Assembly (NCBI RefSeq): GCF_016127315.1
Contig: NZ_CP065997.1
Coordinates: forward strand, 6,882,001 to 6,946,000
Source: Achromobacter deleyi
GTDB lineage: Bacteria > Pseudomonadota > Gammaproteobacteria > Burkholderiales > Burkholderiaceae_B
Length of the DNA stretch: 64,000 nt
Direction: 5' to 3'
This document shows, piece after piece, positions 1 through 64,000 of this stretch (positions are counted from its first letter, which is position 1; every line of letters starts with the position of its first letter). The position numbers and the translations under genes were made by a program. A model generated the notes under the pieces. That model searched no databases. It saw only the letters and a list, made by a program, of their open reading frames with translations, and was not told the DNA's origin.

Positions 1-126
1 TTCCGCACCAACCTCGCCCGCATCTTCCCCGCCCGCCAACAGTCCCGCATCCTGGAAGCCTCGCTGGACCAGAAAAAGCTGGAAGCGATGCCGGTCCACG
101 AGTACGTCGACTTGTATGTGATCTAA
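1..126 (+). CDS. C-terminal fragment of an unidentified protein
   Basis: An open frame runs from the window edge to a TAA at 124-126 and gives 41 residues ending in MPVHEYVDLYVI. It is the tail of a gene starting outside the window. I do not recognise the family. The fragment is rich in charged and hydrophobic residues and has no membrane segment. Codon choice is the same GC-rich pattern as the genes that follow, so it is probably a real coding end. No terminator with a T-tract follows at once. Confidence 0.55.
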   Translation, partial: FRTNLARIFPARQQSRILEASLDQKKLEAMPVHEYVDLYVI

Positions 127-289
127 GGCGACAAGCAAACACCTCCCCACCACCGCGCAGCGAACACCCTCCCGACGCAAACCACCACGTAAGTCAAGAC
201 CGGCCGCCCGCGCGGCCGGCCTTGACGGGCCCCGCAAACCTCTCCAGACCCCCACCGATCTGGCAGCGCACCATTTCTCGAAACCCGTA

Positions 290-449
290 GCCCGTCGCGG
301 TGGCGGTTTTGGGGGCGGGCAACCTCGATGCGCCCGACGGAAACCGAAGGGAGCCGAAGGCGGACGAGGTTGAGTAAGGGGCAGTCCGGAGCGAACGCTC
401 CGGACCGCAATCGTGGGCGCCCGCCCCCAAAACCGCCACCGCGACGGGC
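290..449. repeat. 160 bp intergenic element with 31 bp perfect inverted ends
   Basis: The 31 bases at 290-320 are the exact reverse complement of 419-449. Inside lie two further nested pairs: 321-327 with 365-371 (7 bp), and a hairpin at 384-405 with a 9 bp stem and a GAAC loop. The element fills most of the 396 bp gap between the first gene fragment and the HemJ-like gene. It has no coding potential I would defend. It could be a miniature inverted-repeat element, a REP-like intergenic repeat, or a structured RNA. The rest of the gap (127-289 and 450-522) shows nothing clear. Confidence 0.8.
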
Positions 450-522
450 GACCTACGAAGAACCACCCGCCCCCAGCAATTACAATCTCCCTTCCCCAAG
501 AAAACAAAGACCGAACCCCACC

Positions 523-951
523 ATGTCCATGCTCTGGGTAAAAACCTTCCACATCGTCTTCATCGCCTCCTGGTTCGCCGGCCTGTTCTACCTGCCCCGC
601 ATCTTCGTGAACCTGGCCCAGCAATCGGATTCGGCCGTGCAGGTCACCCTGCTCGGCATGGCGCGCCGCCTCTACCGCTTCACCACCATCCTGGCGGTCG
701 TGGCCGTGGCGCTGGGGATGTGGCTGTACCTGGGCTACGGCATCGGCGTCGGCCCCGGCAACGGCTGGATGCACGCCAAGCTCTTTTTCGTCCTGCTCGT
801 CATCGGCTACCATCACGCCTGTGGCGTCATGCTGCGAAAATTCGAACAGGGCAAGAACACCCGTTCGCACAAGTTCTATCGCTGGTTCAACGAAGTTCCC
901 GTCTTGCTGCTCTTGGTGGTGGTGGCGCTGGTCGTCGTCAAACCCTTCTGA
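523..951 (+). CDS. hemJ: HemJ/CopD-like membrane protein (UPF0093, TIGR00701 type)
   Basis: This 142 aa inner-membrane protein has four hydrophobic segments. It matches the HemJ family, whose members oxidise protoporphyrinogen IX to protoporphyrin IX in haem synthesis in bacteria lacking HemG or HemY. The conserved histidine of the first segment is at residue 10 (KTFHIVF), and the HAK motif is at 84-86 in the third loop and helix. Length equals the family norm. ATG 523 is chosen because upstream in-frame codons run through the inverted-repeat element and look non-coding. The rlmL-type gene follows after 34 bp. Family assignment is by recognition; the activity is inferred. Confidence 0.8.
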   Translation: MSMLWVKTFHIVFIASWFAGLFYLPRIFVNLAQQSDSAVQVTLLGMARRLYRFTTILAVVAVALGMWLYLGYGIGVGPGNGWMHAKLFFVLLVIGYHHACGVMLRKFEQGKNTRSHKFYRWFNEVPVLLLLVVVALVVVKPF

Positions 952-985
952 TTCCCCCTACCTTTGCACATTCGCCAGGATTCGT

Positions 986-2809
986 ATGTCCGCTGATGAC
1001 CAGGACCGCCCGCGCAAGACGCTGACGATCAAGAAGACCGCGCGCGACGCGCATGCCGAAGCCGCGCCCAAGCGCGTGCGCACCGGCGCCCGTGCCCGCC
1101 TGGTCGCCCAGAACGAGCGCGCCAAGGACAACGTCGAACGCCAGAAGGACCCCGAGGGCTACCAGCAGCGCCAGGCCGCCGCCCGCGCCACGCGCCGGCC
1201 GGACGACCGTGAACGCGGCGACGGCCCGCGCCGCGCAGACGGCCCCCGTGGCGACAATCCGCGTCGTGGCGACGGCCCGCGCAGCGACAGCCCGCGTCGC
1301 GGCGATGGCCCCCGCAGCGACAGTCCGCGTCGCGGCGATGGACCGCGCAACGACCGCCCCCGCCGTGGCGATGACGCCCGCAACGACAGTCCGCGTCGCG
1401 ATGCCGCGCCGGCGCCGCGGTCGGGCCGCACGCCGCAGCGCGCGCCGCGCCTGGACGACCAGTACATCGCCCCGGCCACGCCCGCCGGCCGTTTCTACGA
1501 TCCGTTCGAGGACGACGGCCCCGCGCCCGAGTTCGCGCCGGAACCCGATTACGACGACGACGCGCCGATCCATGCCGGCCCGGCCCGCGACGACAACGCG
1601 CCGCGCGACCACGCGCCCGCCGTCGAGATCCGCGAACGCCGCCCGCGCGAACCGCGCCAAGCAGAGCTTTTCAAGGTCTTCGCCCCCTGCCCGCAGGGCC
1701 TGGAAGAAGCCCTGACCGCCGAGATGCAGGCCCTGGGCTACGACGACGCCGAAGCCGGCCGCGCCGGCTGTTCCTTCACCGCCGACTGGACTGGCGTGCA
1801 GCGCGCCAACCTGTATTCGCGCCTGGCCACCCGCATCCTGGTGCAGGTTGCCCACGCCGAGATCTCGCACGAAGACGACATCCTCGACCTGGCCCGCGAC
1901 ACCCCCTGGGAACGCTGGTTCGGCGCCGAGCAGACGCTGCGCGTGGACACCTCGGCGATCAAGAGCCCGGTGCAGAGCCTGCAGTACTGCAACCTGCGCG
2001 CCAAGGACGGCATCTGCGACCGCTTGCGCGAGCTGGAAGGCGAACGCCCCAGCATCGACACGGTCCGCCCGGACGCGCGCGTGCACCTGTTCCTGACCGG
2101 TCACACCGCCACGCTGTACCTGGACACCTCGGGCGAATCGCTGTTCAAGCGCGGCTGGCGCCTGGACAAGGGCGACGCGCCGCTGCGCGAGAACCTGGCC
2201 GCCGGCATGCTGGCGCTGGCGGGCTGGGACCCGGCCGCGCCGCTGCTGGACCCGTTCTGCGGTTCCGGCACCATCCTGATCGAAGCCGCCTGGATCGCGC
2301 TGGGCGTGCCTCCCGGCATCTCGCGCCCGTTCGGCTTCGAGCGCCTGCGCGGCCACGACGCCTACCGCTGGCGCGACCTGAAGGACGACGCCCGCGCGCG
2401 CATCCTGCCGCAGCTGGACGCCCCGCTGGTCGGCTACGACCTGGACCCGCAGGCCATCGAATTCGCCCGCAACAACGCCGAACGCGCCTGGCTCACCGCC
2501 GACTCGATCCGTTTCGAGGTGGGCGACGCCCGCGAGGTGCAGGCGCCGGCCGACCATGGCTGGATCGTCACCAACCCGCCCTATGGCGAGCGCATGGCGA
2601 CCGAGCAGGACGCCGACCTGTGGCGCGACTGGGCCACCTGCCTGAAGCGCAATTTCGCCGGCTGGCAGCTGCACGTCATCACCAGCGATCTGACCCTGCC
2701 CAACCAGATGCGCCTCAAGCCCAAGCGCCGCGTGCCGCTGCACAACGGCGCGCTGGACTGCCGCCTGTTCGGCTTCGAGCTGGTCGCCGCCGGCTACCGC
2801 GACGCCTGA
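986..2809 (+). CDS. rlmL: RlmL-type THUMP-domain 23S rRNA guanine-N2 methyltransferase
   Basis: The product is 607 aa. Residues 1 to about 225 are a basic, disordered leader rich in Arg, Asp, Pro and Gly. A THUMP RNA-binding region starts near 226, followed by a class I methyltransferase domain with the SAM motif DPFCGSGT near 420 and the catalytic NPPYGER near 530. That domain order matches the N-terminal half of E. coli RlmL, which makes m2G2445 in 23S rRNA; the RlmK half is absent. The start at ATG 986 follows an AGGA sequence at a suitable distance. An in-frame GTG/ATG further upstream would overlap hemJ and is not needed. The leader holds five 33 bp tandem repeats. Confidence 0.85.
   Translation: MSADDQDRPRKTLTIKKTARDAHAEAAPKRVRTGARARLVAQNERAKDNVERQKDPEGYQQRQAAARATRRPDDRERGDGPRRADGPRGDNPRRGDGPRSDSPRRGDGPRSDSPRRGDGPRNDRPRRGDDARNDSPRRDAAPAPRSGRTPQRAPRLDDQYIAPATPAGRFYDPFEDDGPAPEFAPEPDYDDDAPIHAGPARDDNAPRDHAPAVEIRERRPREPRQAELFKVFAPCPQGLEEALTAEMQALGYDDAEAGRAGCSFTADWTGVQRANLYSRLATRILVQVAHAEISHEDDILDLARDTPWERWFGAEQTLRVDTSAIKSPVQSLQYCNLRAKDGICDRLRELEGERPSIDTVRPDARVHLFLTGHTATLYLDTSGESLFKRGWRLDKGDAPLRENLAAGMLALAGWDPAAPLLDPFCGSGTILIEAAWIALGVPPGISRPFGFERLRGHDAYRWRDLKDDARARILPQLDAPLVGYDLDPQAIEFARNNAERAWLTADSIRFEVGDAREVQAPADHGWIVTNPPYGERMATEQDADLWRDWATCLKRNFAGWQLHVITSDLTLPNQMRLKPKRRVPLHNGALDCRLFGFELVAAGYRDA
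1226..1390 (+). repeat. Five in-frame 33 bp tandem repeats inside the rlmL leader
   Basis: Units start at 1226, 1259, 1292, 1325 and 1358. Each encodes an 11-residue variant of PRRGDGPRSDS. The second and third copies are nearly identical in DNA, while the outer ones have diverged, as expected for slipped-strand expansion. The repeat is a whole number of codons, so copy-number change would lengthen or shorten the disordered basic leader without breaking the enzyme. Confidence 0.85.
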
Positions 2810-2821
2810 CGCGCCCCTCAC

Positions 2822-2858
2822 GCCCGGGGCGGTTCTCCCCCGGGCGCCCTCCTTTTTT
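2822..2858 (+). terminator. Intrinsic terminator after rlmL
   Basis: GCCCGGGG (2822-2829) pairs with CCCCGGGC (2838-2845) around an 8-base loop. Six T residues follow at 2853-2858. It lies 13 bp after the rlmL stop. Confidence 0.8.
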
Positions 2859-2978
2859 CTGCCGGCCGCGCGTTGTAAAAGCGCCGCAACATCGCGCCCG
2901 TATCTTTGCTTATGGTGCCCCGCGGCGCCGATTTGGGGCATCATCAGCACCAAGGTGTTGCCGATACGCACCAGGTGC

Positions 2979-3007
2979 TTGCACAGTTTCAGGGTTAACC
3001 CTATAAT
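2979..3007 (+). promoter_or_regulatory. Near-consensus sigma-70 promoter with palindromic operator-like sequence
   Basis: TTGCAC (2979-2984) is separated by 17 bp from a perfect TATAAT (3002-3007). The spacer ends in the 12 bp perfect palindrome AGGGTTAACCCT (2991-3002). A related near-palindrome, GGGTTATCCCT, lies just downstream (3010-3020). The promoter should be strong, and the palindromes would suit a dimeric repressor. It drives the 62 aa gene that starts at 3058. Confidence 0.75.
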
Positions 3008-3057
3008 TCGGGTTATCCCTAGTAGCTAAACAACAGTGCAAGCCCGTGGAGGCTATT

Positions 3058-3246
3058 GTGATCAACCCGAACAACACCATCCGCCTGACCGACGAACTCG
3101 AGCGTCAACTGATGCTCCAGGCTATTGAAGAACAGTTCCGCCCGCACCCGATGCGTGCGTTGGCCGCAGGCCTGCGTAAGCTGGCCCACGGCGTCCGTGC
3201 CCTGGCTGGCAAGACGAGCGCCAAGAACGCGCACTCCGCCGCCTGA
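3058..3246 (+). CDS. Small basic protein of unknown function (62 aa)
   Basis: The 62 aa product begins MINPNNTIRLTDELERQLML and ends in a Lys/Ala-rich tail. It has no signal peptide or membrane helix. Residues 10-30 look like an amphipathic helix and residues 35-60 are strongly basic, so nucleic acid or membrane-surface binding is possible but unproven. GTG 3058 is preferred over GTG 3046 because GGAGG (3048-3052) lies 5 bp before 3058. The gene has its own strong promoter and its own terminator, so it is a monocistronic, probably highly expressed unit. I do not recognise the family. Confidence 0.75.
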   Translation: MINPNNTIRLTDELERQLMLQAIEEQFRPHPMRALAAGLRKLAHGVRALAGKTSAKNAHSAA

Positions 3247-3310
3247 AGCAGGACCCAGGCCTTCGGGCCTGAACGATTTCCCCTTGGGGGCTGCATAGCC
3301 CCTTTTATAG

Positions 3311-3337
3311 ACCCGCCCTTACCGGCGGGTTTTTTTT
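3311..3337 (+). terminator. Intrinsic terminator after the 62 aa gene
   Basis: CCCGCC (3312-3317) pairs with GGCGGG (3324-3329), followed by eight T residues (3330-3337). Two further small hairpins lie between the stop codon and this terminator: AGGCC-TTCG-type at about 3256-3269, and GGGGCT/AGCCCC at about 3284-3301. Confidence 0.85.
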
Positions 3338-3399
3338 ATGGTCGGCACCGGGAAGCCGTCAACCCACCGGGCGGCGGCTTTGTCGGATAATACCGACCC

Positions 3400-3915
3400 A
3401 TGACAGACGCCTTCCTCGACCAGACCCCCAACCGGCTGCGCCGGTTCGCCTGCATGATGTACGAAGCCGTGCTGCTGTTCGGCGTCGTGTTCCTGGCCGG
3501 CTACCTGATGGATACGCTGACCCAGAGCCGCAACGCGCTGGCATTGCGGCCGCTGCGCCAGGCCTGGCTGTTCGTGGCGATCGGCGCCTATTTCGTGCTG
3601 TGCTGGCGCCGCCGCGGCCAGACGCTGCCGATGAAGACCTGGAACATCCGCCTGGTCGATCGCGACGGCAACCCGCCCTCCACCGCGCGCCTGATCCTGC
3701 GCTACGTGCTGGCCTGGCCGCTGGTGCTGGCCGGCGCCGCCGTGGTCTGGGCCGCCGCCAGCGCCACCGGCTGGCCGTCGATGGATATGTTCATCGTGGC
3801 CGCGCCGTTCACGATCTTCCTCTGGTCGTGGGTCGATCCGGACGGCCAGTTCCTGCACGACCGCCTGCTCGGCACCCGCCTGCGCAACGCGCCGCAGCGC
3901 AAGAAAGCGCGTTGA
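3400..3915 (+). CDS. RDD family inner-membrane protein
   Basis: A 171 aa protein with three to four hydrophobic segments. The N-terminal pattern RLRRFACMMYEAVLLFG resembles the Arg-Asp-Asp (RDD, PF06271) family, with Tyr-Glu in place of the usual Asp pair. WSWVDPDGQFLHDRLLGTR near the C-terminus is the second characteristic RDD motif. The family is of uncertain function; some members are linked to ion exchange. It follows the terminator at 3337 and is read as a single gene. No clear Shine-Dalgarno is visible before ATG 3400. Confidence 0.8.
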   Translation: MTDAFLDQTPNRLRRFACMMYEAVLLFGVVFLAGYLMDTLTQSRNALALRPLRQAWLFVAIGAYFVLCWRRRGQTLPMKTWNIRLVDRDGNPPSTARLILRYVLAWPLVLAGAAVVWAAASATGWPSMDMFIVAAPFTIFLWSWVDPDGQFLHDRLLGTRLRNAPQRKKAR

Positions 3916-3997
3916 ACCAGATGACCGCGCACGGCTGACCGCGCGCTGAACATACCTGCTTACAACTGGCAAAATCGTGCGGCGAATTTGGTGCTTG

Positions 3998-4015
3998 CTT
4001 TCAGAAAGTTGAAAG
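3998..4015. promoter_or_regulatory. Small inverted repeat upstream of the DUF2167 gene
   Basis: CTTTCA (3998-4003) and TGAAAG (4010-4015) form a perfect 6 bp inverted repeat with a 6 bp spacer, about 50 bp before the next start codon. It could be an operator; there is no direct evidence. Confidence 0.35.
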
Positions 4016-4066
4016 TCGCGCGCAAAGACAATGGGGCCCCTTTCATAGACGCTCCAATAACTAATC

Positions 4067-4975
4067 ATGCGCGCACTCCTCTCCCGCCTGTCGCTGGCCG
4101 CCGCCAGTGCCCTCCTGTTCCTGCCGTTCGGCGCCTCGGCCCAGAACGCCGCCGCGCAACAGGAGATCGAAGCCGCGATGAAGGCGGCCTACGCGGCCGC
4201 CCAGGAAGGCCCGGCCGACGTGAAGCTGGGCGACCAGGCCGTGGTGCACCTGCCCGAATCGATGTTCTTCGTGCCGCGCATCCAGGCCGACCGCCTGATG
4301 GCCGCCTATGGCAACGGCAAGGACCCGTCGCTGCTGGGCGTGGTCATGCCCAAGAGCGACGATGACGACTGGGTCATCACCGTCAACTTCGACAAGGCCG
4401 GCTACATCAAGGACGACGACGCCAAGAACTGGAACGTCAGCGAGCTGCTGGACAGCCTGCGCGACGGCACCGAGGAGTCCAACGTCGAGCGCAAGAAGCG
4501 CGGCTTCCCCGAACTGGTCATGGACGGCTGGGTCGAGGCGCCCAAGTACGACAGCAACACCCAGCGCCTGGTCTGGTCGGTCGCCGTCAAGCACAAGGGC
4601 GAGTCCGCCAACGACAACCCCACGGTCAACTACAACACCTATGCGCTGGGCCGCGACGGCTACATCACGCTGGACCTGATCACGCAGAAGAACCTGGTGC
4701 CGAAGGACAAGACCGCCGTGCTGACCCTGCTGGACAACCTCAAGTACGTCGAAGGCAAGCGCTACGCCGACTTCAACTCGTCCACCGACAAGGTCGCCGA
4801 ATACGGCCTGGCCGCGCTGGTCGCGGGCGTGGCCGCCAAGAAGCTGGGCCTGTTCGCCGTGATCGCCGCGTTCCTGGCCAAGTTCGCCAAGGTCGGCATC
4901 CTCGCCGCCGCGGCGCTGGGCGGCGGCCTGTGGAAGCGCTTCCGCGGCAAGAAGGCCGACCAGCAACAGTCGTAA
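4067..4975 (+). CDS. DUF2167 domain-containing membrane protein
   Basis: A 302 aa protein. Residues 1-25 form a Sec signal peptide ending in ASA-Q. The body matches the DUF2167 family (PF09935), with the LPES-FFVP region near residues 62-70 and DDWVITV near 102-108. A hydrophobic hairpin near residues 242-290 precedes a basic C-terminal tail, suggesting a large extracytoplasmic domain anchored by C-terminal helices. The function of the family is not established. The M50 protease gene starts 3 bp after the stop, so the two are almost certainly co-transcribed and may act together. Confidence 0.85.
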   Translation: MRALLSRLSLAAASALLFLPFGASAQNAAAQQEIEAAMKAAYAAAQEGPADVKLGDQAVVHLPESMFFVPRIQADRLMAAYGNGKDPSLLGVVMPKSDDDDWVITVNFDKAGYIKDDDAKNWNVSELLDSLRDGTEESNVERKKRGFPELVMDGWVEAPKYDSNTQRLVWSVAVKHKGESANDNPTVNYNTYALGRDGYITLDLITQKNLVPKDKTAVLTLLDNLKYVEGKRYADFNSSTDKVAEYGLAALVAGVAAKKLGLFAVIAAFLAKFAKVGILAAAALGGGLWKRFRGKKADQQQS

Positions 4976-4978
4976 GCA

Positions 4979-5704
4979 ATGAAGCTGCTCCTGCTGCTGT
5001 TTTCCGGTCTCAAGTACCTGAAATTCGGCAAGCTGTTCGCCACCGGCGGCACCATGCTGCTGTCGGTGGCGGTCTACGCCTTCATCTTCGGCTGGCGCTA
5101 CGCGGCGGGCTTCGTGCTGTTGCTGCTGGTGCATGAACTGGGCCACTACATCGCGGCGCGACAGCGCGGGCTGGATGTGGGCGCGCCGGTGTTCATCCCG
5201 TTCGTCGGCGCCTGGATCCAGCTCAAGGACATGCCGCACGATGCCGACACCGAGGCCTACGTGGGCCTGGGCGGCCCGCTGGCGGGCACGGTGGCGTCGC
5301 TGGCCTGCTACTTCGCGGCGCGCAGCACCGGCAGCGACCTGCTGCTGGCGCTGTCCTACGCAGGCTTCTTCATCAACCTGTTCAATCTGATCCCGCTGTC
5401 GCCGTTCGACGGCGGCCGCATCACCGCGGTGCTGTCGCCGCGCATCTGGCTGGTGGGCGTGCCGGTGCTGGTGGCGCTGTTCTTCTGGCGCCCCAGCCCG
5501 ATCCTGATCCTGGTGGCCGTGCTGGCCTTTCCCAACGTGGTGCGGGCCTTCAAGTACGATCCGTCGCTGCCCGAGAACCAGGCCTATTACGGCACCACGC
5601 TGGAAAGCAAGCTGACCTACACCTGCGCCTACCTGGGCCTGGTCTGCGTGCTGGCCATCATGGCCCACGACGTGCACGACATGCTGGGCCACCTGCGCGG
5701 CTGA
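4979..5704 (+). CDS. Site-2 protease family (M50) intramembrane metalloprotease
   Basis: A 241 aa integral membrane protein. The zinc motif HELGH is at about residues 52-56, and the third ligand region NLIPLSPFDGGR is near 135-147, both diagnostic for family M50. Five or six hydrophobic segments fit the minimal site-2 protease core, and there is no PDZ domain. It starts 3 bp after the DUF2167 gene and is probably translated by coupling. The DUF2167 protein is a plausible substrate or partner, but that is inference from adjacency alone. Confidence 0.85.
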   Translation: MKLLLLLFSGLKYLKFGKLFATGGTMLLSVAVYAFIFGWRYAAGFVLLLLVHELGHYIAARQRGLDVGAPVFIPFVGAWIQLKDMPHDADTEAYVGLGGPLAGTVASLACYFAARSTGSDLLLALSYAGFFINLFNLIPLSPFDGGRITAVLSPRIWLVGVPVLVALFFWRPSPILILVAVLAFPNVVRAFKYDPSLPENQAYYGTTLESKLTYTCAYLGLVCVLAIMAHDVHDMLGHLRG

Positions 5705-5791
5705 GCCCGCCTGTTTGACGGCCGTCACCGCCGGCGCGGCGATGGCCGTCACAACAGCGTCACTTTTTTTTCATGTCACGGTCATCGCGGG

Positions 5792-6682
5792 ATGGTTTCA
5801 TTCCCAGGCATGACGACAGCCCCCATGGATAGCACCGTGAACGAAATCCGCCCCACGCACTGGCGCGCTCTCTGGATTTCCGACATTCACCTGGGCACCG
5901 CCGGGTGCAAGGCGGAGTTCCTGCTGGATTTCCTCGAGCACAACGATTCCGACACCCTGTACCTGGTCGGCGACATCGTCGACGGCTGGCAGCTGCGCAA
6001 GCACTGGCACTGGCCTCGGGCCCACAACGATGTGATCCAGCGCATCCTGCGCAAGGCCCGCAACGGCACCCGGGTGGTGTTCATCCCCGGCAACCATGAC
6101 GAGTTCGCGCGCGAGTTCGCCGGTTATGCCTTCGGCGACATCGAGATCCTGGACGAGGACGTGCACGTGACCGCCAAGGGCCTGCGCCTGCTGGTGCTGC
6201 ACGGCGACCAGTTCGACGGCGTGATCCAGCACAGCCGCTGGCTGGCGCACCTGGGCGACGGCCTCTACCAGCTGGCGCTGTGGATCAACCACCACTTCAA
6301 TCGCCTGCGCCACCGCATGGGCCTGCATTACTGGTCGCTGTCGCAATACCTCAAGCACAAGGTCAAGAATGCGGTGTCGTTCATCACCGACTTCGAGGAG
6401 GCGCTGGCCGGCGAGGCCCGCCGCCGCGGCCTGGACGGGGTGGTCTGCGGCCACATCCACAAGGCCGAGCTGCGCGACGTCGGCGGCATCCTGTACTGCA
6501 ACGACGGCGACTGGGTGGAAAGCCTGTCGGCCCTGGCCGAGACCCATGACGGCCAGCTGCAGCTGCTGGACTGGGCCGCGATCCAGGCCGAGCGCCAGGC
6601 CGACCCGGCGCAACGCAAACCCCGTTCGCTGTCCCTGCCGGCGCTGCCGTCGGCACTGCGCCGCCAGGGCAAACACCCGTGA
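5792..6682 (+). CDS. Metallophosphoesterase related to UDP-2,3-diacylglucosamine hydrolases
   Basis: A calcineurin-like phosphoesterase of up to 296 aa. All five metal motifs are present in order: SDIHLG, GDIVDGW, GNHDE, LHGDQFD and GHIHKAE. The layout, with a long helical insert rich in Arg and His before the last motif, resembles COG2908 proteins of the LpxH group, which cleave UDP-diacylglucosamine in lipid A synthesis; paralogues of unknown substrate also exist. The start is uncertain: ATG 5792, 5810 and 5825 are all in frame and none has a clear ribosome site. The conserved core begins near residue 24 of the longest form. Confidence 0.75.
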   Translation: MVSFPGMTTAPMDSTVNEIRPTHWRALWISDIHLGTAGCKAEFLLDFLEHNDSDTLYLVGDIVDGWQLRKHWHWPRAHNDVIQRILRKARNGTRVVFIPGNHDEFAREFAGYAFGDIEILDEDVHVTAKGLRLLVLHGDQFDGVIQHSRWLAHLGDGLYQLALWINHHFNRLRHRMGLHYWSLSQYLKHKVKNAVSFITDFEEALAGEARRRGLDGVVCGHIHKAELRDVGGILYCNDGDWVESLSALAETHDGQLQLLDWAAIQAERQADPAQRKPRSLSLPALPSALRRQGKHP

Positions 6683-6696
6683 TAACCCTTATACGT

Positions 6697-6714
6697 CCCC
6701 GTTACGCAACGGGG
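6697..6714 (+). terminator. Weak hairpin after the metallophosphoesterase gene
   Basis: CCCCGTT (6697-6703) and AACGGGG (6708-6714) form a 7 bp stem with an ACGC loop, 15 bp after the stop codon. No T-tract follows, so termination would be inefficient or Rho-assisted. Confidence 0.4.
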
Positions 6715-6810
6715 ATATTGCAGTTCACGGCCCTCTAGGTCATGCTTGCAATTGGGGCAACGGGCAAAAACTGACCCGTTCACGCTGCAACATGCTTACA
6801 ACATAGGGCC

Positions 6811-8478
6811 ATGAACGACCAATATCAGGTGCTCTACCAAACATTCCGCTGGCTGGTTCCCACCCAGTTCAACATAGCGGAAGCGTGCTGCCACCGCTGG
6901 GCATCCAGTAGTCCGGATGCGCGGCGCATCGCCATCTACTACGAAGATGAAGCCGGCAACCGCGAGGTCTGGACCTATGCGCGGCTGGCCGAGGCCGCCA
7001 ATCAGCTGGCCAATGGCCTGGTGAAGATGGGCGTGGGCCGGGGCGACCGGGTAGGTGTGGTTTTGGGACAACGCCCGGAGACCGTGGTCGCCCACATGGC
7101 CATCTACAGCGTGGGCGCGGTGGTGCTGCCGCTGTCGGCGCTGTTCGGCCCGGAAGCCCTGCAGAGCCGCCTGTGCGATTCGGAGACCCGCGTCGCCATC
7201 GTCGACCATGCCTCCAGCGCCAATCTGCTGGCCGTCAGCGACCATTGCCCCAACCTGCAGCAGATTATCGGCATCGGCTTCGCCGACGAGCGTGTCCTGC
7301 CCTGGCGCAGCCTGCTGGCGCGCCAACCCAGTGAATTCAAGCCGGTGCCGACGCGTTCGTCGGACCCCGCCATCCTGCTCTATACCTCCGGCACCACCGG
7401 CGCGCCCAAGGGCGCCCTGCTGCCGCACAGCGCGCTGATCGGCAACCTGCCGGGCTTCGTGGCCTCGCAGGACTGGTTCCCGCGCCCCGCCGACGTGTTC
7501 TGGTCGCCCGCCGACTGGTCCTGGACCGGCGGCATGATGGACGCGCTGCTGCCGACGCTGTATTTCGGCCACCCCATCGTCGGCACCCGCGGCCGTTTCT
7601 CGGTCGAGCGCGCCTTCGAGCTGCTGGAACGCTACCAGGTCACCAACACTTTCCTGTTCCCGACCGCGCTGAAGATGATGATGAAGGCCGTGCCGGAGCC
7701 TCGCAATCAGTACCAGCTGGCCCTGCGCTCGATCATGAGCGCCGGCGAAAGCGTCGGCGAGACCGTCTTCGAATGGTGCCGGTCCGCGCTGGGCGTGACG
7801 CCCAACGAGATGTTCGGCCAGACCGAAATGAATTACGTGGTCGGCAACAGCCAGAAGCGCTGGCCGGCCAAGCCGGGCAGCATGGGCCGGCCCTACCCCG
7901 GCCATCGCGTGGCGGTGCTGGACGACGCCGGCCAGCCGGTGGCGGCCGGAGAAACCGGCGAGATCGCCGTGAATCGCTACGACATCCATGGCTTTCCCGA
8001 CCCGATCCTGTTCCTGGGCTACTGGCGTAACGAAGCCGCCACCCAGGCCAAGTTCAAGGGCGACTGGTGCCTGACGGGCGACCTGGCCCGGATCGACGCC
8101 GACGGCTACCTCTGGTACGCCGGCCGCGCCGATGACGTGTTCAAGTCGTCCGGCTACCGCATCGGTCCCGGCGAGATCGAGAGCTGCCTGATCGGGCACC
8201 CGGCCGTGGCCAATGCCGCGGTGGTGCCCAAGCCGGACGCCGAGCGCGGCGCGGTGGTCAAGGCCTACGTCGTGCTGACGCCCGAATTCGCCCAGCGCGA
8301 CCGCAGCGACATCATCGAGAACCTGCAGGAACACGTGCGCGAGCGCCTGGCGCCCTACGAGTACCCGAAGGAAATCGAGTTCGTCGACGAATTGCCCATG
8401 ACCACCACCGGTAAAATCCAGCGTCGCATCCTGCGCCTGCGCGAAGAAGAACGCGCGCAAGCGTCCAGGCCCCAATGA
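6811..8478 (+). CDS. AMP-dependent acyl-CoA synthetase
   Basis: A 555 aa ANL-superfamily enzyme expected to convert a carboxylic acid, ATP and CoA to an acyl-CoA with release of AMP and PPi. The ATP-binding motif LLYTSGTTGAPKG is near residues 189-201, the MFGQTEMN adenylate-binding segment lies near 332, and the catalytic lysine is in the C-terminal TTTGKIQRR. Length and motifs resemble medium-chain acyl-CoA or acetyl-CoA-synthetase-like ligases rather than true Acs (about 650 aa). It stands alone on its strand after a weak hairpin, and gamma-carbonic anhydrase follows 46 bp on. The substrate cannot be told from sequence. Confidence 0.85.
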   Translation: MNDQYQVLYQTFRWLVPTQFNIAEACCHRWASSSPDARRIAIYYEDEAGNREVWTYARLAEAANQLANGLVKMGVGRGDRVGVVLGQRPETVVAHMAIYSVGAVVLPLSALFGPEALQSRLCDSETRVAIVDHASSANLLAVSDHCPNLQQIIGIGFADERVLPWRSLLARQPSEFKPVPTRSSDPAILLYTSGTTGAPKGALLPHSALIGNLPGFVASQDWFPRPADVFWSPADWSWTGGMMDALLPTLYFGHPIVGTRGRFSVERAFELLERYQVTNTFLFPTALKMMMKAVPEPRNQYQLALRSIMSAGESVGETVFEWCRSALGVTPNEMFGQTEMNYVVGNSQKRWPAKPGSMGRPYPGHRVAVLDDAGQPVAAGETGEIAVNRYDIHGFPDPILFLGYWRNEAATQAKFKGDWCLTGDLARIDADGYLWYAGRADDVFKSSGYRIGPGEIESCLIGHPAVANAAVVPKPDAERGAVVKAYVVLTPEFAQRDRSDIIENLQEHVRERLAPYEYPKEIEFVDELPMTTTGKIQRRILRLREEERAQASRPQ

Positions 8479-8482
8479 CGCG

Positions 8483-8504
8483 GGCGGGTCCGCAGAGACC
8501 CGCC
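8483..8504. other. Intergenic hairpin
   Basis: GGCGGGTC (8483-8490) pairs with GACCCGCC (8497-8504), loop CGCAGA. It lies between the acyl-CoA synthetase and carbonic anhydrase genes and has no T-tract. It may shape mRNA stability in a shared transcript. Confidence 0.5.
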
Positions 8505-8524
8505 GCCGTACCCGGAGACAGGGC

Positions 8525-9046
8525 ATGCCCATTTACCAGCTCGACGACCTCATCCCCCGCATCGACCCCGCCGCCTACGTGGCCGACAGCGCCGACATCA
8601 TCGGCAACGTCACGCTGGAAGCGGGCGTCAGCATCTGGTCGCACGTCTCGATCCGCGGCGACAACGACGCCATCCTGATCCGCCAGGGCACCAATATCCA
8701 GGAAGGCAGCGTGCTGCACGTGGATACCGGCTGTCCCATGACCATCGGCCCGAACGTCACCGTGGGCCACCAGGCCATGCTGCACGGCTGCACCATCCAC
8801 GAGGGCGCCCTGGTGGGCATGCAGGCGATCGTGCTGAACAACGCCGTGATCGGCCGCAACTGCCTGATCGGCGCCGGCGCCATCATCCCGGAAGACCGGG
8901 TGATTCCGGACAATTCCCTGGTCATCGGCATCGGCAAGATCGTGCGCGAGCTGTCGGACGAGGAAATCGCCAATCTGCACAAGAACACCGCCCATTACGT
9001 GGCGCGCGGCCAACACTACAAGACGGCCCTGAAACGGCTGGCCTGA
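8525..9046 (+). CDS. Gamma-class carbonic anhydrase family protein
   Basis: A 173 aa left-handed beta-helix protein built from hexapeptide repeats. The IRGDNDAI strand and the histidine-bearing segments HVDTG, VGHQAML and LHGCTI supply the zinc ligands expected of gamma-carbonic anhydrases (YrdA/CaiE/PaaY group). Family members are cytosolic trimers; some hydrate CO2 and others act as thioesterases or have no known activity. Length is typical. GGAGAC lies just before ATG 8525. It may share a transcript with the acyl-CoA synthetase upstream. Confidence 0.85.
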   Translation: MPIYQLDDLIPRIDPAAYVADSADIIGNVTLEAGVSIWSHVSIRGDNDAILIRQGTNIQEGSVLHVDTGCPMTIGPNVTVGHQAMLHGCTIHEGALVGMQAIVLNNAVIGRNCLIGAGAIIPEDRVIPDNSLVIGIGKIVRELSDEEIANLHKNTAHYVARGQHYKTALKRLA

Positions 9047-9081
9047 GCCTGCCGCCGGGGACACCCCGGCAACCGCCTACA

Positions 9082-9100
9082 CCCCTGCCGCCGGCAGGGG
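9082..9100. terminator. GC-rich hairpin before hslO
   Basis: CCCCTGCC (9082-9089) pairs with GGCAGGGG (9093-9100) around a GCC loop. It lies downstream of the carbonic anhydrase gene and lacks a T-tract. Confidence 0.4.
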
Positions 9101-9132
9101 GAATCGGCCGCCCGATCGGCTAACATTCCGCC

Positions 9133-10062
9133 ATGACCGATCAGCTCAAGAAATACCTCCTCGAAGACCGCAGCGTCCGCGTCCAAGCGGTGCGCCTCAC
9201 GGATACCTGGAAGGCCGTCCAGGCCAACCACGACTACCCGCCCGCCATCACCCACCTGCTGGGCGAACTGGTGGCGGCCTCCACCCTGCTGGCCGCCAAC
9301 ATCAAGTTCGACGGCTCGCTGGTGCTGCAGATCCAGGGCGACGGCCCCATCGCCCTGCTGGTGGTGGAATGCCGTTCCGACCTCAGCCTGCGCGCCACCG
9401 TCAAGGTGCGCGAGGGCCACGAGGTGCCGGCCGATGGCGACATGCAGAGCCTGCTGAACCCCGGCGGCAACGGCCGCTTCATCGTGGTGCTGGATCCCCA
9501 GCACAAGGTGCCCGGCCAGCAGGCCTACCAGGGCATCGTGCCGCTGGAAGGCGAAACCGTCGCCGAGGCCCTGCAGCACTACATGAAGGCCTCCGAACAG
9601 CTCGACACCCGCCTGTGGCTGGGCGCCGACGCCGACCATGCCGCCGGCATGCTGATCCAGCGCCTGCCCCACCACGGCGGCTCGGACACGACAACGCTCA
9701 GCGAGCAGGCCGCCACCGAGACCTGGGACCGCGCCACGGCACTGGCCACCACGCTCAAGCGCGACGAGCTGCTGACCACCGAGATCGACACCCTGATCCA
9801 CCGCCTGTTCTGGGAAGAAACGCTGGTGGCGTTCGATCCGCTGCCCGTGCGCTGGCACTGTCCGTGCACCCGCGAGCGCGTGGCCAACATGCTGCGCTCG
9901 CTGGGCCAGGCCGAGGTCGACGACATCCTGGCCGAACGCGGCCAGGTCGACGTGGCCTGCGACTTCTGCGGCAAGCCCTACGTCTTCGACGCGGTCGATT
10001 GCGCCGCGCTGTTCACCGGCAGCCAGCAGGCCAACGGCGACGCGCCGCCCACCGTGCACTGA
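9133..10062 (+). CDS. hslO: Hsp33 redox-regulated chaperone
   Basis: A 309 aa cytosolic holdase that is activated when its zinc centre is oxidised. The C-terminal switch has the paired cysteines CPC and CDFC, near residues 242-244 and 276-279, which bind zinc in the reduced state. The N-terminal domain shows the family features LLGELVAASTLLA and KFDGSLVLQIQGDGP. Length is slightly above E. coli Hsp33 (292 aa). It is preceded by a hairpin and has no obvious co-transcribed partner. Confidence 0.95.
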   Translation: MTDQLKKYLLEDRSVRVQAVRLTDTWKAVQANHDYPPAITHLLGELVAASTLLAANIKFDGSLVLQIQGDGPIALLVVECRSDLSLRATVKVREGHEVPADGDMQSLLNPGGNGRFIVVLDPQHKVPGQQAYQGIVPLEGETVAEALQHYMKASEQLDTRLWLGADADHAAGMLIQRLPHHGGSDTTTLSEQAATETWDRATALATTLKRDELLTTEIDTLIHRLFWEETLVAFDPLPVRWHCPCTRERVANMLRSLGQAEVDDILAERGQVDVACDFCGKPYVFDAVDCAALFTGSQQANGDAPPTVH

Positions 10063-10135
10063 ACCCGCGCCGGGGGCCCGTCCCTCGGCTTGTACGAATC
10101 GACAGGCGGTCATGCCCGCGCCACACTGGCCGGCC

Positions 10136-10885
10136 ATGACCGCTTTTTTTGTCGCCTCGCGTTCCGGCGCCGCGCGCCCGTTGCAGCGCGGCGCCGCCGC
10201 CCTCGAATTCACCCTGGTCGCCGTCCTGGTGCTGCTGCTGGCGCTGGGCACGGTCGAGGCCGTCCGCTGGCAGCTGACCCGCCAGGTCGCCCACCTGGCC
10301 CTGTTGCAGGCGGCCCGCGCCGGCGCCACGGCCCACGCCGATCCCGCCCGTATCCGCGCGGCGTTCCAGCAGGCCCTGCTGCCGTTGCACGCCGGTAGCG
10401 GCGGTGACGCCGGCGCCCGCCGCCGGCAGGCCAGCGCCCAGACGCGTATCGCCGCGCGGGTGGGCGCGTCCCCCTGGCGCATCGAGATCCTGCGGCCCGA
10501 CGCCCAGGCCTTCCGCGACCATGCGCGCCCAGGGCTGCGCACCGACGCGCCAGGCGGCCTGCCGGCCATCGACAACGCCTACCAGGCGCTGCAATACGCG
10601 CGCCGGCCCGACCTGCCGGACAGCCGCAGCATCTTCCTGGCCAATACGCTCAGGCTGCGGCTGACCTACCTGTACCGTCCCCTGTTGCCGCCGCTGCGCA
10701 CGCTGCTGGCCGCGCTGGCCCGGGCCGACGGCAGCTACGCGGCCGCGGCATGGGCCAACGGCCTCGTGCCGATCGGCATGGAACTCGAGCTGGAGATGCA
10801 CAGCCATCCCGTGGATTGGCGCGGCGGCCAGCCGTACCCGGCCGGCATGGTGGCCGGGGCGTGCCGCAGCCTCCACTGCCCGTGA
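10136..10885 (+). CDS. TadE-like pilus/pseudopilin-family protein
   Basis: A protein of 249 aa from ATG 10136. Residues 18-45 hold a basic stretch, then GAAALEFTLVAV and a long hydrophobic helix, which matches the TadE (PF07811) N-terminal signal with its conserved Glu. The remainder is Arg/Ala-rich with no recognised domain. TadE proteins are minor pseudopilins or secretion components of tight-adherence systems, but no other tad gene is visible here, so it may be an orphan. An in-frame ATG at 10112 would add 8 residues. Confidence 0.7.
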   Translation: MTAFFVASRSGAARPLQRGAAALEFTLVAVLVLLLALGTVEAVRWQLTRQVAHLALLQAARAGATAHADPARIRAAFQQALLPLHAGSGGDAGARRRQASAQTRIAARVGASPWRIEILRPDAQAFRDHARPGLRTDAPGGLPAIDNAYQALQYARRPDLPDSRSIFLANTLRLRLTYLYRPLLPPLRTLLAALARADGSYAAAAWANGLVPIGMELELEMHSHPVDWRGGQPYPAGMVAGACRSLHCP

Positions 10886-10931
10886 ACGGACGGGGTGGCG
10901 CGGACATCGGCACTGGAATATGACGGGGCGG

Positions 10932-10950
10932 GTCCGGGCATTGCCCGGAC
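10932..10950. terminator. Hairpin between convergent TadE-like and ftsB genes
   Basis: GTCCGGGC (10932-10939) pairs with GCCCGGAC (10943-10950). It sits in the 75 bp between two converging genes and is a likely bidirectional stop, although no T-tract is present on either side. Confidence 0.45.
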
Positions 10951-10960
10951 GCGTGGCGGA

Positions 10961-11407
10961 TCAGCGTTGGGGCGTGGCGTTGCCGTTGGCGGGCCGGGCA
11001 TTGGCCGGCCGCGTGGCGGAAGTGGCGGCCGGGGCCGGCCTGGCGGGCGTGGCCGGCGCGCTCGCGCGCACCGGGGTGGCCGGACGGGTGGCGGCCTCGG
11101 TGGCCAGCGATGCGCCGCCCGCGGGCGGCTGGGTGTTCTGCGGCAGGATATGCACGAAGACTTCGCCGTCGCGCATCATGCCCAGTTCACCGCGGGCCCG
11201 TTCCTCGATGGCGCCGGACCCGTTTTCCAGGTCGCGGACTTCGGCTTCCAGGGCCGCGTTGCGCGCGCGCAGGCCTTCGTTGGTCTCGCGCTGCGCCGCC
11301 ACCTGGCGTTGCAGATCCCAGACCTTGAACCAGCCGCCCTTACCCAGCCAGAGCGGGTACTGGATCAGCCCTACCAGCACGAACAGCACCAGGAACAACA
11401 GGCGCAT
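10961..11407 (-). CDS. ftsB: Cell division protein FtsB (septum formation initiator)
   Basis: A 148 aa protein with one N-terminal membrane helix (residues 3-20), a coiled coil (about 30-68) and the [18 protein letters not shown] region, all typical of FtsB in the FtsQLB divisome complex. E. coli FtsB is about 103 aa; the excess here is a C-terminal tail of about 55 residues made of Ala, Pro, Thr, Arg and Asn. The gene lies downstream of eno on the same strand, the usual eno-ftsB order of proteobacteria. Confidence 0.9.
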
Positions 11408-11441
11408 ACGCAGGAACCCTCAGCAGTCGTGGCGCAAAGAA

Positions 11442-11463
11442 GGCCGCGGCGCGCGCCGCGGCC
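11442..11463. other. 22 bp perfect GC palindrome between eno and ftsB
   Basis: The 22 bases are their own reverse complement and consist only of G and C. They lie 8 bp after the eno stop and 34 bp before ftsB. The site may act as a partial terminator or processing hairpin that lowers ftsB expression relative to eno. Confidence 0.6.
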
Positions 11464-11471
11464 CGCTTACA

Positions 11472-13047
<1,576 letters not shown>

Positions 13048-13168
13048 GGGGTTCCTTCAGAGCAGTTGCGTTGATGGGGTCGCGGCGCCGGACCGCATGA
13101 CACGGGCAGTGTCTCGCAACACGGCCGGGCCGTGCCTGTCCGATGCTAAGTGGTTGTATCCGAAAGCA

Positions 13169-13193
13169 GCGCCGTGGCGCGCGGCCACGGCGC
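13169..13193. other. Hairpin in the pyrG-DUF1330 gap
   Basis: GCGCCGTGGC (13169-13178) and GCCACGGCGC (13184-13193) form a perfect 10 bp stem with a 5-base loop. It lies in the 227 bp gap downstream of pyrG. No T-tract follows on the minus strand. Confidence 0.5.
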
Positions 13194-13274
13194 ATTGTCC
13201 GCCAGGAGCGAAGGCGGGAACAAGGCCGGCGGCCCGGGCGGCGCAGATGCGCGGCTCGGTGCCGCCGGCCCCCA

Positions 13275-14999
<1,725 letters not shown>

Positions 15000-15119
15000 G
15001 GTTTTCCCCTAGCGGCCACGCGTAACATTTGGCTGCACACGCGCGGCTGACCGAAATTCCGTCGCGGCGACCTTCATGCTATGGTCGTCCCCGATTTCGT
15101 CGCCCCGAGGCCCTTGCCG

Positions 15120-16124
15120 ATGAACCTTCCGACCGCACACCCGAACGCGCTGGCCAGGCGCCTGACCACCGCCGCCATCGGCCTGCAGCTGCTGGGCGCC
15201 ATCCTGCTCCAGCTCTACCTGGTAAGCGCCGGACCGCTGGCCGCGCTGACGCGCGAGGCATTTTCCCGGCCCGACATGGTGGCGAGCACGGTGGTGAACA
15301 TCGTCGTCGGCTGCATCCTGGTCGGCCTGACCACCTGGGGCGCCACGCAGCGCTGGCTGCGCCGGCACAACGCGGGCGACGTCGACCGTCCGGGCCGGAT
15401 GGTGGCCGTGCTGCTGGCGGTCTGGCTGGTGCTGTTCGTGCTGATCTCGACCGGTCTGGCGTTGCTGCATCATGGTTTCTACACGCTCATCTTCAGGCAC
15501 AAGGAATGGGTGGACCAGGCCTTCGGCTATTACGGCGTCCGCCGCATGCTCCTGATGGCCCTGCCGCCCAAGCTGTGCGCCATCCTGCTCACCATCCTGG
15601 GCAGCTGGCTGGCGGTGCGCATCGCGGCCTGGAGCGTCACGCCCGTCGCCGCCACGCAGGCGCCGTTCATGCAGCGGCGCCACGCCGCGTGGATCGCCGC
15701 GCTGACGCTGCTGCTGTGGCAATTGCATGTCGCGCTGGTGGTGGGCCTGTACTTCATGAACGATGCGGGATCGGCCGGCATGCTGGAACACGCGATCGGC
15801 TACTGGATCGTGCCCGCGTTGCTGCTGGCGCTGGCCGCATGGGTCTGCCTGCGCAGCCTGCCGCAAGCGCTCGGCACGGCCGGCATGGGCCGCGCCATCG
15901 GCCACGGCACCTTCGCCTTCTGGCTGACCCAGGTGCTGGGAATCGGCTTGGCTCTCCTGGTCCTCTGGACCATGACCTGGAGCCAGTTGATGCGCACGGC
16001 CGCGTCGTACACGACCTCGGTGGTGTCGGTGCTGATCTACAGTGTGCTGCTGGCGCTGAGCTGCTACCTCGGCGCCCGGCTGTTCTACCGCCGCCGGACG
16101 CCGCCGGAGATCGCGTCGGCCTGA
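15120..16124 (+). CDS. Multi-pass membrane protein of unknown function
   Basis: A 334 aa protein from ATG 15120 with about eight hydrophobic segments, the first at residues 15-37. The loops are short and basic, and a Gln-Ala-Phe-Gly-Tyr-Tyr loop follows the third helix. I see no transporter signature or catalytic motif. ATG 15081 is in frame 13 codons earlier but has no clear ribosome site. The gene stands alone between the divergent pyrG promoter and a strong bidirectional terminator. I do not recognise the family. Confidence 0.75.
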   Translation: MNLPTAHPNALARRLTTAAIGLQLLGAILLQLYLVSAGPLAALTREAFSRPDMVASTVVNIVVGCILVGLTTWGATQRWLRRHNAGDVDRPGRMVAVLLAVWLVLFVLISTGLALLHHGFYTLIFRHKEWVDQAFGYYGVRRMLLMALPPKLCAILLTILGSWLAVRIAAWSVTPVAATQAPFMQRRHAAWIAALTLLLWQLHVALVVGLYFMNDAGSAGMLEHAIGYWIVPALLLALAAWVCLRSLPQALGTAGMGRAIGHGTFAFWLTQVLGIGLALLVLWTMTWSQLMRTAASYTTSVVSVLIYSVLLALSCYLGARLFYRRRTPPEIASA

Positions 16125-16153
16125 GCCTGAGCGCCGCGCGATGCCGCGCATGC

Positions 16154-16187
16154 CATGAAAAAAGGCCCCTCGGGGCCTTTTTTCATG
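16154..16187. terminator. Perfect bidirectional terminator
   Basis: A 34 bp sequence reads CATGAAAAAAGGCCCC, TC, then the exact complement with six T residues. It serves both the membrane protein gene (plus) and the Xaa-Pro aminopeptidase gene (minus), which converge on it. Confidence 0.95.
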
Positions 16188-16201
16188 GTCGGACACGACG
16201 T

Positions 16202-17992
16202 TCAGATGGCCGCGGTGCGACGCTCCAGCCAGTCCAGGGCCTCGCCTTCCACCAGCGGCGAGAGGCGCTTGAGCACCGTCTCGTGGTAGTCGTTGAGCCA
16301 CGCGATTTCGTCGGCGCGCAGCAGCGACGGTTCGATGCAGCGCGTGTCGATCGGGCACAGCGTCAGCGTCTCGAAGCACAGGAACTCGCCCAGCTCGGAC
16401 GTCAGCCAGGCGCGGTTGGCCACCAGGTTCTCGATGCGCACGCCCCAGCGGCCCGGGCGGTAGATGCCCGGTTCGTTGGAGGTGATCATGCCCGGCTCCA
16501 TGGCCGTGTGCGGGCCGGGGGCCGCGCGGTAGGAGATGACCTGCGGGCCTTCGTGCACGTTCAGGAAATAACCCACGCCGTGGCCGGTGCCGTGGCCGTA
16601 TTCGGCGCCGCCTTCCCAGATCGGGGCGCGCGCGATGGCGTCCAGCATCGGCGACGGCGTGCCACGCGGGAACGAGGCGCGCGATAGCGCGATCATGCCC
16701 TTGAGCACCAGCGTGAAGTCGACCTTCTGGTCGGCGCTGGGCGTGCCCACCGCGACCACGCGGGTGATGTCGGTGGTGCCGCCCAGGTACTGGCCGCCGG
16801 AGTCGATCAGCAGCAGGCCGTCGCCCTCGATGGTGGCGTGCGATTCGGCCGTGGCGCGGTAGTGCGGCATGGCGCCGTTGGCGTTGAAGCCGGCGATGGT
16901 AGCGAAGCTGGGGCAGACGTATTCCGGGCGGCGGGCGCGGGCGGCGGTGATCTGCTCGTCGATGGTCAGCTCGGTGATGCGCTCGTTGCCCAGCGCGGCT
17001 TCGAACCAGGCGAAGAACTCGCACAGGGCGGCACCATCCTGCGCCATGGCGTGGCGCACATTGGCCAGCTCGGCGTCGGTCTTGCGCGACTTGATCAGGG
17101 TGGACGGGTTGATGGCTTCGACGCGCGGCACCGCCGGATCCATCGCGTGGAACACGCCGCAGGTGACGCGGGCCGGGTCGATCAGCAGTTTCTGGTCCCG
17201 TTCCAGCGAGGCCAGCGCATCGGCGGCCTGGGCGTAGTCGGCCACCTCGACGCCGTCGGCGGCCAGCGTGGCGCGCAGGGCGGCGTCGATCTTGCCGTCG
17301 GCCACGAACAGCGTGGCGTGGTCCGGACCGATCAGCGCGTGGCCGACGAACACCGGGTTGTAGTCGACGTCGGCGCCGCGCAGGTTGAAGAGCCAGGCGA
17401 TGTCGTCGAGGGTGCTGACGAAATGCACGTCGGCGCCATGGGCGCGCATGGCGGCGCGCACCTTGGCCAGCTTGTCGGCGCGCGCGACACAGGCCTGCGG
17501 CGCCACGTGTTCGTAGATCGCGGCCTGCGGCAGGCCGGCGCGGTCCGCCCAGATGTCGTCGAGCAGGTCGGCGCGGATTTCCAGCGCGGCGCCCGACGTG
17601 GCGGCGGCCACCGACAGCGCGCGGAACGCGGCCAGGCCCAGCACCTGCCCATCGACGCCGATGACGTCGCCGGCGCGGGTATTGGCGGCCAGCCAGTCCA
17701 CGTGGCCCGGCGTGGTGGCGACGGCGATCTTCATCAGCTGCACGCCGGTGCCGGCCAGTTGCGCCTCGGCCTGCACCCAGTAGCGGCTGTCGACCCACAG
17801 GCCGGCGAAATCGGCCGTCACGACCAGCGTGCCCACCGAGCCCGTGAAGCCCGACAGCCAGCGCCGGCCCTGCCAGCGCGCCGGCAGGTATTCGGACAGG
17901 TGCGGATCCGAGGACGGCACGATATAGGCGGACAGGCCGCGGCGGCGCATGGCCTGCCGCAGTTGGGCAATACGGGTGTCGGTGCTGGACAT
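16202..17992 (-). CDS. M24B-family Xaa-Pro aminopeptidase (long form)
   Basis: A 596 aa metallopeptidase. Two creatinase-like N-terminal domains precede a pita-bread catalytic domain that holds the metal ligands in LLIDSGGQYLGGTTDITR, GHGTGHGVGYFLNVHE, TSNEPGIY and RIENLV. The three-domain length matches the eukaryotic-type aminopeptidase P, longer than E. coli PepP (441 aa). It should cleave the bond before proline. ATG 17992 follows a GGAAA site. It lies 8 bp after the M55 peptidase stop as the last gene of the peptide-use cluster, ahead of the terminator at 16154-16187. Confidence 0.88.
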   Translation of the reverse strand: MSSTDTRIAQLRQAMRRRGLSAYIVPSSDPHLSEYLPARWQGRRWLSGFTGSVGTLVVTADFAGLWVDSRYWVQAEAQLAGTGVQLMKIAVATTPGHVDWLAANTRAGDVIGVDGQVLGLAAFRALSVAAATSGAALEIRADLLDDIWADRAGLPQAAIYEHVAPQACVARADKLAKVRAAMRAHGADVHFVSTLDDIAWLFNLRGADVDYNPVFVGHALIGPDHATLFVADGKIDAALRATLAADGVEVADYAQAADALASLERDQKLLIDPARVTCGVFHAMDPAVPRVEAINPSTLIKSRKTDAELANVRHAMAQDGAALCEFFAWFEAALGNERITELTIDEQITAARARRPEYVCPSFATIAGFNANGAMPHYRATAESHATIEGDGLLLIDSGGQYLGGTTDITRVVAVGTPSADQKVDFTLVLKGMIALSRASFPRGTPSPMLDAIARAPIWEGGAEYGHGTGHGVGYFLNVHEGPQVISYRAAPGPHTAMEPGMITSNEPGIYRPGRWGVRIENLVANRAWLTSELGEFLCFETLTLCPIDTRCIEPSLLRADEIAWLNDYHETVLKRLSPLVEGEALDWLERRTAAI

Positions 17993-18000
17993 GGGTTTCC

Positions 18001-18903
18001 TTAGCGCAACATGAAGGACATGGCGGCCAGGCTGTTCAAGGTGCGAACGGCGGCCTGCATGCTGTCCGTGGTGAACCGCAGCGTCACGCCGTCCACGCGT
18101 TCGAGCGTGGGCCACATGCAGAACAGGTCGGCGAGCGCCGCGCTCTGGGTCTGCAACCGGCATTCTATAGGGGCGGGGATGCGGAAAGGCACCGCCTTTC
18201 CACCGCTGGGCCGCCCCGAGGTGGAAACGCCCCCCTGGGGGGCAGCAAGCCCGCCTTGCGGGCGCGGCGTGGGGGTCGTTCCCTTCACGTTCCGCACCGC
18301 GGTCTCCGCGGCGGCGGCGATCGCGCGGCGCGAGGCCGCCGGCGACAGCGTCACGCCACTGCCCTGGCCGTGCGCGACCTTGGTCTGCACCCATTGCGCG
18401 CCAGGGAACAGGTCGGTGGTCTCGGCGATGAACACGTCGTCGCCGGTGGCCAGGATGACGGGCACGCCCATTTCGCCGGCCAACGCGCCGTACAGGCCGG
18501 CCTCGCCCAATTCCATGCCGTTGATGAAGACGCGCGAGAAGGCGAAGCTGTTGATGGTGTGCGCGAGGATGCCGCGGCCCTGCGAGCGCGAGTGGTAGCC
18601 GATCATGAAGACGGCGTCGCAGCCCTCTTCCAGGCCGCCCATCATGCCCAGGTAGCGCGGCTTGCCCAGCACCAGGCGGGCGCGTTCGTCGATGCCGTCC
18701 GGCAGCAGGTTGCGAAAGCCGCCGTGCGAATCGTTGACCAGGATCTCTTCGGCGCCGCCGGCGATGGCGCCCTGCACGGCGGCGTTGGCCTCGGCCGTCA
18801 TCCAGGCGCGGGCGCGCTCGTATTCGCCGTTGCCGGCTCGCACTTGTTCTGCGTGGAAGACGCCGGCGACGCCTTCGATATCGGTGGAAATCAGGATCTT
18901 CAT
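18001..18903 (-). CDS. dppA: DppA-like M55 D-aminopeptidase carrying an in-frame palindromic insertion
   Basis: A 300 aa zinc peptidase of the M55 family, which releases D-amino acids from D-amino-acid-rich peptides and forms decamers in Bacillus DppA. Ligands match closely: Asp8 and Glu10 in STDIEGVAGV, His60 in NDSHGG, His103 in GYHSRS, His114, and Glu133. About residues 206-240 form an extra Gly/Pro/Ser-rich stretch encoded by a palindromic repeat (18183-18278) set between the conserved AVRN and IPAPIECRLQ segments. The reading frame is intact. It lies 20 bp after the DmpA-type gene and 8 bp before the M24 gene, in the same operon. Confidence 0.88.
   Translation of the reverse strand: MKILISTDIEGVAGVFHAEQVRAGNGEYERARAWMTAEANAAVQGAIAGGAEEILVNDSHGGFRNLLPDGIDERARLVLGKPRYLGMMGGLEEGCDAVFMIGYHSRSQGRGILAHTINSFAFSRVFINGMELGEAGLYGALAGEMGVPVILATGDDVFIAETTDLFPGAQWVQTKVAHGQGSGVTLSPAASRRAIAAAAETAVRNVKGTTPTPRPQGGLAAPQGGVSTSGRPSGGKAVPFRIPAPIECRLQTQSAALADLFCMWPTLERVDGVTLRFTTDSMQAAVRTLNSLAAMSFMLR
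18183..18278. repeat. Palindromic repeat element inserted in frame within the M55 peptidase gene
   Basis: A cluster of three hairpins: GGAAAGGC/GCCTTTCC at 18183-18201, CCCCC/GGGGG near 18231-18242, and GCCCGC/GCGGGC at 18249-18263, ending in a run of G at about 18271-18275. The base pattern resembles GC-rich dispersed intergenic repeats common in beta-proteobacteria. Here it sits inside a coding region and is read through as roughly 32 codons of Gly/Pro/Ser. Confidence 0.75.
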
Positions 18904-18923
18904 GGGGTGTGCCTTGGTAGGAT

Positions 18924-20018
18924 TCAGAATTCGGTGTCCGCCAGCCATTGGCGCCAGTCGGGAGCGGCGTCGCGGAGGGCGGCGCGGTGATGGCCGTCGC
19001 GGCCCCGCACGCTTTCGGCCTGCCACAGCGCGGCGATGATGGCCTGCTCGCAGGCCTCGGCGGCCGCCTCGAACAGCGGATCGATGCGGGTTTCGTGCAG
19101 CATGGCCAGCGCCGGCATCGGCTGCTCGGCCTGTTGCGGCACGGTGTAGGCGGTGGAGAACGCCAGCGCGATGTCGCCGCTGCCATGGCCGAACACCGAG
19201 CCGGTGCGGGCCAGGCCGGCGCCGGCGCGCAGCGACAGGCGGCGCAACTGGCGCGCGTCGAGCGGCGCATCGGTCGCCACCAGCAGGATGATAGACCCCT
19301 TCTCCGGCACGATGGCGGCGTTCTCGCCCGCCTGCGCCAGGCCGCGGTCCAGCTGATCCGCCAGGCGCCGGCCGAAGGGCCGGCCGGCCACGGTCAGATT
19401 GGGCAGGCGGCCGAAATTGGCCAGCACCAGCGCGCCCACGGTGTGGCGCAGGCCCGGCTGGATCGACGCCACGCGCGAGGCCGAGCCGATGCCGCCCTTG
19501 AAGGAAAAGCACGACATGCCGCGGCCGGCGCCGACCGCGCCCTGCGCCATGCGCTTGTCCGCGGCGGCCAGCGCCTGGGCGTAGTGCGACTCCTGCACCG
19601 CCATGGCCTGGATGTCGTTCAGGTAGCCGTCGTTGCACTCGAACACCAGCGGATTGACCGTCGACATGCCGCGGCCGATCTCGGGATTGGCCGCCACCGC
19701 CGAACGGATCTGGGCGTTGGCCACGGTGCCCACGCCGAAGGTGTTGGTCAGCGCGATCGGCGTTTCCAGCACGCCCAGTTCCTGCACCTGGACCAGGCCG
19801 GTGCTCTTGCCGAAACCGTTCAGCACCGTCGCGGCCGCCGGCACCTTGTCCAGGAACAAGTTGCCGCCGTGCGGGCGCACCACGGTCACGCCGGTCTGCC
19901 GCGCGCCGTCGTCCAGCGTGCTGTGGCCGACGGTGATGTCGCCCACGTCGCAGATCGAGTCGAGCGGGCCGGGCTCCAGCTTGCCGATGCGGGGTTGGTC
20001 CAACGCTTGTTTGTCCAT
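18924..20018 (-). CDS. dmpA: P1/S58 family aminopeptidase (DmpA type)
   Basis: A 364 aa N-terminal-nucleophile hydrolase. Family S58 members cut themselves before a serine and then act as aminopeptidases on D-amino-acid amides or beta-peptides (DmpA, BapA). The self-cleavage site fits GGIGSASR near residue 190. VGDITVGHSTLDDGARQTGVT near the start and IILLVATDAPLDARQLRRL after the site are also typical. ATG 20018 begins MDKQALDQP; a GTG/ATG about 12 codons earlier is in frame but less likely. It is followed by the M55 gene 20 bp on, and preceded by the permease gene after 169 bp. Confidence 0.85.
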   Translation of the reverse strand: MDKQALDQPRIGKLEPGPLDSICDVGDITVGHSTLDDGARQTGVTVVRPHGGNLFLDKVPAAATVLNGFGKSTGLVQVQELGVLETPIALTNTFGVGTVANAQIRSAVAANPEIGRGMSTVNPLVFECNDGYLNDIQAMAVQESHYAQALAAADKRMAQGAVGAGRGMSCFSFKGGIGSASRVASIQPGLRHTVGALVLANFGRLPNLTVAGRPFGRRLADQLDRGLAQAGENAAIVPEKGSIILLVATDAPLDARQLRRLSLRAGAGLARTGSVFGHGSGDIALAFSTAYTVPQQAEQPMPALAMLHETRIDPLFEAAAEACEQAIIAALWQAESVRGRDGHHRAALRDAAPDWRQWLADTEF

Positions 20019-20187
20019 GCTTGTCGCTGCGTGTCGCCACGCTCCAGAATGCAAAATGCCGCCGTCCTGCGTGGCCGTGGCGCGCGCCGCGAGGCGGGCG
20101 CCCGGACGCGGGCGGCGGCAAGGGAACCGATGGCGCGCGCCGAGCCCCGAGGGGCGGCCGGCGCGGCGGCCATCATCCGCTTGGGGG

Positions 20188-21090
20188 TTACTTGCGATCG
20201 ATCTTGGGATCGAGCGCGTCGCGCAGGCCGTCGCCCAGCAGGTTGAACGCCAGCACCGTCAGGAAGATCGCCAGCGCCGGGAAGATCGCCACGTGCGGGG
20301 CGATCACCATGTCGGCGCGCGCCTCGTTCAGCATCGCGCCCCACTCCGGCGTGGGGGGCGAGGCGCCCATGCCCAGGAACGACAGGCTGGCCGCGGTGAT
20401 GATCGAGGTGCCGATGCGCATCGTGCCGTACACCACGATCGGCGAGATCGTGCCGGGCAGGATGTGGCGCATGATGATGGTCCAGTCGGACGCGCCCACG
20501 CTCTTGACCGCCTCGACGTAGGTCATTTGCTTGATCGACAGCGTGTTGCCGCGCACCAGGCGGGCGAACGCCGGCACGCTGAACACGGCCACGGCCACGA
20601 TCACGTTGACCATGCTCGAGCCCAGGATCGCGACCACGCCGATGGCCAGCAGCATGCCGGGGAACGCCAGCAGCACGTCGGAGATGCGCATCGTGATGCG
20701 TTCCCACCAGCCTTCGTAGTAACCGGCCATCAGGCCCATGAAGGTGCCGACGACGGCGCCCATGGCGACGGACAGGAAACCGGCCGCCAGCGAGATGCGC
20801 GCGCCCATGATGATGCGGCTGAAGATGTCGCGGCCCAGCGAGTCCACGCCCAGCCAGTGCGTCAGCGACGGGCCGGCGTTGAGCGCGTCGTAGTCGAAGA
20901 AGTTCTCCGGATCGAACGGCACGATCCAGGGGGCGAAAACCGCCACCACGACCAGCAGCAGGACGAAGATGCCGGCGCCCACGCCCAGCTTCTGCTTCTT
21001 GAATTTGCGCCAGAACTCGGTGGCGGGCGTGCGCACGTCGTTCTTGGGCGCGGCGGTGGCGACGGTTGCGGCGGGTGTCGTATTGCTCAT
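20188..21090 (-). CDS. gsiD: Peptide/glutathione ABC transporter permease GsiD-like
   Basis: A 300 aa inner-membrane permease of the DppC/GsiD class. A cytoplasmic N-terminus is followed by six hydrophobic segments and the EAA loop [20 protein letters not shown], which contacts the ATPase. The pair [12 protein letters not shown] is typical of dipeptide permease C subunits. ATG 21090 has GAGGCGGCC before it. It lies 7 bp after gsiC. The partner subunits in the same operon are GsiC, GsiB and GsiA. Confidence 0.9.
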
Positions 21091-21097
21091 GGCCGCC

Positions 21098-22018
21098 TCA
21101 CTTGTAACGGATGCTGGGATTGATGACGCCGTAGAGCACGTCGACAATCAGGTTGATCAGGATGAATTCGAACGAGAACAGCAGCACCAGGCCCTGGATC
21201 ACCGGGTAGTCGCGCTGGGTCACGGCATCGACCAGCAGGCGGCCGAGGCCGGGCCAGTTGAACACCGTCTCGACCACGATCGAGCCGCCCAGGAGGAAGC
21301 CGAACTGCAGGCCCATCATGGTGACGACCGGGATCAGCGCGTTGCGCAGCGCATGCTTGATGACCACGCGGCGCTCGCTCAGGCCCTTGGCGCGGGCGGT
21401 GCGCACGAAGTCTTCCTGCACCACTTCGACGAAGGAAGCGCGGGTGAAGCGCGCCATCACCGCGGCCACGGCCGCGCCCAGCGTGATGGACGGAAGTATG
21501 TAGTGTTTCCAGCTGGAGGCGCCCACGGTCGGCAGCCAGCCCAGGTTCACGGAGAAGATCTGCATCAGCATCATCCCCAGCGCGAATGCGGGGAACGAGA
21601 TGCCGGACACCGCCAGCGTCATGCCCAGGCGATCGGGCCAGCGGTTGCGCCAGACGGCGGACACGATCCCGATGATCATGCCGAAGGTGACGGACCAGGC
21701 CATACTGGCGATCGTCAGCCACATGGTGGGCATGAAGCGGTCGGCGATTTCGGTCGAGACGGGACGCTTGGTACGCAGCGAGGTACCCAGGTCGCCTTGC
21801 AGCATGTGGCTGAAGTAGCGCACGAACTGCTGCGGCAGGGGCAGATCCAGCCCCAGTTCCTTGCGCACCAGTTCGACGGTCTGCTGGTCGGCCTCCTGGC
21901 CCGCGGCCAGTCGCGCCGGGTCGCCCGGAAGCATGTGCACAAACAGGAACACGACCACGGCCACCAGCAGCAGCGTGGGGATCATGCCCAAAAGACGTTT
22001 GACGATATAGGTCAGCAT
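21098..22018 (-). CDS. gsiC: Peptide/glutathione ABC transporter permease GsiC-like
   Basis: A 306 aa DppB/GsiC-type permease. It begins [20 protein letters not shown], the conserved first helix of this class, and contains the EAA loop [28 protein letters not shown]. Six membrane helices are expected. ATG 22018 is chosen on homology to the family start. A hairpin at 22036-22060 separates it from the binding-protein gene. Confidence 0.92.
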
Positions 22019-22035
22019 TGAAATTCCTGCAACAT

Positions 22036-22060
22036 CGGCGGGGACACCGCGTCCCCGCCG
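22036..22060. other. Intercistronic hairpin between binding protein and permease genes
   Basis: CGGCGGGGAC (22036-22045) and GTCCCCGCCG (22051-22060) form a perfect 10 bp stem with loop ACCGC. In ABC importer operons such hairpins protect the binding-protein message and lower permease expression. It has no T-tract. Confidence 0.7.
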
Positions 22061-22106
22061 TATGTGGCCTTGCAAGGGCCTTGCGGCCCCGAGAGTTACC
22101 GCCGGA

Positions 22107-23660
22107 TTACTGCTTCAGATCGATGTCGCCGAACCAGAACGAGGTGTCCGGTTCCACGTACACGCCCGACAGGTTCTTCGACTTCACGTACAGGTTGTTC
22201 TGGGTCACCAGGAAGGCCCACGGGGCGTCCTTCCAGATGGTTTCCTGAACGGTCTTGTAGATCTCGGTCTTCTTGGCCCGGTCGGTCGTGGCCAGGGCTT
22301 GCTGGATGCCGTCGTCAACCGACTTGTTCGAGTAGTACGACACGTTGTTGAGCACCGGCGGGAAAGCGGCGGTGGTCAGCAGCGGACGCAGGCCCCAGTC
22401 GGCTTCGCCGGTCGAGGACGACCAGCCGGCGTAGTACATGCGGACCTTGGCGTCTTCAGGCTTCTGCACCTGTTGCACGCGCTGCACGCGCTGGCCCGAT
22501 TCCAGCACTTCCACCGACACCTTGATGCCGACTTGCGCCAGTTGCTGCTGCAAGAACTGCACTACCTTCACCGAGGTGCCGTCGTTGTAGGCGGACCAGA
22601 GCTGGCTTTCGAAGCCGTTGGGGTAGCCGGCTTCGGCCAGCAGGGCCTTGGCCTTCTTGATGTCGTACGGCCACGGGCCGGTCTTGTGGGCGAAGTCCAC
22701 GCCGGTCGGCACGACGCCATCGACGATGGTGGCGTAGCCCGAGAAAGCGACCTTGGCCAGGGCTTCCTTGTTGATGGCGTAGTTGATGGCTTCACGCACC
22801 TTGACGTTGTCGAACGGCTTTTGCTGCGTGTTCATCGACAGGTAGCGGGCCATGATCGAGTTCTTGTGGTCGACCACGTCCAGCTTGTCGTTCTTGGCCA
22901 GCACGGCGGCCTGCTCGAACGGCACCGGGAAGGCGAATTGCGCTTCGCCCGTCTGCACCACGGCGGCGCGGGTGTTGTTGTCGGTGACGGTGCGGAACGT
23001 CAGGGTGTCGACCTTCGGGTAGCCCTTCTTCCAGTAGCCGTCGAACTTCTTGACCTTCAGGTATTCGGCCGGTTTCCATTCGACGAATTCGAACGGGCCG
23101 GTGCCGACCGGGTGGAAGCCGATTTCCTTGCCGTACTTGGCCAGCGCGGCCGGCGAGATCATCATGGCGGCCGGGTGGGCCAGCGCGTTGATGAAGGCCG
23201 AGAACGGCTTCTTCAGGGTGATCTTGACGGTCAGCGGGTCTATCACGTCGATCTTCTCGATGACGCTGAACTGGATGTAGCGCGACAGGCGGTTGTCCGG
23301 ATTGGCCGGGCGGTCGAAGTTGATCTTGACGGCTTCGGCGTTGAACGGGGTGCCGTCATGGAACTTGACGCCATCGCGCAGCTTGAAGGTGTAGACCAGG
23401 CCGTCTTCGCTGACGGTGTAGTCGGTGGCCAGGACCTTCTGGACCTTCAGGTCCTTGTCGAACTCGAACAGGCCTTCGTAGTAGGCCTTGCCGGCCGCCT
23501 GGTTCAGCGTGCTGTTGGTGTTGTACGGGTCGAGCGTTTCCAGTGCGATGGAGACGGCAAACGTCACGTCCTTGGCAGCATGCGCCAGCGGCGAGGTGAG
23601 CACGCCGAAGGCCACCGCGGCGGCGGCCATCAGCTTGGTGGGGCGCAGAACTTTCATCAT
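22107..23660 (-). CDS. gsiB: Peptide/glutathione ABC transporter substrate-binding protein GsiB-like
   Basis: A 517 aa periplasmic SBP_bac_5 protein. The signal peptide [20 protein letters not shown] ends at about residue 28 (AHA-AK). The conserved beginning of the mature domain, [17 protein letters not shown], and [18 protein letters not shown] near 105 match the GsiB/DppA class. AGGAG lies 5 bp before ATG 23660. It follows the ATPase gene in the operon after 66 bp. The ligand may be glutathione, a di- or oligopeptide; the surrounding peptidases favour peptides. Confidence 0.92.
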
Positions 23661-23726
23661 TGCAACTCCTGGTTCCTGTACGGAATTAGGGGGTTTGGTG
23701 GAAGAAAAACAAGTACGACAACTGAC

Positions 23727-25613
<1,887 letters not shown>

Positions 25614-25659
25614 ATCTCTAGTAATCCCCAAAACTTACAAAAACGAAGCCCGCTGCCGC

Positions 25660-26640
25660 TCAGCGGTAGATGGCGGTAACCGGCGTCTCACCGACGCGGG
25701 CGTAACCGCGGTACATGCCTTCCGTGTTGAACGGCAAGGCCACATTACCCTGGGCGTCGACGGCCACCAGGCCGCCCTTGCCGCCGATGGTGGGCAGTTT
25801 CTCCATCACGACGCGGTCCGCCGCCGTTTCCAGCGACGCGCCGCAATATTCCATCTGGGCCGCCACGTCATAGGCGGCGACCATGCGGATGAACATCTCG
25901 CCGGTGCCCGTGGTGGACACGGCGCAGGTCTTGTTGCTGGCGTAGGTGCCGGCGCCGATCAGCGGCGCGTCGCCGACGCGGCCGACCTGCTTGTTGGTGA
26001 TGCCGCCGGTGGACGTGGCCGCGGCCAGGTTGCCCTGCGCGTCCACCGCCACCGCGCCCACGGTGCCGAACTTCTTGTCCGAATCGAGCGGATCGGCCGG
26101 CGCCGGCTGGCCGCGCGCGACCATGGCCTGGCCGTCGTGGTCCAGCACCGCCGCTTCCGGCGTTTCGCGCTGCACGCGCAGCAGCTGCTCGCGGCGCGCG
26201 TCGGTCGAGAAGTACGACGGGTCGACGATTTCCAGGCCGGCGTCCTTGGCGAAGGCTTCGGCGCCCTCGCCCACGAAGAACACGTGCTTGCTGGATTCCA
26301 TGACCTTGCGCGCGGCGAACACCGGGTTGCGCACGCAGTTGACGTTGGCGATGGCGCCCGAACGCAGTGTGGCGCCGTCCATGATGGCGGCGTCCAGCTC
26401 ATGGGTGCTGGCGCTGGTGAATACGGCGCCATGGCCGGCGTTGAACAGCGGGCAATCTTCCAGCAGGCGCACGGCTTCGGTGACGGCGTCCAGCGCGCTG
26501 CCGCCACGGGCCAGCACGGCCTGGCCGGCGGTCAGGATGGATTCCAGCGCGCTCAGGTATTCCTGCTCTTTCTCGGGCGACATGGCCGCGCGGGACATCG
26601 CGCCGGCGCCACCGTGAATCGCGATCACGGGTTGAATCAT
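25660..26640 (-). CDS. iaaA: Isoaspartyl peptidase / L-asparaginase (IaaA)
   Basis: A 326 aa N-terminal-nucleophile hydrolase that cleaves beta-aspartyl dipeptides and asparagine. The precursor is expected to self-cleave before the Thr of the TSTGGITNK region (about residue 198), followed by VGRVGDAPLIGAGTYA, which forms the substrate site. The N-terminal IAIHGGAGAMSR is typical. It precedes the ABC importer gene cluster, as iaaA does in E. coli gsi. Its ATG overlaps the RpiR-type regulator stop by ATGA. Confidence 0.93.
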   Translation of the reverse strand: MIQPVIAIHGGAGAMSRAAMSPEKEQEYLSALESILTAGQAVLARGGSALDAVTEAVRLLEDCPLFNAGHGAVFTSASTHELDAAIMDGATLRSGAIANVNCVRNPVFAARKVMESSKHVFFVGEGAEAFAKDAGLEIVDPSYFSTDARREQLLRVQRETPEAAVLDHDGQAMVARGQPAPADPLDSDKKFGTVGAVAVDAQGNLAAATSTGGITNKQVGRVGDAPLIGAGTYASNKTCAVSTTGTGEMFIRMVAAYDVAAQMEYCGASLETAADRVVMEKLPTIGGKGGLVAVDAQGNVALPFNTEGMYRGYARVGETPVTAIYR

Positions 26641-27512
26641 CGTTTACCTACTCCATGGATGAGCCACGGCATCACGGACTGGGTCACCCCAGCGGCGGCC
26701 GCGACGGAATTCTTGGCCCGATAGGCCACCGCCGCCGACAAGGCCTCGATCAGGCCCAGCGCGGCGGTTTCGGAATTGGGGATCAGCTGGCGCGTGGACA
26801 CCGCGTACAGCACCACCGACGCGGTCGGCGCCAGCGGCGAGGTGGGCTTGTCGGTCAGCACCAGCACCGGCACGCCGGCCTGCTTGGCGGCGCCCGCCAG
26901 GGTCACGGTGTCGGCCAGGTAGCGCGGAAAGCCGATGGCGATGACCAGATCCTTGCTGGTCATGCGCGACATCTGGCGCGCCGCATGCGATACGCCGCCC
27001 GGACCGGCCAGCGATTCGACCGAATGCAGGTGCATGCACAGGCCGCGCTGCAGCATGCCGGCCAGGAAGCCGCTGGCGCCGAAGCCGATGATGAAGACGC
27101 GGTCGGCGGCCAGGATGGCGTCGACCGCCTGCTCACAGGCGGCGGCATCCAGGCTTTGCAGGTTGCGCTGGGCGTTGCGGATGTCTTCTTCGAGGGTCGC
27201 GGCAAAGATCTGCACCGCGCTGGCCGAGTGCGCGAGTTCGGTGCGCAGTTTTTCGACCGGCTCCAGCGCCGCCTCGAAACCGCGCGCCAGCTCGGCGCGG
27301 AATTGCGGGTAGCCCGGCAGGTCCAGGGCGCGCGCGAAGCGGTTGGCGGTCGCGACCGACACCCCCGCCGCCACCGCGAATTCGTCGATGGTCATGGTGG
27401 CGACCCGGAACTGGTGCGCCAGCACGTATTCGGCCATCTTGTGCTGCTTGCGGCTCAGCGCGGGCTGGGCCCGGGCGATCCGATCAGCGATCGTGAGTGC
27501 GGCCTTGTTCAT
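26637..27512 (-). CDS. RpiR/MurR family transcriptional regulator
   Basis: A 291 aa protein with an N-terminal HTH of the RpiR type (residues about 15-90, including FAVAAGVSVATANRFARALD) and a C-terminal SIS sugar-isomerase domain (about 125-260, with VFIIGFGASGFLAG). RpiR/MurR proteins usually sense phosphosugars such as MurNAc-6-phosphate. It is the first gene of the peptide-use operon and overlaps iaaA by 4 bp. ATG 27512 is preferred over an upstream start that would enter the AT-rich promoter region. It may repress the operon, but the operator is not proven. Confidence 0.88.
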   Translation of the reverse strand: MNKAALTIADRIARAQPALSRKQHKMAEYVLAHQFRVATMTIDEFAVAAGVSVATANRFARALDLPGYPQFRAELARGFEAALEPVEKLRTELAHSASAVQIFAATLEEDIRNAQRNLQSLDAAACEQAVDAILAADRVFIIGFGASGFLAGMLQRGLCMHLHSVESLAGPGGVSHAARQMSRMTSKDLVIAIGFPRYLADTVTLAGAAKQAGVPVLVLTDKPTSPLAPTASVVLYAVSTRQLIPNSETAALGLIEALSAAVAYRAKNSVAAAAGVTQSVMPWLIHGVGKR

Positions 27513-27545
27513 CGAGAAAGAGGGGGAAACGTAGCGGAGGTTTAT

Positions 27546-27607
27546 GTAAATCTGTTTACACACAAATTTTAGATAAGAAAATTCATTTTCATACTAAGGG
27601 TATACCC
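27546..27607. promoter_or_regulatory. AT-rich divergent control region with small palindromes
   Basis: Between the RpiR gene and the GNAT gene the DNA becomes AT-rich, unlike the rest of the window. It holds GTAAA-TCTG-TTTAC (27546-27559) and the 10 bp palindrome GGGTATACCC (27598-27607). These are candidate sites for RpiR autoregulation and for the divergent promoter. Confidence 0.5.
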
Positions 27608-27697
27608 GTGAATTTATGTAACAGTGCTTCAAAAGAAACGGGGCCGGTTTGATGTACGCTTGATCCCTGCCTTCCCCTTGAATTTCGGACTTTTCGA

Positions 27698-28156
27698 ATG
27701 CCCCTCTGGACCAGCAAACCCCACGCCGAACTGACCCTGGCCGAGCTCTACGCCATCCTGCGCCTGCGCTCGGAAGTGTTCGTGGTGGAACAGGACTGCG
27801 TCTTCCTGGACATGGACGGCAAGGACCTGCAGGGGCAGACGGAACACGTGATGGCCTGGGAAAACGGCGAGCTGCTGGCCTATTGCCGCCTGCTCGAACC
27901 CGCCCTGAACGACGGCCAGGCGGTCATCGGCCGCGTCATCACGGCGCCGGCCGCGCGCGGCACGGGCCTGGGCCACGAACTGATGCGCCGCGCCAAGGAC
28001 GAAGTGGCGCGGCTGTGGCCGGGCCAGCCGGTCTACCTGGGCGCGCAGGCCCGGCTGCGCGGCTATTACGGCGGCCACGGCTTCGTGCCGGTGACCGAGG
28101 AATACATCGAGGACGGCATCCCGCACGTCGGCATGCTGCTGCGCGAAGCGGCCTGA
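27698..28156 (+). CDS. elaA: ElaA-type GNAT family N-acetyltransferase
   Basis: A 152 aa acetyltransferase. The N-terminal ELTLAELYAILRLRSEVFVVEQ is the ElaA hallmark. RVITAPAARGTGLGHELM is the CoA-binding P-loop (Q/RxxGxG/A type). Its substrate is unknown. Downstream, a terminator is shared with the convergent CoA-transferase genes. Confidence 0.85.
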   Translation: MPLWTSKPHAELTLAELYAILRLRSEVFVVEQDCVFLDMDGKDLQGQTEHVMAWENGELLAYCRLLEPALNDGQAVIGRVITAPAARGTGLGHELMRRAKDEVARLWPGQPVYLGAQARLRGYYGGHGFVPVTEEYIEDGIPHVGMLLREAA

Positions 28157-28207
28157 ACGCCCGGCCGGGGCCGCCCCATCCGCGGGCGCATTGCCGCCGC
28201 CCCAATG

Positions 28208-28233
28208 AAAAACGCCCACGATGGGGCGTTTTT
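28208..28233. terminator. Bidirectional terminator
   Basis: AAAAACGCCC (28208-28217) and GGGCGTTTTT (28224-28233) form a perfect 10 bp stem ending in T-tracts on both strands. It separates the convergent elaA-like and CoA-transferase B genes. Confidence 0.9.
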
Positions 28234-28253
28234 CGTGCCAGCGTCGATCGGGG

Positions 28254-28907
28254 TTACTTGACCGCCGACACGTCCAGCTTGGCGGCCGTCTTGGACTGGA
28301 TCTCGTCCACCGTCACGCCCGGCGCCGTTTCCAGCAGCTTCAGGCCGTTGTCGGTGACTTCCATCACGCCCAGGTCGGTGATGATCAGGTCGACCACGCC
28401 CACGCCGGTCAGCGGCAGGTTGCACTCGGGCAGCAGCTTGATATCTTCGGTGCCGTCCTTCTTCTTGGCCACGTGTTCCATCAGCACGACCACGCGGCCG
28501 ACACCGGCCACCAGGTCCATCGCGCCGCCCATGCCCTTGACCATCTTGCCCGGGATCATCCAGTTGGCCAGGTCGCCCTTTTCGGACACCTGCATCGCGC
28601 CCAGGATGGCCAGGTTGATCTTGCCGCCGCGGATCATCGCGAACGAGTCGGCCGACGAGAAGATCGACGAGCCGGGCAGCGTCGTGACCGTCTGCTTGCC
28701 GGCGTTGATGAGGTCGGCGTCGACCTCGGCGTCGGTCGGGAACGGGCCGATGCCCAGCAGGCCGTTTTCGGATTGCAGCCAGACTTCGACGCCCTTGGGC
28801 ACGTGGTTGGCCACCAGGGTCGGCAGGCCGATACCCAGGTTCACGTAAAAACCGTCTTGCAGCTCGCGCGCGGCGCGCGCCGCCATTTCATCGCGGGACC
28901 ATGCCAT
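28254..28907 (-). CDS. scoB: 3-oxoacid CoA-transferase subunit B
   Basis: A 217 aa subunit with the catalytic glutamate in the LQSENGLLG motif near residue 50, the marker of class I CoA transferases. It pairs with subunit A to move CoA from succinyl-CoA to acetoacetate or a related beta-keto acid. Other features are [18 protein letters not shown] at the start and [19 protein letters not shown] in the middle. It lies 12 bp after scoA and ends at a terminator. PcaJ-type (3-oxoadipate) activity cannot be excluded. Confidence 0.9.
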
Positions 28908-28919
28908 GTCGTGTTCTCC

Positions 28920-29618
28920 TTAGGCCGGGCGAGTGGTGCGTTGTTCGATGCGCTTTTCCGGATTGGCGTTCAGCACGATCCGGTGCACATAGATGCCGGG
29001 CAGGTGGATCTGGTCGGGGTCCAGGCTGCCGGTGTCGACGATCTGCTCGACCTCGACCACGGTGAACTTGCCGGCCATGGCCACGTTCGGGTTGAAGTTG
29101 CGCGCCGTCTTGCGGAACACCAGGTTGCCGCTGCGGTCGGCGATGTGCGCCTTGACCAGCGACACGTCCGGCACCAGCGAACGCTCCATCACGTATTGCT
29201 GGCCGTCGAATTCGCGGATTTCCTTGCCGTCGGCGACGATGGTGCCCACGCCGGTGCGGGTGAAGAACGCCGGGATGCCGGCGCCGCCGGCGCGCAGCTT
29301 CTCGGCCAGCGTGCCCTGCGGCGTGAATTCAAGCTCGAGTTCGCCCGACAGGTACTGGCGCTCGAATTCCTTGTTCTCGCCCACGTACGACGCGATCATC
29401 TTGCGGACCTGGCGCGTGTTGAGCAGCTGGCCCAGGCCGAAGCCGTCGACGCCCGCGTTATTGCTGATGCACGTGAGATCCTTCACGCCCGAATCGCGCA
29501 GCGCGGCGATCAGGGCCTCGGGAATGCCGCAGAGGCCGAAACCGCCGACGGCGATCATCTGGCCGTCCTTGACGATGCCTGCCAGCGCCTCCTGGGCGCT
29601 TGCAAAAACCTTGTCCAT
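28920..29618 (-). CDS. scoA: 3-oxoacid CoA-transferase subunit A
   Basis: A 232 aa subunit A. The nucleotide/CoA loop [16 protein letters not shown] is near residue 24, and the [18 protein letters not shown] stretch follows it. It is the first gene of a two-gene unit with scoB. Upstream, 29619-29918, is non-coding as far as I can see. A role in ketone-body or aromatic-acid use fits the nearby acyl-CoA and electron-transfer genes. Confidence 0.9.
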
Positions 29619-29918
29619 CGCTCCAACTCCTAGTTAAGGTCGAACTGAAGAGGATCCGCCCGCCCTGCCGGACCGCATGCCCCGCGAAGGAGGCCGGTGA
29701 TCCTGGGTGGACCCTGTCTTTTACTTGGGGCGCGGCTGCCGGTTTCGCGGCCCGGCGGCATCGCGGCGTGGCCCGATGCCTGCTGGTTCGCGGCGCCGAG
29801 GGTGGCGCGCCCTGTCATTCGTATTGTGGTTCTGTCCTGGATTTTAACGGCATGACCGGCAAATGCGGGCGCCGTTTCAAACGCCGCATTGAAGTCGGAC
29901 CGCCCGCCGCCCGAGCGC
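29619..29918. other. Intergenic region without a recognised gene
   Basis: These 300 bases lie between scoA and the thioesterase gene, both on the minus strand. They hold the presumed scoA promoter. At 29862-29890, AATGCGG and CCGCATT flank a second pair, CGTTT/AAACG, giving a bulged hairpin downstream of the thioesterase gene that may serve as a weak terminator. No supported open frame is present. Confidence 0.6.
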
Positions 29919-30368
29919 CTAGGCCGCCGGCTGGAACTGCGTGGCCATTTTCGCCAGCACTTCAGGCGGCCACGGCGCGGACGTATTGGCTACGTAATCC
30001 ATCCACACGAGCACGTTGCGGCCGCGGGCATAGGGGCCGGCGTCATCGCCGACCTTCTCTAGCAGCAGCTCGAATTCGGCGCTGGAACGGCCGATGCGCG
30101 TGACCTTGTGCGTCACCCGCACGGTCGCCGGATAGGTCAGCGGCCGCAGGAAATCGCAGGACGCGTGCGCCAGGATGGCGCCGTCGTCGGCCGGCAATTC
30201 GAAGCCCGCGTCGTACAGGATCTGCATCCGCGCCTCTTCCATAAGGCGGAAATACAGCGTGTTGTTGAGATGGTTCAAGGCGTCGGAATCGCCCCAACGC
30301 AAAGGCAAATCCACATGATGGGTATCCCCCACCGTCAGAATCCGCGCAGACAGAGTGTCCGGGTTCAC
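29919..30368 (-). CDS. 4-hydroxybenzoyl-CoA thioesterase-family acyl-CoA thioesterase
   Basis: A 149 aa hotdog-fold protein. LRWGDSDALNHLNNTLYFRLMEEAR is the conserved active-site strand-helix of the 4HBT group, with the catalytic Asp early in the domain. ATG is absent near the start; GTG 30368 preceded by AGGAG at 6 bp is the best choice and begins MNPDTLSARILT. It is divergent from the ETF-QO gene, with 112 bp between starts. It probably releases free acid from an acyl-CoA. Confidence 0.8.
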   Translation of the reverse strand: MNPDTLSARILTVGDTHHVDLPLRWGDSDALNHLNNTLYFRLMEEARMQILYDAGFELPADDGAILAHASCDFLRPLTYPATVRVTHKVTRIGRSSAEFELLLEKVGDDAGPYARGRNVLVWMDYVANTSAPWPPEVLAKMATQFQPAA

Positions 30369-30480
30369 CAATTGCTCCTGATATCTGATGGAAATGCGAA
30401 GACGTGCAAGGTCTCCGCCTGCAATACAATCGCCGATAATACTTCCAGCCATATATGGAATACATACGGGGAGCTTTGCA

Positions 30481-32127
30481 ATGTCTGAACGCGAGTCGAT
30501 GGAATATGACGTGGTCGTGGTTGGCGGGGGTCCCGCCGGCTTGGCCACCGCTATCCGTCTGAAGCAACTGGCCGCTGAGAAGAACCAGGAAATCGGCGTC
30601 TGCGTCCTGGAAAAAGGCGCGGAGCTGGGCGCGCACATCCTGTCCGGCGCCGTCATGGACCCGCTGGCCCTGACCGAGCTGATCCCCGACTGGAAGGAAA
30701 AAGGCGCACCGCTGACCGTGCCCGTGACGCAGGACAAGTTCCTGTTCCTGTCCGAAAACGGCGCGCGCGCGACGCCGAACTGGCTGCTGCCGCCCTGTTT
30801 CCACAATGAAGGCAACTACATCGTCCGCCTGGGCGACGTCGTCAAATGGCTGGGCGAACAGGCCGAGGCGCTGGGCGTCGAGATCTTCCCGGGCTTTGCC
30901 GCGGTCGAAGTGCTGTACGACGAGAACGGCGCCGTGCGCGGCGTGGCCACCGGCGACATGGGCGTGGCCCGCGACGGCAGCCACACCGACCACTACCAGC
31001 CGGGCATGGAACTGCATGCGCGCTACACGGTGTTCGCCGAAGGCGCGCGCGGCCAGCTCGGCCGCCAGCTGATCGACCGCTACAAGCTCGACGACGGCCG
31101 CGATCCGCAGGCCTACGGCATCGGCATCAAGGAAATGTGGGAAGTCGATCCGGCCCAGTCCAAGCCTGGCCTGGTGATCCACACCGCCGGCTGGCCGCTG
31201 GATTCGGATACCTACGGCGGTTCGTTCCTCTACCACCTGGACAACAACCTGGTGGCCGTCGGCATGATCGTCGGCCTGGACTACGCCAATCCGTGGCTGT
31301 CGCCGTTCGACGAATTCCAGCGCTACAAGACCCACCCCGCCATCCGCGGCACCTTCGAAGGCGGCAAGCGCATTGCCTACGGCGCGCGCGCCATCACCGC
31401 CGGCGGCCTGCTGTCGCTGCCCAAGCTGACGTTCCCGGGCGGCGTGCTGGTCGGCTGTGAGGCCGGTTTCCTGAACGCCTCGCGCATCAAGGGCAGCCAC
31501 GCCGCCATCAAGTCCGGCAAGCTGGCCGCCGAGGCCGCGTTCGACGCGCTGGTGGCCGACCGCCGCCAGGACGAACTGGCCGCCTACCCGGAAGCCTTCA
31601 AGAATTCGTGGCTGCACGCCGAGCTGAACAAGGCGCGCAACTTCAAGCAGTGGTTCAAGAAGGGCCGCACCGTGGCCACGCTGATGACCGGCATCGAGCA
31701 ACTGGTATTCAAGGGCAAGATGCCCTGGACCCTGCGCCACAGCAAGCCCGACCACGCCTGCCTGCAGCCGGCCTCGCAGTGCGCCCGCATCGACTACCCC
31801 AAGCCCGATGGCAAGCTGACCTTCGACAAGCTCAGCTCGGTGTTCATCTCCAACACCAACCACGACGAAAACGAACCCATCCACCTGACGCTGAAGGATG
31901 CGTCGGTGCCGGTGAAGGTCAACCTCGCCAAGTACGGCGGCCCGGAATCGCGCTACTGTCCGGCCGGCGTCTACGAGTTCGTCAAGGACGACCACGGCGA
32001 GGACCGCCTGCAGATCAACGCGCAGAACTGCGTGCACTGCAAGACCTGCGACATCAAGGACCCGACCCAGAACATCGTCTGGGTGGCGCCGCAAGGCGGC
32101 GAGGGCCCGGTCTACAGCGGCATGTAG
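30481..32127 (+). CDS. etfD: Electron transfer flavoprotein-ubiquinone oxidoreductase
   Basis: A 548 aa inner-membrane-associated flavo-iron-sulfur enzyme passing electrons from ETF to ubiquinone during fatty-acid and amino-acid oxidation. VVVVGGGPAGLATAIRLK at the N-terminus binds FAD. The C-terminal cysteines in RYCPAGVYEF and NCVHCKTCDIKDP bind the 4Fe-4S cluster. Length and motif order match the human and bacterial enzyme. ATG 30481 begins MSERESMEYD. It is divergent from the thioesterase gene. Confidence 0.95.
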   Translation: MSERESMEYDVVVVGGGPAGLATAIRLKQLAAEKNQEIGVCVLEKGAELGAHILSGAVMDPLALTELIPDWKEKGAPLTVPVTQDKFLFLSENGARATPNWLLPPCFHNEGNYIVRLGDVVKWLGEQAEALGVEIFPGFAAVEVLYDENGAVRGVATGDMGVARDGSHTDHYQPGMELHARYTVFAEGARGQLGRQLIDRYKLDDGRDPQAYGIGIKEMWEVDPAQSKPGLVIHTAGWPLDSDTYGGSFLYHLDNNLVAVGMIVGLDYANPWLSPFDEFQRYKTHPAIRGTFEGGKRIAYGARAITAGGLLSLPKLTFPGGVLVGCEAGFLNASRIKGSHAAIKSGKLAAEAAFDALVADRRQDELAAYPEAFKNSWLHAELNKARNFKQWFKKGRTVATLMTGIEQLVFKGKMPWTLRHSKPDHACLQPASQCARIDYPKPDGKLTFDKLSSVFISNTNHDENEPIHLTLKDASVPVKVNLAKYGGPESRYCPAGVYEFVKDDHGEDRLQINAQNCVHCKTCDIKDPTQNIVWVAPQGGEGPVYSGM

Positions 32128-32141
32128 CAGGGTCGCGGGCG

Positions 32142-32990
32142 ATGGCTGAACGGGTGCTCTTCATCGGCTGCGGCGATCTCGGCCAACGCGCCGCGCGCCG
32201 CTTCCTGGCGCGCGGCGACGAGGTCCACGCGCTGCGCCGCCATCCGCCCGCGGGCGACGCCAGCGGCATCCGCTGGCTGCAAGGCGACATCTCCCGCCCC
32301 GACGGCCTGCCGGCCTTGCCGGCAGGCATCACCCGCGTCATCCACGTCGCCACCGCCGGCGCGCGCGATCCGGCCGCATACCGCGGCGTGTTCGTCGAAG
32401 GCCTGAAGCACGTGCTGGACGCGCTCGACACGTCGCGCGTGGAACGCATCGTGTTCGTGTCCTCCAGCGCGGTCTATGGCGAACACCATGGCGACTGGGT
32501 CACAGAAGACACCCCGCCCGCGCCGCAGGGCTTCAATGGCCGCATCCTGCTGGAAGCCGAAGCGCTGCTGGCCGCGCAGGCGCTGCCGCACACCACCCTG
32601 CGTTTCGCCGGCCTCTACGGCCCCGGCCGCCTGCAGCTGATCGAACGGCTGCGCGCCGGCGACGCGCGTGCGCCGAGCGAGCCGCCGCACTGGGCCAACC
32701 GCATCCACATCGACGACGCCGCCGCCGCCATCGCGCACGTGGCGCTGCTGCCCGCGGCGCAACCGGTCTACATCGGCTGCGACGACACGCCGCTGCCGCT
32801 GCATGAACTGTATGCGGATCTGGCGCGCATGATCGGCGCGCCGGCTCCGGCCGAAGGCCCCGCGCCCGCCGGCATCGGCAGCAAGAAGCTCAGCAACGCC
32901 CGGCTGCGCGCCAGCGGCCTGGCGCTGCGATGGCCCGACTCGCGCGCCGGCTACGCCGCGCTGCTGGCGGACGCGGCCTCGCCGGCATAG
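32142..32990 (+). CDS. NAD-dependent epimerase/dehydratase-family protein
   Basis: A 282 aa extended SDR protein. FIGCGDLGQRAARRFLARG near the start is the nucleotide-binding Rossmann loop. VFVSSSAVYGEHHGDW carries the Ser and Tyr of the active site, although the expected YxxxK lysine is not obvious in the FNGRILLEAE stretch that follows. The family (YeeZ/SDR-like) lacks an assigned substrate. ATG 32142 lies 14 bp after the ETF-QO stop. Confidence 0.75.
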   Translation: MAERVLFIGCGDLGQRAARRFLARGDEVHALRRHPPAGDASGIRWLQGDISRPDGLPALPAGITRVIHVATAGARDPAAYRGVFVEGLKHVLDALDTSRVERIVFVSSSAVYGEHHGDWVTEDTPPAPQGFNGRILLEAEALLAAQALPHTTLRFAGLYGPGRLQLIERLRAGDARAPSEPPHWANRIHIDDAAAAIAHVALLPAAQPVYIGCDDTPLPLHELYADLARMIGAPAPAEGPAPAGIGSKKLSNARLRASGLALRWPDSRAGYAALLADAASPA

Positions 32991-33062
32991 TTCGACCGAC
33001 ACCGAATCGGCGGCGGCGTGACGCGGCGATACTGGCTTGCCCAGACCCGCTCCCACGCCGCC

Positions 33063-34196
33063 ATGCCCATCCCTTCGCCGCTCGATCCGCTCCAGGCGGT
33101 GACGCACGCCAACCCCTATCCCTATTACGCCGCGCTGGCCAGGGACCACCCGCTGTACCACGACGCGCGGCTGGGCCTGTGGGTCGCCAGCGGGCCGCGG
33201 ACGATCCTGGCGCTCATGCGCCATCCCGCCGCGCGCGTGCGCCCTGTCGCCAAGCCGGTGCCACCAGGCATCGCGGCGGGCCCGGCGGGCCAGTTGTTCA
33301 GCCGCTTCCTGCGGATGAACGACGGGCCGCCGCAAGCCCTGCTCAAACCCTTGCTGAGCGAATTCCTCGCGCAACAGGCGCGGCAGGCGCGCGATCCCGC
33401 GTGGCCGCGACTGGATGCGGGGCAGGATTCAACGCGGACACCCGATCCCGCCGCCATCGACCGCTTCCTGTCTGCCGCGCCGGTACTGGCCCAGGCCTGT
33501 TTCATCGGCCTGCCCGATACCCTCGCGGCGGACTGTGCGCGCGATATCGGCGACTTCCTGGCGGCCCTGCCGCTCGCCGCGCCCGACGCCCGGATCGCGG
33601 CCGGGCACGCGGCCGCCGAACGGCTGGCCGCGCGCTTGCGCGCCCACCTGGACGATCCCGCCGCCGCCCCGGCACTGCGCGAATTGCGGCGCCGGGGAAT
33701 CGACGCCGGGCTGGAGTCCGCGCTGCTGGCCGCCAACCTGGCGGGGCTGCTGTTCCAATCCTGTGACGCCGGCGCCGGCCTGCTCGGCAACGCGCTGTTG
33801 CGGGCCGGCCGCCATGGCGCCGCGGCCGACCTGACGGTCGCGCAGGCCCTGGCGCTGGTCGACGCGACGCTGCGCGAAGATCCGCCCATCCACAACACCC
33901 GCCGCTTCCTGGCCGAGGCCATCGACCTCGATGGCCAGTGCCTCGAGGCCGGCGCCACGGTGCTGCTGGTGCTGGCCGCCGCGGCCATGGCGCAACCCGA
34001 CGCGCACTGGACCTTCGGCGCCCTGGGCCACGCCTGCCCCGGCCGCGACCTGGCGCGACGGCACGCGGCGGGCGCGCTGGTCCACCTGCTGCGGGCCGGC
34101 GTCGATGGCCGCGCCCTGGCGGCGCGCGCGCGCTACCGCCCGCTGCCCAATGCCCGGATTCCCCAATTTGATTTCACCGAGGAGCCCACCCCATGA
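33063..34196 (+). CDS. Cytochrome P450-like protein with degenerate motifs
   Basis: A 377 aa protein from ATG 33063 (GTG 33018 is an alternative). The heme-ligand segment FGALGHACPG (residues 318-327) carries the Cys at 325. The K-helix position reads DATLRED near 267-273, so the Glu of the usual ExxR is Ala, with Asp one residue earlier. The I-helix segment FQSCDAGAGLLGN lacks the usual AGxxT pattern. Early parts such as the HANPYPYYAALARDHPL stretch are typical of bacterial P450s. Activity is therefore uncertain, perhaps unusual oxygen use. It overlaps the ABM gene by 4 bp. Confidence 0.75.
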   Translation: MPIPSPLDPLQAVTHANPYPYYAALARDHPLYHDARLGLWVASGPRTILALMRHPAARVRPVAKPVPPGIAAGPAGQLFSRFLRMNDGPPQALLKPLLSEFLAQQARQARDPAWPRLDAGQDSTRTPDPAAIDRFLSAAPVLAQACFIGLPDTLAADCARDIGDFLAALPLAAPDARIAAGHAAAERLAARLRAHLDDPAAAPALRELRRRGIDAGLESALLAANLAGLLFQSCDAGAGLLGNALLRAGRHGAAADLTVAQALALVDATLREDPPIHNTRRFLAEAIDLDGQCLEAGATVLLVLAAAAMAQPDAHWTFGALGHACPGRDLARRHAAGALVHLLRAGVDGRALAARARYRPLPNARIPQFDFTEEPTP

Positions 34197-34537
34197 TCGC
34201 CGTGATATTCGAAGTCGAACCCACCGACGGCAACCCCGCGCCCTATCTGCACATCGCCGCGGGCCTGATCGACGAACTGAAGGCCATCGACGGCTTCATC
34301 TCCGTCGAACGCTTCCAGAGCCTGAGCACGCCGGACAAGCTGCTGTCGCTGTCATTCTGGCGCGACGAGGACGCGGTCCGGCGCTGGCGCACGCTGGACT
34401 CGCACCGCCGCGCGCAGGAGGCGGGTCGCGGCGGCGTGTTCGCCAACTACCGCCTGCGCGTCGCCCAGGTGCTGCGCGACTACGGCATGCAGGAGCGCGA
34501 GCAGGCGCCGGGCGACAGCCGCGCGCGCCACGGCTGA
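34193..34537 (+). CDS. Antibiotic biosynthesis monooxygenase (ABM) domain protein
   Basis: A 114 aa ferredoxin-like-fold protein. IAVIFEVEPTDGN and FISVERFQSLSTPDKLLSLS match the ABM/DUF family, with the conserved WRDEDAVRRWR pattern in the middle. Members range from cofactor-free monooxygenases to haem-related and signalling proteins. Its ATG overlaps the P450 stop by ATGA, which implies coupled translation and a joint role. A GntR-type regulator follows after 139 bp. Confidence 0.85.
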   Translation: MIAVIFEVEPTDGNPAPYLHIAAGLIDELKAIDGFISVERFQSLSTPDKLLSLSFWRDEDAVRRWRTLDSHRRAQEAGRGGVFANYRLRVAQVLRDYGMQEREQAPGDSRARHG

Positions 34538-34608
34538 GCGGGCGTCGATGCCTCCCTGGGCCCGGCCTTGCGGCGCCCCCGGGGCAGGCGCGCCGCGTTA
34601 CCGCGTTA

Positions 34609-34637
34609 CAGTTGGGCCGATTACGGCGGCCCAACTG
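34609..34637. promoter_or_regulatory. Operator-like inverted repeat upstream of the GntR gene
   Basis: CAGTTGGGCCG (34609-34619) and CGGCCCAACTG (34627-34637) form a perfect 11 bp inverted repeat with a 7 bp spacer, 40 bp before the regulator start. GTTAC repeats lie on both sides. It is a strong autoregulatory operator candidate. Confidence 0.65.
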
Positions 34638-34676
34638 TCCGTTACCATTGCTCCACCGCCGCTCCCGCGCCCATTC

Positions 34677-35558
34677 ATGCCCACCGCCGCTCACGCCCGC
34701 CCCACCCCGCTGCAAGTCGATCTGGCGCGCCTGATTGCGCAGGACATCGTGGCCCGGCGCTATGCGCCCGGCGCCCACCTGTCCGAGGAAGCGCTGGCCG
34801 CGGGCTACGAGGTGTCGCGTACGCCGGTGCGAGGCGCCCTGCGGCTGCTGGCGACGCAAGGCCTGATCACGCATCGGCCCAACAGCGGCTACACCGTGGC
34901 CGAGAACGCCGCGCTGGCCACGCCCGCCATCGCCGGCGCCGGGCCGACCCAGAACGAACTCTATCGGCGCCTGATCGACGACCGCGCCACGCGCGCGCTG
35001 CCCGACCAGTTCACCGAACGCGAACTGCTGCAACGCTATCCCGCGCCGCGCAGCGTGCTGGCCAAGACCCTGCTGCAACTGTCGGCCGACGGCCTGATCG
35101 AAAAGCGCAAGGGCCACGGCTGGCAGTTCGCGCCGTCGCTGGAGAACCGCGAGGCGCTCAACGAGAGCTACCGGTTCCGCATGACGATCGAGTGCGCCGG
35201 CCTGCTGGAGCCCTCCTTCAAGCTCGACCGCGACGCCCTGGCGCGCATGCGGGCCGCGCATGAAACGCTGATCCAGCGCGACGACGCCGACATCTCCGCC
35301 ACCGAGTTCTTCAGCCTGAACGCCTCGTTCCATGAAATGCTGGCGCGCTTCTCGGGCAACCGCTACATCCTGCAGGCGGTGCAGCAGCAGAACCAGTTGC
35401 GCCGCCTGGAGGAACACGCCGCGTTCTACCGCGACGCGCGCTTCGTCAATTCCAGCAACGAGCACCTGCGGATCATCGAGGCCCTTGAAGCCGGCGACCA
35501 GGAATGGGCCTCGCAGCTCATGCGCCGCCACCTGAAGACCTCGCAGCAGCAATCCTGA
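34677..35558 (+). CDS. GntR/FCD transcriptional regulator with two winged-helix domains
   Basis: A 293 aa regulator. The first winged helix is at residues 10-78 (LSEEALAAGYEVSRTPVRGALRLL). A second winged-helix-like domain lies at about 90-152 (ERELLQRYPAPRSVLAKTLLQL then a hairpin). An FCD ligand domain follows, with NASFHEMLARFSGNRYI and the NEHLRIIEALEAGD helix. Most FadR-subfamily proteins have one such domain. ATG 34677 starts MPTAAHARPT; a longer frame upstream is not supported. An inverted repeat at 34609-34637 precedes it, and a second lies between it and the aminotransferase. Confidence 0.82.
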   Translation: MPTAAHARPTPLQVDLARLIAQDIVARRYAPGAHLSEEALAAGYEVSRTPVRGALRLLATQGLITHRPNSGYTVAENAALATPAIAGAGPTQNELYRRLIDDRATRALPDQFTERELLQRYPAPRSVLAKTLLQLSADGLIEKRKGHGWQFAPSLENREALNESYRFRMTIECAGLLEPSFKLDRDALARMRAAHETLIQRDDADISATEFFSLNASFHEMLARFSGNRYILQAVQQQNQLRRLEEHAAFYRDARFVNSSNEHLRIIEALEAGDQEWASQLMRRHLKTSQQQS

Positions 35559-35663
35559 TCCACGCCGCCGCCACGCGGCGACTTTCCCTGCCTTTGCCTC
35601 GCCATGCCCGTTGATTGGGGTCGCTTTCACGCGCCCATCGGTCTGGGCGGGTTTCGCCTCAAA

Positions 35664-35689
35664 TTGTATTTTTCTTTTTATTAATACAA
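35664..35689. promoter_or_regulatory. Operator-like inverted repeat upstream of the aminotransferase gene
   Basis: TTGTATT (35664-35670) and AATACAA (35683-35689) form a 7 bp inverted repeat with a 12 bp T-rich spacer, in an AT-rich patch 37 bp before the aminotransferase start. It is a likely binding site for the adjacent GntR regulator. Confidence 0.6.
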
Positions 35690-35725
35690 AATAGGCAAAC
35701 CCCAAATCCTCCCGACAGGACGCCC

Positions 35726-37054
35726 ATGACTTCGCCCGCCCCCGCCACGCCGATCAACGCCGATGCCTTCTGGATGCCGTTCACCGCCAACCGGCGCTAC
35801 AAGCGCGACCCGGTGCTGTTCAGCGCGGCCGAGGGCATGCACTACATCCGCCCGGACGGCCGCCGCGTGCTGGACGGCATCGCGGGCCTGTGGTGCGTCA
35901 ACGCCGGCCATCGCCGGCCCGAAATCGTCGAGGCCATCGCGCACACCGCCTACGAGCTGGACTACGCGCCATCGTTCCAGATGAGCCATCCACTGGCGTT
36001 CGAGCTGGCCGAAAAACTGTGCGAGGAGGCGCCCGCCGGGTTTTCCAATGTGTTTTTTTCCAACTCCGGATCCGAGGCCGTCGATACCGCCCTCAAGATC
36101 GCGCTGGGCTATCACCGCGCGCGCGGCGAAGGCCAGCGCGTGCGCCTGATCGGGCGCGAGCGGTCGTATCACGGCGTGGGGTTCGGCGGCTTGTCGGTCT
36201 CGGGCATCGGCGGCCATCGCAAGCCGTTCGGCAACCTGCTGCCCTACGTCGACCACCTGCCGCATACCTATGACCGCGAGCGCATGGCCTACACCCGCGG
36301 CCAACCCGACTGGGGCGCGCACCTGGCCGACGCGCTCGAACGCATCGTCGCGCTGCACGACGCCTCCACCATCGCCGCCGTCATCGTCGAACCGGTGGCC
36401 GGCTCGACCGGTCTGCTGGTGCCGCCGCGCGGCTATCTGCAGAAGCTGCGGCAGATCTGCGACACGCACGGCATCCTGCTGATCTTCGACGAGGTGATCT
36501 GCGCCTTCGGCCGCATCGACGGCGCCTTCGCTTCGACGCATTTCGGCGTCACGCCCGACCTCATCACCAGCGCCAAGGGGCTGACCAACGGCGCCATTCC
36601 GATGGGCGCGACGCTGGTGCGCCAGCATGTCTACGACGCCTTCATGCAAGGCCCGGACAGCGCCATCGAGCTGGCCCACGGCTACACCTACTCGGGCCAC
36701 CCGGTGGCCTGCGCGGCCGGGCTGGCGATGCTGGACATCTGCCGCCGCGACGGCCTGTTCCAGCGCAGCCGCGACCTGTGGCGCTATTGGGAAGACGCGG
36801 CCCACGGCCTGAAGGGCCTGCCGCACGTGGTGGACATCCGCAACATCGGCCTGCTGGCCGCGATCGAACTGGCGCCGCTCGCGGGCAAGCCGGGGCAGCG
36901 CGGCTATGCCGTGCACCAGGCCTGCCTGGAACGCGGCTGCCTGATCCGCTCGGCGGGCGACACCATGCTGCTGTCGCCCCCGCTCATCATCGAGCCCGCG
37001 CAGATCGACGAGCTGTTCTCCGTGCTGGCAGAGGCGCTGCGCGCCGCGGACTGA
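35726..37054 (+). CDS. Class III PLP aminotransferase (omega-amino acid:pyruvate type)
   Basis: A 442 aa enzyme. The PLP lysine is Lys284 in ITSAKGLTNG. NVFFSNSGSEAVDTALKIAL is the phosphate-binding region, and DEVICAFGR precedes the lysine. MPFTANRRYKR at the N-terminus is typical of omega-amino-acid--pyruvate (beta-alanine--pyruvate) transaminases. ATG 35726 is supported by AGGA a few bases upstream. It sits behind an AT-rich inverted repeat and a GntR regulator, suggesting regulated amine or beta-amino-acid use. Confidence 0.9.
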   Translation: MTSPAPATPINADAFWMPFTANRRYKRDPVLFSAAEGMHYIRPDGRRVLDGIAGLWCVNAGHRRPEIVEAIAHTAYELDYAPSFQMSHPLAFELAEKLCEEAPAGFSNVFFSNSGSEAVDTALKIALGYHRARGEGQRVRLIGRERSYHGVGFGGLSVSGIGGHRKPFGNLLPYVDHLPHTYDRERMAYTRGQPDWGAHLADALERIVALHDASTIAAVIVEPVAGSTGLLVPPRGYLQKLRQICDTHGILLIFDEVICAFGRIDGAFASTHFGVTPDLITSAKGLTNGAIPMGATLVRQHVYDAFMQGPDSAIELAHGYTYSGHPVACAAGLAMLDICRRDGLFQRSRDLWRYWEDAAHGLKGLPHVVDIRNIGLLAAIELAPLAGKPGQRGYAVHQACLERGCLIRSAGDTMLLSPPLIIEPAQIDELFSVLAEALRAAD

Positions 37055-37075
37055 CGCGGCGCGTCGGCCTCATGT

Positions 37076-37110
37076 CGGCATGGCCGGCCCCTTGCGGGCC
37101 GGCCATGCCG
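37076..37110. terminator. Strong hairpin between convergent genes
   Basis: The 15 bases at 37076-37090 pair perfectly with 37096-37110 around CTTGC. It separates the aminotransferase and threonine aldolase genes, which converge. There is no T-tract, so it is hairpin-only. Confidence 0.7.
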
Positions 37111-37117
37111 CAGCCGC

Positions 37118-38128
37118 TCACCCCAGGTGGCGAGCGACGGCCTCGACCACCCGGCGCACGTCGGCGCTCGACACGTCCAGGTGCGTCACCAGGCGCGTCG
37201 GACCACCGTAGACCGCGCGCATCAGGATGCCGTCGGCCGCCAGCGCGGCGGTCAGCGCATCGCAACGCGCCGGCTCGAATTCCACGAACACCATGTTGGT
37301 GTCCTGGCTCAGCACCCGCACCCCCGCGATGCCGCGCAGCCCGTCGGCCAGCAGGCGCGCGTTGGCGTGGTCTTCGGCCAGGCGCTCGACGTTGTGCTCC
37401 AGCGCATACAGGCAGGCCGCGGCCAGCACGCCCGACTGGCGCAGGCCGCCGCCCAGCACCTTGCGCCAGCGGCGCGCGCGGGCGATCAGCTCGGCGCTGC
37501 CCACCAGCACCGAACCGACCGGCGCGCCCAGGCCCTTGGAAAAGCAGATCGACACGGAATCGAACGGCTGGCACATCTCGGCCAGCGGCTTGCCGCTGGC
37601 GACGGCGGCGTTGAACACGCGCGCGCCGTCCAGGTGCGTGGCCAGGCCATGGCCGCGGGCCCAGTCGGTCGCGGCGCGCACATAGTCCGCCGGGATCAGC
37701 TTGCCGTGGAAGGTGTTCTCCAGCGCCAGCAGCCGAGTGCGGGCGAAGTGCGGATCGCCTTCGGGCTTGAGCGCGGCCGCCAGCTTTTCCAGCGGCAGCG
37801 AGCCATCCTCGGCGTGTTCGATGGGTTGGGGCTGGATGCTGGCCAGCACCGCCGCGCCGCCGCCCTCGTACTTGTAGGTGTGGGCCTGCTGGCCCACCAG
37901 GTACTCGTCACCACGCTCGCAATGGGCCATCAGGCCGGCCAGGTTGCTCTGCGTGCCCGACGGGAAGAACAGGCCCGCGGCCTTGCCCGCGCGCTCGGCG
38001 AGCACCTGCTGCAACTGGATGACGGTGGGGTCGTCGCCCATCACGTCATCGCCCAGCGGCGCGCTGACCATGGCCTGCAACATGGCCGGGGACGGCCGGG
38101 TGACGGTATCACTGCGCAAATCGATCAT
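37118..38128 (-). CDS. ltaE: Low-specificity L-threonine aldolase
   Basis: A 336 aa PLP enzyme splitting threonine to glycine and acetaldehyde. MIDLRSDTVTRPSPAML and GDDVMGDDPT at the start, HLDGARVFNAAVASGKPL in the middle and the PLP lysine in CFSKGLGAPVGS identify it. Length is normal. It is followed by a DMT exporter gene upstream on the same strand after 42 bp, whose operon position suggests joint expression. Confidence 0.92.
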   Translation of the reverse strand: MIDLRSDTVTRPSPAMLQAMVSAPLGDDVMGDDPTVIQLQQVLAERAGKAAGLFFPSGTQSNLAGLMAHCERGDEYLVGQQAHTYKYEGGGAAVLASIQPQPIEHAEDGSLPLEKLAAALKPEGDPHFARTRLLALENTFHGKLIPADYVRAATDWARGHGLATHLDGARVFNAAVASGKPLAEMCQPFDSVSICFSKGLGAPVGSVLVGSAELIARARRWRKVLGGGLRQSGVLAAACLYALEHNVERLAEDHANARLLADGLRGIAGVRVLSQDTNMVFVEFEPARCDALTAALAADGILMRAVYGGPTRLVTHLDVSSADVRRVVEAVARHLG

Positions 38129-38170
38129 GAAGCTTCCTTGAAGGAAAACGGAATCCGGTAAGCGGGCCGG

Positions 38171-39058
38171 TCAGCCCGCGCGCGCGGCGGGCGCCGCGCG
38201 GCTCACGACAAAAATACCGCCGAGGATCAGGGCCATGCCGCCCAGCTCGACCGGCGACGGACGTTCGGACAGCACCGCCCAGGCCATCAGCATCGCCACC
38301 ACCGGCACGCCCAGGCTGGACAGGCCCGCGATGGAGGCCGGCACGCGTCGCACCACCTGCAGCCACAGCAGCCAGCCGGCGGCGGTGGCGATCAGCACGA
38401 TATAGGTCATGCCGGTCCACAGCTGCCAGCCCCATTGCGGCGCGATCTGCGGCACCAGCAAGGCCACCGGCGTCATCACCAGCCCGCCGAACAGCATCTG
38501 CCAGGCGGTGAACGTCATCACGTCGGGCGCATGGCGCTCGAACATGCGCTTGGACAGTACCGTGCCCACGCCCCAGCACAGGCCGCTGCCCAGCCCCAGC
38601 AGCACCGGCCGCATTTCGCCCACGCCATGCCAGGGCTCGATGAACAGCACAAGGCCGATCGCGGCCAGGCCGATGCCGATGCCATGACGGGCCGTCGGCC
38701 GCTCGCCCAGCAGGCCCCAGGCGAACAGCACCACCCAGAACGGCATGGTGTAGGCCATCAATGACACCTTGCCGACGCCGCCCGACACCAGCGCCGTCTG
38801 CACGAAGCCCTGAAAACCCGCGGTCTGGGTCAGGCCGATCAGCAGGGTCAGCTTCCAGGACGGCAGGGCCAGCGGCCGCCGGGTCGCGGCCGCCAGCGCG
38901 AACAGCACCAGCGCGCCGGTCACGTAGCGCAGCGCCACGAAATCGAAGGGGCCGATGTAGGGCACGATCAGCTTCATCGCGATCCAGCTGCCCGCCCACA
39001 CGAGGATGGTGCTGAACATCAGGGCAAGCCCTGCGCGATCGAAACTGCTGCGGCTCAC
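38171..39058 (-). CDS. EamA/DMT superfamily transporter
   Basis: A 295 aa ten-helix inner-membrane transporter of the drug/metabolite family. Both EamA halves are visible, with FVALRYVTGALVLFALAAA ending the first part and GTVLSKRMFERHAPDV starting the second. GTG 39058 is preceded by GGAGA at 7 bp and fits the family start; an ATG at 39127 falls inside the downstream terminator and is rejected. A role in exporting amino acids or threonine-related metabolites is only suggested by ltaE next door. Confidence 0.82.
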   Translation of the reverse strand: MSRSSFDRAGLALMFSTILVWAGSWIAMKLIVPYIGPFDFVALRYVTGALVLFALAAATRRPLALPSWKLTLLIGLTQTAGFQGFVQTALVSGGVGKVSLMAYTMPFWVVLFAWGLLGERPTARHGIGIGLAAIGLVLFIEPWHGVGEMRPVLLGLGSGLCWGVGTVLSKRMFERHAPDVMTFTAWQMLFGGLVMTPVALLVPQIAPQWGWQLWTGMTYIVLIATAAGWLLWLQVVRRVPASIAGLSSLGVPVVAMLMAWAVLSERPSPVELGGMALILGGIFVVSRAAPAARAG

Positions 39059-39082
39059 GGCGGCGTCTCCAGTGGAAGCGGG

Positions 39083-39128
39083 AAAGAAAAAACGACGATG
39101 CCCATGCCGGCAAACCGGCATGGGCATC
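39083..39128 (-). terminator. Intrinsic terminator of acs
   Basis: On the minus strand the 14 bp perfect stem (39128-39115 with 39110-39097, loop TTTG) runs into a T-rich tract down to about 39083. A second hairpin, GCCGTCCG/CGGACGGC (39065 to 39085 offset: 39165-39185), precedes it after the acs stop. It protects the downstream EamA gene from read-through. Confidence 0.85.
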
Positions 39129-39195
39129 TCGCATTATGCTCCCGTCGGGCCGGGAACCGTCCACGCCGTCCGCATGACGGACGGCGCGCGCCGCA

Positions 39196-41175
<1,980 letters not shown>

Positions 41176-41273
41176 GATCTTGTCTCCAATCTGTGATTCT
41201 GTTGTTGATGCCGTTTTTATCTAACTGCCCACTCGCAACCGTATCTCCACGCTCTTACGGGCACCTTACGCAA

Positions 41274-41296
41274 AATACGGGCCATAAGCCCGTATT
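41274..41296. terminator. Hairpin downstream of the MFS gene, in the acs leader region
   Basis: AATACGGGC (41274-41282) pairs with GCCCGTATT (41288-41296). On the minus strand it is followed by only a short T-run, so it may be a weak terminator for the prpE-glcG-MFS operon or a structure in the acs leader. Confidence 0.5.
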
Positions 41297-41442
41297 CCGC
41301 AAGAACGTGCGCCAATCGTGGCGGCAACGGCATCGACAACTGACAGCGCAATACGCAACCCGCCGGCCTTCGCCTGCCCGCAGGCGGCGTGGCGATGGTC
41401 GGGACTTCATAAGAATATCAGTTGCCGCGGCCGCACGCGCCC

Positions 41443-42783
41443 TTACGCCGTGCGGCGCGCCAGGCCGCGCGCCATGTCCACGCGCGACAGCAGGATAAGG
41501 CCGCCGACGAAGAACAGCCCGGTCACCAGGATCGCCAGGCGATGGTTGCCATGCGTGACCCAGGTCACCAGGCCGTAGGTCAGCGGGCCGATGACCGCCG
41601 CCAGTTGCACCGCGAAGGTCCAGAGCGAGAAGAATTCCGCCAGGCGGCCTGCCGGCGCCAGCGCGCCGGTCATGGCGCGGCCCGCGCTCTGGGTCGTGCC
41701 CATGCACAGTCCGGCCAGCGTCGCGGCCACCCAGAACACCGGCGCGGTCACGGCCGCGTAGGCGACCAGCACCATCAGGATCCAGCCGCACAGCGTGATC
41801 GCCAGCGCCGGCTTGTGGCCGATGCGGTCCTGCACGTAGCCGAACGAGAACGCGCCCGCCGCCGCGCCGATGTTCACGGTGAACACCAGCAGCATGATCT
41901 GCGGCGTGGTGAAGCCCATGACCTCGGAGGCATACACCGCCGCCAGCGTGATCACGACCGAGATGCCCGCCTGATAGCAGGCGATGCACATCAGCAGCCG
42001 GCGGAACTCGGGAAAATGCTGGCCGGTCTCGCGCCAGGCGTAGGCCAGCCGCTTGAGCATGGCCAGCGTCTCCTGCGCCTTGCCGGAAGGCCGGGCACGC
42101 TCGCGCAACAGGAAGAACGACGGCAGCGCCGCCAGCGCGAACACCGCGCAGGTCACCAGGATGACGCGCGGCACGAAATGCTCGGCGTCGAGTCCGTCGG
42201 CCTCGGCCAGCTTCACCACCACCAGCGACAGGCCCAGCGTCAGCATGCCGCCGCAATAACCGAAGCTCCAGCCCCAGCCCGACACCCGGCCCAGCGCCGA
42301 CGGCTTGGCCAGCTCGGGCAGGAACGCCGCCACCACGGATTCACCGACGCAATAGCAATAGTTGGACACGACGATGGCGGCCAGCGCCAGCCAGACGTCG
42401 CCCGGCCCGGCCTGGGTCAGGACCAGGGTGGCGGCCACGCAGCCGATGGTGCTGGCGTAGAGCAAGCGCCGCTTGCCGGCGCGGGCGTCGGCGCGCGCGC
42501 CCAGCGTGGGCATCGTCAGCATGATGAGCAGATAGGACAGCGACAGCGCCGCGGTCCAGGCCAGCGTGGCCCACGGCGCGCGGCCGCCGACCACGCCGAC
42601 GAAATAGGTGCTGAACACCGCCGTGAGGATCACGGTGGTGTAGCCGGAATTGGCGAAGTCGTACATGGCCCAGGCCCAGACTTCGCGTTTGGCCACGCCG
42701 GGGTTCAGCGGACTCCTGTCCGCCTCCCCGCCGGCGGGCGCGGCGGCGCCTTCGGGCGCCGGCCGCGGCGTTTCCTGGCTCAC
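41443..42783 (-). CDS. UMF1/ATG22-type MFS transporter
   Basis: A 446 aa membrane protein. AMYDFANSGYTTVILTAVFSTYF near residue 40 is the signature of the UMF1/ATG22 family of major-facilitator transporters, followed by 11-12 helices. The start is GTG 42783, overlapping the stop of the GlcG-like gene by GTGA. Length is normal. Substrate is unknown; as the last gene of the prpE operon, short-chain acid or related export/import is plausible but unproven. Confidence 0.85.
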   Translation of the reverse strand: MSQETPRPAPEGAAAPAGGEADRSPLNPGVAKREVWAWAMYDFANSGYTTVILTAVFSTYFVGVVGGRAPWATLAWTAALSLSYLLIMLTMPTLGARADARAGKRRLLYASTIGCVAATLVLTQAGPGDVWLALAAIVVSNYCYCVGESVVAAFLPELAKPSALGRVSGWGWSFGYCGGMLTLGLSLVVVKLAEADGLDAEHFVPRVILVTCAVFALAALPSFFLLRERARPSGKAQETLAMLKRLAYAWRETGQHFPEFRRLLMCIACYQAGISVVITLAAVYASEVMGFTTPQIMLLVFTVNIGAAAGAFSFGYVQDRIGHKPALAITLCGWILMVLVAYAAVTAPVFWVAATLAGLCMGTTQSAGRAMTGALAPAGRLAEFFSLWTFAVQLAAVIGPLTYGLVTWVTHGNHRLAILVTGLFFVGGLILLSRVDMARGLARRTA

Positions 42784-43187
42784 AGGCCCAGCGCGGCGAT
42801 GCCAGCCTGGGCGATCTGGGCGTCCTCGGTGGACTTCACGCCCGACACGCCGACCGCGCCGACCACCTGGCCGTTGACCGTGATCGGCACGCCGCCTTCC
42901 AGCATGCCTTCGATCAGCGGCGCCGACAGGAAGGAGTAGCGGCCGTTGTTGATGATTTCCTCGTAGACGCGCGATTCACGGCGGCCCAGGGCCGCGGTCT
43001 TGGCCTTGGCCGGCGCGATGTGCGAGGAAATGGGCGCGGCGTCGTCCAGGCGCAGCATGCCCAGCAGGTGGCCACCATCGTCCGACACGGCGATGGTCAC
43101 GGCCCACTTGTTCTGCAGGGCGTGTGCTTCGGCCGCGGCCAGGATTTTCTTGACGTCTTCGGCGTTCAGCACGGGTTTGGTGTTCAT
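42780..43187 (-). CDS. GlcG/HbpS-family protein
   Basis: A 135 aa heme-degrading-family (GlcG/HbpS, PF03928) protein. AAAEAHALQNKWAVTIAVSDDGGHLL and AGIAALGL at the end are typical, and the GVPITVNGQVVGAVGVSG motif is the best recognised. Members associate with glycolate, haem or propanediol pathways, with no single function. It overlaps prpE by ATGA on its start side and the MFS gene by GTGA on its end side. Confidence 0.87.
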   Translation of the reverse strand: MNTKPVLNAEDVKKILAAAEAHALQNKWAVTIAVSDDGGHLLGMLRLDDAAPISSHIAPAKAKTAALGRRESRVYEEIINNGRYSFLSAPLIEGMLEGGVPITVNGQVVGAVGVSGVKSTEDAQIAQAGIAALGL

Positions 43188-45073
43188 TGCAGCGACTCCT
43201 TGATCTGTTCCAGGGCGGTGGGATCCTCGATGGTGGTCAGGTCGCCGGGATCGCGGCCTTCGCATACCGCGACGATCGCGCGGCGCAACACCTTGCCGGA
43301 ACGGGTCTTGGGCAGCGCGCCCACGAACCGGATCCGGGCGGGTCGCGCCACCGCTCCCAGCTGATCTTCCACCAGCCGCATGATATCCGCTTCCAGCTGT
43401 TTTGCGCCTTCCGGCGTTTCCGCGGCGGCCGGATTCTTCAGCACCGCGAACGCCATCGCCACCTGGCCCTTGAGCGCGTCCGCCACCCCCACCACCGCGC
43501 ATTCGGCGATGCCATTGTGGCTGTTGACGGACTCTTCGATCTCGCGCGTGCCCAGGCGGTGGCCGGCGACGTTGATGACGTCGTCGGTGCGCCCCAGGAT
43601 GAACCAGTATCCGTCCGCGTCGACCAATCCCCAGTCGAAGGTGGAATACACCTGGCGGCCGGGAATCGAGGTGAAGTAGGTCTGCACGAAGCGCTCGTCG
43701 TCGCCCCAGATGGTCGACATGGCGCCCGGCGGCAGCGGCGGCACGATGGCCACCACGCCCTTCTGGTCCGCCTCCAGGTCCTCGCCGCTGGATTCGCTGA
43801 CGATGCGCGCGTCAAAGCCGTAGACCGGGAACGACGGGCTGCCAAAGCGGGTCGGCACCTTTTCGACGCCGGGCTGGGCCGACAGGATCGGCCAGCCGGA
43901 CTCGGTCTGCCAGTAGTTGTCGATGATGGGCTTGCCCAGCCCTTCCGAGATCCAGTGCGCGGTCGGTTCGTCCAGCGGTTCGCCGGCCAGATACACCGCC
44001 CGCAGCGTGGACAGGTCGTGCTTCCTGAGCAAAGCCGGATCCTGGCGCTTGAGCACCCGCACCGCGGTCGGCGCCGAAAACAGCGTGTTGACGCCGAACT
44101 GCTCCACCAGCTTCCACAGGATGGCGCCGTCCGGGCGCACCGGCGTGCCCTCGTACAGCACCGTGGCCTGCCCGCCGATCAACGGGCCATACACGATATA
44201 GGAATGCCCCACCACCCAGCCGATGTCACTGGTGCAGAAGAACGTATCGCCGGCCTTGCCGTTGAACAGGTATTCCATCGACGAGGCCAGCGCCACCGCG
44301 TAGCCGCCGGTGTCGCGCTGCACGCCCTTGGGCTTGCCGGTGGTGCCGGACGTGTACAGGATGTAGCTGGGCTCGGACGATTCCAGCCAGGTCACCGGCA
44401 CATGGACGCCGCGCTGCGCCGCCCGCAGGGTGGCGTAGTCCAGGTCGCGGCCGGCGACCGGCTCGAACGGCGCCAGGCCGCGGTCGAACACCACCACCGA
44501 GGCCGGCGGCGTCTTGCACAACGCCAGCGCCCGGTCCAGCAGCGGCTTGTAGGGCACCACCTTGCCGCCGCGCGAACCGCCGTCGGTGCACACCACCACC
44601 TTGGGCGCGGCATCGTCGATGCGCTGCGCCAGGTTGACCGAGGCGAAACCGCCGAACACCACCGAATGCACCGCGCCGATGCGGGCGCAGGCCAGCATGG
44701 TGAAGACCGCCTCGGGCACCATCGGCATGTACAGCAGCACCCGATCGCCGCGCCCCACGCCCAGGTCCTGCAGCATGGCGGCGGCCGCGTTCACTTCGTC
44801 ATAGACGTCCTGGCGGGTGTAGACGCGCTCGCGCTCGACTTCGGTCGATACCCAGATCAGGGCCGGCTTGTCGGCCTGGGTCGGCAGCCAGCGGTCCACG
44901 GCGTTGTAACAGAGGTTGGTCCTGCCGCCCACGAACCATTTGGCAAAGGGCGGCCGGGAAAAATCCAGGACTGACTCGAATGGCGTCTCCCAGTGCACCC
45001 TGCCGGCCTCTTCGCGCCAGAAGGCGTCGCGGTCGTGCACCGAGCGGTAATGGAAATCCCTGGTTTTTTGCAT
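43184..45073 (-). CDS. prpE: Propionyl-CoA synthetase
   Basis: A 629 aa AMP-forming ligase activating propionate. YTSGTTGKPKG near residue 235 binds ATP, NYWQTESGW is near 392, and TRSGKVLRRAI carries the catalytic lysine. The N-terminus (FHYRSVHDRDAFWREEAGRV) distinguishes PrpE from Acs. It is the first gene of a three-gene overlapping operon. Methylcitrate-cycle genes are not visible in the window. Confidence 0.9.
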   Translation of the reverse strand: MQKTRDFHYRSVHDRDAFWREEAGRVHWETPFESVLDFSRPPFAKWFVGGRTNLCYNAVDRWLPTQADKPALIWVSTEVERERVYTRQDVYDEVNAAAAMLQDLGVGRGDRVLLYMPMVPEAVFTMLACARIGAVHSVVFGGFASVNLAQRIDDAAPKVVVCTDGGSRGGKVVPYKPLLDRALALCKTPPASVVVFDRGLAPFEPVAGRDLDYATLRAAQRGVHVPVTWLESSEPSYILYTSGTTGKPKGVQRDTGGYAVALASSMEYLFNGKAGDTFFCTSDIGWVVGHSYIVYGPLIGGQATVLYEGTPVRPDGAILWKLVEQFGVNTLFSAPTAVRVLKRQDPALLRKHDLSTLRAVYLAGEPLDEPTAHWISEGLGKPIIDNYWQTESGWPILSAQPGVEKVPTRFGSPSFPVYGFDARIVSESSGEDLEADQKGVVAIVPPLPPGAMSTIWGDDERFVQTYFTSIPGRQVYSTFDWGLVDADGYWFILGRTDDVINVAGHRLGTREIEESVNSHNGIAECAVVGVADALKGQVAMAFAVLKNPAAAETPEGAKQLEADIMRLVEDQLGAVARPARIRFVGALPKTRSGKVLRRAIVAVCEGRDPGDLTTIEDPTALEQIKESLQ

Positions 45074-45215
45074 TTTTGTCTCCTGTTATTGTGCATACGC
45101 CGTATGGCTGATTGCTTTCTTTTCGAATCCTTTGGTCATTCTGGTGGGCAAACCTTGCATGAGGCTTGCCGCAAGTCAAAAAATTCTGCCACGCGTCTAC
45201 GCCGCACGGGCGCCG

Positions 45216-45240
45216 GACTGGTTACAGTAACGAACCAGTC
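45216..45240. promoter_or_regulatory. Inverted repeat in the prpE/NlpC divergent region
   Basis: GACTGGTT (45216-45223) and AACCAGTC (45233-45240) form a perfect 8 bp inverted repeat with a 9 bp spacer. It lies in the 313 bp gap (45074-45386) between the prpE and NlpC/P60 starts. A TAGAAT box at 45253-45258 and a small AGCGT/ACGCT hairpin at 45326-45340 follow on the plus strand. The rest is AT-richer than the genes and shows nothing coding. Confidence 0.5.
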
Positions 45241-45386
45241 TTAAAAGTTTGGTAGAATCCCCGCGAAGTTGTAGACAACATATCTGTTGGTTCGCTGCTT
45301 GATTCCCGTTATTCAGGTGTTTTTTAGCGTTTTTGACGCTTTATTTCCTTGAATGCGCGAAACAGGACGCAACCATCCCCAGGCGA

Positions 45387-46046
45387 ATGCATCGACACTC
45401 CAAAAGCGCGCGACTGAATTCATCCTCTGGCCAGGCAAACCGCGGTCTGCGTTTGCTGGCGCTGGCGGCGTGCGTCGCGGGTCTGGCGGGTTGTGCAAAC
45501 ACCTCTCAAAAATCCACCGCCTATACGTCCGAGATCGATCCCTACGAGACGGAATGGGTCGCCACCGCCGATGATCCCATCGGCATGCTGGTGGTACAGA
45601 AATTCAAGCGCGACCGTCAGCGCAACCACAGCGAAGTCAGCAGCGACAACGCCATGGTCAGCGAAGCCCTGAACTACCTGGGCATCCGCTATCGCTTCGG
45701 CGGCAACTCCCCCGATACCGGTTTCGATTGCAGCGGCCTGGTGACCTACACCGCCGAACGTTCGCTGGGCCTGAAGCTGCCCCGCAACGCCGCCGAAATC
45801 GCGCAGCAAGGCATTTCCGTCGCCAAGAACGAGCTCAAGGCCGGCGACCTGGTCTTCTTCAACACCCTGGGCCGCCGCTACTCCCACGTTGGCATCTACC
45901 TGGGCGACGACCGCTTCGTGCATTCGCCCAGCGCCGGCGGCGTGGTGCGGGTCGAAAACATGACCATGGCCTACTGGAGCAAGCGCTACAACGGCGCCCG
46001 CCGCCTGGACAACGGCCTGGTGGCCAGCGCCCGCGCGGCCAACTGA
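45387..46046 (+). CDS. NlpC/P60 cell-wall endopeptidase lipoprotein
   Basis: A 219 aa protein. A lipoprotein signal peptide ends in LAGC (near residue 35), so it should be anchored in the outer membrane. The NlpC/P60 domain has its Cys in FDCSGLVTY (near residue 113), its catalytic His in YSHVGIYLG and a third polar residue in RFVHSPS. ATG 45387 is preferred over an upstream TTG at 45333. Family members cut peptidoglycan peptides such as mDAP-D-Glu links. A perfect terminator follows. Confidence 0.9.
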   Translation: MHRHSKSARLNSSSGQANRGLRLLALAACVAGLAGCANTSQKSTAYTSEIDPYETEWVATADDPIGMLVVQKFKRDRQRNHSEVSSDNAMVSEALNYLGIRYRFGGNSPDTGFDCSGLVTYTAERSLGLKLPRNAAEIAQQGISVAKNELKAGDLVFFNTLGRRYSHVGIYLGDDRFVHSPSAGGVVRVENMTMAYWSKRYNGARRLDNGLVASARAAN

Positions 46047-46128
46047 CCTCTCGCAGTGTGACGCGCCGGCCGCGATGCGGCCATCCTCCAAACGGCGCGA
46101 CCGCCACACGCAATCGGACGCAGACAGC

Positions 46129-46165
46129 AAAACGCCGCCGGACTTTCCAGTCCGGCGGCGTTTTT
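46129..46165 (+). terminator. Strong intrinsic terminator after the NlpC/P60 gene
   Basis: A 16 bp perfect stem (46129-46144 with 46149-46164, loop TTCC) ends in a T-tract, 83 bp after the stop codon. Confidence 0.95.
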
Positions 46166-46247
46166 CATTCCTCTTCGCGGCCCTGGGGCCGCAGGCCGTT
46201 TCGGCCTCCCCAGTTTTCAGTGTTGGCGGCGGCGTGGCACGGCGGTG

Positions 46248-46571
46248 TCAGTGGACCGCGGCGCCCCGGCTGCACAGGCCACATTGCTGCAGGGCCTGCT
46301 GCATGCTGCACACCGAACGGCGACAAGCCACGACGCGGATGCCACCGCGCTGCGCCGCGTTGCGGAAGGTCTTCATGACGTTGTGGCCCAGGAAATCGGT
46401 CAGCAAAATGACCAGCTGGGTGCCCGAGGGCAGTTGTAACGTCTTCTTCTGATGCGAGGGATCACGGCCACTGATGTGGTGCGTGATCGAGATGTTGTGT
46501 CCTTTAAGCAGATCCGGAATGTTGCCGAGCCTGTCGGCGCCCACTACCACTGCACTCAATCCTGCCGTCAT
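46248..46571 (-). CDS. DUF2325 protein with cysteine-rich C-terminus
   Basis: A 107 aa protein of the DUF2325 (PF10087) family. AVVVGADRLGNIPDLL at the start and QLVILLTDFLGHNVMKTFRNAA in the middle are family-like, and cysteines cluster at the end (CRRSVCSMQQALQQCGLC). The gene is monocistronic on the minus strand and has a Fur-box-like site 31 bp upstream of ATG 46571, so iron-controlled expression is likely. Function is unknown; the cysteines may bind a metal or form a redox pair. Confidence 0.82.
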   Translation of the reverse strand: MTAGLSAVVVGADRLGNIPDLLKGHNISITHHISGRDPSHQKKTLQLPSGTQLVILLTDFLGHNVMKTFRNAAQRGGIRVVACRRSVCSMQQALQQCGLCSRGAAVH

Positions 46572-46601
46572 GTTTAACCTCACTGGGTCGTTGAGACTGG
46601 A

Positions 46602-46620
46602 TGTAATGATAATGATTCCT
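46602..46620. promoter_or_regulatory. Fur-box-like operator of the DUF2325 gene
   Basis: The 19-base site matches the Fur consensus GATAATGATAATCATTATC at 13 of 19 positions, including the unbroken core TAATGATAAT. It lies in an AT-rich patch (about 46600-46680) unlike the surrounding GC-rich DNA. Confidence 0.65.
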
Positions 46621-46730
46621 ATTTTTTAGTCAACTCAAATGAGATCAGTTCTTATTTAATATTTTTTATGAGCTTATGGAAAGGGATAGCGAGACACCCT
46701 GTCCACGCCCTTCCCCGCCCCCGTGTTTCC

Positions 46731-46764
46731 AAAAAAAAAGCGGCTCCCGACCAGGGGAACCGCT
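46731..46764 (-). terminator. Intrinsic terminator of the CysB-type gene
   Basis: On the minus strand AGCGGTTCCC (46764-46755) pairs with GGGAGCCGCT (46748-46739) with one G-U pair, followed by eight T residues (46738-46731). It lies about 40 bp after the stop at 46805. Confidence 0.9.
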
Positions 46765-46804
46765 TCTTCTCGTCCGACTTCGACCGCACTCGTCATGGGC
46801 CCGC

Positions 46805-47749
46805 CTACTTGGCCGTTCCCTGCACGGCCTCGGTCACGACCGCGCGCGTCAGGGACGGCGCCAGCATCTCCAGGAACGTGTAGACATAGTCGCGCAGGAA
46901 CACGCCGGCCTTCACGCCGACGCGGGTGGTGTGGGTGCCGAACAGGTGCCCCACCGGCAGGCCCACCAGGTTCGAATCGCGCCGCGGATCGTAGGCCACG
47001 CCGGCGATGATGCCGATGCCCAGCCCGACGTCGACGTAGGTCTTGATCACGTCGGCGTCGATGGCTTCCAGGACGATGTCCGGATGGATGCCCTGGTTGG
47101 CGAAGACCTCGTCGATCGTGCTGCGGCCGGTGAAGGCGCGGTCATAGGTCACGATGGGGAATTCGGCCAGTTGAGCCAGCGACAGGCGCTTGGCGGCGCT
47201 GGAGGTCAGCTCGGCCAGCGGATGGTCGGGCCGCACCACCACGGTGTGCTCCCAGGCGTACACGGGCAGCGTCGCCAGGCCGGGCGTCAGGGCCAGCGAC
47301 TCGGTCGCCAGCGCCAGGTCGGCCTGCTCGTGCAGCACCATTTCGGCCAGCTGCGCGGGGCTGCCTTCGGCCAGCGACAGGTGCACCTTGGGGAATTGCT
47401 TGCGGAACGCCGGGATCACGCGCGGCAGCAGGTAGCGCGCCTGGGTGTGGGTGCAGGCGATCACCAGGCCGCCCTCGTCGCGGCGGGCGAATTCGTCGCT
47501 GACCTTCTTGAGGTTGTCGACTTCGCGCATGATGCGGTCGATCACCTGCGACACGGCCAGGCCGGGCTTGGTCAGGCCCTTGATGCGTTTGCCATGGCGT
47601 TCGAAGATCTTGATCCCGAGTTCGTCCTCGAACTCGATGATGGCCTTGGACACGCCCGGCTGGGAGGTATAGAGCATCCGGGCGGCTTCGGTCAGGTTGA
47701 AGTCGCGCCGGATGGTTTCGCGCACGAAACGAAATTGCTGCAGGTTCAT
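46805..47749 (-). CDS. cysB: CysB-type LysR regulator
   Basis: A 314 aa LysR regulator with the CysB N-terminus: MNLQQFRFVRETIRRDFNLT, then SQPGVSKAIIEFEDELGIKIF as the recognition region. The C-terminal half is a substrate-binding fold. CysB and its relative Cbl activate sulfate and sulfonate assimilation genes with N-acetylserine as co-inducer. No cys gene is in this window, so it acts elsewhere. ATG 47749 is preceded by a GGGCC-rich stretch with no ideal ribosome site. Confidence 0.9.
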   Translation of the reverse strand: MNLQQFRFVRETIRRDFNLTEAARMLYTSQPGVSKAIIEFEDELGIKIFERHGKRIKGLTKPGLAVSQVIDRIMREVDNLKKVSDEFARRDEGGLVIACTHTQARYLLPRVIPAFRKQFPKVHLSLAEGSPAQLAEMVLHEQADLALATESLALTPGLATLPVYAWEHTVVVRPDHPLAELTSSAAKRLSLAQLAEFPIVTYDRAFTGRSTIDEVFANQGIHPDIVLEAIDADVIKTYVDVGLGIGIIAGVAYDPRRDSNLVGLPVGHLFGTHTTRVGVKAGVFLRDYVYTFLEMLAPSLTRAVVTEAVQGTAK

Positions 47750-47788
47750 GAATTGGCCCCTGATAGACGGGCCAATTATAAGTAATAA

Positions 47789-47837
47789 GGACGCCTTGTT
47801 ATATGACTTATTTGTATAAGCTTAGGACAAGGCGTCC
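47789..47837. other. Large hairpin between mmsA and the CysB-type gene
   Basis: GGACGCCTTG (47789-47798) and CAAGGCGTCC (47828-47837) form a perfect 10 bp stem with a 29-base AT-rich loop that itself holds TTATA/TATAA. It follows the mmsA stop on the minus strand and has T-rich sequence beyond it, so it is probably the mmsA terminator and overlaps the promoter region of the regulator. Confidence 0.6.
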
Positions 47838-47842
47838 CTCTT

Positions 47843-49336
47843 TCAGCGCATCGAGATCGTGGTGTTCACGGTCTTGGCATGGGCCGACCAGCGCGCCGTG
47901 ACGGTCTTGGTCTGCGTCCAGAACTGCACCGCCTGCTTGCCGTTGGGACCCAGGTCGCCCAGCTTGGAGCCGCGCGAGCCGGTGAAGCTGAACCATGCCA
48001 CCGGCACCGGGATCGGCACGTTGATGCCGACCTGGCCGACGTCGATGTTGTTCTGGAAGTAGCGCGCCGCGCCGCCGTCCTGCGTGAACAGGGCGACGCC
48101 GTTGCCGTTGGGGTTGCGGTTGATGAACTCCACCGCCTCTTCCAGCGTTTCCGCGCCGACCACGCACAGCACCGGGCCGAAGATTTCCTCGGTGTAGATG
48201 GTCATGTTCTCGGTCACGCCGTCGAACACCGTCGGGCCGACGAAGTTGCCCTGCTCGAAGCCGGAGACCTTCAGGTTGCGGCCGTCCAGCAGCAGCTTGG
48301 CGCCTTCGTCCACGCCCTTCTGGATCAGGCTTTCGACGCGCTTCTTGGCGTTCGGCGAGACCAGCGGGCCCAGGTCGGCGGCGCGGTCCATGCCCGAATT
48401 GACCTTGAGCTTCTTGGCGCGCTCGACGAAATCGGGCAGCCAGTTACGGGCTTCGCCCACCAGCACGGCCACCGACGAGGCCATGCAGCGTTGGCCGGCG
48501 GCGCCAAAGGCGGCGCCCAGCAGCTGGTTCAGCGCCACGTCCGGATCGGCGTCCGGCAGGATCACGCAGTGGTTCTTGGCGCCCATCATCGACTGGCAGC
48601 GCTTGCCGGCGGCCGAGGCGCGGTTGTAGATCTCGGTGCCGACGCGGGTCGAACCGATGAACGACACCGCCTTGATGTCGGGATGCTCGCACAGGCCGTT
48701 GGCCGTTTCCGGGCCGCCATGCACCACGTTCAGCACGCCCGGCGGCAGGCCGGCTTCCAGCGCCAACTCAGCCAGGAACAGCGACGCGGTCGGATCCTGC
48801 TCGGACGGCTTGAGCACGAAGGTATTGCCGCAGGCCACCGCGATCGGGAACATGAAGCACGGCAGCATCACCGGGAAGTTGAACGCGGTGATGCCCGCGC
48901 ACACGCCCAGCGGCTGGATCAGGGTGTAGACGTCGATGCCGGAGGCGGCGTTCTCGGCGTATTCGCCCAACTGCAGATTGGCGATCGAGCAGGCGTGCTC
49001 GACCACTTCCAGGCCGCGACCGACTTCGCCTTCGGCATCCGGCAGGGTCTTGCCATGCTCGCGGGTGATCATCTCGGCCAGCTTGCCGGTGTTGGCGCGC
49101 AGCAGTTCCTGGAACTTCAGCATGACGCGCATGCGCAGGCCCTGGCCGCTGTTGCGCCAGGTCTTGAAGGCTTCCTTGGAATTGGCGATGGCCTCGTCCA
49201 GTTCGTCGCGCGTGGCGAACGGCACCTTGGCCACGACCTCCTGGGTGGCGGGGTTGATCACGTCGCGCCATTCGGTGGTCTTGGACTGCACGAGCTTGCC
49301 GCCGATCAATAGCGGAACGCGGGGGACTTCACTCAT
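47843..49336 (-). CDS. mmsA: CoA-acylating methylmalonate-semialdehyde dehydrogenase
   Basis: A 497 aa aldehyde-dehydrogenase-fold enzyme converting methylmalonate semialdehyde to propionyl-CoA in valine degradation and in inositol or thymine pathways. [12 protein letters not shown] carries the catalytic Cys, and [20 protein letters not shown] is the family-specific stretch after it. ATG 49336 begins [13 protein letters not shown]. It is monocistronic. A branched-chain amino-acid binding protein gene lies upstream on the same strand after 96 bp, and PrpE nearby could use its propionyl-CoA output. Confidence 0.9.
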
Positions 49337-49432
49337 TTGATGCTCCTCACACTGCATAGTCGATGCGGATGGAATCCGCGTTCTTGGATCTCGCGCGCGC
49401 GCCGCCGGGGTCTGCCGGCGGCGCGCCGCGCC

Positions 49433-50650
49433 TTACTTCTGCACCAGCGGGCAGGCCGAATCGGCCAGCGGCTGGAAGGCCTCGGCCGCCGGGATGGTGG
49501 CCACCAGCTTGGAATAGTCCCACCCGCCCTTGGATTCGGACGGCTTCTTCACTTCATACAGGTACATGTCGTGGATCACGCGGCCATCGGGCCGGATCGA
49601 GGCGTTGCGCATGATCGGATCCTTGATCGGCAGCGCGCGCATCTTGTCGGCCACCACCTTGCCGTCGGTGCTGCCCGAGGCCGCCACCGAGCGCAGGTAG
49701 TGCAGCACGCTCGAATACACGCCGGCCTGCGTCATGGTCGGCTTCAGGCCGCGGAAGGCCTTCTCGAAGCGCGTCGACCACTGCCGCGTGGCGTCGTCGT
49801 AATCCCAGTAGAAGCCGTCCACGTACGACAGGCCCTGGGCGCTTTCGAGCCCCAGCGCGCGCAGGTCGGACAGGAAGATCAGCAGCGACACCAGGCGCTG
49901 GCCGCCGGCCACGATGCCGAACTCGCGCGCCTGCTTGACCGCGTTGACCGTGTCCTGGCCGCCGTTGGCCAACGCCACCACCTGCGCCTTGGAGCTTTGC
50001 GCCTGCAACAGGTACGAGGCGAAGTCCGGCGCGTTGAGCGGATGACGCACGCTGCCGGCGACGGTGCCGCCCAGCGCCTTGACCGCCTTGGCCGTGTCGG
50101 CCTCGAGCGAATGGCCGAAGGCATAGTCGACGGTGATGAAATACCAGGACTTGCCACCCGCCTTGACCGTGGCCTTGGCGCCGCCGGCGGACTGCGAATA
50201 GGTGTCGAACATCCAGTGGAAGCCGAGCGGCGAGCATTCCTTGTTGGTCAGCGCCGTGGTGGCCGGGCCGGAGAACATCACGACCTTGTTCTTTTCGCGC
50301 GCGATGCCCTGCACCGCCAGCGCCACCGCGGAATTGGTCAGGTCGGCAATGGCGGTGACGCCGTCGCGGTCGAACCACTCGCGCGCCTTGGCCGCGCCCA
50401 CGTCGGCCTTGTTCTGGTTGTCGGCCGACACCAGCTCGATCTTCATGCCCTTGCACTCGGCCGCCAGGCAATCGTCGATGGCCAATTGCGCCGCCGCCAC
50501 CGAACCGGGTCCGCCCATGCCGGCATAGGTGCCCGACATGTCCGTCAGGATGCCGATCTTCACTGGCGGCTTATCCGCCGCGTACGCCTGACCCACCAGC
50601 GCTGCGCCCAGACACAAGCCTGCGGCCAGCCCGCGTGCGTGCAATTCCAT
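49433..50650 (-). CDS. Branched-chain amino-acid-type ABC substrate-binding protein
   Basis: A 405 aa periplasmic type I binding protein (LivK-like, Peripla_BP_6). A signal peptide ends near AYAADKP (residue 25), after which KIGILTDMSGTYAGMGGPGS is the family start. The lobes ligate amino acids or short acids. No permease or ATPase gene of this type is close, so it is an orphan component. ATG 50650 lies near the divergent LysR gene, with 171 bp of shared control region. Confidence 0.87.
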   Translation of the reverse strand: MELHARGLAAGLCLGAALVGQAYAADKPPVKIGILTDMSGTYAGMGGPGSVAAAQLAIDDCLAAECKGMKIELVSADNQNKADVGAAKAREWFDRDGVTAIADLTNSAVALAVQGIAREKNKVVMFSGPATTALTNKECSPLGFHWMFDTYSQSAGGAKATVKAGGKSWYFITVDYAFGHSLEADTAKAVKALGGTVAGSVRHPLNAPDFASYLLQAQSSKAQVVALANGGQDTVNAVKQAREFGIVAGGQRLVSLLIFLSDLRALGLESAQGLSYVDGFYWDYDDATRQWSTRFEKAFRGLKPTMTQAGVYSSVLHYLRSVAASGSTDGKVVADKMRALPIKDPIMRNASIRPDGRVIHDMYLYEVKKPSESKGGWDYSKLVATIPAAEAFQPLADSACPLVQK

Positions 50651-50772
50651 GGATTTGTCTCCTGAGTGTTATGCGTTATGGCGCCGTCTTCGCGGCCCGC
50701 GGCTCCTGGAGCATTCCCCCCAGGGCTGCCGACCCAGTGTAGATGTGTGAAAATCAACAAGCAACACCAGAA

Positions 50773-50800
50773 ATGCACATTCCTTGTGCATCAATGCACA
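50773..50800. promoter_or_regulatory. Triple half-site LysR operator candidate
   Basis: Three copies of a half-site alternate in orientation: ATGCACA (50773-50779), TGTGCAT (50785-50791) and ATGCACA (50794-50800). The first and second form a 7 bp inverted repeat with a 5 bp gap, the second and third with a 2 bp gap. It lies in the gap between the binding-protein and LysR genes, 20 bp before the latter. Confidence 0.7.
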
Positions 50801-50821
50801 AGCCTGTCGGGAGCGAAAAAC

Positions 50822-51742
50822 GTGCTGGATTGGGACAGTCTGCGGTATTTCCTGGAGGTCGCGCGGACCCAGCGCGTCAGCGCCGCGGCGCGCAGGCTCG
50901 GGGTCGAGCACACCACGGTGTCGCGCCGCATCCGCGCGCTGGAAACCGAGCTGGACACGCTGCTGTTCGAGAAATCGCGCAGCGCCGGCTTCGTGCTGAC
51001 AGAGGATGGCCAGCGCCTGTTCGTGCACGCGGAGCAGATGGAAAGCACGGTGCACAGCGCCCGCGAGACGCTGTCGGGGATCGGGCAGGCGCTGTCCGGC
51101 CACCTGCGCATCGGCGCCACCGAGGGCTTCGGCAGCTACGTGCTGACGCCGCTGGCGGCCGACTTCCAGCGGCGCTATCCGCACATCACGCTGGACATCC
51201 TGCCGGTGCCGCGCTTCGTCAGCCTGTCCAAGCGCGAGGCCGACCTGGCCATCACGATCGAGCGCCCCCAACGCGGCCCCTATGTGTGCAGCAAGCTGTG
51301 CGACTACACGCTGCGCCTGTACGGCACGCCCGAGTACCTGGCGCGCCATCCGCCGATCCGCGGCCGGGCCGACCTGGCGGGCCACAGCTTCATCGGCTAT
51401 GTCGACGAACTGCTGTTCAGCGAGCGGCTGCGCTACCTGGAAGACCTGCTGCCGGCCAGCCGGGTGGTGTTGCGCAGCACCAGCGTGGTGGCGCAATACC
51501 ACGCGGCGCTGCAGGGCCAGTCGCTGGCCATCCTGCCCTGCTTCATCGCGGCGCAGGACCCGCGGCTCAAGCCGGTGCTGGAAAAGGAAGTGGAGATCAC
51601 GCGTTCATTCTGGATGTATTGCCACGAGGACCTGCGCAAGCTCAAGCGCGTGACGGTGCTGTGGGAGTTCATCCGCAAGTCGGTGCTGAAGAATGCCGAC
51701 CTCTTGGCCGGCAAGCGCGGAACGATGAAATACCTGCCCTGA
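50822..51742 (+). CDS. LysR family transcriptional regulator
   Basis: A 306 aa LysR regulator starting at GTG 50822 with GGGAGCG a few bases upstream. The HTH region VSAAARRLGVEHTTVSRRIRALE (residues 18-40) and a substrate-binding domain beginning near GHLRIGATEGFGSYVLTPL are clear. It is divergent from the amino-acid binding-protein gene and is its likely regulator. Confidence 0.9.
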   Translation: MLDWDSLRYFLEVARTQRVSAAARRLGVEHTTVSRRIRALETELDTLLFEKSRSAGFVLTEDGQRLFVHAEQMESTVHSARETLSGIGQALSGHLRIGATEGFGSYVLTPLAADFQRRYPHITLDILPVPRFVSLSKREADLAITIERPQRGPYVCSKLCDYTLRLYGTPEYLARHPPIRGRADLAGHSFIGYVDELLFSERLRYLEDLLPASRVVLRSTSVVAQYHAALQGQSLAILPCFIAAQDPRLKPVLEKEVEITRSFWMYCHEDLRKLKRVTVLWEFIRKSVLKNADLLAGKRGTMKYLP

Positions 51743-51752
51743 GGACGACAGT

Positions 51753-51774
51753 GGCGGCGCGGTCACGCGCCGCC
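51753..51774. other. Hairpin between convergent LysR and lptF genes
   Basis: GGCGGCGCG (51753-51761) pairs with CGCGCCGCC (51766-51774), loop GTCA. The 99 bp gap between the convergent stops holds this hairpin and no gene. It has no T-tract. Confidence 0.55.
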
Positions 51775-51841
51775 GGAGACCGGGGCCAGCGGCCCGGCTC
51801 ACCGATCCCCGCGCCCCTGGAACGGGCCGCGGGTCGGGCCG

Positions 51842-52942
51842 CTAGCTGTTCTTGGGCGCCTTGACGCGCAGGCGGCGCATCAGCAGGAATGCCGTGAAGG
51901 CGGCCACCACCAGGTGGATCGCCACGGTGCCAACGCCGAAACTGAGCTTGCCGTTGGAAATCCAGGCGCGCGATAGGTTGATCAGGTTCATGTACAGCAG
52001 GCCCACCAGGCCGGCGATCAGCAGGTCGCCGGAACGGCCCAGGCGCGGGTTCACGGCGCCCAGCGGGATCGCCAGCAACGCCAGGTTCAGCGCGGCCAGC
52101 GGCAGCGAGACGCGCCACATCACCTGCGACCAGCTGCTGGTGGTGTTGTCGGCCATCAGCTGCGGCGTGGTGCGCGCCTTGGCCGAGCGCTCGGCGGCGG
52201 CGCGCGCGGACGCGACCGGGTCGTCGCCGCCCTTGCTCTCCAGGCGCAGGCCGTATTTCTCGAAGTGCACCAGGCGGATCTCGGGCGTGCCCGGCTTCAG
52301 GTCGTAGCGATGCCCTTCGCCCAGCACCAGGAAACGGTCGCCGTTGGGCAGGGTTTCGCTGTGGGCGCTGCTGGCGGTCAGCACGCTGAGCCATTCCGGC
52401 CCGGTTTCGCGCGCGAACACGTTGCCCAGTTCGTCGGTCGGCTTGGCCGGGTCCTCGGCGAAGAACACGCGGTTGCCGCCCGCCGATTCCGCGAACTGGC
52501 CGGCCGTGACCTTGGACAGGTCGGAGCGCTGCTCGAAGCGTTCGTGGTATTCGCCGATCTGGCGATAGGCCCAGGGCGCGGCCACCAGCGTCAGGCCGGC
52601 CACCGCGATGGCCACGGGGACGGCGACGCGCAGCACCGGCTTGAGCCAGTCCGCCAGCGACAGGCCGCTGGCGAACCAGACCACCATCTCGGATTCCCGG
52701 TAATTGCGCGTGACGGTGGTGAGCACCGCGATGAAGACCGACACCGCCAGGATGGTCGGCAGCGCCGTGATGGTGGACAGCGCGGCCAGCACGAGCACGA
52801 CGTCCGCCCCGATGTTGCCGCCCGCCGCTTCACCGAGCAGGCGCACCAGCAGCACGCTGAGCCATACGATGAGCAACGTGGAAAAGACAACGCCAGCGTG
52901 ACTGGTGATCTCGCTGACGACAGAGCGTTTGAATAGAGACAT
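51842..52942 (-). CDS. lptF: LPS export ABC transporter permease LptF
   Basis: A 366 aa inner-membrane component of the LptB2FGC complex that moves lipopolysaccharide toward the outer membrane. MSLFKRSVVSEITSHAGVVF at the start, six hydrophobic segments and a periplasmic jellyroll region of about 170 residues match LptF. ATG 52942 faces the pepA start across 55 bp, the usual pepA-lptF divergence. LptG, which normally follows lptF, is not the next gene; the next gene is a convergent LysR gene. Confidence 0.92.
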   Translation of the reverse strand: MSLFKRSVVSEITSHAGVVFSTLLIVWLSVLLVRLLGEAAGGNIGADVVLVLAALSTITALPTILAVSVFIAVLTTVTRNYRESEMVVWFASGLSLADWLKPVLRVAVPVAIAVAGLTLVAAPWAYRQIGEYHERFEQRSDLSKVTAGQFAESAGGNRVFFAEDPAKPTDELGNVFARETGPEWLSVLTASSAHSETLPNGDRFLVLGEGHRYDLKPGTPEIRLVHFEKYGLRLESKGGDDPVASARAAAERSAKARTTPQLMADNTTSSWSQVMWRVSLPLAALNLALLAIPLGAVNPRLGRSGDLLIAGLVGLLYMNLINLSRAWISNGKLSFGVGTVAIHLVVAAFTAFLLMRRLRVKAPKNS

Positions 52943-52997
52943 GGGAGAATATGCGGGATAATCGACCGCATCATACAGACGCACACGGGAAACCCTC

Positions 52998-54503
52998 ATG
53001 GAATTTAGCACACAGACCACTGCTTCCCTGCACCAGATCAAAACCGCCGCCCTGGCGGTCGGGGTCTTCGCCGACGGCGTGTTGAGCCCCGCCGCCGACC
53101 TGATCGACCGTGCCGCCAACGGCGCCGTGCGCGCCGTCACCAAGACCGAATTCCGCGGCCGCGCCGGCAGCACCCTGGTGCTGCGCGCATTGCCGGGCGT
53201 CGCGGCCCAGCGCGTGGTCCTGGTGGGCCTGGGCAAGCAGGATGAATACTCGGCCCGCGCCCACGCCTCGGCCGAACAGGCCTTCGCCGCCGCCTGCGTC
53301 TCGGCCCAGCTGACCGAAGGCGTGTCGACCCTGGCCGCCAACCCGATCGCCGACGTGGCCATCATCGCCCGCGCCCGCAGCGCCGCCATCGCGGCCGGCA
53401 GCGCCACCTATCACTACGACGCCAGCTTCGGCAAGCCCGACCGCGACGCCCGCCCCAAGCTCAAGAAGATCGTCCAGATCGTCGAGCGCGCTGACGCCGC
53501 CCAGGCCCAGAAGGGCCTGCGCGAAGGCGCCGCCATCGCCAACGGCATGGAACTGACCCGCACCCTGGGCAACCTGCCGGGCAACCTCTGCACCCCCACC
53601 TACCTGGGCGAGACCGCCAAGCGCCTGGCGCGCGAATACAAGTCGCTCAAGGTCGAGGTCATGGACCGCAAGCAGGTCGAGGCGCTCGGCATGGGCTCGT
53701 TCCTGTCGGTGGCGCGCGGCTCCGAGGAAGCGCTGCGCTTCATCGTCCTGCGCCACGCCGGCAAGCCCGCCAAGAAGGGCGCCAAGGCGTCCGACGGCCC
53801 CATCGTGCTGGTCGGCAAGGGCATCACCTTCGACGCCGGCGGCATCTCGCTCAAGCCCGCCGCCACGATGGACGAAATGAAGTACGACATGTGCGGCGCC
53901 GCCAGCGTGCTCGGTTCGTTCCGCGCCCTGGCCGAACTGGAACTGCCGCTGGACGTGATCGGCCTGATCCCGGCCTGCGAAAACCTGCCGAGCGGCAAGG
54001 CCAACAAGCCGGGCGACGTGGTCACCAGCATGGCCGGCCTGACCATCGAGATCCTCAACACCGACGCCGAAGGCCGCCTGGTGCTGTGCGACGCGCTGAC
54101 CTACGCCGAGCGCTTCAAGCCCTCCGCCGTCATCGACATCGCCACCCTGACCGGCGCCTGCGTGGTGGCCCTGGGCCACGTCAACACCGGCCTGTTCAGC
54201 AAGGACGACGCGCTGGCCGAGGCCCTCTCGTCGGCCGGCCGCCAAGCCCTGGACACCGCCTGGCGCATGCCGATGGACGATGCCTACCAGGACCAGCTCA
54301 AGTCCAACTTCGCCGACCTGGCCAACATCGGCGGCCCCCCGGCCGGCGCCGTCACGGCCGCCTGCTTCCTGTCGCGCTTCACCAAGTCGTACCGCTGGGC
54401 CCACCTGGACATCGCCGGTACGGCCTGGAAGAGCGGCAAGGACAAGGGCGCCACGGGCCGTCCCGTCCCGCTGCTGATGCAGTTCCTGCTGGACCAGGCT
54501 TGA
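52998..54503 (+). CDS. pepA: Leucyl aminopeptidase (PepA)
   Basis: A 501 aa M17 metalloaminopeptidase that is hexameric in known members and also binds DNA in some bacteria. GKGITFDAGGISLKP and NTDAEGRLVLCDALTYAE hold the metal ligands. Length matches the E. coli enzyme. It is divergent from lptF, with a 55 bp control region, and is followed by holC after 22 bp. Confidence 0.96.
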   Translation: MEFSTQTTASLHQIKTAALAVGVFADGVLSPAADLIDRAANGAVRAVTKTEFRGRAGSTLVLRALPGVAAQRVVLVGLGKQDEYSARAHASAEQAFAAACVSAQLTEGVSTLAANPIADVAIIARARSAAIAAGSATYHYDASFGKPDRDARPKLKKIVQIVERADAAQAQKGLREGAAIANGMELTRTLGNLPGNLCTPTYLGETAKRLAREYKSLKVEVMDRKQVEALGMGSFLSVARGSEEALRFIVLRHAGKPAKKGAKASDGPIVLVGKGITFDAGGISLKPAATMDEMKYDMCGAASVLGSFRALAELELPLDVIGLIPACENLPSGKANKPGDVVTSMAGLTIEILNTDAEGRLVLCDALTYAERFKPSAVIDIATLTGACVVALGHVNTGLFSKDDALAEALSSAGRQALDTAWRMPMDDAYQDQLKSNFADLANIGGPPAGAVTAACFLSRFTKSYRWAHLDIAGTAWKSGKDKGATGRPVPLLMQFLLDQA

Positions 54504-54525
54504 GCGGCCACCCACGGACCCCGGC

Positions 54526-54984
54526 ATGACGCGCATCGACTTCGCCTTTGGCGCGCCCGACCGCTTGCGCATGGCCTGCCAGGTCGTGCGCAAGCGCTAC
54601 CTGGCGGGCCAGCGGCTGGTGGTGTATTGCCGCGAGGGGTCGCGCCTGGCGCAGTTCGACCGCATGCTATGGGCCTTCGACGACACCTCGTTCGTGCCGC
54701 ACGTCCTGGCCAATGACCCGCTGGCGGCCGAGACGCCCGTCGTCCTGACCGCCGGCGATCCGCAACAGGCCGCGCAGGCCGCCGGGGACGGCCCGAACCC
54801 GCCCTGGCTGCTCAATCTCGATGACGACTGCCCGCCGGGCTTCGAGACCTTCGAACGGCTGCTCGAGATCGTCTCGGACGATCCCGAGGACAAGCAGGCC
54901 GCGCGCCAGCGCTGGCGCGTCTACCAGGGCGCCGGCCACACGCCGCAAAGCCACGACCTGAGCCAACGGCAGCCGGGCGCCTGA
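54526..54984 (+). CDS. holC: DNA polymerase III chi subunit
   Basis: A 152 aa protein (E. coli chi is 147 aa). VRKRYLAGQRLVVYCREGSRL, LWAFDDTSFVPH and PWLLNLDDDCP are typical of HolC, which links the clamp loader to single-strand binding protein. It lies in the usual pepA-holC order, 22 bp after pepA. Confidence 0.9.
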   Translation: MTRIDFAFGAPDRLRMACQVVRKRYLAGQRLVVYCREGSRLAQFDRMLWAFDDTSFVPHVLANDPLAAETPVVLTAGDPQQAAQAAGDGPNPPWLLNLDDDCPPGFETFERLLEIVSDDPEDKQAARQRWRVYQGAGHTPQSHDLSQRQPGA

Positions 54985-55045
54985 CCGCCCTCCCCGCATC
55001 CCGCGCCGCCCCCGGGCGGCGCCATCCAGACCCTCGGGAGCCTCC

Positions 55046-55504
55046 ATGCCCCACCGCCCCTCCGATCCCGGCATCCCCACCCTGACCCAGCGGGCCGAAC
55101 CCACGCTGTCCCCGTCCGCGCCGCTGCCGGACGCGCCGCTGCTGACCGAGGTGGCGCAGGACGATGCGCCGGCCTTTGCCGACGACGCCTTTCCGCTGCT
55201 GACGGACCTCGCTCAGGACGACGACGTCCCGCTGCTGACCGAGACAGCCGATGCCGTCGCCATGCCGCCGTCTGCCGCCGCGGCGGTTGGCGGCGCCCAG
55301 GAGGACGCCATCCCCCCGGAGGAGGCCGTCGCCTCGCCCGACGCATCGCCGCAGGCCTCGGTGCTGGCCGCCCGTCTGCAGGCGGAGGTCGAGCAGATCA
55401 TGCGCCAGGCCCTGGCCGACGCCATCGAACAGATCCAGGCGCGCATGGACGAGGAATTGCCGCGTATCGTGGCGCGCGTGCTGCAGGACGTCAGGCCCGG
55501 TTGA
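55046..55504 (+). CDS. DUF2486-like acidic protein of unknown function
   Basis: A 152 aa acidic protein. Its first half is Pro/Asp/Leu-rich with repeats of PLLTE(V/L)AQDD, and it ends in a predicted helix, AEVEQIMRQALADAIEQIQAR. This pattern and its place after holC resemble the DUF2486 proteins of Burkholderia. No enzyme motif is visible. The start ATG 55046 has AGCC-rich upstream sequence and no ideal ribosome site. Confidence 0.65.
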   Translation: MPHRPSDPGIPTLTQRAEPTLSPSAPLPDAPLLTEVAQDDAPAFADDAFPLLTDLAQDDDVPLLTETADAVAMPPSAAAAVGGAQEDAIPPEEAVASPDASPQASVLAARLQAEVEQIMRQALADAIEQIQARMDEELPRIVARVLQDVRPG

Positions 55505-55654
55505 AATCGGCATGACCATCCCCATAATGGGGTCATGCCCGCCCACCCTGCGCGCTAATTCTTCCGAAAACTGGATTCTTCAGGGAACTGTAAGGTATCC
55601 TTGGCATCTAAGCCTTCTAGGCAAATCAATTTCTGCCGTACACAGGAGTCCTCC

Positions 55655-56365
55655 ATGAACGAATATCGTCCGTCCCCCTTTAACCGTTCCGGCACCCTCG
55701 CCGGCGCGCCGGGCGAGGTCGTGCGCAACAAAGTCCTGCGCAACACCTATTGGCTCCTGGCGCTCTCGCTGATCCCGACCGTGCTGGGCGCGGCCGTCGG
55801 CCTGTACACCGGCATCAACCGCGTCATGGGCGCCAGCCCGGGCCTGTCCGCCATCGTGTTCCTGGTGGGCGCCTTCGGCATGATGTTCGCCATCGAGAAG
55901 AACAAGAACAACTCGCTGGGCGTGGTCCTGCTGCTCGCCTTCACGTTCTTCATGGGCGTGATGCTGTCGCGCCTGCTCGGCTTCGTGATGGGCTTCAGCA
56001 ACGGCTCGCAGCTGGTCATGACGGCGTTCGGCGGCACCGCGATCGTGTTCGGCACGATGGCCACGCTGGCCACCACCATCAAGCGCGACCTGTCCGGCCT
56101 GCAGAAATTCCTGTTCATCGGCGCGGTCGTGATCCTGGTGGCGGCCCTGGCCAACATCTTCCTGCAGCTGCCCGCGCTGATGCTGACCATCTCGGTGCTG
56201 GCCATCGTGATCTTCTCGGCGTTCATGCTGGTCGACCTGCAGCGCGTCGTGAATGGCGGTGAAACCAACTACGTGTCCGCCACGCTGGCCATCTACCTGG
56301 ACGTCTACAACGTCTTCTCGAACCTGCTGATGCTGCTGGGCATCTTCGGCGGCAACCGCGAGTAA
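55655..56365 (+). CDS. Bax inhibitor-1/YccA family membrane protein
   Basis: A 236 aa protein with seven hydrophobic segments. The GlyPhe-rich loop TAFGGTAIVFGTMATLATTIKRD and the YLDVYNVFSNLLMLLGIFGG ending are family marks. AGGAG lies 6 bp before ATG 55655. YccA/YbhL proteins are linked to membrane-stress protease FtsH and to Ca2+/H+ leakage, but a firm role is not known. The gene ends at a terminator. Confidence 0.9.
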   Translation: MNEYRPSPFNRSGTLAGAPGEVVRNKVLRNTYWLLALSLIPTVLGAAVGLYTGINRVMGASPGLSAIVFLVGAFGMMFAIEKNKNNSLGVVLLLAFTFFMGVMLSRLLGFVMGFSNGSQLVMTAFGGTAIVFGTMATLATTIKRDLSGLQKFLFIGAVVILVAALANIFLQLPALMLTISVLAIVIFSAFMLVDLQRVVNGGETNYVSATLAIYLDVYNVFSNLLMLLGIFGGNRE

Positions 56366-56390
56366 ACGCGCACCGCTGTTACTGTCACAA

Positions 56391-56420
56391 GGGCCTGCAT
56401 GAACAATGCAGGCCCTTTTT
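56391..56420 (+). terminator. Intrinsic terminator after the Bax inhibitor-1 gene
   Basis: GGGCCTGCAT (56391-56400) pairs with ATGCAGGCCC (56406-56415), loop GAACA, followed by five T residues. Confidence 0.9.
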
Positions 56421-56434
56421 CATTGGAGCCAGCC

Positions 56435-57352
56435 ATGCCCGATCGCCGCCGATTCCTGCAAGCCGCCGCCTGCGCCCCGCTGCTGGCCCAACCGTGGACC
56501 GCGAGCGCCCTGACCACCCGGCAGCCGATGCTGGCGCGCACCATCTGGTCTTCGGGCGAGATGCTGCCGGTGGTCGGGCTGGGCACGGCCGACACCTTCA
56601 ACGTGTCGCCGTCCGACGCCGCCGAGATGGCGCCGCTGGCGCACGTCGTGGATGCGCTGCTGGACGGCCGCGGCTCGCTGATCGACACCGCCCCCAGCTA
56701 CGGCCAGGCCGAGGCCGTCACCGGTGCGCTGCTGGCGCGCGAACCGAACCGGCGTCCACAGGTGTTCCTGGCCACCAAGATCAGCGTCCAGGGCCACGAG
56801 GCGGCCATGCGCCAGATCGAGCAGTCGCGCCGCGCGCTGCGCACCGACAAGCTCGACCTGATCCAGGTCCACAACCTGATCGACACCCGCAACCAGCTGG
56901 CGCTGCTGCGCGACCTCAAGCGGCAAGGGCAGACGCGCTATATCGGTATCACCCACTACACCGATGCGGCCCATGACGAGCTGACCGAACTGGTGGAGCG
57001 CGAAAAGCCCGATTTCGTGCAGATCAACCTGTCGGTGGGCGCGCGCAACGCCGAAAAGCGCCTGCTGCCGGCCTGCCAGGCCAATGGGGTCGCGGTCCTG
57101 GTCAACCGCCCGTTCCAGGACGGCGCGCTGTTCCGCCAGGTTAGGGACCGACCGCTGCCCGGCCTGGCCGCCGACATCGGCTGCACCTCGTGGGCGCAGC
57201 TGTTCCTGAAATTCATCATCGGCCACCCGGCCGTGACCGCGGTCATCCCCGCCACCTCCAAGCCGGCCAACATGGTGGACAACGCGCGGGCCGGCTTCGG
57301 CCAACAACCGGACGCGGCCCTGCGCGAACGCATCGCCGCCCTGCTGGGCTGA
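56435..57352 (+). CDS. Tat-exported aldo/keto reductase
   Basis: A 305 aa protein. Residues 1-30 are a twin-arginine signal (MPDRRRFLQAAACAPLLA), so it is predicted to fold in the cytoplasm and be exported to the periplasm. The rest is an aldo/keto reductase TIM barrel: IDTAPSYGQAEAV (active Tyr), ATKIS (Lys), IQVHNL (His) and cofactor-binding loops near the end. Substrate is unknown. ATG 56435 is 14 bp after the terminator tract of the previous gene, and the next gene starts 4 bp after the stop. Confidence 0.85.
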   Translation: MPDRRRFLQAAACAPLLAQPWTASALTTRQPMLARTIWSSGEMLPVVGLGTADTFNVSPSDAAEMAPLAHVVDALLDGRGSLIDTAPSYGQAEAVTGALLAREPNRRPQVFLATKISVQGHEAAMRQIEQSRRALRTDKLDLIQVHNLIDTRNQLALLRDLKRQGQTRYIGITHYTDAAHDELTELVEREKPDFVQINLSVGARNAEKRLLPACQANGVAVLVNRPFQDGALFRQVRDRPLPGLAADIGCTSWAQLFLKFIIGHPAVTAVIPATSKPANMVDNARAGFGQQPDAALRERIAALLG

Positions 57353-57356
57353 CGCC

Positions 57357-58643
57357 ATGCCCGCCGCCGGCACCTGGCGCCAGCGGACGGCGCAAGCGCT
57401 GGGGATCCTGCCCGGCGAACTGGTCGCGGGCGCCTGCGGCTTCGCCTTCTTCTTTTTCCTGTTCTGCGGCTATTTCATGCTGCGACCGATCCGCGAGACC
57501 CTGGGCATCCAGGCCGGCGTCGACCAGCTGCAATGGCTGTTCACCGCCACCTTCCTCGCCATGCTGGCGGTGGTGCCGCTGTTCGGCTGGCTGTCGGCCC
57601 GGGTGTCGCGCGCGACGCTGGTGACCTGGGCCTACACGGTGTTCGCCGCCACCATGGCCGGCTACGCGGGGCTGTTCCACTGGCAACCCGATGGCGTCTG
57701 GGCGGCGCGCAGCTTCTACGTGTGGCTGTCGGTCTTCAATCTGTTCGTGGTCTCGCTCGGCTGGAGCCTGATGGCCGACGTCTTCCGCATGGAGTCGGCC
57801 AAGCGCCTGTTCGCCTTCATTGCCGCCGGCGCCAGCGCCGGCGGCTTGTGCGGCCCCCTGCTGGGCGGCCTGTTGGCGGGCACGCTCGGCGCAGCGGGCC
57901 TGCTGCTGCTGTCGGCGTTGCTGTTAACGGCCACGCTGCCGCTCAAGCGCTGGCTGCTGCGCTGGCGCGCCGCGACCCGCCCCGAGGACGAGACCGCCGA
58001 ACTGGCGCGTCCGATCCCGGGCGCCATGCTGGCGGGGCTGTCGCGCGTGTTCCAGTCGCCCTACCTGCTGGGCATTGCCGTGCTGGTGCTGCTGCTGGCC
58101 ACCCTCAGCACCTTCCTGTACATGGAGCAGGCGCGGCTGGTGGCCGATACCTTCCCGGACAAGGCGCAGCGCATCCGCGTCTTCGCCACGCTGGACTTCA
58201 TCGTGCAGGCCCTGGCGCTGCTGTCGCAGCTGTTCCTGACCGGCCGCGTCGCCGCCTGGCTGGGCGTGCGCTTCCTGATGGCGGCGGTGCCGCTGGCGAT
58301 GGCGCTGGCGTTCCTGGCGCTGGCGGCCTACCCGGTGTTCGCGGTGCTTGCCGTGGCCATGATCCTGCGGCGCGCCGGCGAATACGCCCTGGTCAAGCCG
58401 GGACGCGAAATGCTGTTCACTGCGGTCCCGCCCGAGGACAAGTACAAGACCAAGAACGCCATCGACACGGTGGTCTATCGCGCCGGCGACGCGGCCAGCG
58501 GCTGGGTCAAGGCCGGGGTCGATGCGCTGGGCCACGGCGTGGCGCTGATCGCCCTGCTGGGCGCGCTGTGCGCGCTGGCCGCGGCGGCGCTCGGCTACGG
58601 ACTGGGGCGCAAGGCCGACCGGCAGGCGCCACCGCAGCCTTAG
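57357..58643 (+). CDS. MFS transporter related to the NTP/NDP exchange (TlcC-like) family
   Basis: A 428 aa membrane protein with 12 hydrophobic segments. LRPIRETLGIQAGVDQLQWLFT near residue 41 and PPEDKYKTKNAIDTVVYRAGD near residue 360 are features shared with bacterial proteins of the nucleotide exchange/TlcC-like MFS class. Known nucleotide exchangers are found mostly in intracellular bacteria, so function here is uncertain. It starts 4 bp after the aldo/keto reductase and is co-transcribed with it. Confidence 0.78.
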   Translation: MPAAGTWRQRTAQALGILPGELVAGACGFAFFFFLFCGYFMLRPIRETLGIQAGVDQLQWLFTATFLAMLAVVPLFGWLSARVSRATLVTWAYTVFAATMAGYAGLFHWQPDGVWAARSFYVWLSVFNLFVVSLGWSLMADVFRMESAKRLFAFIAAGASAGGLCGPLLGGLLAGTLGAAGLLLLSALLLTATLPLKRWLLRWRAATRPEDETAELARPIPGAMLAGLSRVFQSPYLLGIAVLVLLLATLSTFLYMEQARLVADTFPDKAQRIRVFATLDFIVQALALLSQLFLTGRVAAWLGVRFLMAAVPLAMALAFLALAAYPVFAVLAVAMILRRAGEYALVKPGREMLFTAVPPEDKYKTKNAIDTVVYRAGDAASGWVKAGVDALGHGVALIALLGALCALAAAALGYGLGRKADRQAPPQP

Positions 58644-58733
58644 CTTTCACCGAACAACCATCTTAGAAAACCAAACGGATTCCCGGCGCGGCCGCCGCAC
58701 AATAGCGCAGCCCTCAACGTTCCGGGAATCGTC

Positions 58734-59696
58734 ATGAAACGCTCCGCCCGCCTTGCCGCCCTGTTGCTCTGCCTGACCGCGCAGCCCGCGCTGGCCGAAT
58801 ACCCGGAACGGGCGATCACGATGATCGTGCCGGCCGCCGCCGGCGGCAACGCCGACATCACCGCCCGGCTCGTCGGCCAGGAAATGAGCCGCGTGCTGGG
58901 CCAGCCGGTGGTGATCGAAAACCGCGTCGGCGCGGGCGGCCGCATCGGCACCCAGGCGCTGGTGCGCGCGGCGGCCGACGGCTACACCATCGGCTATGCG
59001 CATGTCGGCACGCTGGTGCTGCATCGCTACCTCTTCAAACAGCAACTGTACAACCTGGACCGCGACATCACGCCGATCGGGCTGGTGGCCGAAACCCCCA
59101 ACGTCATCGTCGTCAACGCCGCCTCGCCCTATCGCGACCTGAAGAGCTTCATCGACGCCAGCCGCGCCCAGCCCGACCGCCTGACCATGACGTCGGCCGA
59201 TCCCGGCACCACCAGCGAAGTCGGCGTCAAGCTGTTCATCGCCCAGACCGGCGCGGCGGTGCGGCAGATTCCCTACAAGGCCACCGCAGCGCAACTGGCC
59301 GACCTGCTGGGCGGCCACGTCGATTCGATGATGGAGAACCTGCCGCCCCTGATCGGCAACCTGAAGGATGGCCGCCTGCGCGCGCTGGCGGTCACCACCA
59401 AGGCCCGCGCCGCCTCCAACCCGGACGTGCCGACGGTGGCCGAGCAAGGCTATCCCGACTACGAGCAATCGGCCTGGAGCGCGCTGGTGGCGCCGGCCGG
59501 CACGCCGCCCGCCGTCATCGCGCGACTGAACGCGGCGATGAATGCCGCGCTGCGCGCCGAGCCTGTCGCCCGCGAACTGCGCAGCCGCTCCCAGGAACCG
59601 CTCGGCGGCACGCCCGCCGACGTCCAGACCCAGATTCAGAAGGAACTGCCCAAATGGGAACACCTCATCAAGGCCGCCGGCACCACGCTGGATTGA
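58734..59696 (+). CDS. Tripartite tricarboxylate transporter (Bug/TctC) binding protein
   Basis: A 320 aa periplasmic protein. A signal peptide ends in the ALAEYP region (about residue 22). The Bug/TctC features ITMIVPAAAGGNADITARLV and QPVVIENRVGAGGRIGT follow at the N-terminus. This family is greatly expanded in Bordetella and binds small carboxylates. It begins a unit with the deacylase, PLP enzyme and LysR genes; the next start is 31 bp away. Confidence 0.9.
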   Translation: MKRSARLAALLLCLTAQPALAEYPERAITMIVPAAAGGNADITARLVGQEMSRVLGQPVVIENRVGAGGRIGTQALVRAAADGYTIGYAHVGTLVLHRYLFKQQLYNLDRDITPIGLVAETPNVIVVNAASPYRDLKSFIDASRAQPDRLTMTSADPGTTSEVGVKLFIAQTGAAVRQIPYKATAAQLADLLGGHVDSMMENLPPLIGNLKDGRLRALAVTTKARAASNPDVPTVAEQGYPDYEQSAWSALVAPAGTPPAVIARLNAAMNAALRAEPVARELRSRSQEPLGGTPADVQTQIQKELPKWEHLIKAAGTTLD

Positions 59697-59727
59697 CCCC
59701 CCATCGCCCGCAACCGGAAGGCACGCC

Positions 59728-60705
59728 ATGATCAAGGTGAGCCGCGAAGACTTCACCTGCGCCGCGGCGACCAACGCCTCGGCCTACCGGCGCGTCACCA
59801 TCCCGGTGCTGAAGATCGAGGCCGGCCCCGGGCCGGCCGTGGCGCTGATGGCCGGCGTGCATGGCGACGAATGGGAAGGCCAGGCGGCCATCCTGCAGCT
59901 CTGGCAACTGCTGCCGGGCGTCCTGCAGCGCGGCACGGTCTACCTGCTGCCCGCCGCCAACGCCGAGGCCTCGCTGGCCGGCACCCGCCTGTCGCCTTCC
60001 GACGGCGGCAACCTGAACCGCGCCTTCCTCGGCGCGCCGGCGCGCGGCTATACCGAGAGCGTGGCCGCCGCCCTGGAGGCCCGGCTGCTGCCGCGCATCC
60101 AGGCGCTGGTGGACGTCCACAGCGGCGGCGCGTCGCTGCGCTACCTGCCGTCCTCGGTCATCACCCGCTACGGCGACGACGCCTATGATGCACGGCTGCC
60201 GGCCCTGGCCCGCGCCTTCGGCATGCCGCATTGCGTGTTCTTCCGCGGCGGCGAATCCGGCTCGATGCCGGCCGCCGCCAGCCGCCTGGGCGTGCTGCGC
60301 CTGAGCGCGGAAATCGGCGGCGGCGGCGAAACCTCCCGCGCGCTGGTGGAACGCTGCCGCGACGGCCTGCTCGGCTGCCTGGCGGAGCTGGGCCTGCTGG
60401 CCGCCGCCGCGCCGCGCCAACCGGCCCCGTCGCTGCACGACCTGGACGCGCCTGCCGCCACCCTGCGCGGCCGCGAGCCCGGCGTGTTCATTCCCGCCGT
60501 CGACCTCGGCCAGACCGTGACCGCCGGCCAGACCATCGGCCAGCTCATCGAACCCGCTCGCCCCGACCTGCCTGCGCGCGCCCTCGCCAGCCCGCAGGCC
60601 GGCACCGTCGTCTGCCTGCGCGCCATCGCCCGCAGCGACGACGGCGACTGCCTGCTGCAGGTCGCGCCCGCCCTTCCCCTGGACTCCCTTGCCTCGTTGT
60701 ACTGA
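59728..60705 (+). CDS. Aspartoacylase/succinylglutamate desuccinylase-family deacylase
   Basis: A 325 aa zinc hydrolase of the AspA/AstE (M14-like) family. The zinc motif GVHGDEWEGQAA (near residue 43) and the later ligand histidine in DVHSGGAS are present, and SDGGNLNRAFLG resembles the DoeB-type N-acetyl-diaminobutyrate deacetylases. It probably releases an acyl group from an acylated amino acid. It is followed after 3 bp by a PLP enzyme gene. The ATG follows GGAAGG at 7 bp. Confidence 0.85.
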   Translation: MIKVSREDFTCAAATNASAYRRVTIPVLKIEAGPGPAVALMAGVHGDEWEGQAAILQLWQLLPGVLQRGTVYLLPAANAEASLAGTRLSPSDGGNLNRAFLGAPARGYTESVAAALEARLLPRIQALVDVHSGGASLRYLPSSVITRYGDDAYDARLPALARAFGMPHCVFFRGGESGSMPAAASRLGVLRLSAEIGGGGETSRALVERCRDGLLGCLAELGLLAAAAPRQPAPSLHDLDAPAATLRGREPGVFIPAVDLGQTVTAGQTIGQLIEPARPDLPARALASPQAGTVVCLRAIARSDDGDCLLQVAPALPLDSLASLY

Positions 60706-60708
60706 CCC

Positions 60709-61806
60709 ATGCAGATGAACCCCCGCTTGTCCGGCCTGCGCTGCATCCGCTGCGACAGCCGCCTGCCGCCCGCCGACTACCCGGAAGGCTGCCCGCACTG
60801 CCTGGAGGCCGGCCATCCCGCGACGCTGGAATGCCAGTACGACGCGATGCCCGGCGACGCGATCGACCTGCCCGTGCTCGACGCCGTCACGCTCGGCGAA
60901 GGCGCCACGCCCTGCCTGGACGCGCCCGCGCTGGCGCAGGCCGAGGGCGTGGGCCGGCTCTGGCTCAAATGCGAAAGCGCCAACCCCACCGGCAGCCACA
61001 AGGACCGCATGGCCGCGCAACTGGTGTCGCGCGCCCGGCTGACCGGCGCCACGCGCGTGGCCGCGGCCTCCAGCGGCAACGCCGGCGTCTCGCTGGCGGC
61101 CTATTGCGCCGCCGCCGGCCTGCAGGCCGACATCGCCATCACCCGCAACTGTCCGCCGTTGCAGCGCGACGCCATGCAACGCTTCGGCGCCCGCCTGACC
61201 GCGTTCGACGACAGCCTGGGCCGCTGGCCTCATGTCGCCGACCTGTGCCGCAACCAGGGCGCCTTCGCCGGCACCAACTACCTCAATCCGCCGGTCGGCA
61301 CGCATGCCTACGGCGTCGAAGGCTACAAGCCGATCGCGCGGGAATTGTTCGACCACTGCGGCCTGCCCACCGATATCGTCGTGCCGACCGCGCGCGGCGA
61401 CCTGCTGTGGGGCATCCTGCTGGGCTGGCAGCAACTGCTGCGCGCCGGTCGCATCCCGCGCCTGCCACGGCTGCATGCGGTCGAGCCGTACGCCCGCCTG
61501 TCGCGGGCGCGCGCCGCGGGCGATGCGCGCGGCCTGTGGGAAGGCGCCACCGACCAATACTCGATCGCCGGCGGCACGGTCACGCTGCAATCGCTGGAGG
61601 CGCTGGCGCGCTCGGGCGGCTCGCCGGTCGAGGTCACCGATGCCGCCGCCGCCCAGGCGCAACAGCGCCTGGAACGCCTCGGGCTGGCCACGGAGCTGTC
61701 ATCGGCCGCCGCGCTGGCGGCGGTCACGCGGCTGCGCCGGGCGGGCCAGCTGGATGCGGAATCATCGGTGGTGCTGATCCTGACGGCGGACGGCCGCCGC
61801 GGTTAA
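60709..61806 (+). CDS. Threonine-synthase-like PLP fold-II enzyme
   Basis: A 365 aa enzyme. The N-terminus holds a zinc-ribbon-like pair CIRC...CPHC. The PLP lysine is in PTGSHKDRMA (near residue 101), and SSGNAGVSLAAYCA binds the PLP phosphate. The closest known groups are threonine synthases and related lyases. It begins 3 bp after the deacylase stop, hinting that it acts on the product of that enzyme. The enzymatic reaction is not settled by sequence. Confidence 0.8.
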   Translation: MQMNPRLSGLRCIRCDSRLPPADYPEGCPHCLEAGHPATLECQYDAMPGDAIDLPVLDAVTLGEGATPCLDAPALAQAEGVGRLWLKCESANPTGSHKDRMAAQLVSRARLTGATRVAAASSGNAGVSLAAYCAAAGLQADIAITRNCPPLQRDAMQRFGARLTAFDDSLGRWPHVADLCRNQGAFAGTNYLNPPVGTHAYGVEGYKPIARELFDHCGLPTDIVVPTARGDLLWGILLGWQQLLRAGRIPRLPRLHAVEPYARLSRARAAGDARGLWEGATDQYSIAGGTVTLQSLEALARSGGSPVEVTDAAAAQAQQRLERLGLATELSSAAALAAVTRLRRAGQLDAESSVVLILTADGRRG

Positions 61807-61876
61807 CGCCTGCTCGCACGGAAAGGAACCCGGCCCAGGGCGAGAGCAAAGACAACGACTGCCCGAGGCGCGCCCC

Positions 61877-62794
61877 TCAGCCACGTTTGACGCCGTAGCG
61901 TTCCACCAATGGCGCCAACGCGGCGCGCAGGCAGGTCGCCCAGTACTTGCCGGCCTCCGACAGCGGCCGGCTGCCATGCAGGATCATGTGGCATTCGAAA
62001 TGCACCGGCGCCGCCAGCGGCCGGTGGCACAACCCGGCGGCTTCCAGCCCCACCGCGGTGGCGGGGTTGGCGATGCCGACGCCATGGCCCGCCAGCGCCA
62101 GCTGGCACACCGTGCTCGAATACGGCGTCTCGATCGCGACGCGCAGGCTGAGGCCGGCCTGCAGCACCAGTGCGTCAAGCCGCTGGCGCGAGGCGTCCTC
62201 GGCGTTCAGGGCGATCACGTCCACTTCGGCCAGTTGCGCCAAGCCGACCTGCTCCAGGCGCGCCAGCGGATGGCCCTCGGGAAATACCGTCACGGCTCGC
62301 AGGCTGGCCAGGCGATGGCCGCGCAGGCCCTCCAGTTCCGACTCGTCGGCCACGGCGGCCAGATCGAGTTCACCCGACACCACCATGTCGCGCAGCGTGT
62401 TCGAATCCCGGATCTGCAGATACAGCGGCGTGTCCGGATAACGCTCGCGAAAGCGCGCAATGGTGTCGCTGACGACCGCCCCGCTGTAGGCGTGGATGCA
62501 GCCGATGCGCAGGCGCGGCTGGGCAGCGCCGCGGATCGCGCGGATCTTGCGGCCCAGGCTTTCCAGGCCGACGTTCAGGCGACGGATTTCCTCGTACAGC
62601 AGCGTGGCCTCGGGCGTGCGCTGCATGCGCTGGCGCACGCGTTCGAACAGCCGCAATTCGATGCTGGCCTCGAGCGCGGCCAGCGTGGCGCTGACGGTAG
62701 CCGGCGACACGTCGAGCCGCCGGGCCGCGGCGGTCACGCTTTCCGTTTCATAGACGGTACGGAAGGTCTCGACCTGTTTGAGCGTGAAGGTCAT
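61877..62794 (-). CDS. LysR family transcriptional regulator
   Basis: A 305 aa regulator. The HTH SVTAAARRLDVSPATVSATLAALE is at residues 20-42, and the effector domain starts near QPRLRIGCIHAYSGAVV. It is convergent with the TctC-deacylase-PLP genes, with 70 bp between ends. Its position suggests that it controls them, though a divergent arrangement would be more usual. It lies 19 bp downstream of recO. Confidence 0.88.
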   Translation of the reverse strand: MTFTLKQVETFRTVYETESVTAAARRLDVSPATVSATLAALEASIELRLFERVRQRMQRTPEATLLYEEIRRLNVGLESLGRKIRAIRGAAQPRLRIGCIHAYSGAVVSDTIARFRERYPDTPLYLQIRDSNTLRDMVVSGELDLAAVADESELEGLRGHRLASLRAVTVFPEGHPLARLEQVGLAQLAEVDVIALNAEDASRQRLDALVLQAGLSLRVAIETPYSSTVCQLALAGHGVGIANPATAVGLEAAGLCHRPLAAPVHFECHMILHGSRPLSEAGKYWATCLRAALAPLVERYGVKRG

Positions 62795-62813
62795 GGCCGG
62801 ACGCGCCGCGGCT

Positions 62814-63401
62814 TCAGATGCGCTGCAGGTCCATCAGCACCCGGCGCGTGGCCAGGGGCCGGCCCGCCAGGTTCTCGGCCAGGCGTTCGCGCAGGTCGCG
62901 GCGCAGCGCCGGCTCGATGACGGGGTCGTCGAAATCGGGTTCGGCCTCGTCCACGCCGTAACCGGTTTCGCGCAGCAGCGTCCACTCGAAGCGGCGCAAG
63001 GCGCCAGCCGCGCGCGTGCCGCCCGACAACTGCTGCAGCGCCATGTCATAGGCATCGAACAGCAGCGGATGGGCGTCTTCGCGCGGCAGCAGCCGCAGCA
63101 GCAGTTCATTCATGTACCACGCCGACATCAGCGCGGTGCCGCTCAGGGCGCGCACGCCCATGATCTCGGCGCGGGTCAGGGTCTTGACCTCGCCGTTGCC
63201 GGTCCAGGACAGCAGCAGCGGCTGGAACGCCGACAGCACCGGACGCAGCACGGAATACGGGCGCTTGGCGCCCTTGGCGACCATGGCGACACAGCCGTGG
63301 TCGCGGGAGAAAGTCTGAACGATGAGGGACGTCTCGCGCCACGCCGTGGCGTGGAGCATGTATCCCGGGCGATCCTGGACGCGAGGCGCCCGTCTACTCA
63401 T
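62814..63401 (-). CDS. recO: DNA repair protein RecO (short form)
   Basis: A 195 aa protein. The N-terminal OB-fold region RPGYMLHATAWRETSLIVQTFSR and LLPREDAHPLLFDAYDMAL in the helical part identify RecO, which loads RecA in the RecFOR pathway. E. coli RecO is 242 aa; here the zinc-loop region after the LRRFEWTLLRETGYG helix is reduced, and the protein goes straight to the GRPLATRRVLMDLQ ending. It overlaps the era stop by 8 bp, as is common. Start ATG 63401. Confidence 0.9.
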   Translation of the reverse strand: MSRRAPRVQDRPGYMLHATAWRETSLIVQTFSRDHGCVAMVAKGAKRPYSVLRPVLSAFQPLLLSWTGNGEVKTLTRAEIMGVRALSGTALMSAWYMNELLLRLLPREDAHPLLFDAYDMALQQLSGGTRAAGALRRFEWTLLRETGYGVDEAEPDFDDPVIEPALRRDLRERLAENLAGRPLATRRVLMDLQRI

Positions 63402-64000
63402 AGCCCAGGTCGCGCAGCGCACTCTCGCGGTCGGACCAGCCCTTGCGCACCTTGATGTAGATCTCCAGGTGCACCGGCTTGTCCAGCAGCTTGGCGATGT
63501 CCTGCCGCGCCTCGGAGGCGATGCGCTTCATGTGCATGCCGCCGGTGCCCAGCAGGATGGGCTTGTGGCTGTCGCGCTCCACCACGACGCAGGCGGCGAT
63601 GCGCGCGCCCTTGTCGGTCTCTTCCCATTGCTCGATCACGACCGTACAGCCGTAGGGCAGTTCATCGCCCACCAGGCGGAAGATCTTCTCGCGCACCAGC
63701 TCGGCCGCGATGAAGCGCATCGGCCGGTCGGTCAGGGTGTCTTCCTCGAACATCGGCTCGCCTTCCGGCAGGCGCGCCGCGATTTCCTGCAGCAACTGGT
63801 CGAGCTGCTGGTTCTTGGTGGCGCTGACGGGCACCACGGCGCCGAACGGATGCAGCGCCATGATCTTCGAGACGAAGGCGAACAGCTCGTCGCGGTTCTT
63901 CAGCGCGTCGATCTTGCTGACGACCAGGATAGTGCGTTCCGGCGCCGGCAGCAGCGGCAGCAGCTTGGCGTCGCCCTCCGACCACTTGCCGGCCTCGACC
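63394..64000 (-). CDS. era: GTPase Era (partial; N-terminus outside the window)
   Basis: The frame is open to the window edge, giving 202 residues. TILVVSKIDAL holds the G4 motif, here SKID instead of the usual NKxD. VPVSATKNQ is the G5 region. The C-terminal KH domain binds 16S rRNA with LLGTGGMHMKRIASEARQDIA near the centre, where the classic GxxG loop reads GTGG. Era helps 30S ribosome maturation. rnc, expected upstream, lies beyond the window. Confidence 0.93.
   Translation of the reverse strand, partial: VEAGKWSEGDAKLLPLLPAPERTILVVSKIDALKNRDELFAFVSKIMALHPFGAVVPVSATKNQQLDQLLQEIAARLPEGEPMFEEDTLTDRPMRFIAAELVREKIFRLVGDELPYGCTVVIEQWEETDKGARIAACVVVERDSHKPILLGTGGMHMKRIASEARQDIAKLLDKPVHLEIYIKVRKGWSDRESALRDLGYE

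Follow-up and report, generated by a model that had tools for sequence, protein, structure and literature searches.

Rickettsia are AT-rich, obligately intracellular alphaproteobacteria, and the Rickettsia palindromic elements (RPEs) were reportedly described by Ogata et al. in 2000 and 2002. The accessible text of PMC10969869 gives RPEs a length of ~150 bp and an in-frame insertion in many genes. The element analysed here resembles RPEs in its way of working, as a palindrome that lies in frame in unrelated protein genes (five here) and yields a similar peptide each time; unlike RPEs, it is ~80 bp long, GC-rich, built of three hairpins, betaproteobacterial and often placed behind stop codons. 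GTAG and CGTC REPs, among which RPE-4 and RPE-6 are counted, lie mostly behind genes with some inside ORFs, and no transposase is known for CGTC REPs, according to the accessible text of PMC3733652, which names Bordetella once and Achromobacter never. The element shares with the intragenic GTAG and CGTC REPs the habit of short palindromes found mainly at gene 3′ ends and sometimes within genes, but the Achromobacter element is untagged and has three hairpins. Neither a GTAG nor a CGTC tag is present in the consensus of 17 copies, and the Achromobacter genome under study (G000) lacks Y1_Tnp, so we do not file the element under either class. A RAYT-driven REP or REPIN was likewise rejected, with 0 matches to Y1_Tnp (PF01797) in G000; one or two copies of this domain occur in 4 of the 19 Achromobacter genomes searched. 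By analogy, the element appears to work like RPEs and intragenic REPs, that is, as hairpins tolerated in loops.

Among repeats of Bordetella, Bor repeats are stem-loop repeats near coding regions (PMC1590033, accessible text), and Bor-1 is an intergenic repeat of 93-117 bp with 128-196 copies (PMC2267715, accessible text). The family described here is likewise mainly intergenic near the ends of coding sequences and is present in seven of eight named Bordetella genomes, at 1 to 40 copies (three in B. hinzii, 11 in B. trematum, 12 in genomosp. 1, 13 in genomosp. 13, 40 in genomosp. 4, 11 in B. petrii BT 1 9.2, one in B. pseudohinzii and none in Bordetella sp. BOR01); in contrast, in-gene copies of Bor are not mentioned in the accessible text of either paper. 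The published Bor repeat of Bordetella is probably the intergenic form of this element, a comparison made by description rather than by consensus. In enterobacteria, ERIC and RU elements are fused to ORFs and translated in frame, most of these fusions being in loci other than large protein families (PMC2759123, accessible text). The element here is also a small repeat translated in frame with genes, but it sits in conserved genes for which other Achromobacter species have empty alleles. A literature search across titles and the openings of abstracts, with figures, supplements and most subscription papers out of reach, returned no paper naming this repeat inside Achromobacter genes.

The locus lies in a window of 64,000 nucleotides (C1:6882001-6946000), the whole stretch of DNA that was analysed, within the G000 assembly of one contig of 6,987,272 bases. 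We consider it very probable that a dispersed hairpin repeat was inserted here in frame into an M55 peptidase gene, where it is likely tolerated as a predicted disordered, Pro/Gly/Ala-rich surface loop. The features are as follows:

18001..18903, minus strand: M55 (DppA-like) peptidase gene of 300 codons and a stop (Pfam PF04951, 310 bits)
18283..18288, minus strand: left part of the target (GTGAAG in sense), purine-rich Lys-Lys codons, from filled versus empty allele
18199..18282, minus strand: inserted palindromic element, 84 bp, 28 residues (208-235), from DNA alignment with empty alleles
18249..18263, minus strand: hairpin 1 of the element, GCCCGC / GCGGGC, read from the sequence
18229..18243, minus strand: hairpin 2 of the element, GCCCCCC / GGGGGGC, with hardly any variation across the family
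18197..18227, minus strand: hairpin 3 of the element, TTTCCACC / GGTGGAAA, with the strongest covariation
18195-18198, minus strand: right part of the target, AAGG, purine-rich Lys-Lys codons, from filled versus empty allele

The empty allele of a near relative, G040 (272 aa), reads GTG AAG AAG GCG, and G000 has 84 bp between the two AAG codons that adjoin in G040, which places the insert at 18199-18282. The preliminary description had proposed an in-frame palindromic repeat in the M55 gene, and such a repeat is real, as the G040 allele, 23 matches in the genome and covarying stems attest; its 96-bp interval, 18183-18278, starts 16 bp early and ends 4 bp early around a true insert of 84 bp, and its estimate of about 32 added residues falls to 28 with the empty allele as reference. 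The element does have three hairpins, and the GGAAAGG...CCTTTCC hairpin given at 18183-18201 in the preliminary description is mostly native (18183-18198 is native gene). A covariance model of the family matches the insert over its whole length (18197-18275; C1:6900197-6900275) at 91 bits, this copy having been among the model's 17. Folding of a single copy is weak evidence here: taken alone, 18183-18278 gave z = -0.84 in the mRNA sense, with 32 of 200 shuffles equally stable, and z = -2.56 on the other strand (2 of 200).

The element belongs to a family of GC-rich, three-hairpin repeats of ~75-80 bp. BLAST of 141 bp around the site against G000 found 18 places at E < 1e-3, including the site itself, with the best of the other 17 showing 85% identity over 68 bases. 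The covariance model was built from 17 copies, M55 copy included, which match it by construction since it was made from them; it gave 23 matches in G000 at E <= 0.01, again with the M55 copy included, and 118 in five relatives at E <= 0.001, so that the search for further copies proposed with the preliminary description found many. Common to the copies are CCCCCACGC, a GC hairpin that varies, GCTGCCCCCC..GGGGGC and, around CCTTGGGGCGGCCCGGC, the third hairpin. In a plain MAFFT alignment of the 17 copies, 92.6% of cells pair, and changes on both sides of a pair are seen in two of six pairs of helix 1 (90.7% of cells paired), none of six in helix 2 (99.0%) and seven of eight in helix 3. Stem covariation in the family is strong, with a score of 0.290 versus 0.112 (sd 0.012) in shuffles, none of 500 being as high, and 0.033-0.101 in slid versions. 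Of 17 tested copies, 10, including those of M55 and ttcA, are open in every one of the six frames; an open frame alone is thus weak evidence. Under stricter filters, 30 of the 81 taxonomic-family genomes and 20 of the 43 genera carry the repeat; Pandoraea terrae gave one weak match to the repeat model, and the genomes of Cupriavidus pinatubonensis, Paraburkholderia kururiensis and Zwartia panacis gave none. A known RNA family was rejected, none of six loci reaching a gathering score in Rfam 15, and blastn at E 1e-3 gave no match in the plasmid and phage collections searched.

The genomic placement of copies was surveyed without frame bias because a first peptide search had been confined to one frame; that search covered 40 regions around long open frames, carries no information on frame bias and yielded candidates of which most long open frames did not look coding. 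Survey input comprised the 118 copies of the five relatives (E <= 0.001) and the 23 of G000 (E <= 0.01); flanks were re-mapped and tandem or neighbouring copies merged, and L191 and L193 (G000) and L431 were dropped as weak or without a match at the stricter limit, giving 100 blocks in six Achromobacter genomes. Ninety-one of these lie outside genes, which bears out the earlier view of a repeat of intergenic type, and nine lie inside, all nine in the sense orientation; by flank similarity, the 100 blocks amount to 52 loci, five of them inside genes. In-gene calls used a codon model trained on 40 ORFs of the window, by which eight of the nine in-gene blocks were flagged as coding and open on both sides; in the ninth, in ttcA, the N-terminal flank is too short and scores as non-coding, and the in-gene call rests on homology. 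No block among the 100 split a gene out of frame in the codon-model test. In six other genera, 60 blocks offered no clear in-gene case, with codon models made from little sequence and noisy calls.

Outside genes, an upstream gene was called for 89 blocks; 72 of them are in its sense, and 51 of these 72 start 14 nt or less from its stop or overlap it, the stop codon lying inside the element in five. Counted at one block per cluster, 34 of 47 are sense and 23 of the 34 lie within 14 nt of the stop; G000 alone has 16 blocks, two inside genes, with 12 of the other 14 sense and 8 of the 12 within 14 nt. At the other end of the element, a single convergent gene of 54 stops within 14 nt (0 of 29 at one per cluster). 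From near-stop starts at one end, set against hardly any convergent stops at the other, it follows that the element is polar, and its CCCCCACG end tends to follow stop codons.

An L-PSP (RidA-like) gene ends eight codons inside the repeat in four genomes, where the repeat provides the last residues and the stop (L376:808-886, L405:229-303, L411:744-821 and L417:735-810; PF01042 in the one of the four that was scanned). At four intergenic loci of G000 (L177, L181, L188 and L190), a GC stem with a T run lies a few bases 3′ of the repeat and looks terminator-like by eye; because this resembles an intrinsic terminator just downstream, the repeat at these loci is probably within the transcript, ahead of the terminator.

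The five host genes encode the M55 peptidase, TtcA, a VTT membrane protein, an MFS transporter and a gatA-like amidase, and all copies in them are sense and open. Across 43 Achromobacter genomes, the M55 gene was found and read in 41, with the full-length insert in five; the two genomes without an M55 match, G027 and G033, are 78% and 57% complete. The ttcA host (NCBIfam TtcA equivalog, 469 bits) was found in 42 of 43 genomes and read in 39, those unread (G007, G024 and G032) having no match that runs through the insert of the query; four genomes carry the insert, as a single copy in G000, as a full and a half copy in G026 and G030, and as a half copy in G028. In G026 and G030 (L243 and L241), the full and half repeats stand in tandem within the N-terminal coding part of ttcA, and each keeps the frame. 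The VTT-domain protein (PF09335), which presumably resembles YqaA, was found in all 43 genomes and read in 35, with a full insert in three (G006, G012 and G013) and shorter forms in G029, G031 and probably G030; the genomes in which it was unread, G002, G004, G021, G022, G023, G032, G038 and G041, likewise have no match running through the query's insert. The MFS gene (PF07690), in which we place the insert in a central loop on our own reading, was found in 41 of 43 genomes, with 30 loci fetched and 27 read, and is filled in G006, G007, G011, G018 and G025. The amidase (PF01425), whose best NCBIfam match is gatA at 186 bits against a cut-off of 481 (204 residues scanned), was found in 42 of 43, with 30 loci fetched and 28 read, and has the insert in five, in a longer form in G011 and G029 and a shorter one in G008, G010 and G018. 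Shorter in-frame forms are known for four of the five in-gene loci.

The frame APTPR..LAAPQGG..LGRPGG is kept throughout in M55, TtcA and the VTT protein, in its first part only in the MFS transporter and in its last part only in the amidase. Shared orientation (five of five) and a mostly shared frame are not accounted for by general frame openness. The MFS inserts (L433-L437) have in common an unusual frame change and 3′ end, and at least four of the five genomes carrying them are not one clade, G007 being absent from the tree described below; allele exchange between species is one explanation for the common form.

Purine runs of 8-11 are present in the nearest empty allele at four of the five sites, as Lys/Glu codon runs (M55, GAAGAAGG; MFS, GAGAAGAAGG; ttcA, GGAAGAAAAAG; VTT gene, GGAAGGAAAAG), and the amidase site has no purine run of 8; the empty alleles were chosen by eye, and the alignment around the sites is partly ambiguous. 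Over 47,568 coding bases of the window, 0.50% of junctions fall in purine runs of at least 8. Pyrimidine runs take up 0.54% of coding bases and are as common as purine runs, and since both are equally common in genes, neither tract supply nor a target rule can alone explain the missing antisense copies. Composition at -8 to -3 upstream of the element was taken from 58 of the 60 blocks of other genera (L549 and L506 left aside) and from 32 hand-picked blocks of the 91 outside genes in Achromobacter, with some upstream tracts being the end of a preceding, degenerate copy; it is 60-76% A and 0-9% C in the six other genera and C-free with 31-69% A in Achromobacter. These patterns give a strong hint that the element may prefer purine-rich tracts as targets.

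Both the PF04951 profile and aligned metal-site residues are present in the 300-aa M55 product. The sole relative of solved structure found is Bacillus subtilis DppA, 1hi9 (sequence E 4.9e-31; Foldseek E 6.7e-19); the match to the NCBIfam DppA equivalog model is below its cut-off (163.5 versus 430 bits). Residues aligned to D8, E10, H60, H104 and E134, which we take to be the metal ligands of DppA, are invariant across 32 aligned M55 sequences, in agreement with the intact ligands reported before. The insert occupies a segment of variable length in the M55 alignment, in which 27 of 31 homologues are shorter by 11 to 30 residues. An AlphaFold2 model from the 32 sequences (mean pLDDT 78, pTM 0.81) has pLDDT < 50 at residues 210-234, a stretch flanked by a helix up to 207 and a strand from 246, and thus predicts a disordered, flexible surface loop; the flexible loop suggested in the preliminary description stands as a prediction. 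Three distant M55 homologues (P0105, P0106 and L097) have loops of intermediate length and unrelated sequence at the same place, which argues that the site is permissive by nature. When 80 named M55 loci and their surroundings were searched with the covariance model, only four Achromobacter records had the full repeat in M55, so the same loop in distant homologues, named with the preliminary description as a result that would speak against it, was not seen. A pseudogene was ruled out: the core outside the insert is under strong purifying selection, with omega of 0.022-0.087 between insert-bearing species.

Across the 41 genomes read, M55 products measure 272 (8 genomes), 273 (1), 274 (13), 277 (6), 281 (6), 284 (1), 286 (1), 300 (4) and 302 (1) residues. 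On a quick tree of 39 genomes from the M55, ttcA and VTT cores, with insert columns excluded, the full insert marks the clade G000/G009/G011/G020 (SH-aLRT 95) and, separately, G022, so that full versus not full requires at least two changes, or at least five if genes of 281 aa or more are grouped with the full ones. The insert of G022 lies at the same place and adds 30 residues relative to its sister G002, or 28 relative to the 274-residue forms elsewhere; this could reflect frequent loss of one old insertion, repeated insertion at the site or an exchange of alleles. An insert common to four species, present again in distant G022 and in shorter forms elsewhere does not fit the 'recent' event first envisaged.

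Between the four clade species, core dS is 0.075-0.199 (~0.20), and the 96-nt stretch around the insert shows 0-2 differences. A purely neutral passenger of that age would be expected to differ more, and any account must therefore include constraint or a recent exchange of alleles; recent exchange and constraint on the hairpin could both explain the near invariance. The third stem reads TTTCCACC/GGTGGAAA in G000, TTTCTGCC/GGCAGAAA in G022 and TTTCTGTC/GACAGAAA in G015, its arms changing in matched pairs, and the changes between these three insert types bring amino-acid changes with them. Pairing that persists despite amino-acid changes argues that nucleic acid, or different source copies, rather than the peptide shaped the insert; judged from these sequences, it seems to be the hairpin that is kept, and not the peptide.

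Our preferred reading, a dispersed repeat tolerated in a permissive loop, would involve a non-autonomous mobile or selfish hairpin with a preference for purine-rich (A-rich) tracts, which it would meet either just after stop codons or in Lys/Glu codon runs inside genes; this preference would partly set both reading frame and loop location. Shorter forms would then arise by in-frame deletion, and filled and empty alleles may pass between species by recombination. Against this reading stand the amidase site with no clear purine run, a frame that is constant in only three of the five genes (the MFS transporter shifts in the second half, the amidase in the first) and a search for a mobilising enzyme that found none, with no Y1_Tnp (PF01797) in G000. 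A bolder form, which we regard as unlikely, has a mobile hairpin with no known transposase recognise purine (A-rich) tracts of transcribed strands in a strand-specific way, such that target choice would tend to fix orientation, frame and surface-loop position; the whole genus would then gain loops of 25-28 residues in conserved proteins with no selection acting in their favour.

A separate feature lies downstream of the insert:

18151..18171, minus strand: conserved codon block CCT ATA GAA TGC CGG TTG CAG, 27 nt 3′ of the insert

Six of its seven codons are identical in 41 of 41 Achromobacter genes, and CGG in 40 of 41; ATA is a rare codon in GC-rich genomes. In further loci, ATA GAA TGC is kept in 17 from Bordetella and Achromobacter and changed in one Cupriavidus and one Zwartia. 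The codons of the block may overlap a signal that serves the following gene. The block enters the argument for a nucleic-acid role of the hairpins, exerted through the mRNA or DNA of this gene cluster (on polarity, on the stability of the message or on an internal start of the following gene), in the way that the family may work behind genes. The frequent placement of sense copies within 14 nt after stop codons, the covariation of the stems and the six codons fixed in all 41 genes 27 nt downstream would suit such a role; however, no promoter-like (sigma-70-like) or terminator-like site was found in 17900-18400, the mRNA-strand fold is no better than shuffles (z = -0.84) and close relatives manage without the insert, so we rate a nucleic-acid role at this locus as distinctly improbable.

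Domestication, as put forward in the preliminary description, would mean that the insert is now useful to the peptidase, for example as a loop that alters how oligomers pack or how the active site is reached, and we think it very unlikely. The insert is intact in all four members of the clade, and its near identity among these four species (0-2 differences in 96 nt despite a core dS of 0.075-0.20) is the sole result that could favour a use. However, it is shorter in other lineages (286, 284 and 281 aa, or 14, 12 and 9 above 272) and missing in the close relative G040, is predicted to be disordered, has its like in peptides of unrelated proteins and varies in matched pairs of its stem arms at a cost in amino acids (G000-, G022- and G015-type inserts). 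With the element also in four other unrelated genes, domestication is undemonstrated, and a tolerated passenger is the more likely of the two. Hardly credible is a variable low-complexity loop grown by slippage and repeat-like by mere resemblance: within the genus the site does vary in length (products of 272 to 302 aa), and loops of unrelated sequence occupy it in distant homologues, but 17 other BLAST places in G000 at E < 1e-3 (the best 85% over 68 bases) and the whole-length covariance-model match (91 bits; a copy among the model's 17) led us to reject slippage for full-length inserts; it may apply to the 277- and 281-aa genes, 5 and 9 residues above 272.

Rickettsia and the tagged REPs provide the best-known repeats that enter coding genes in frame, and the repeat described here adds another family, in betaproteobacteria. 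Two of its five hosts are tRNA-related (ttcA and the gatA-like amidase), so that proteins that should stay functional carry the peptide. Since each site can be compared as filled, empty or shorter alleles in some forty sequenced species of one genus, insertion, spread and erosion can be traced. The purine-tract rule, together with the place of the element behind stop codons, offers a testable idea of how such elements may find their targets and how insertions of this kind may be survived.
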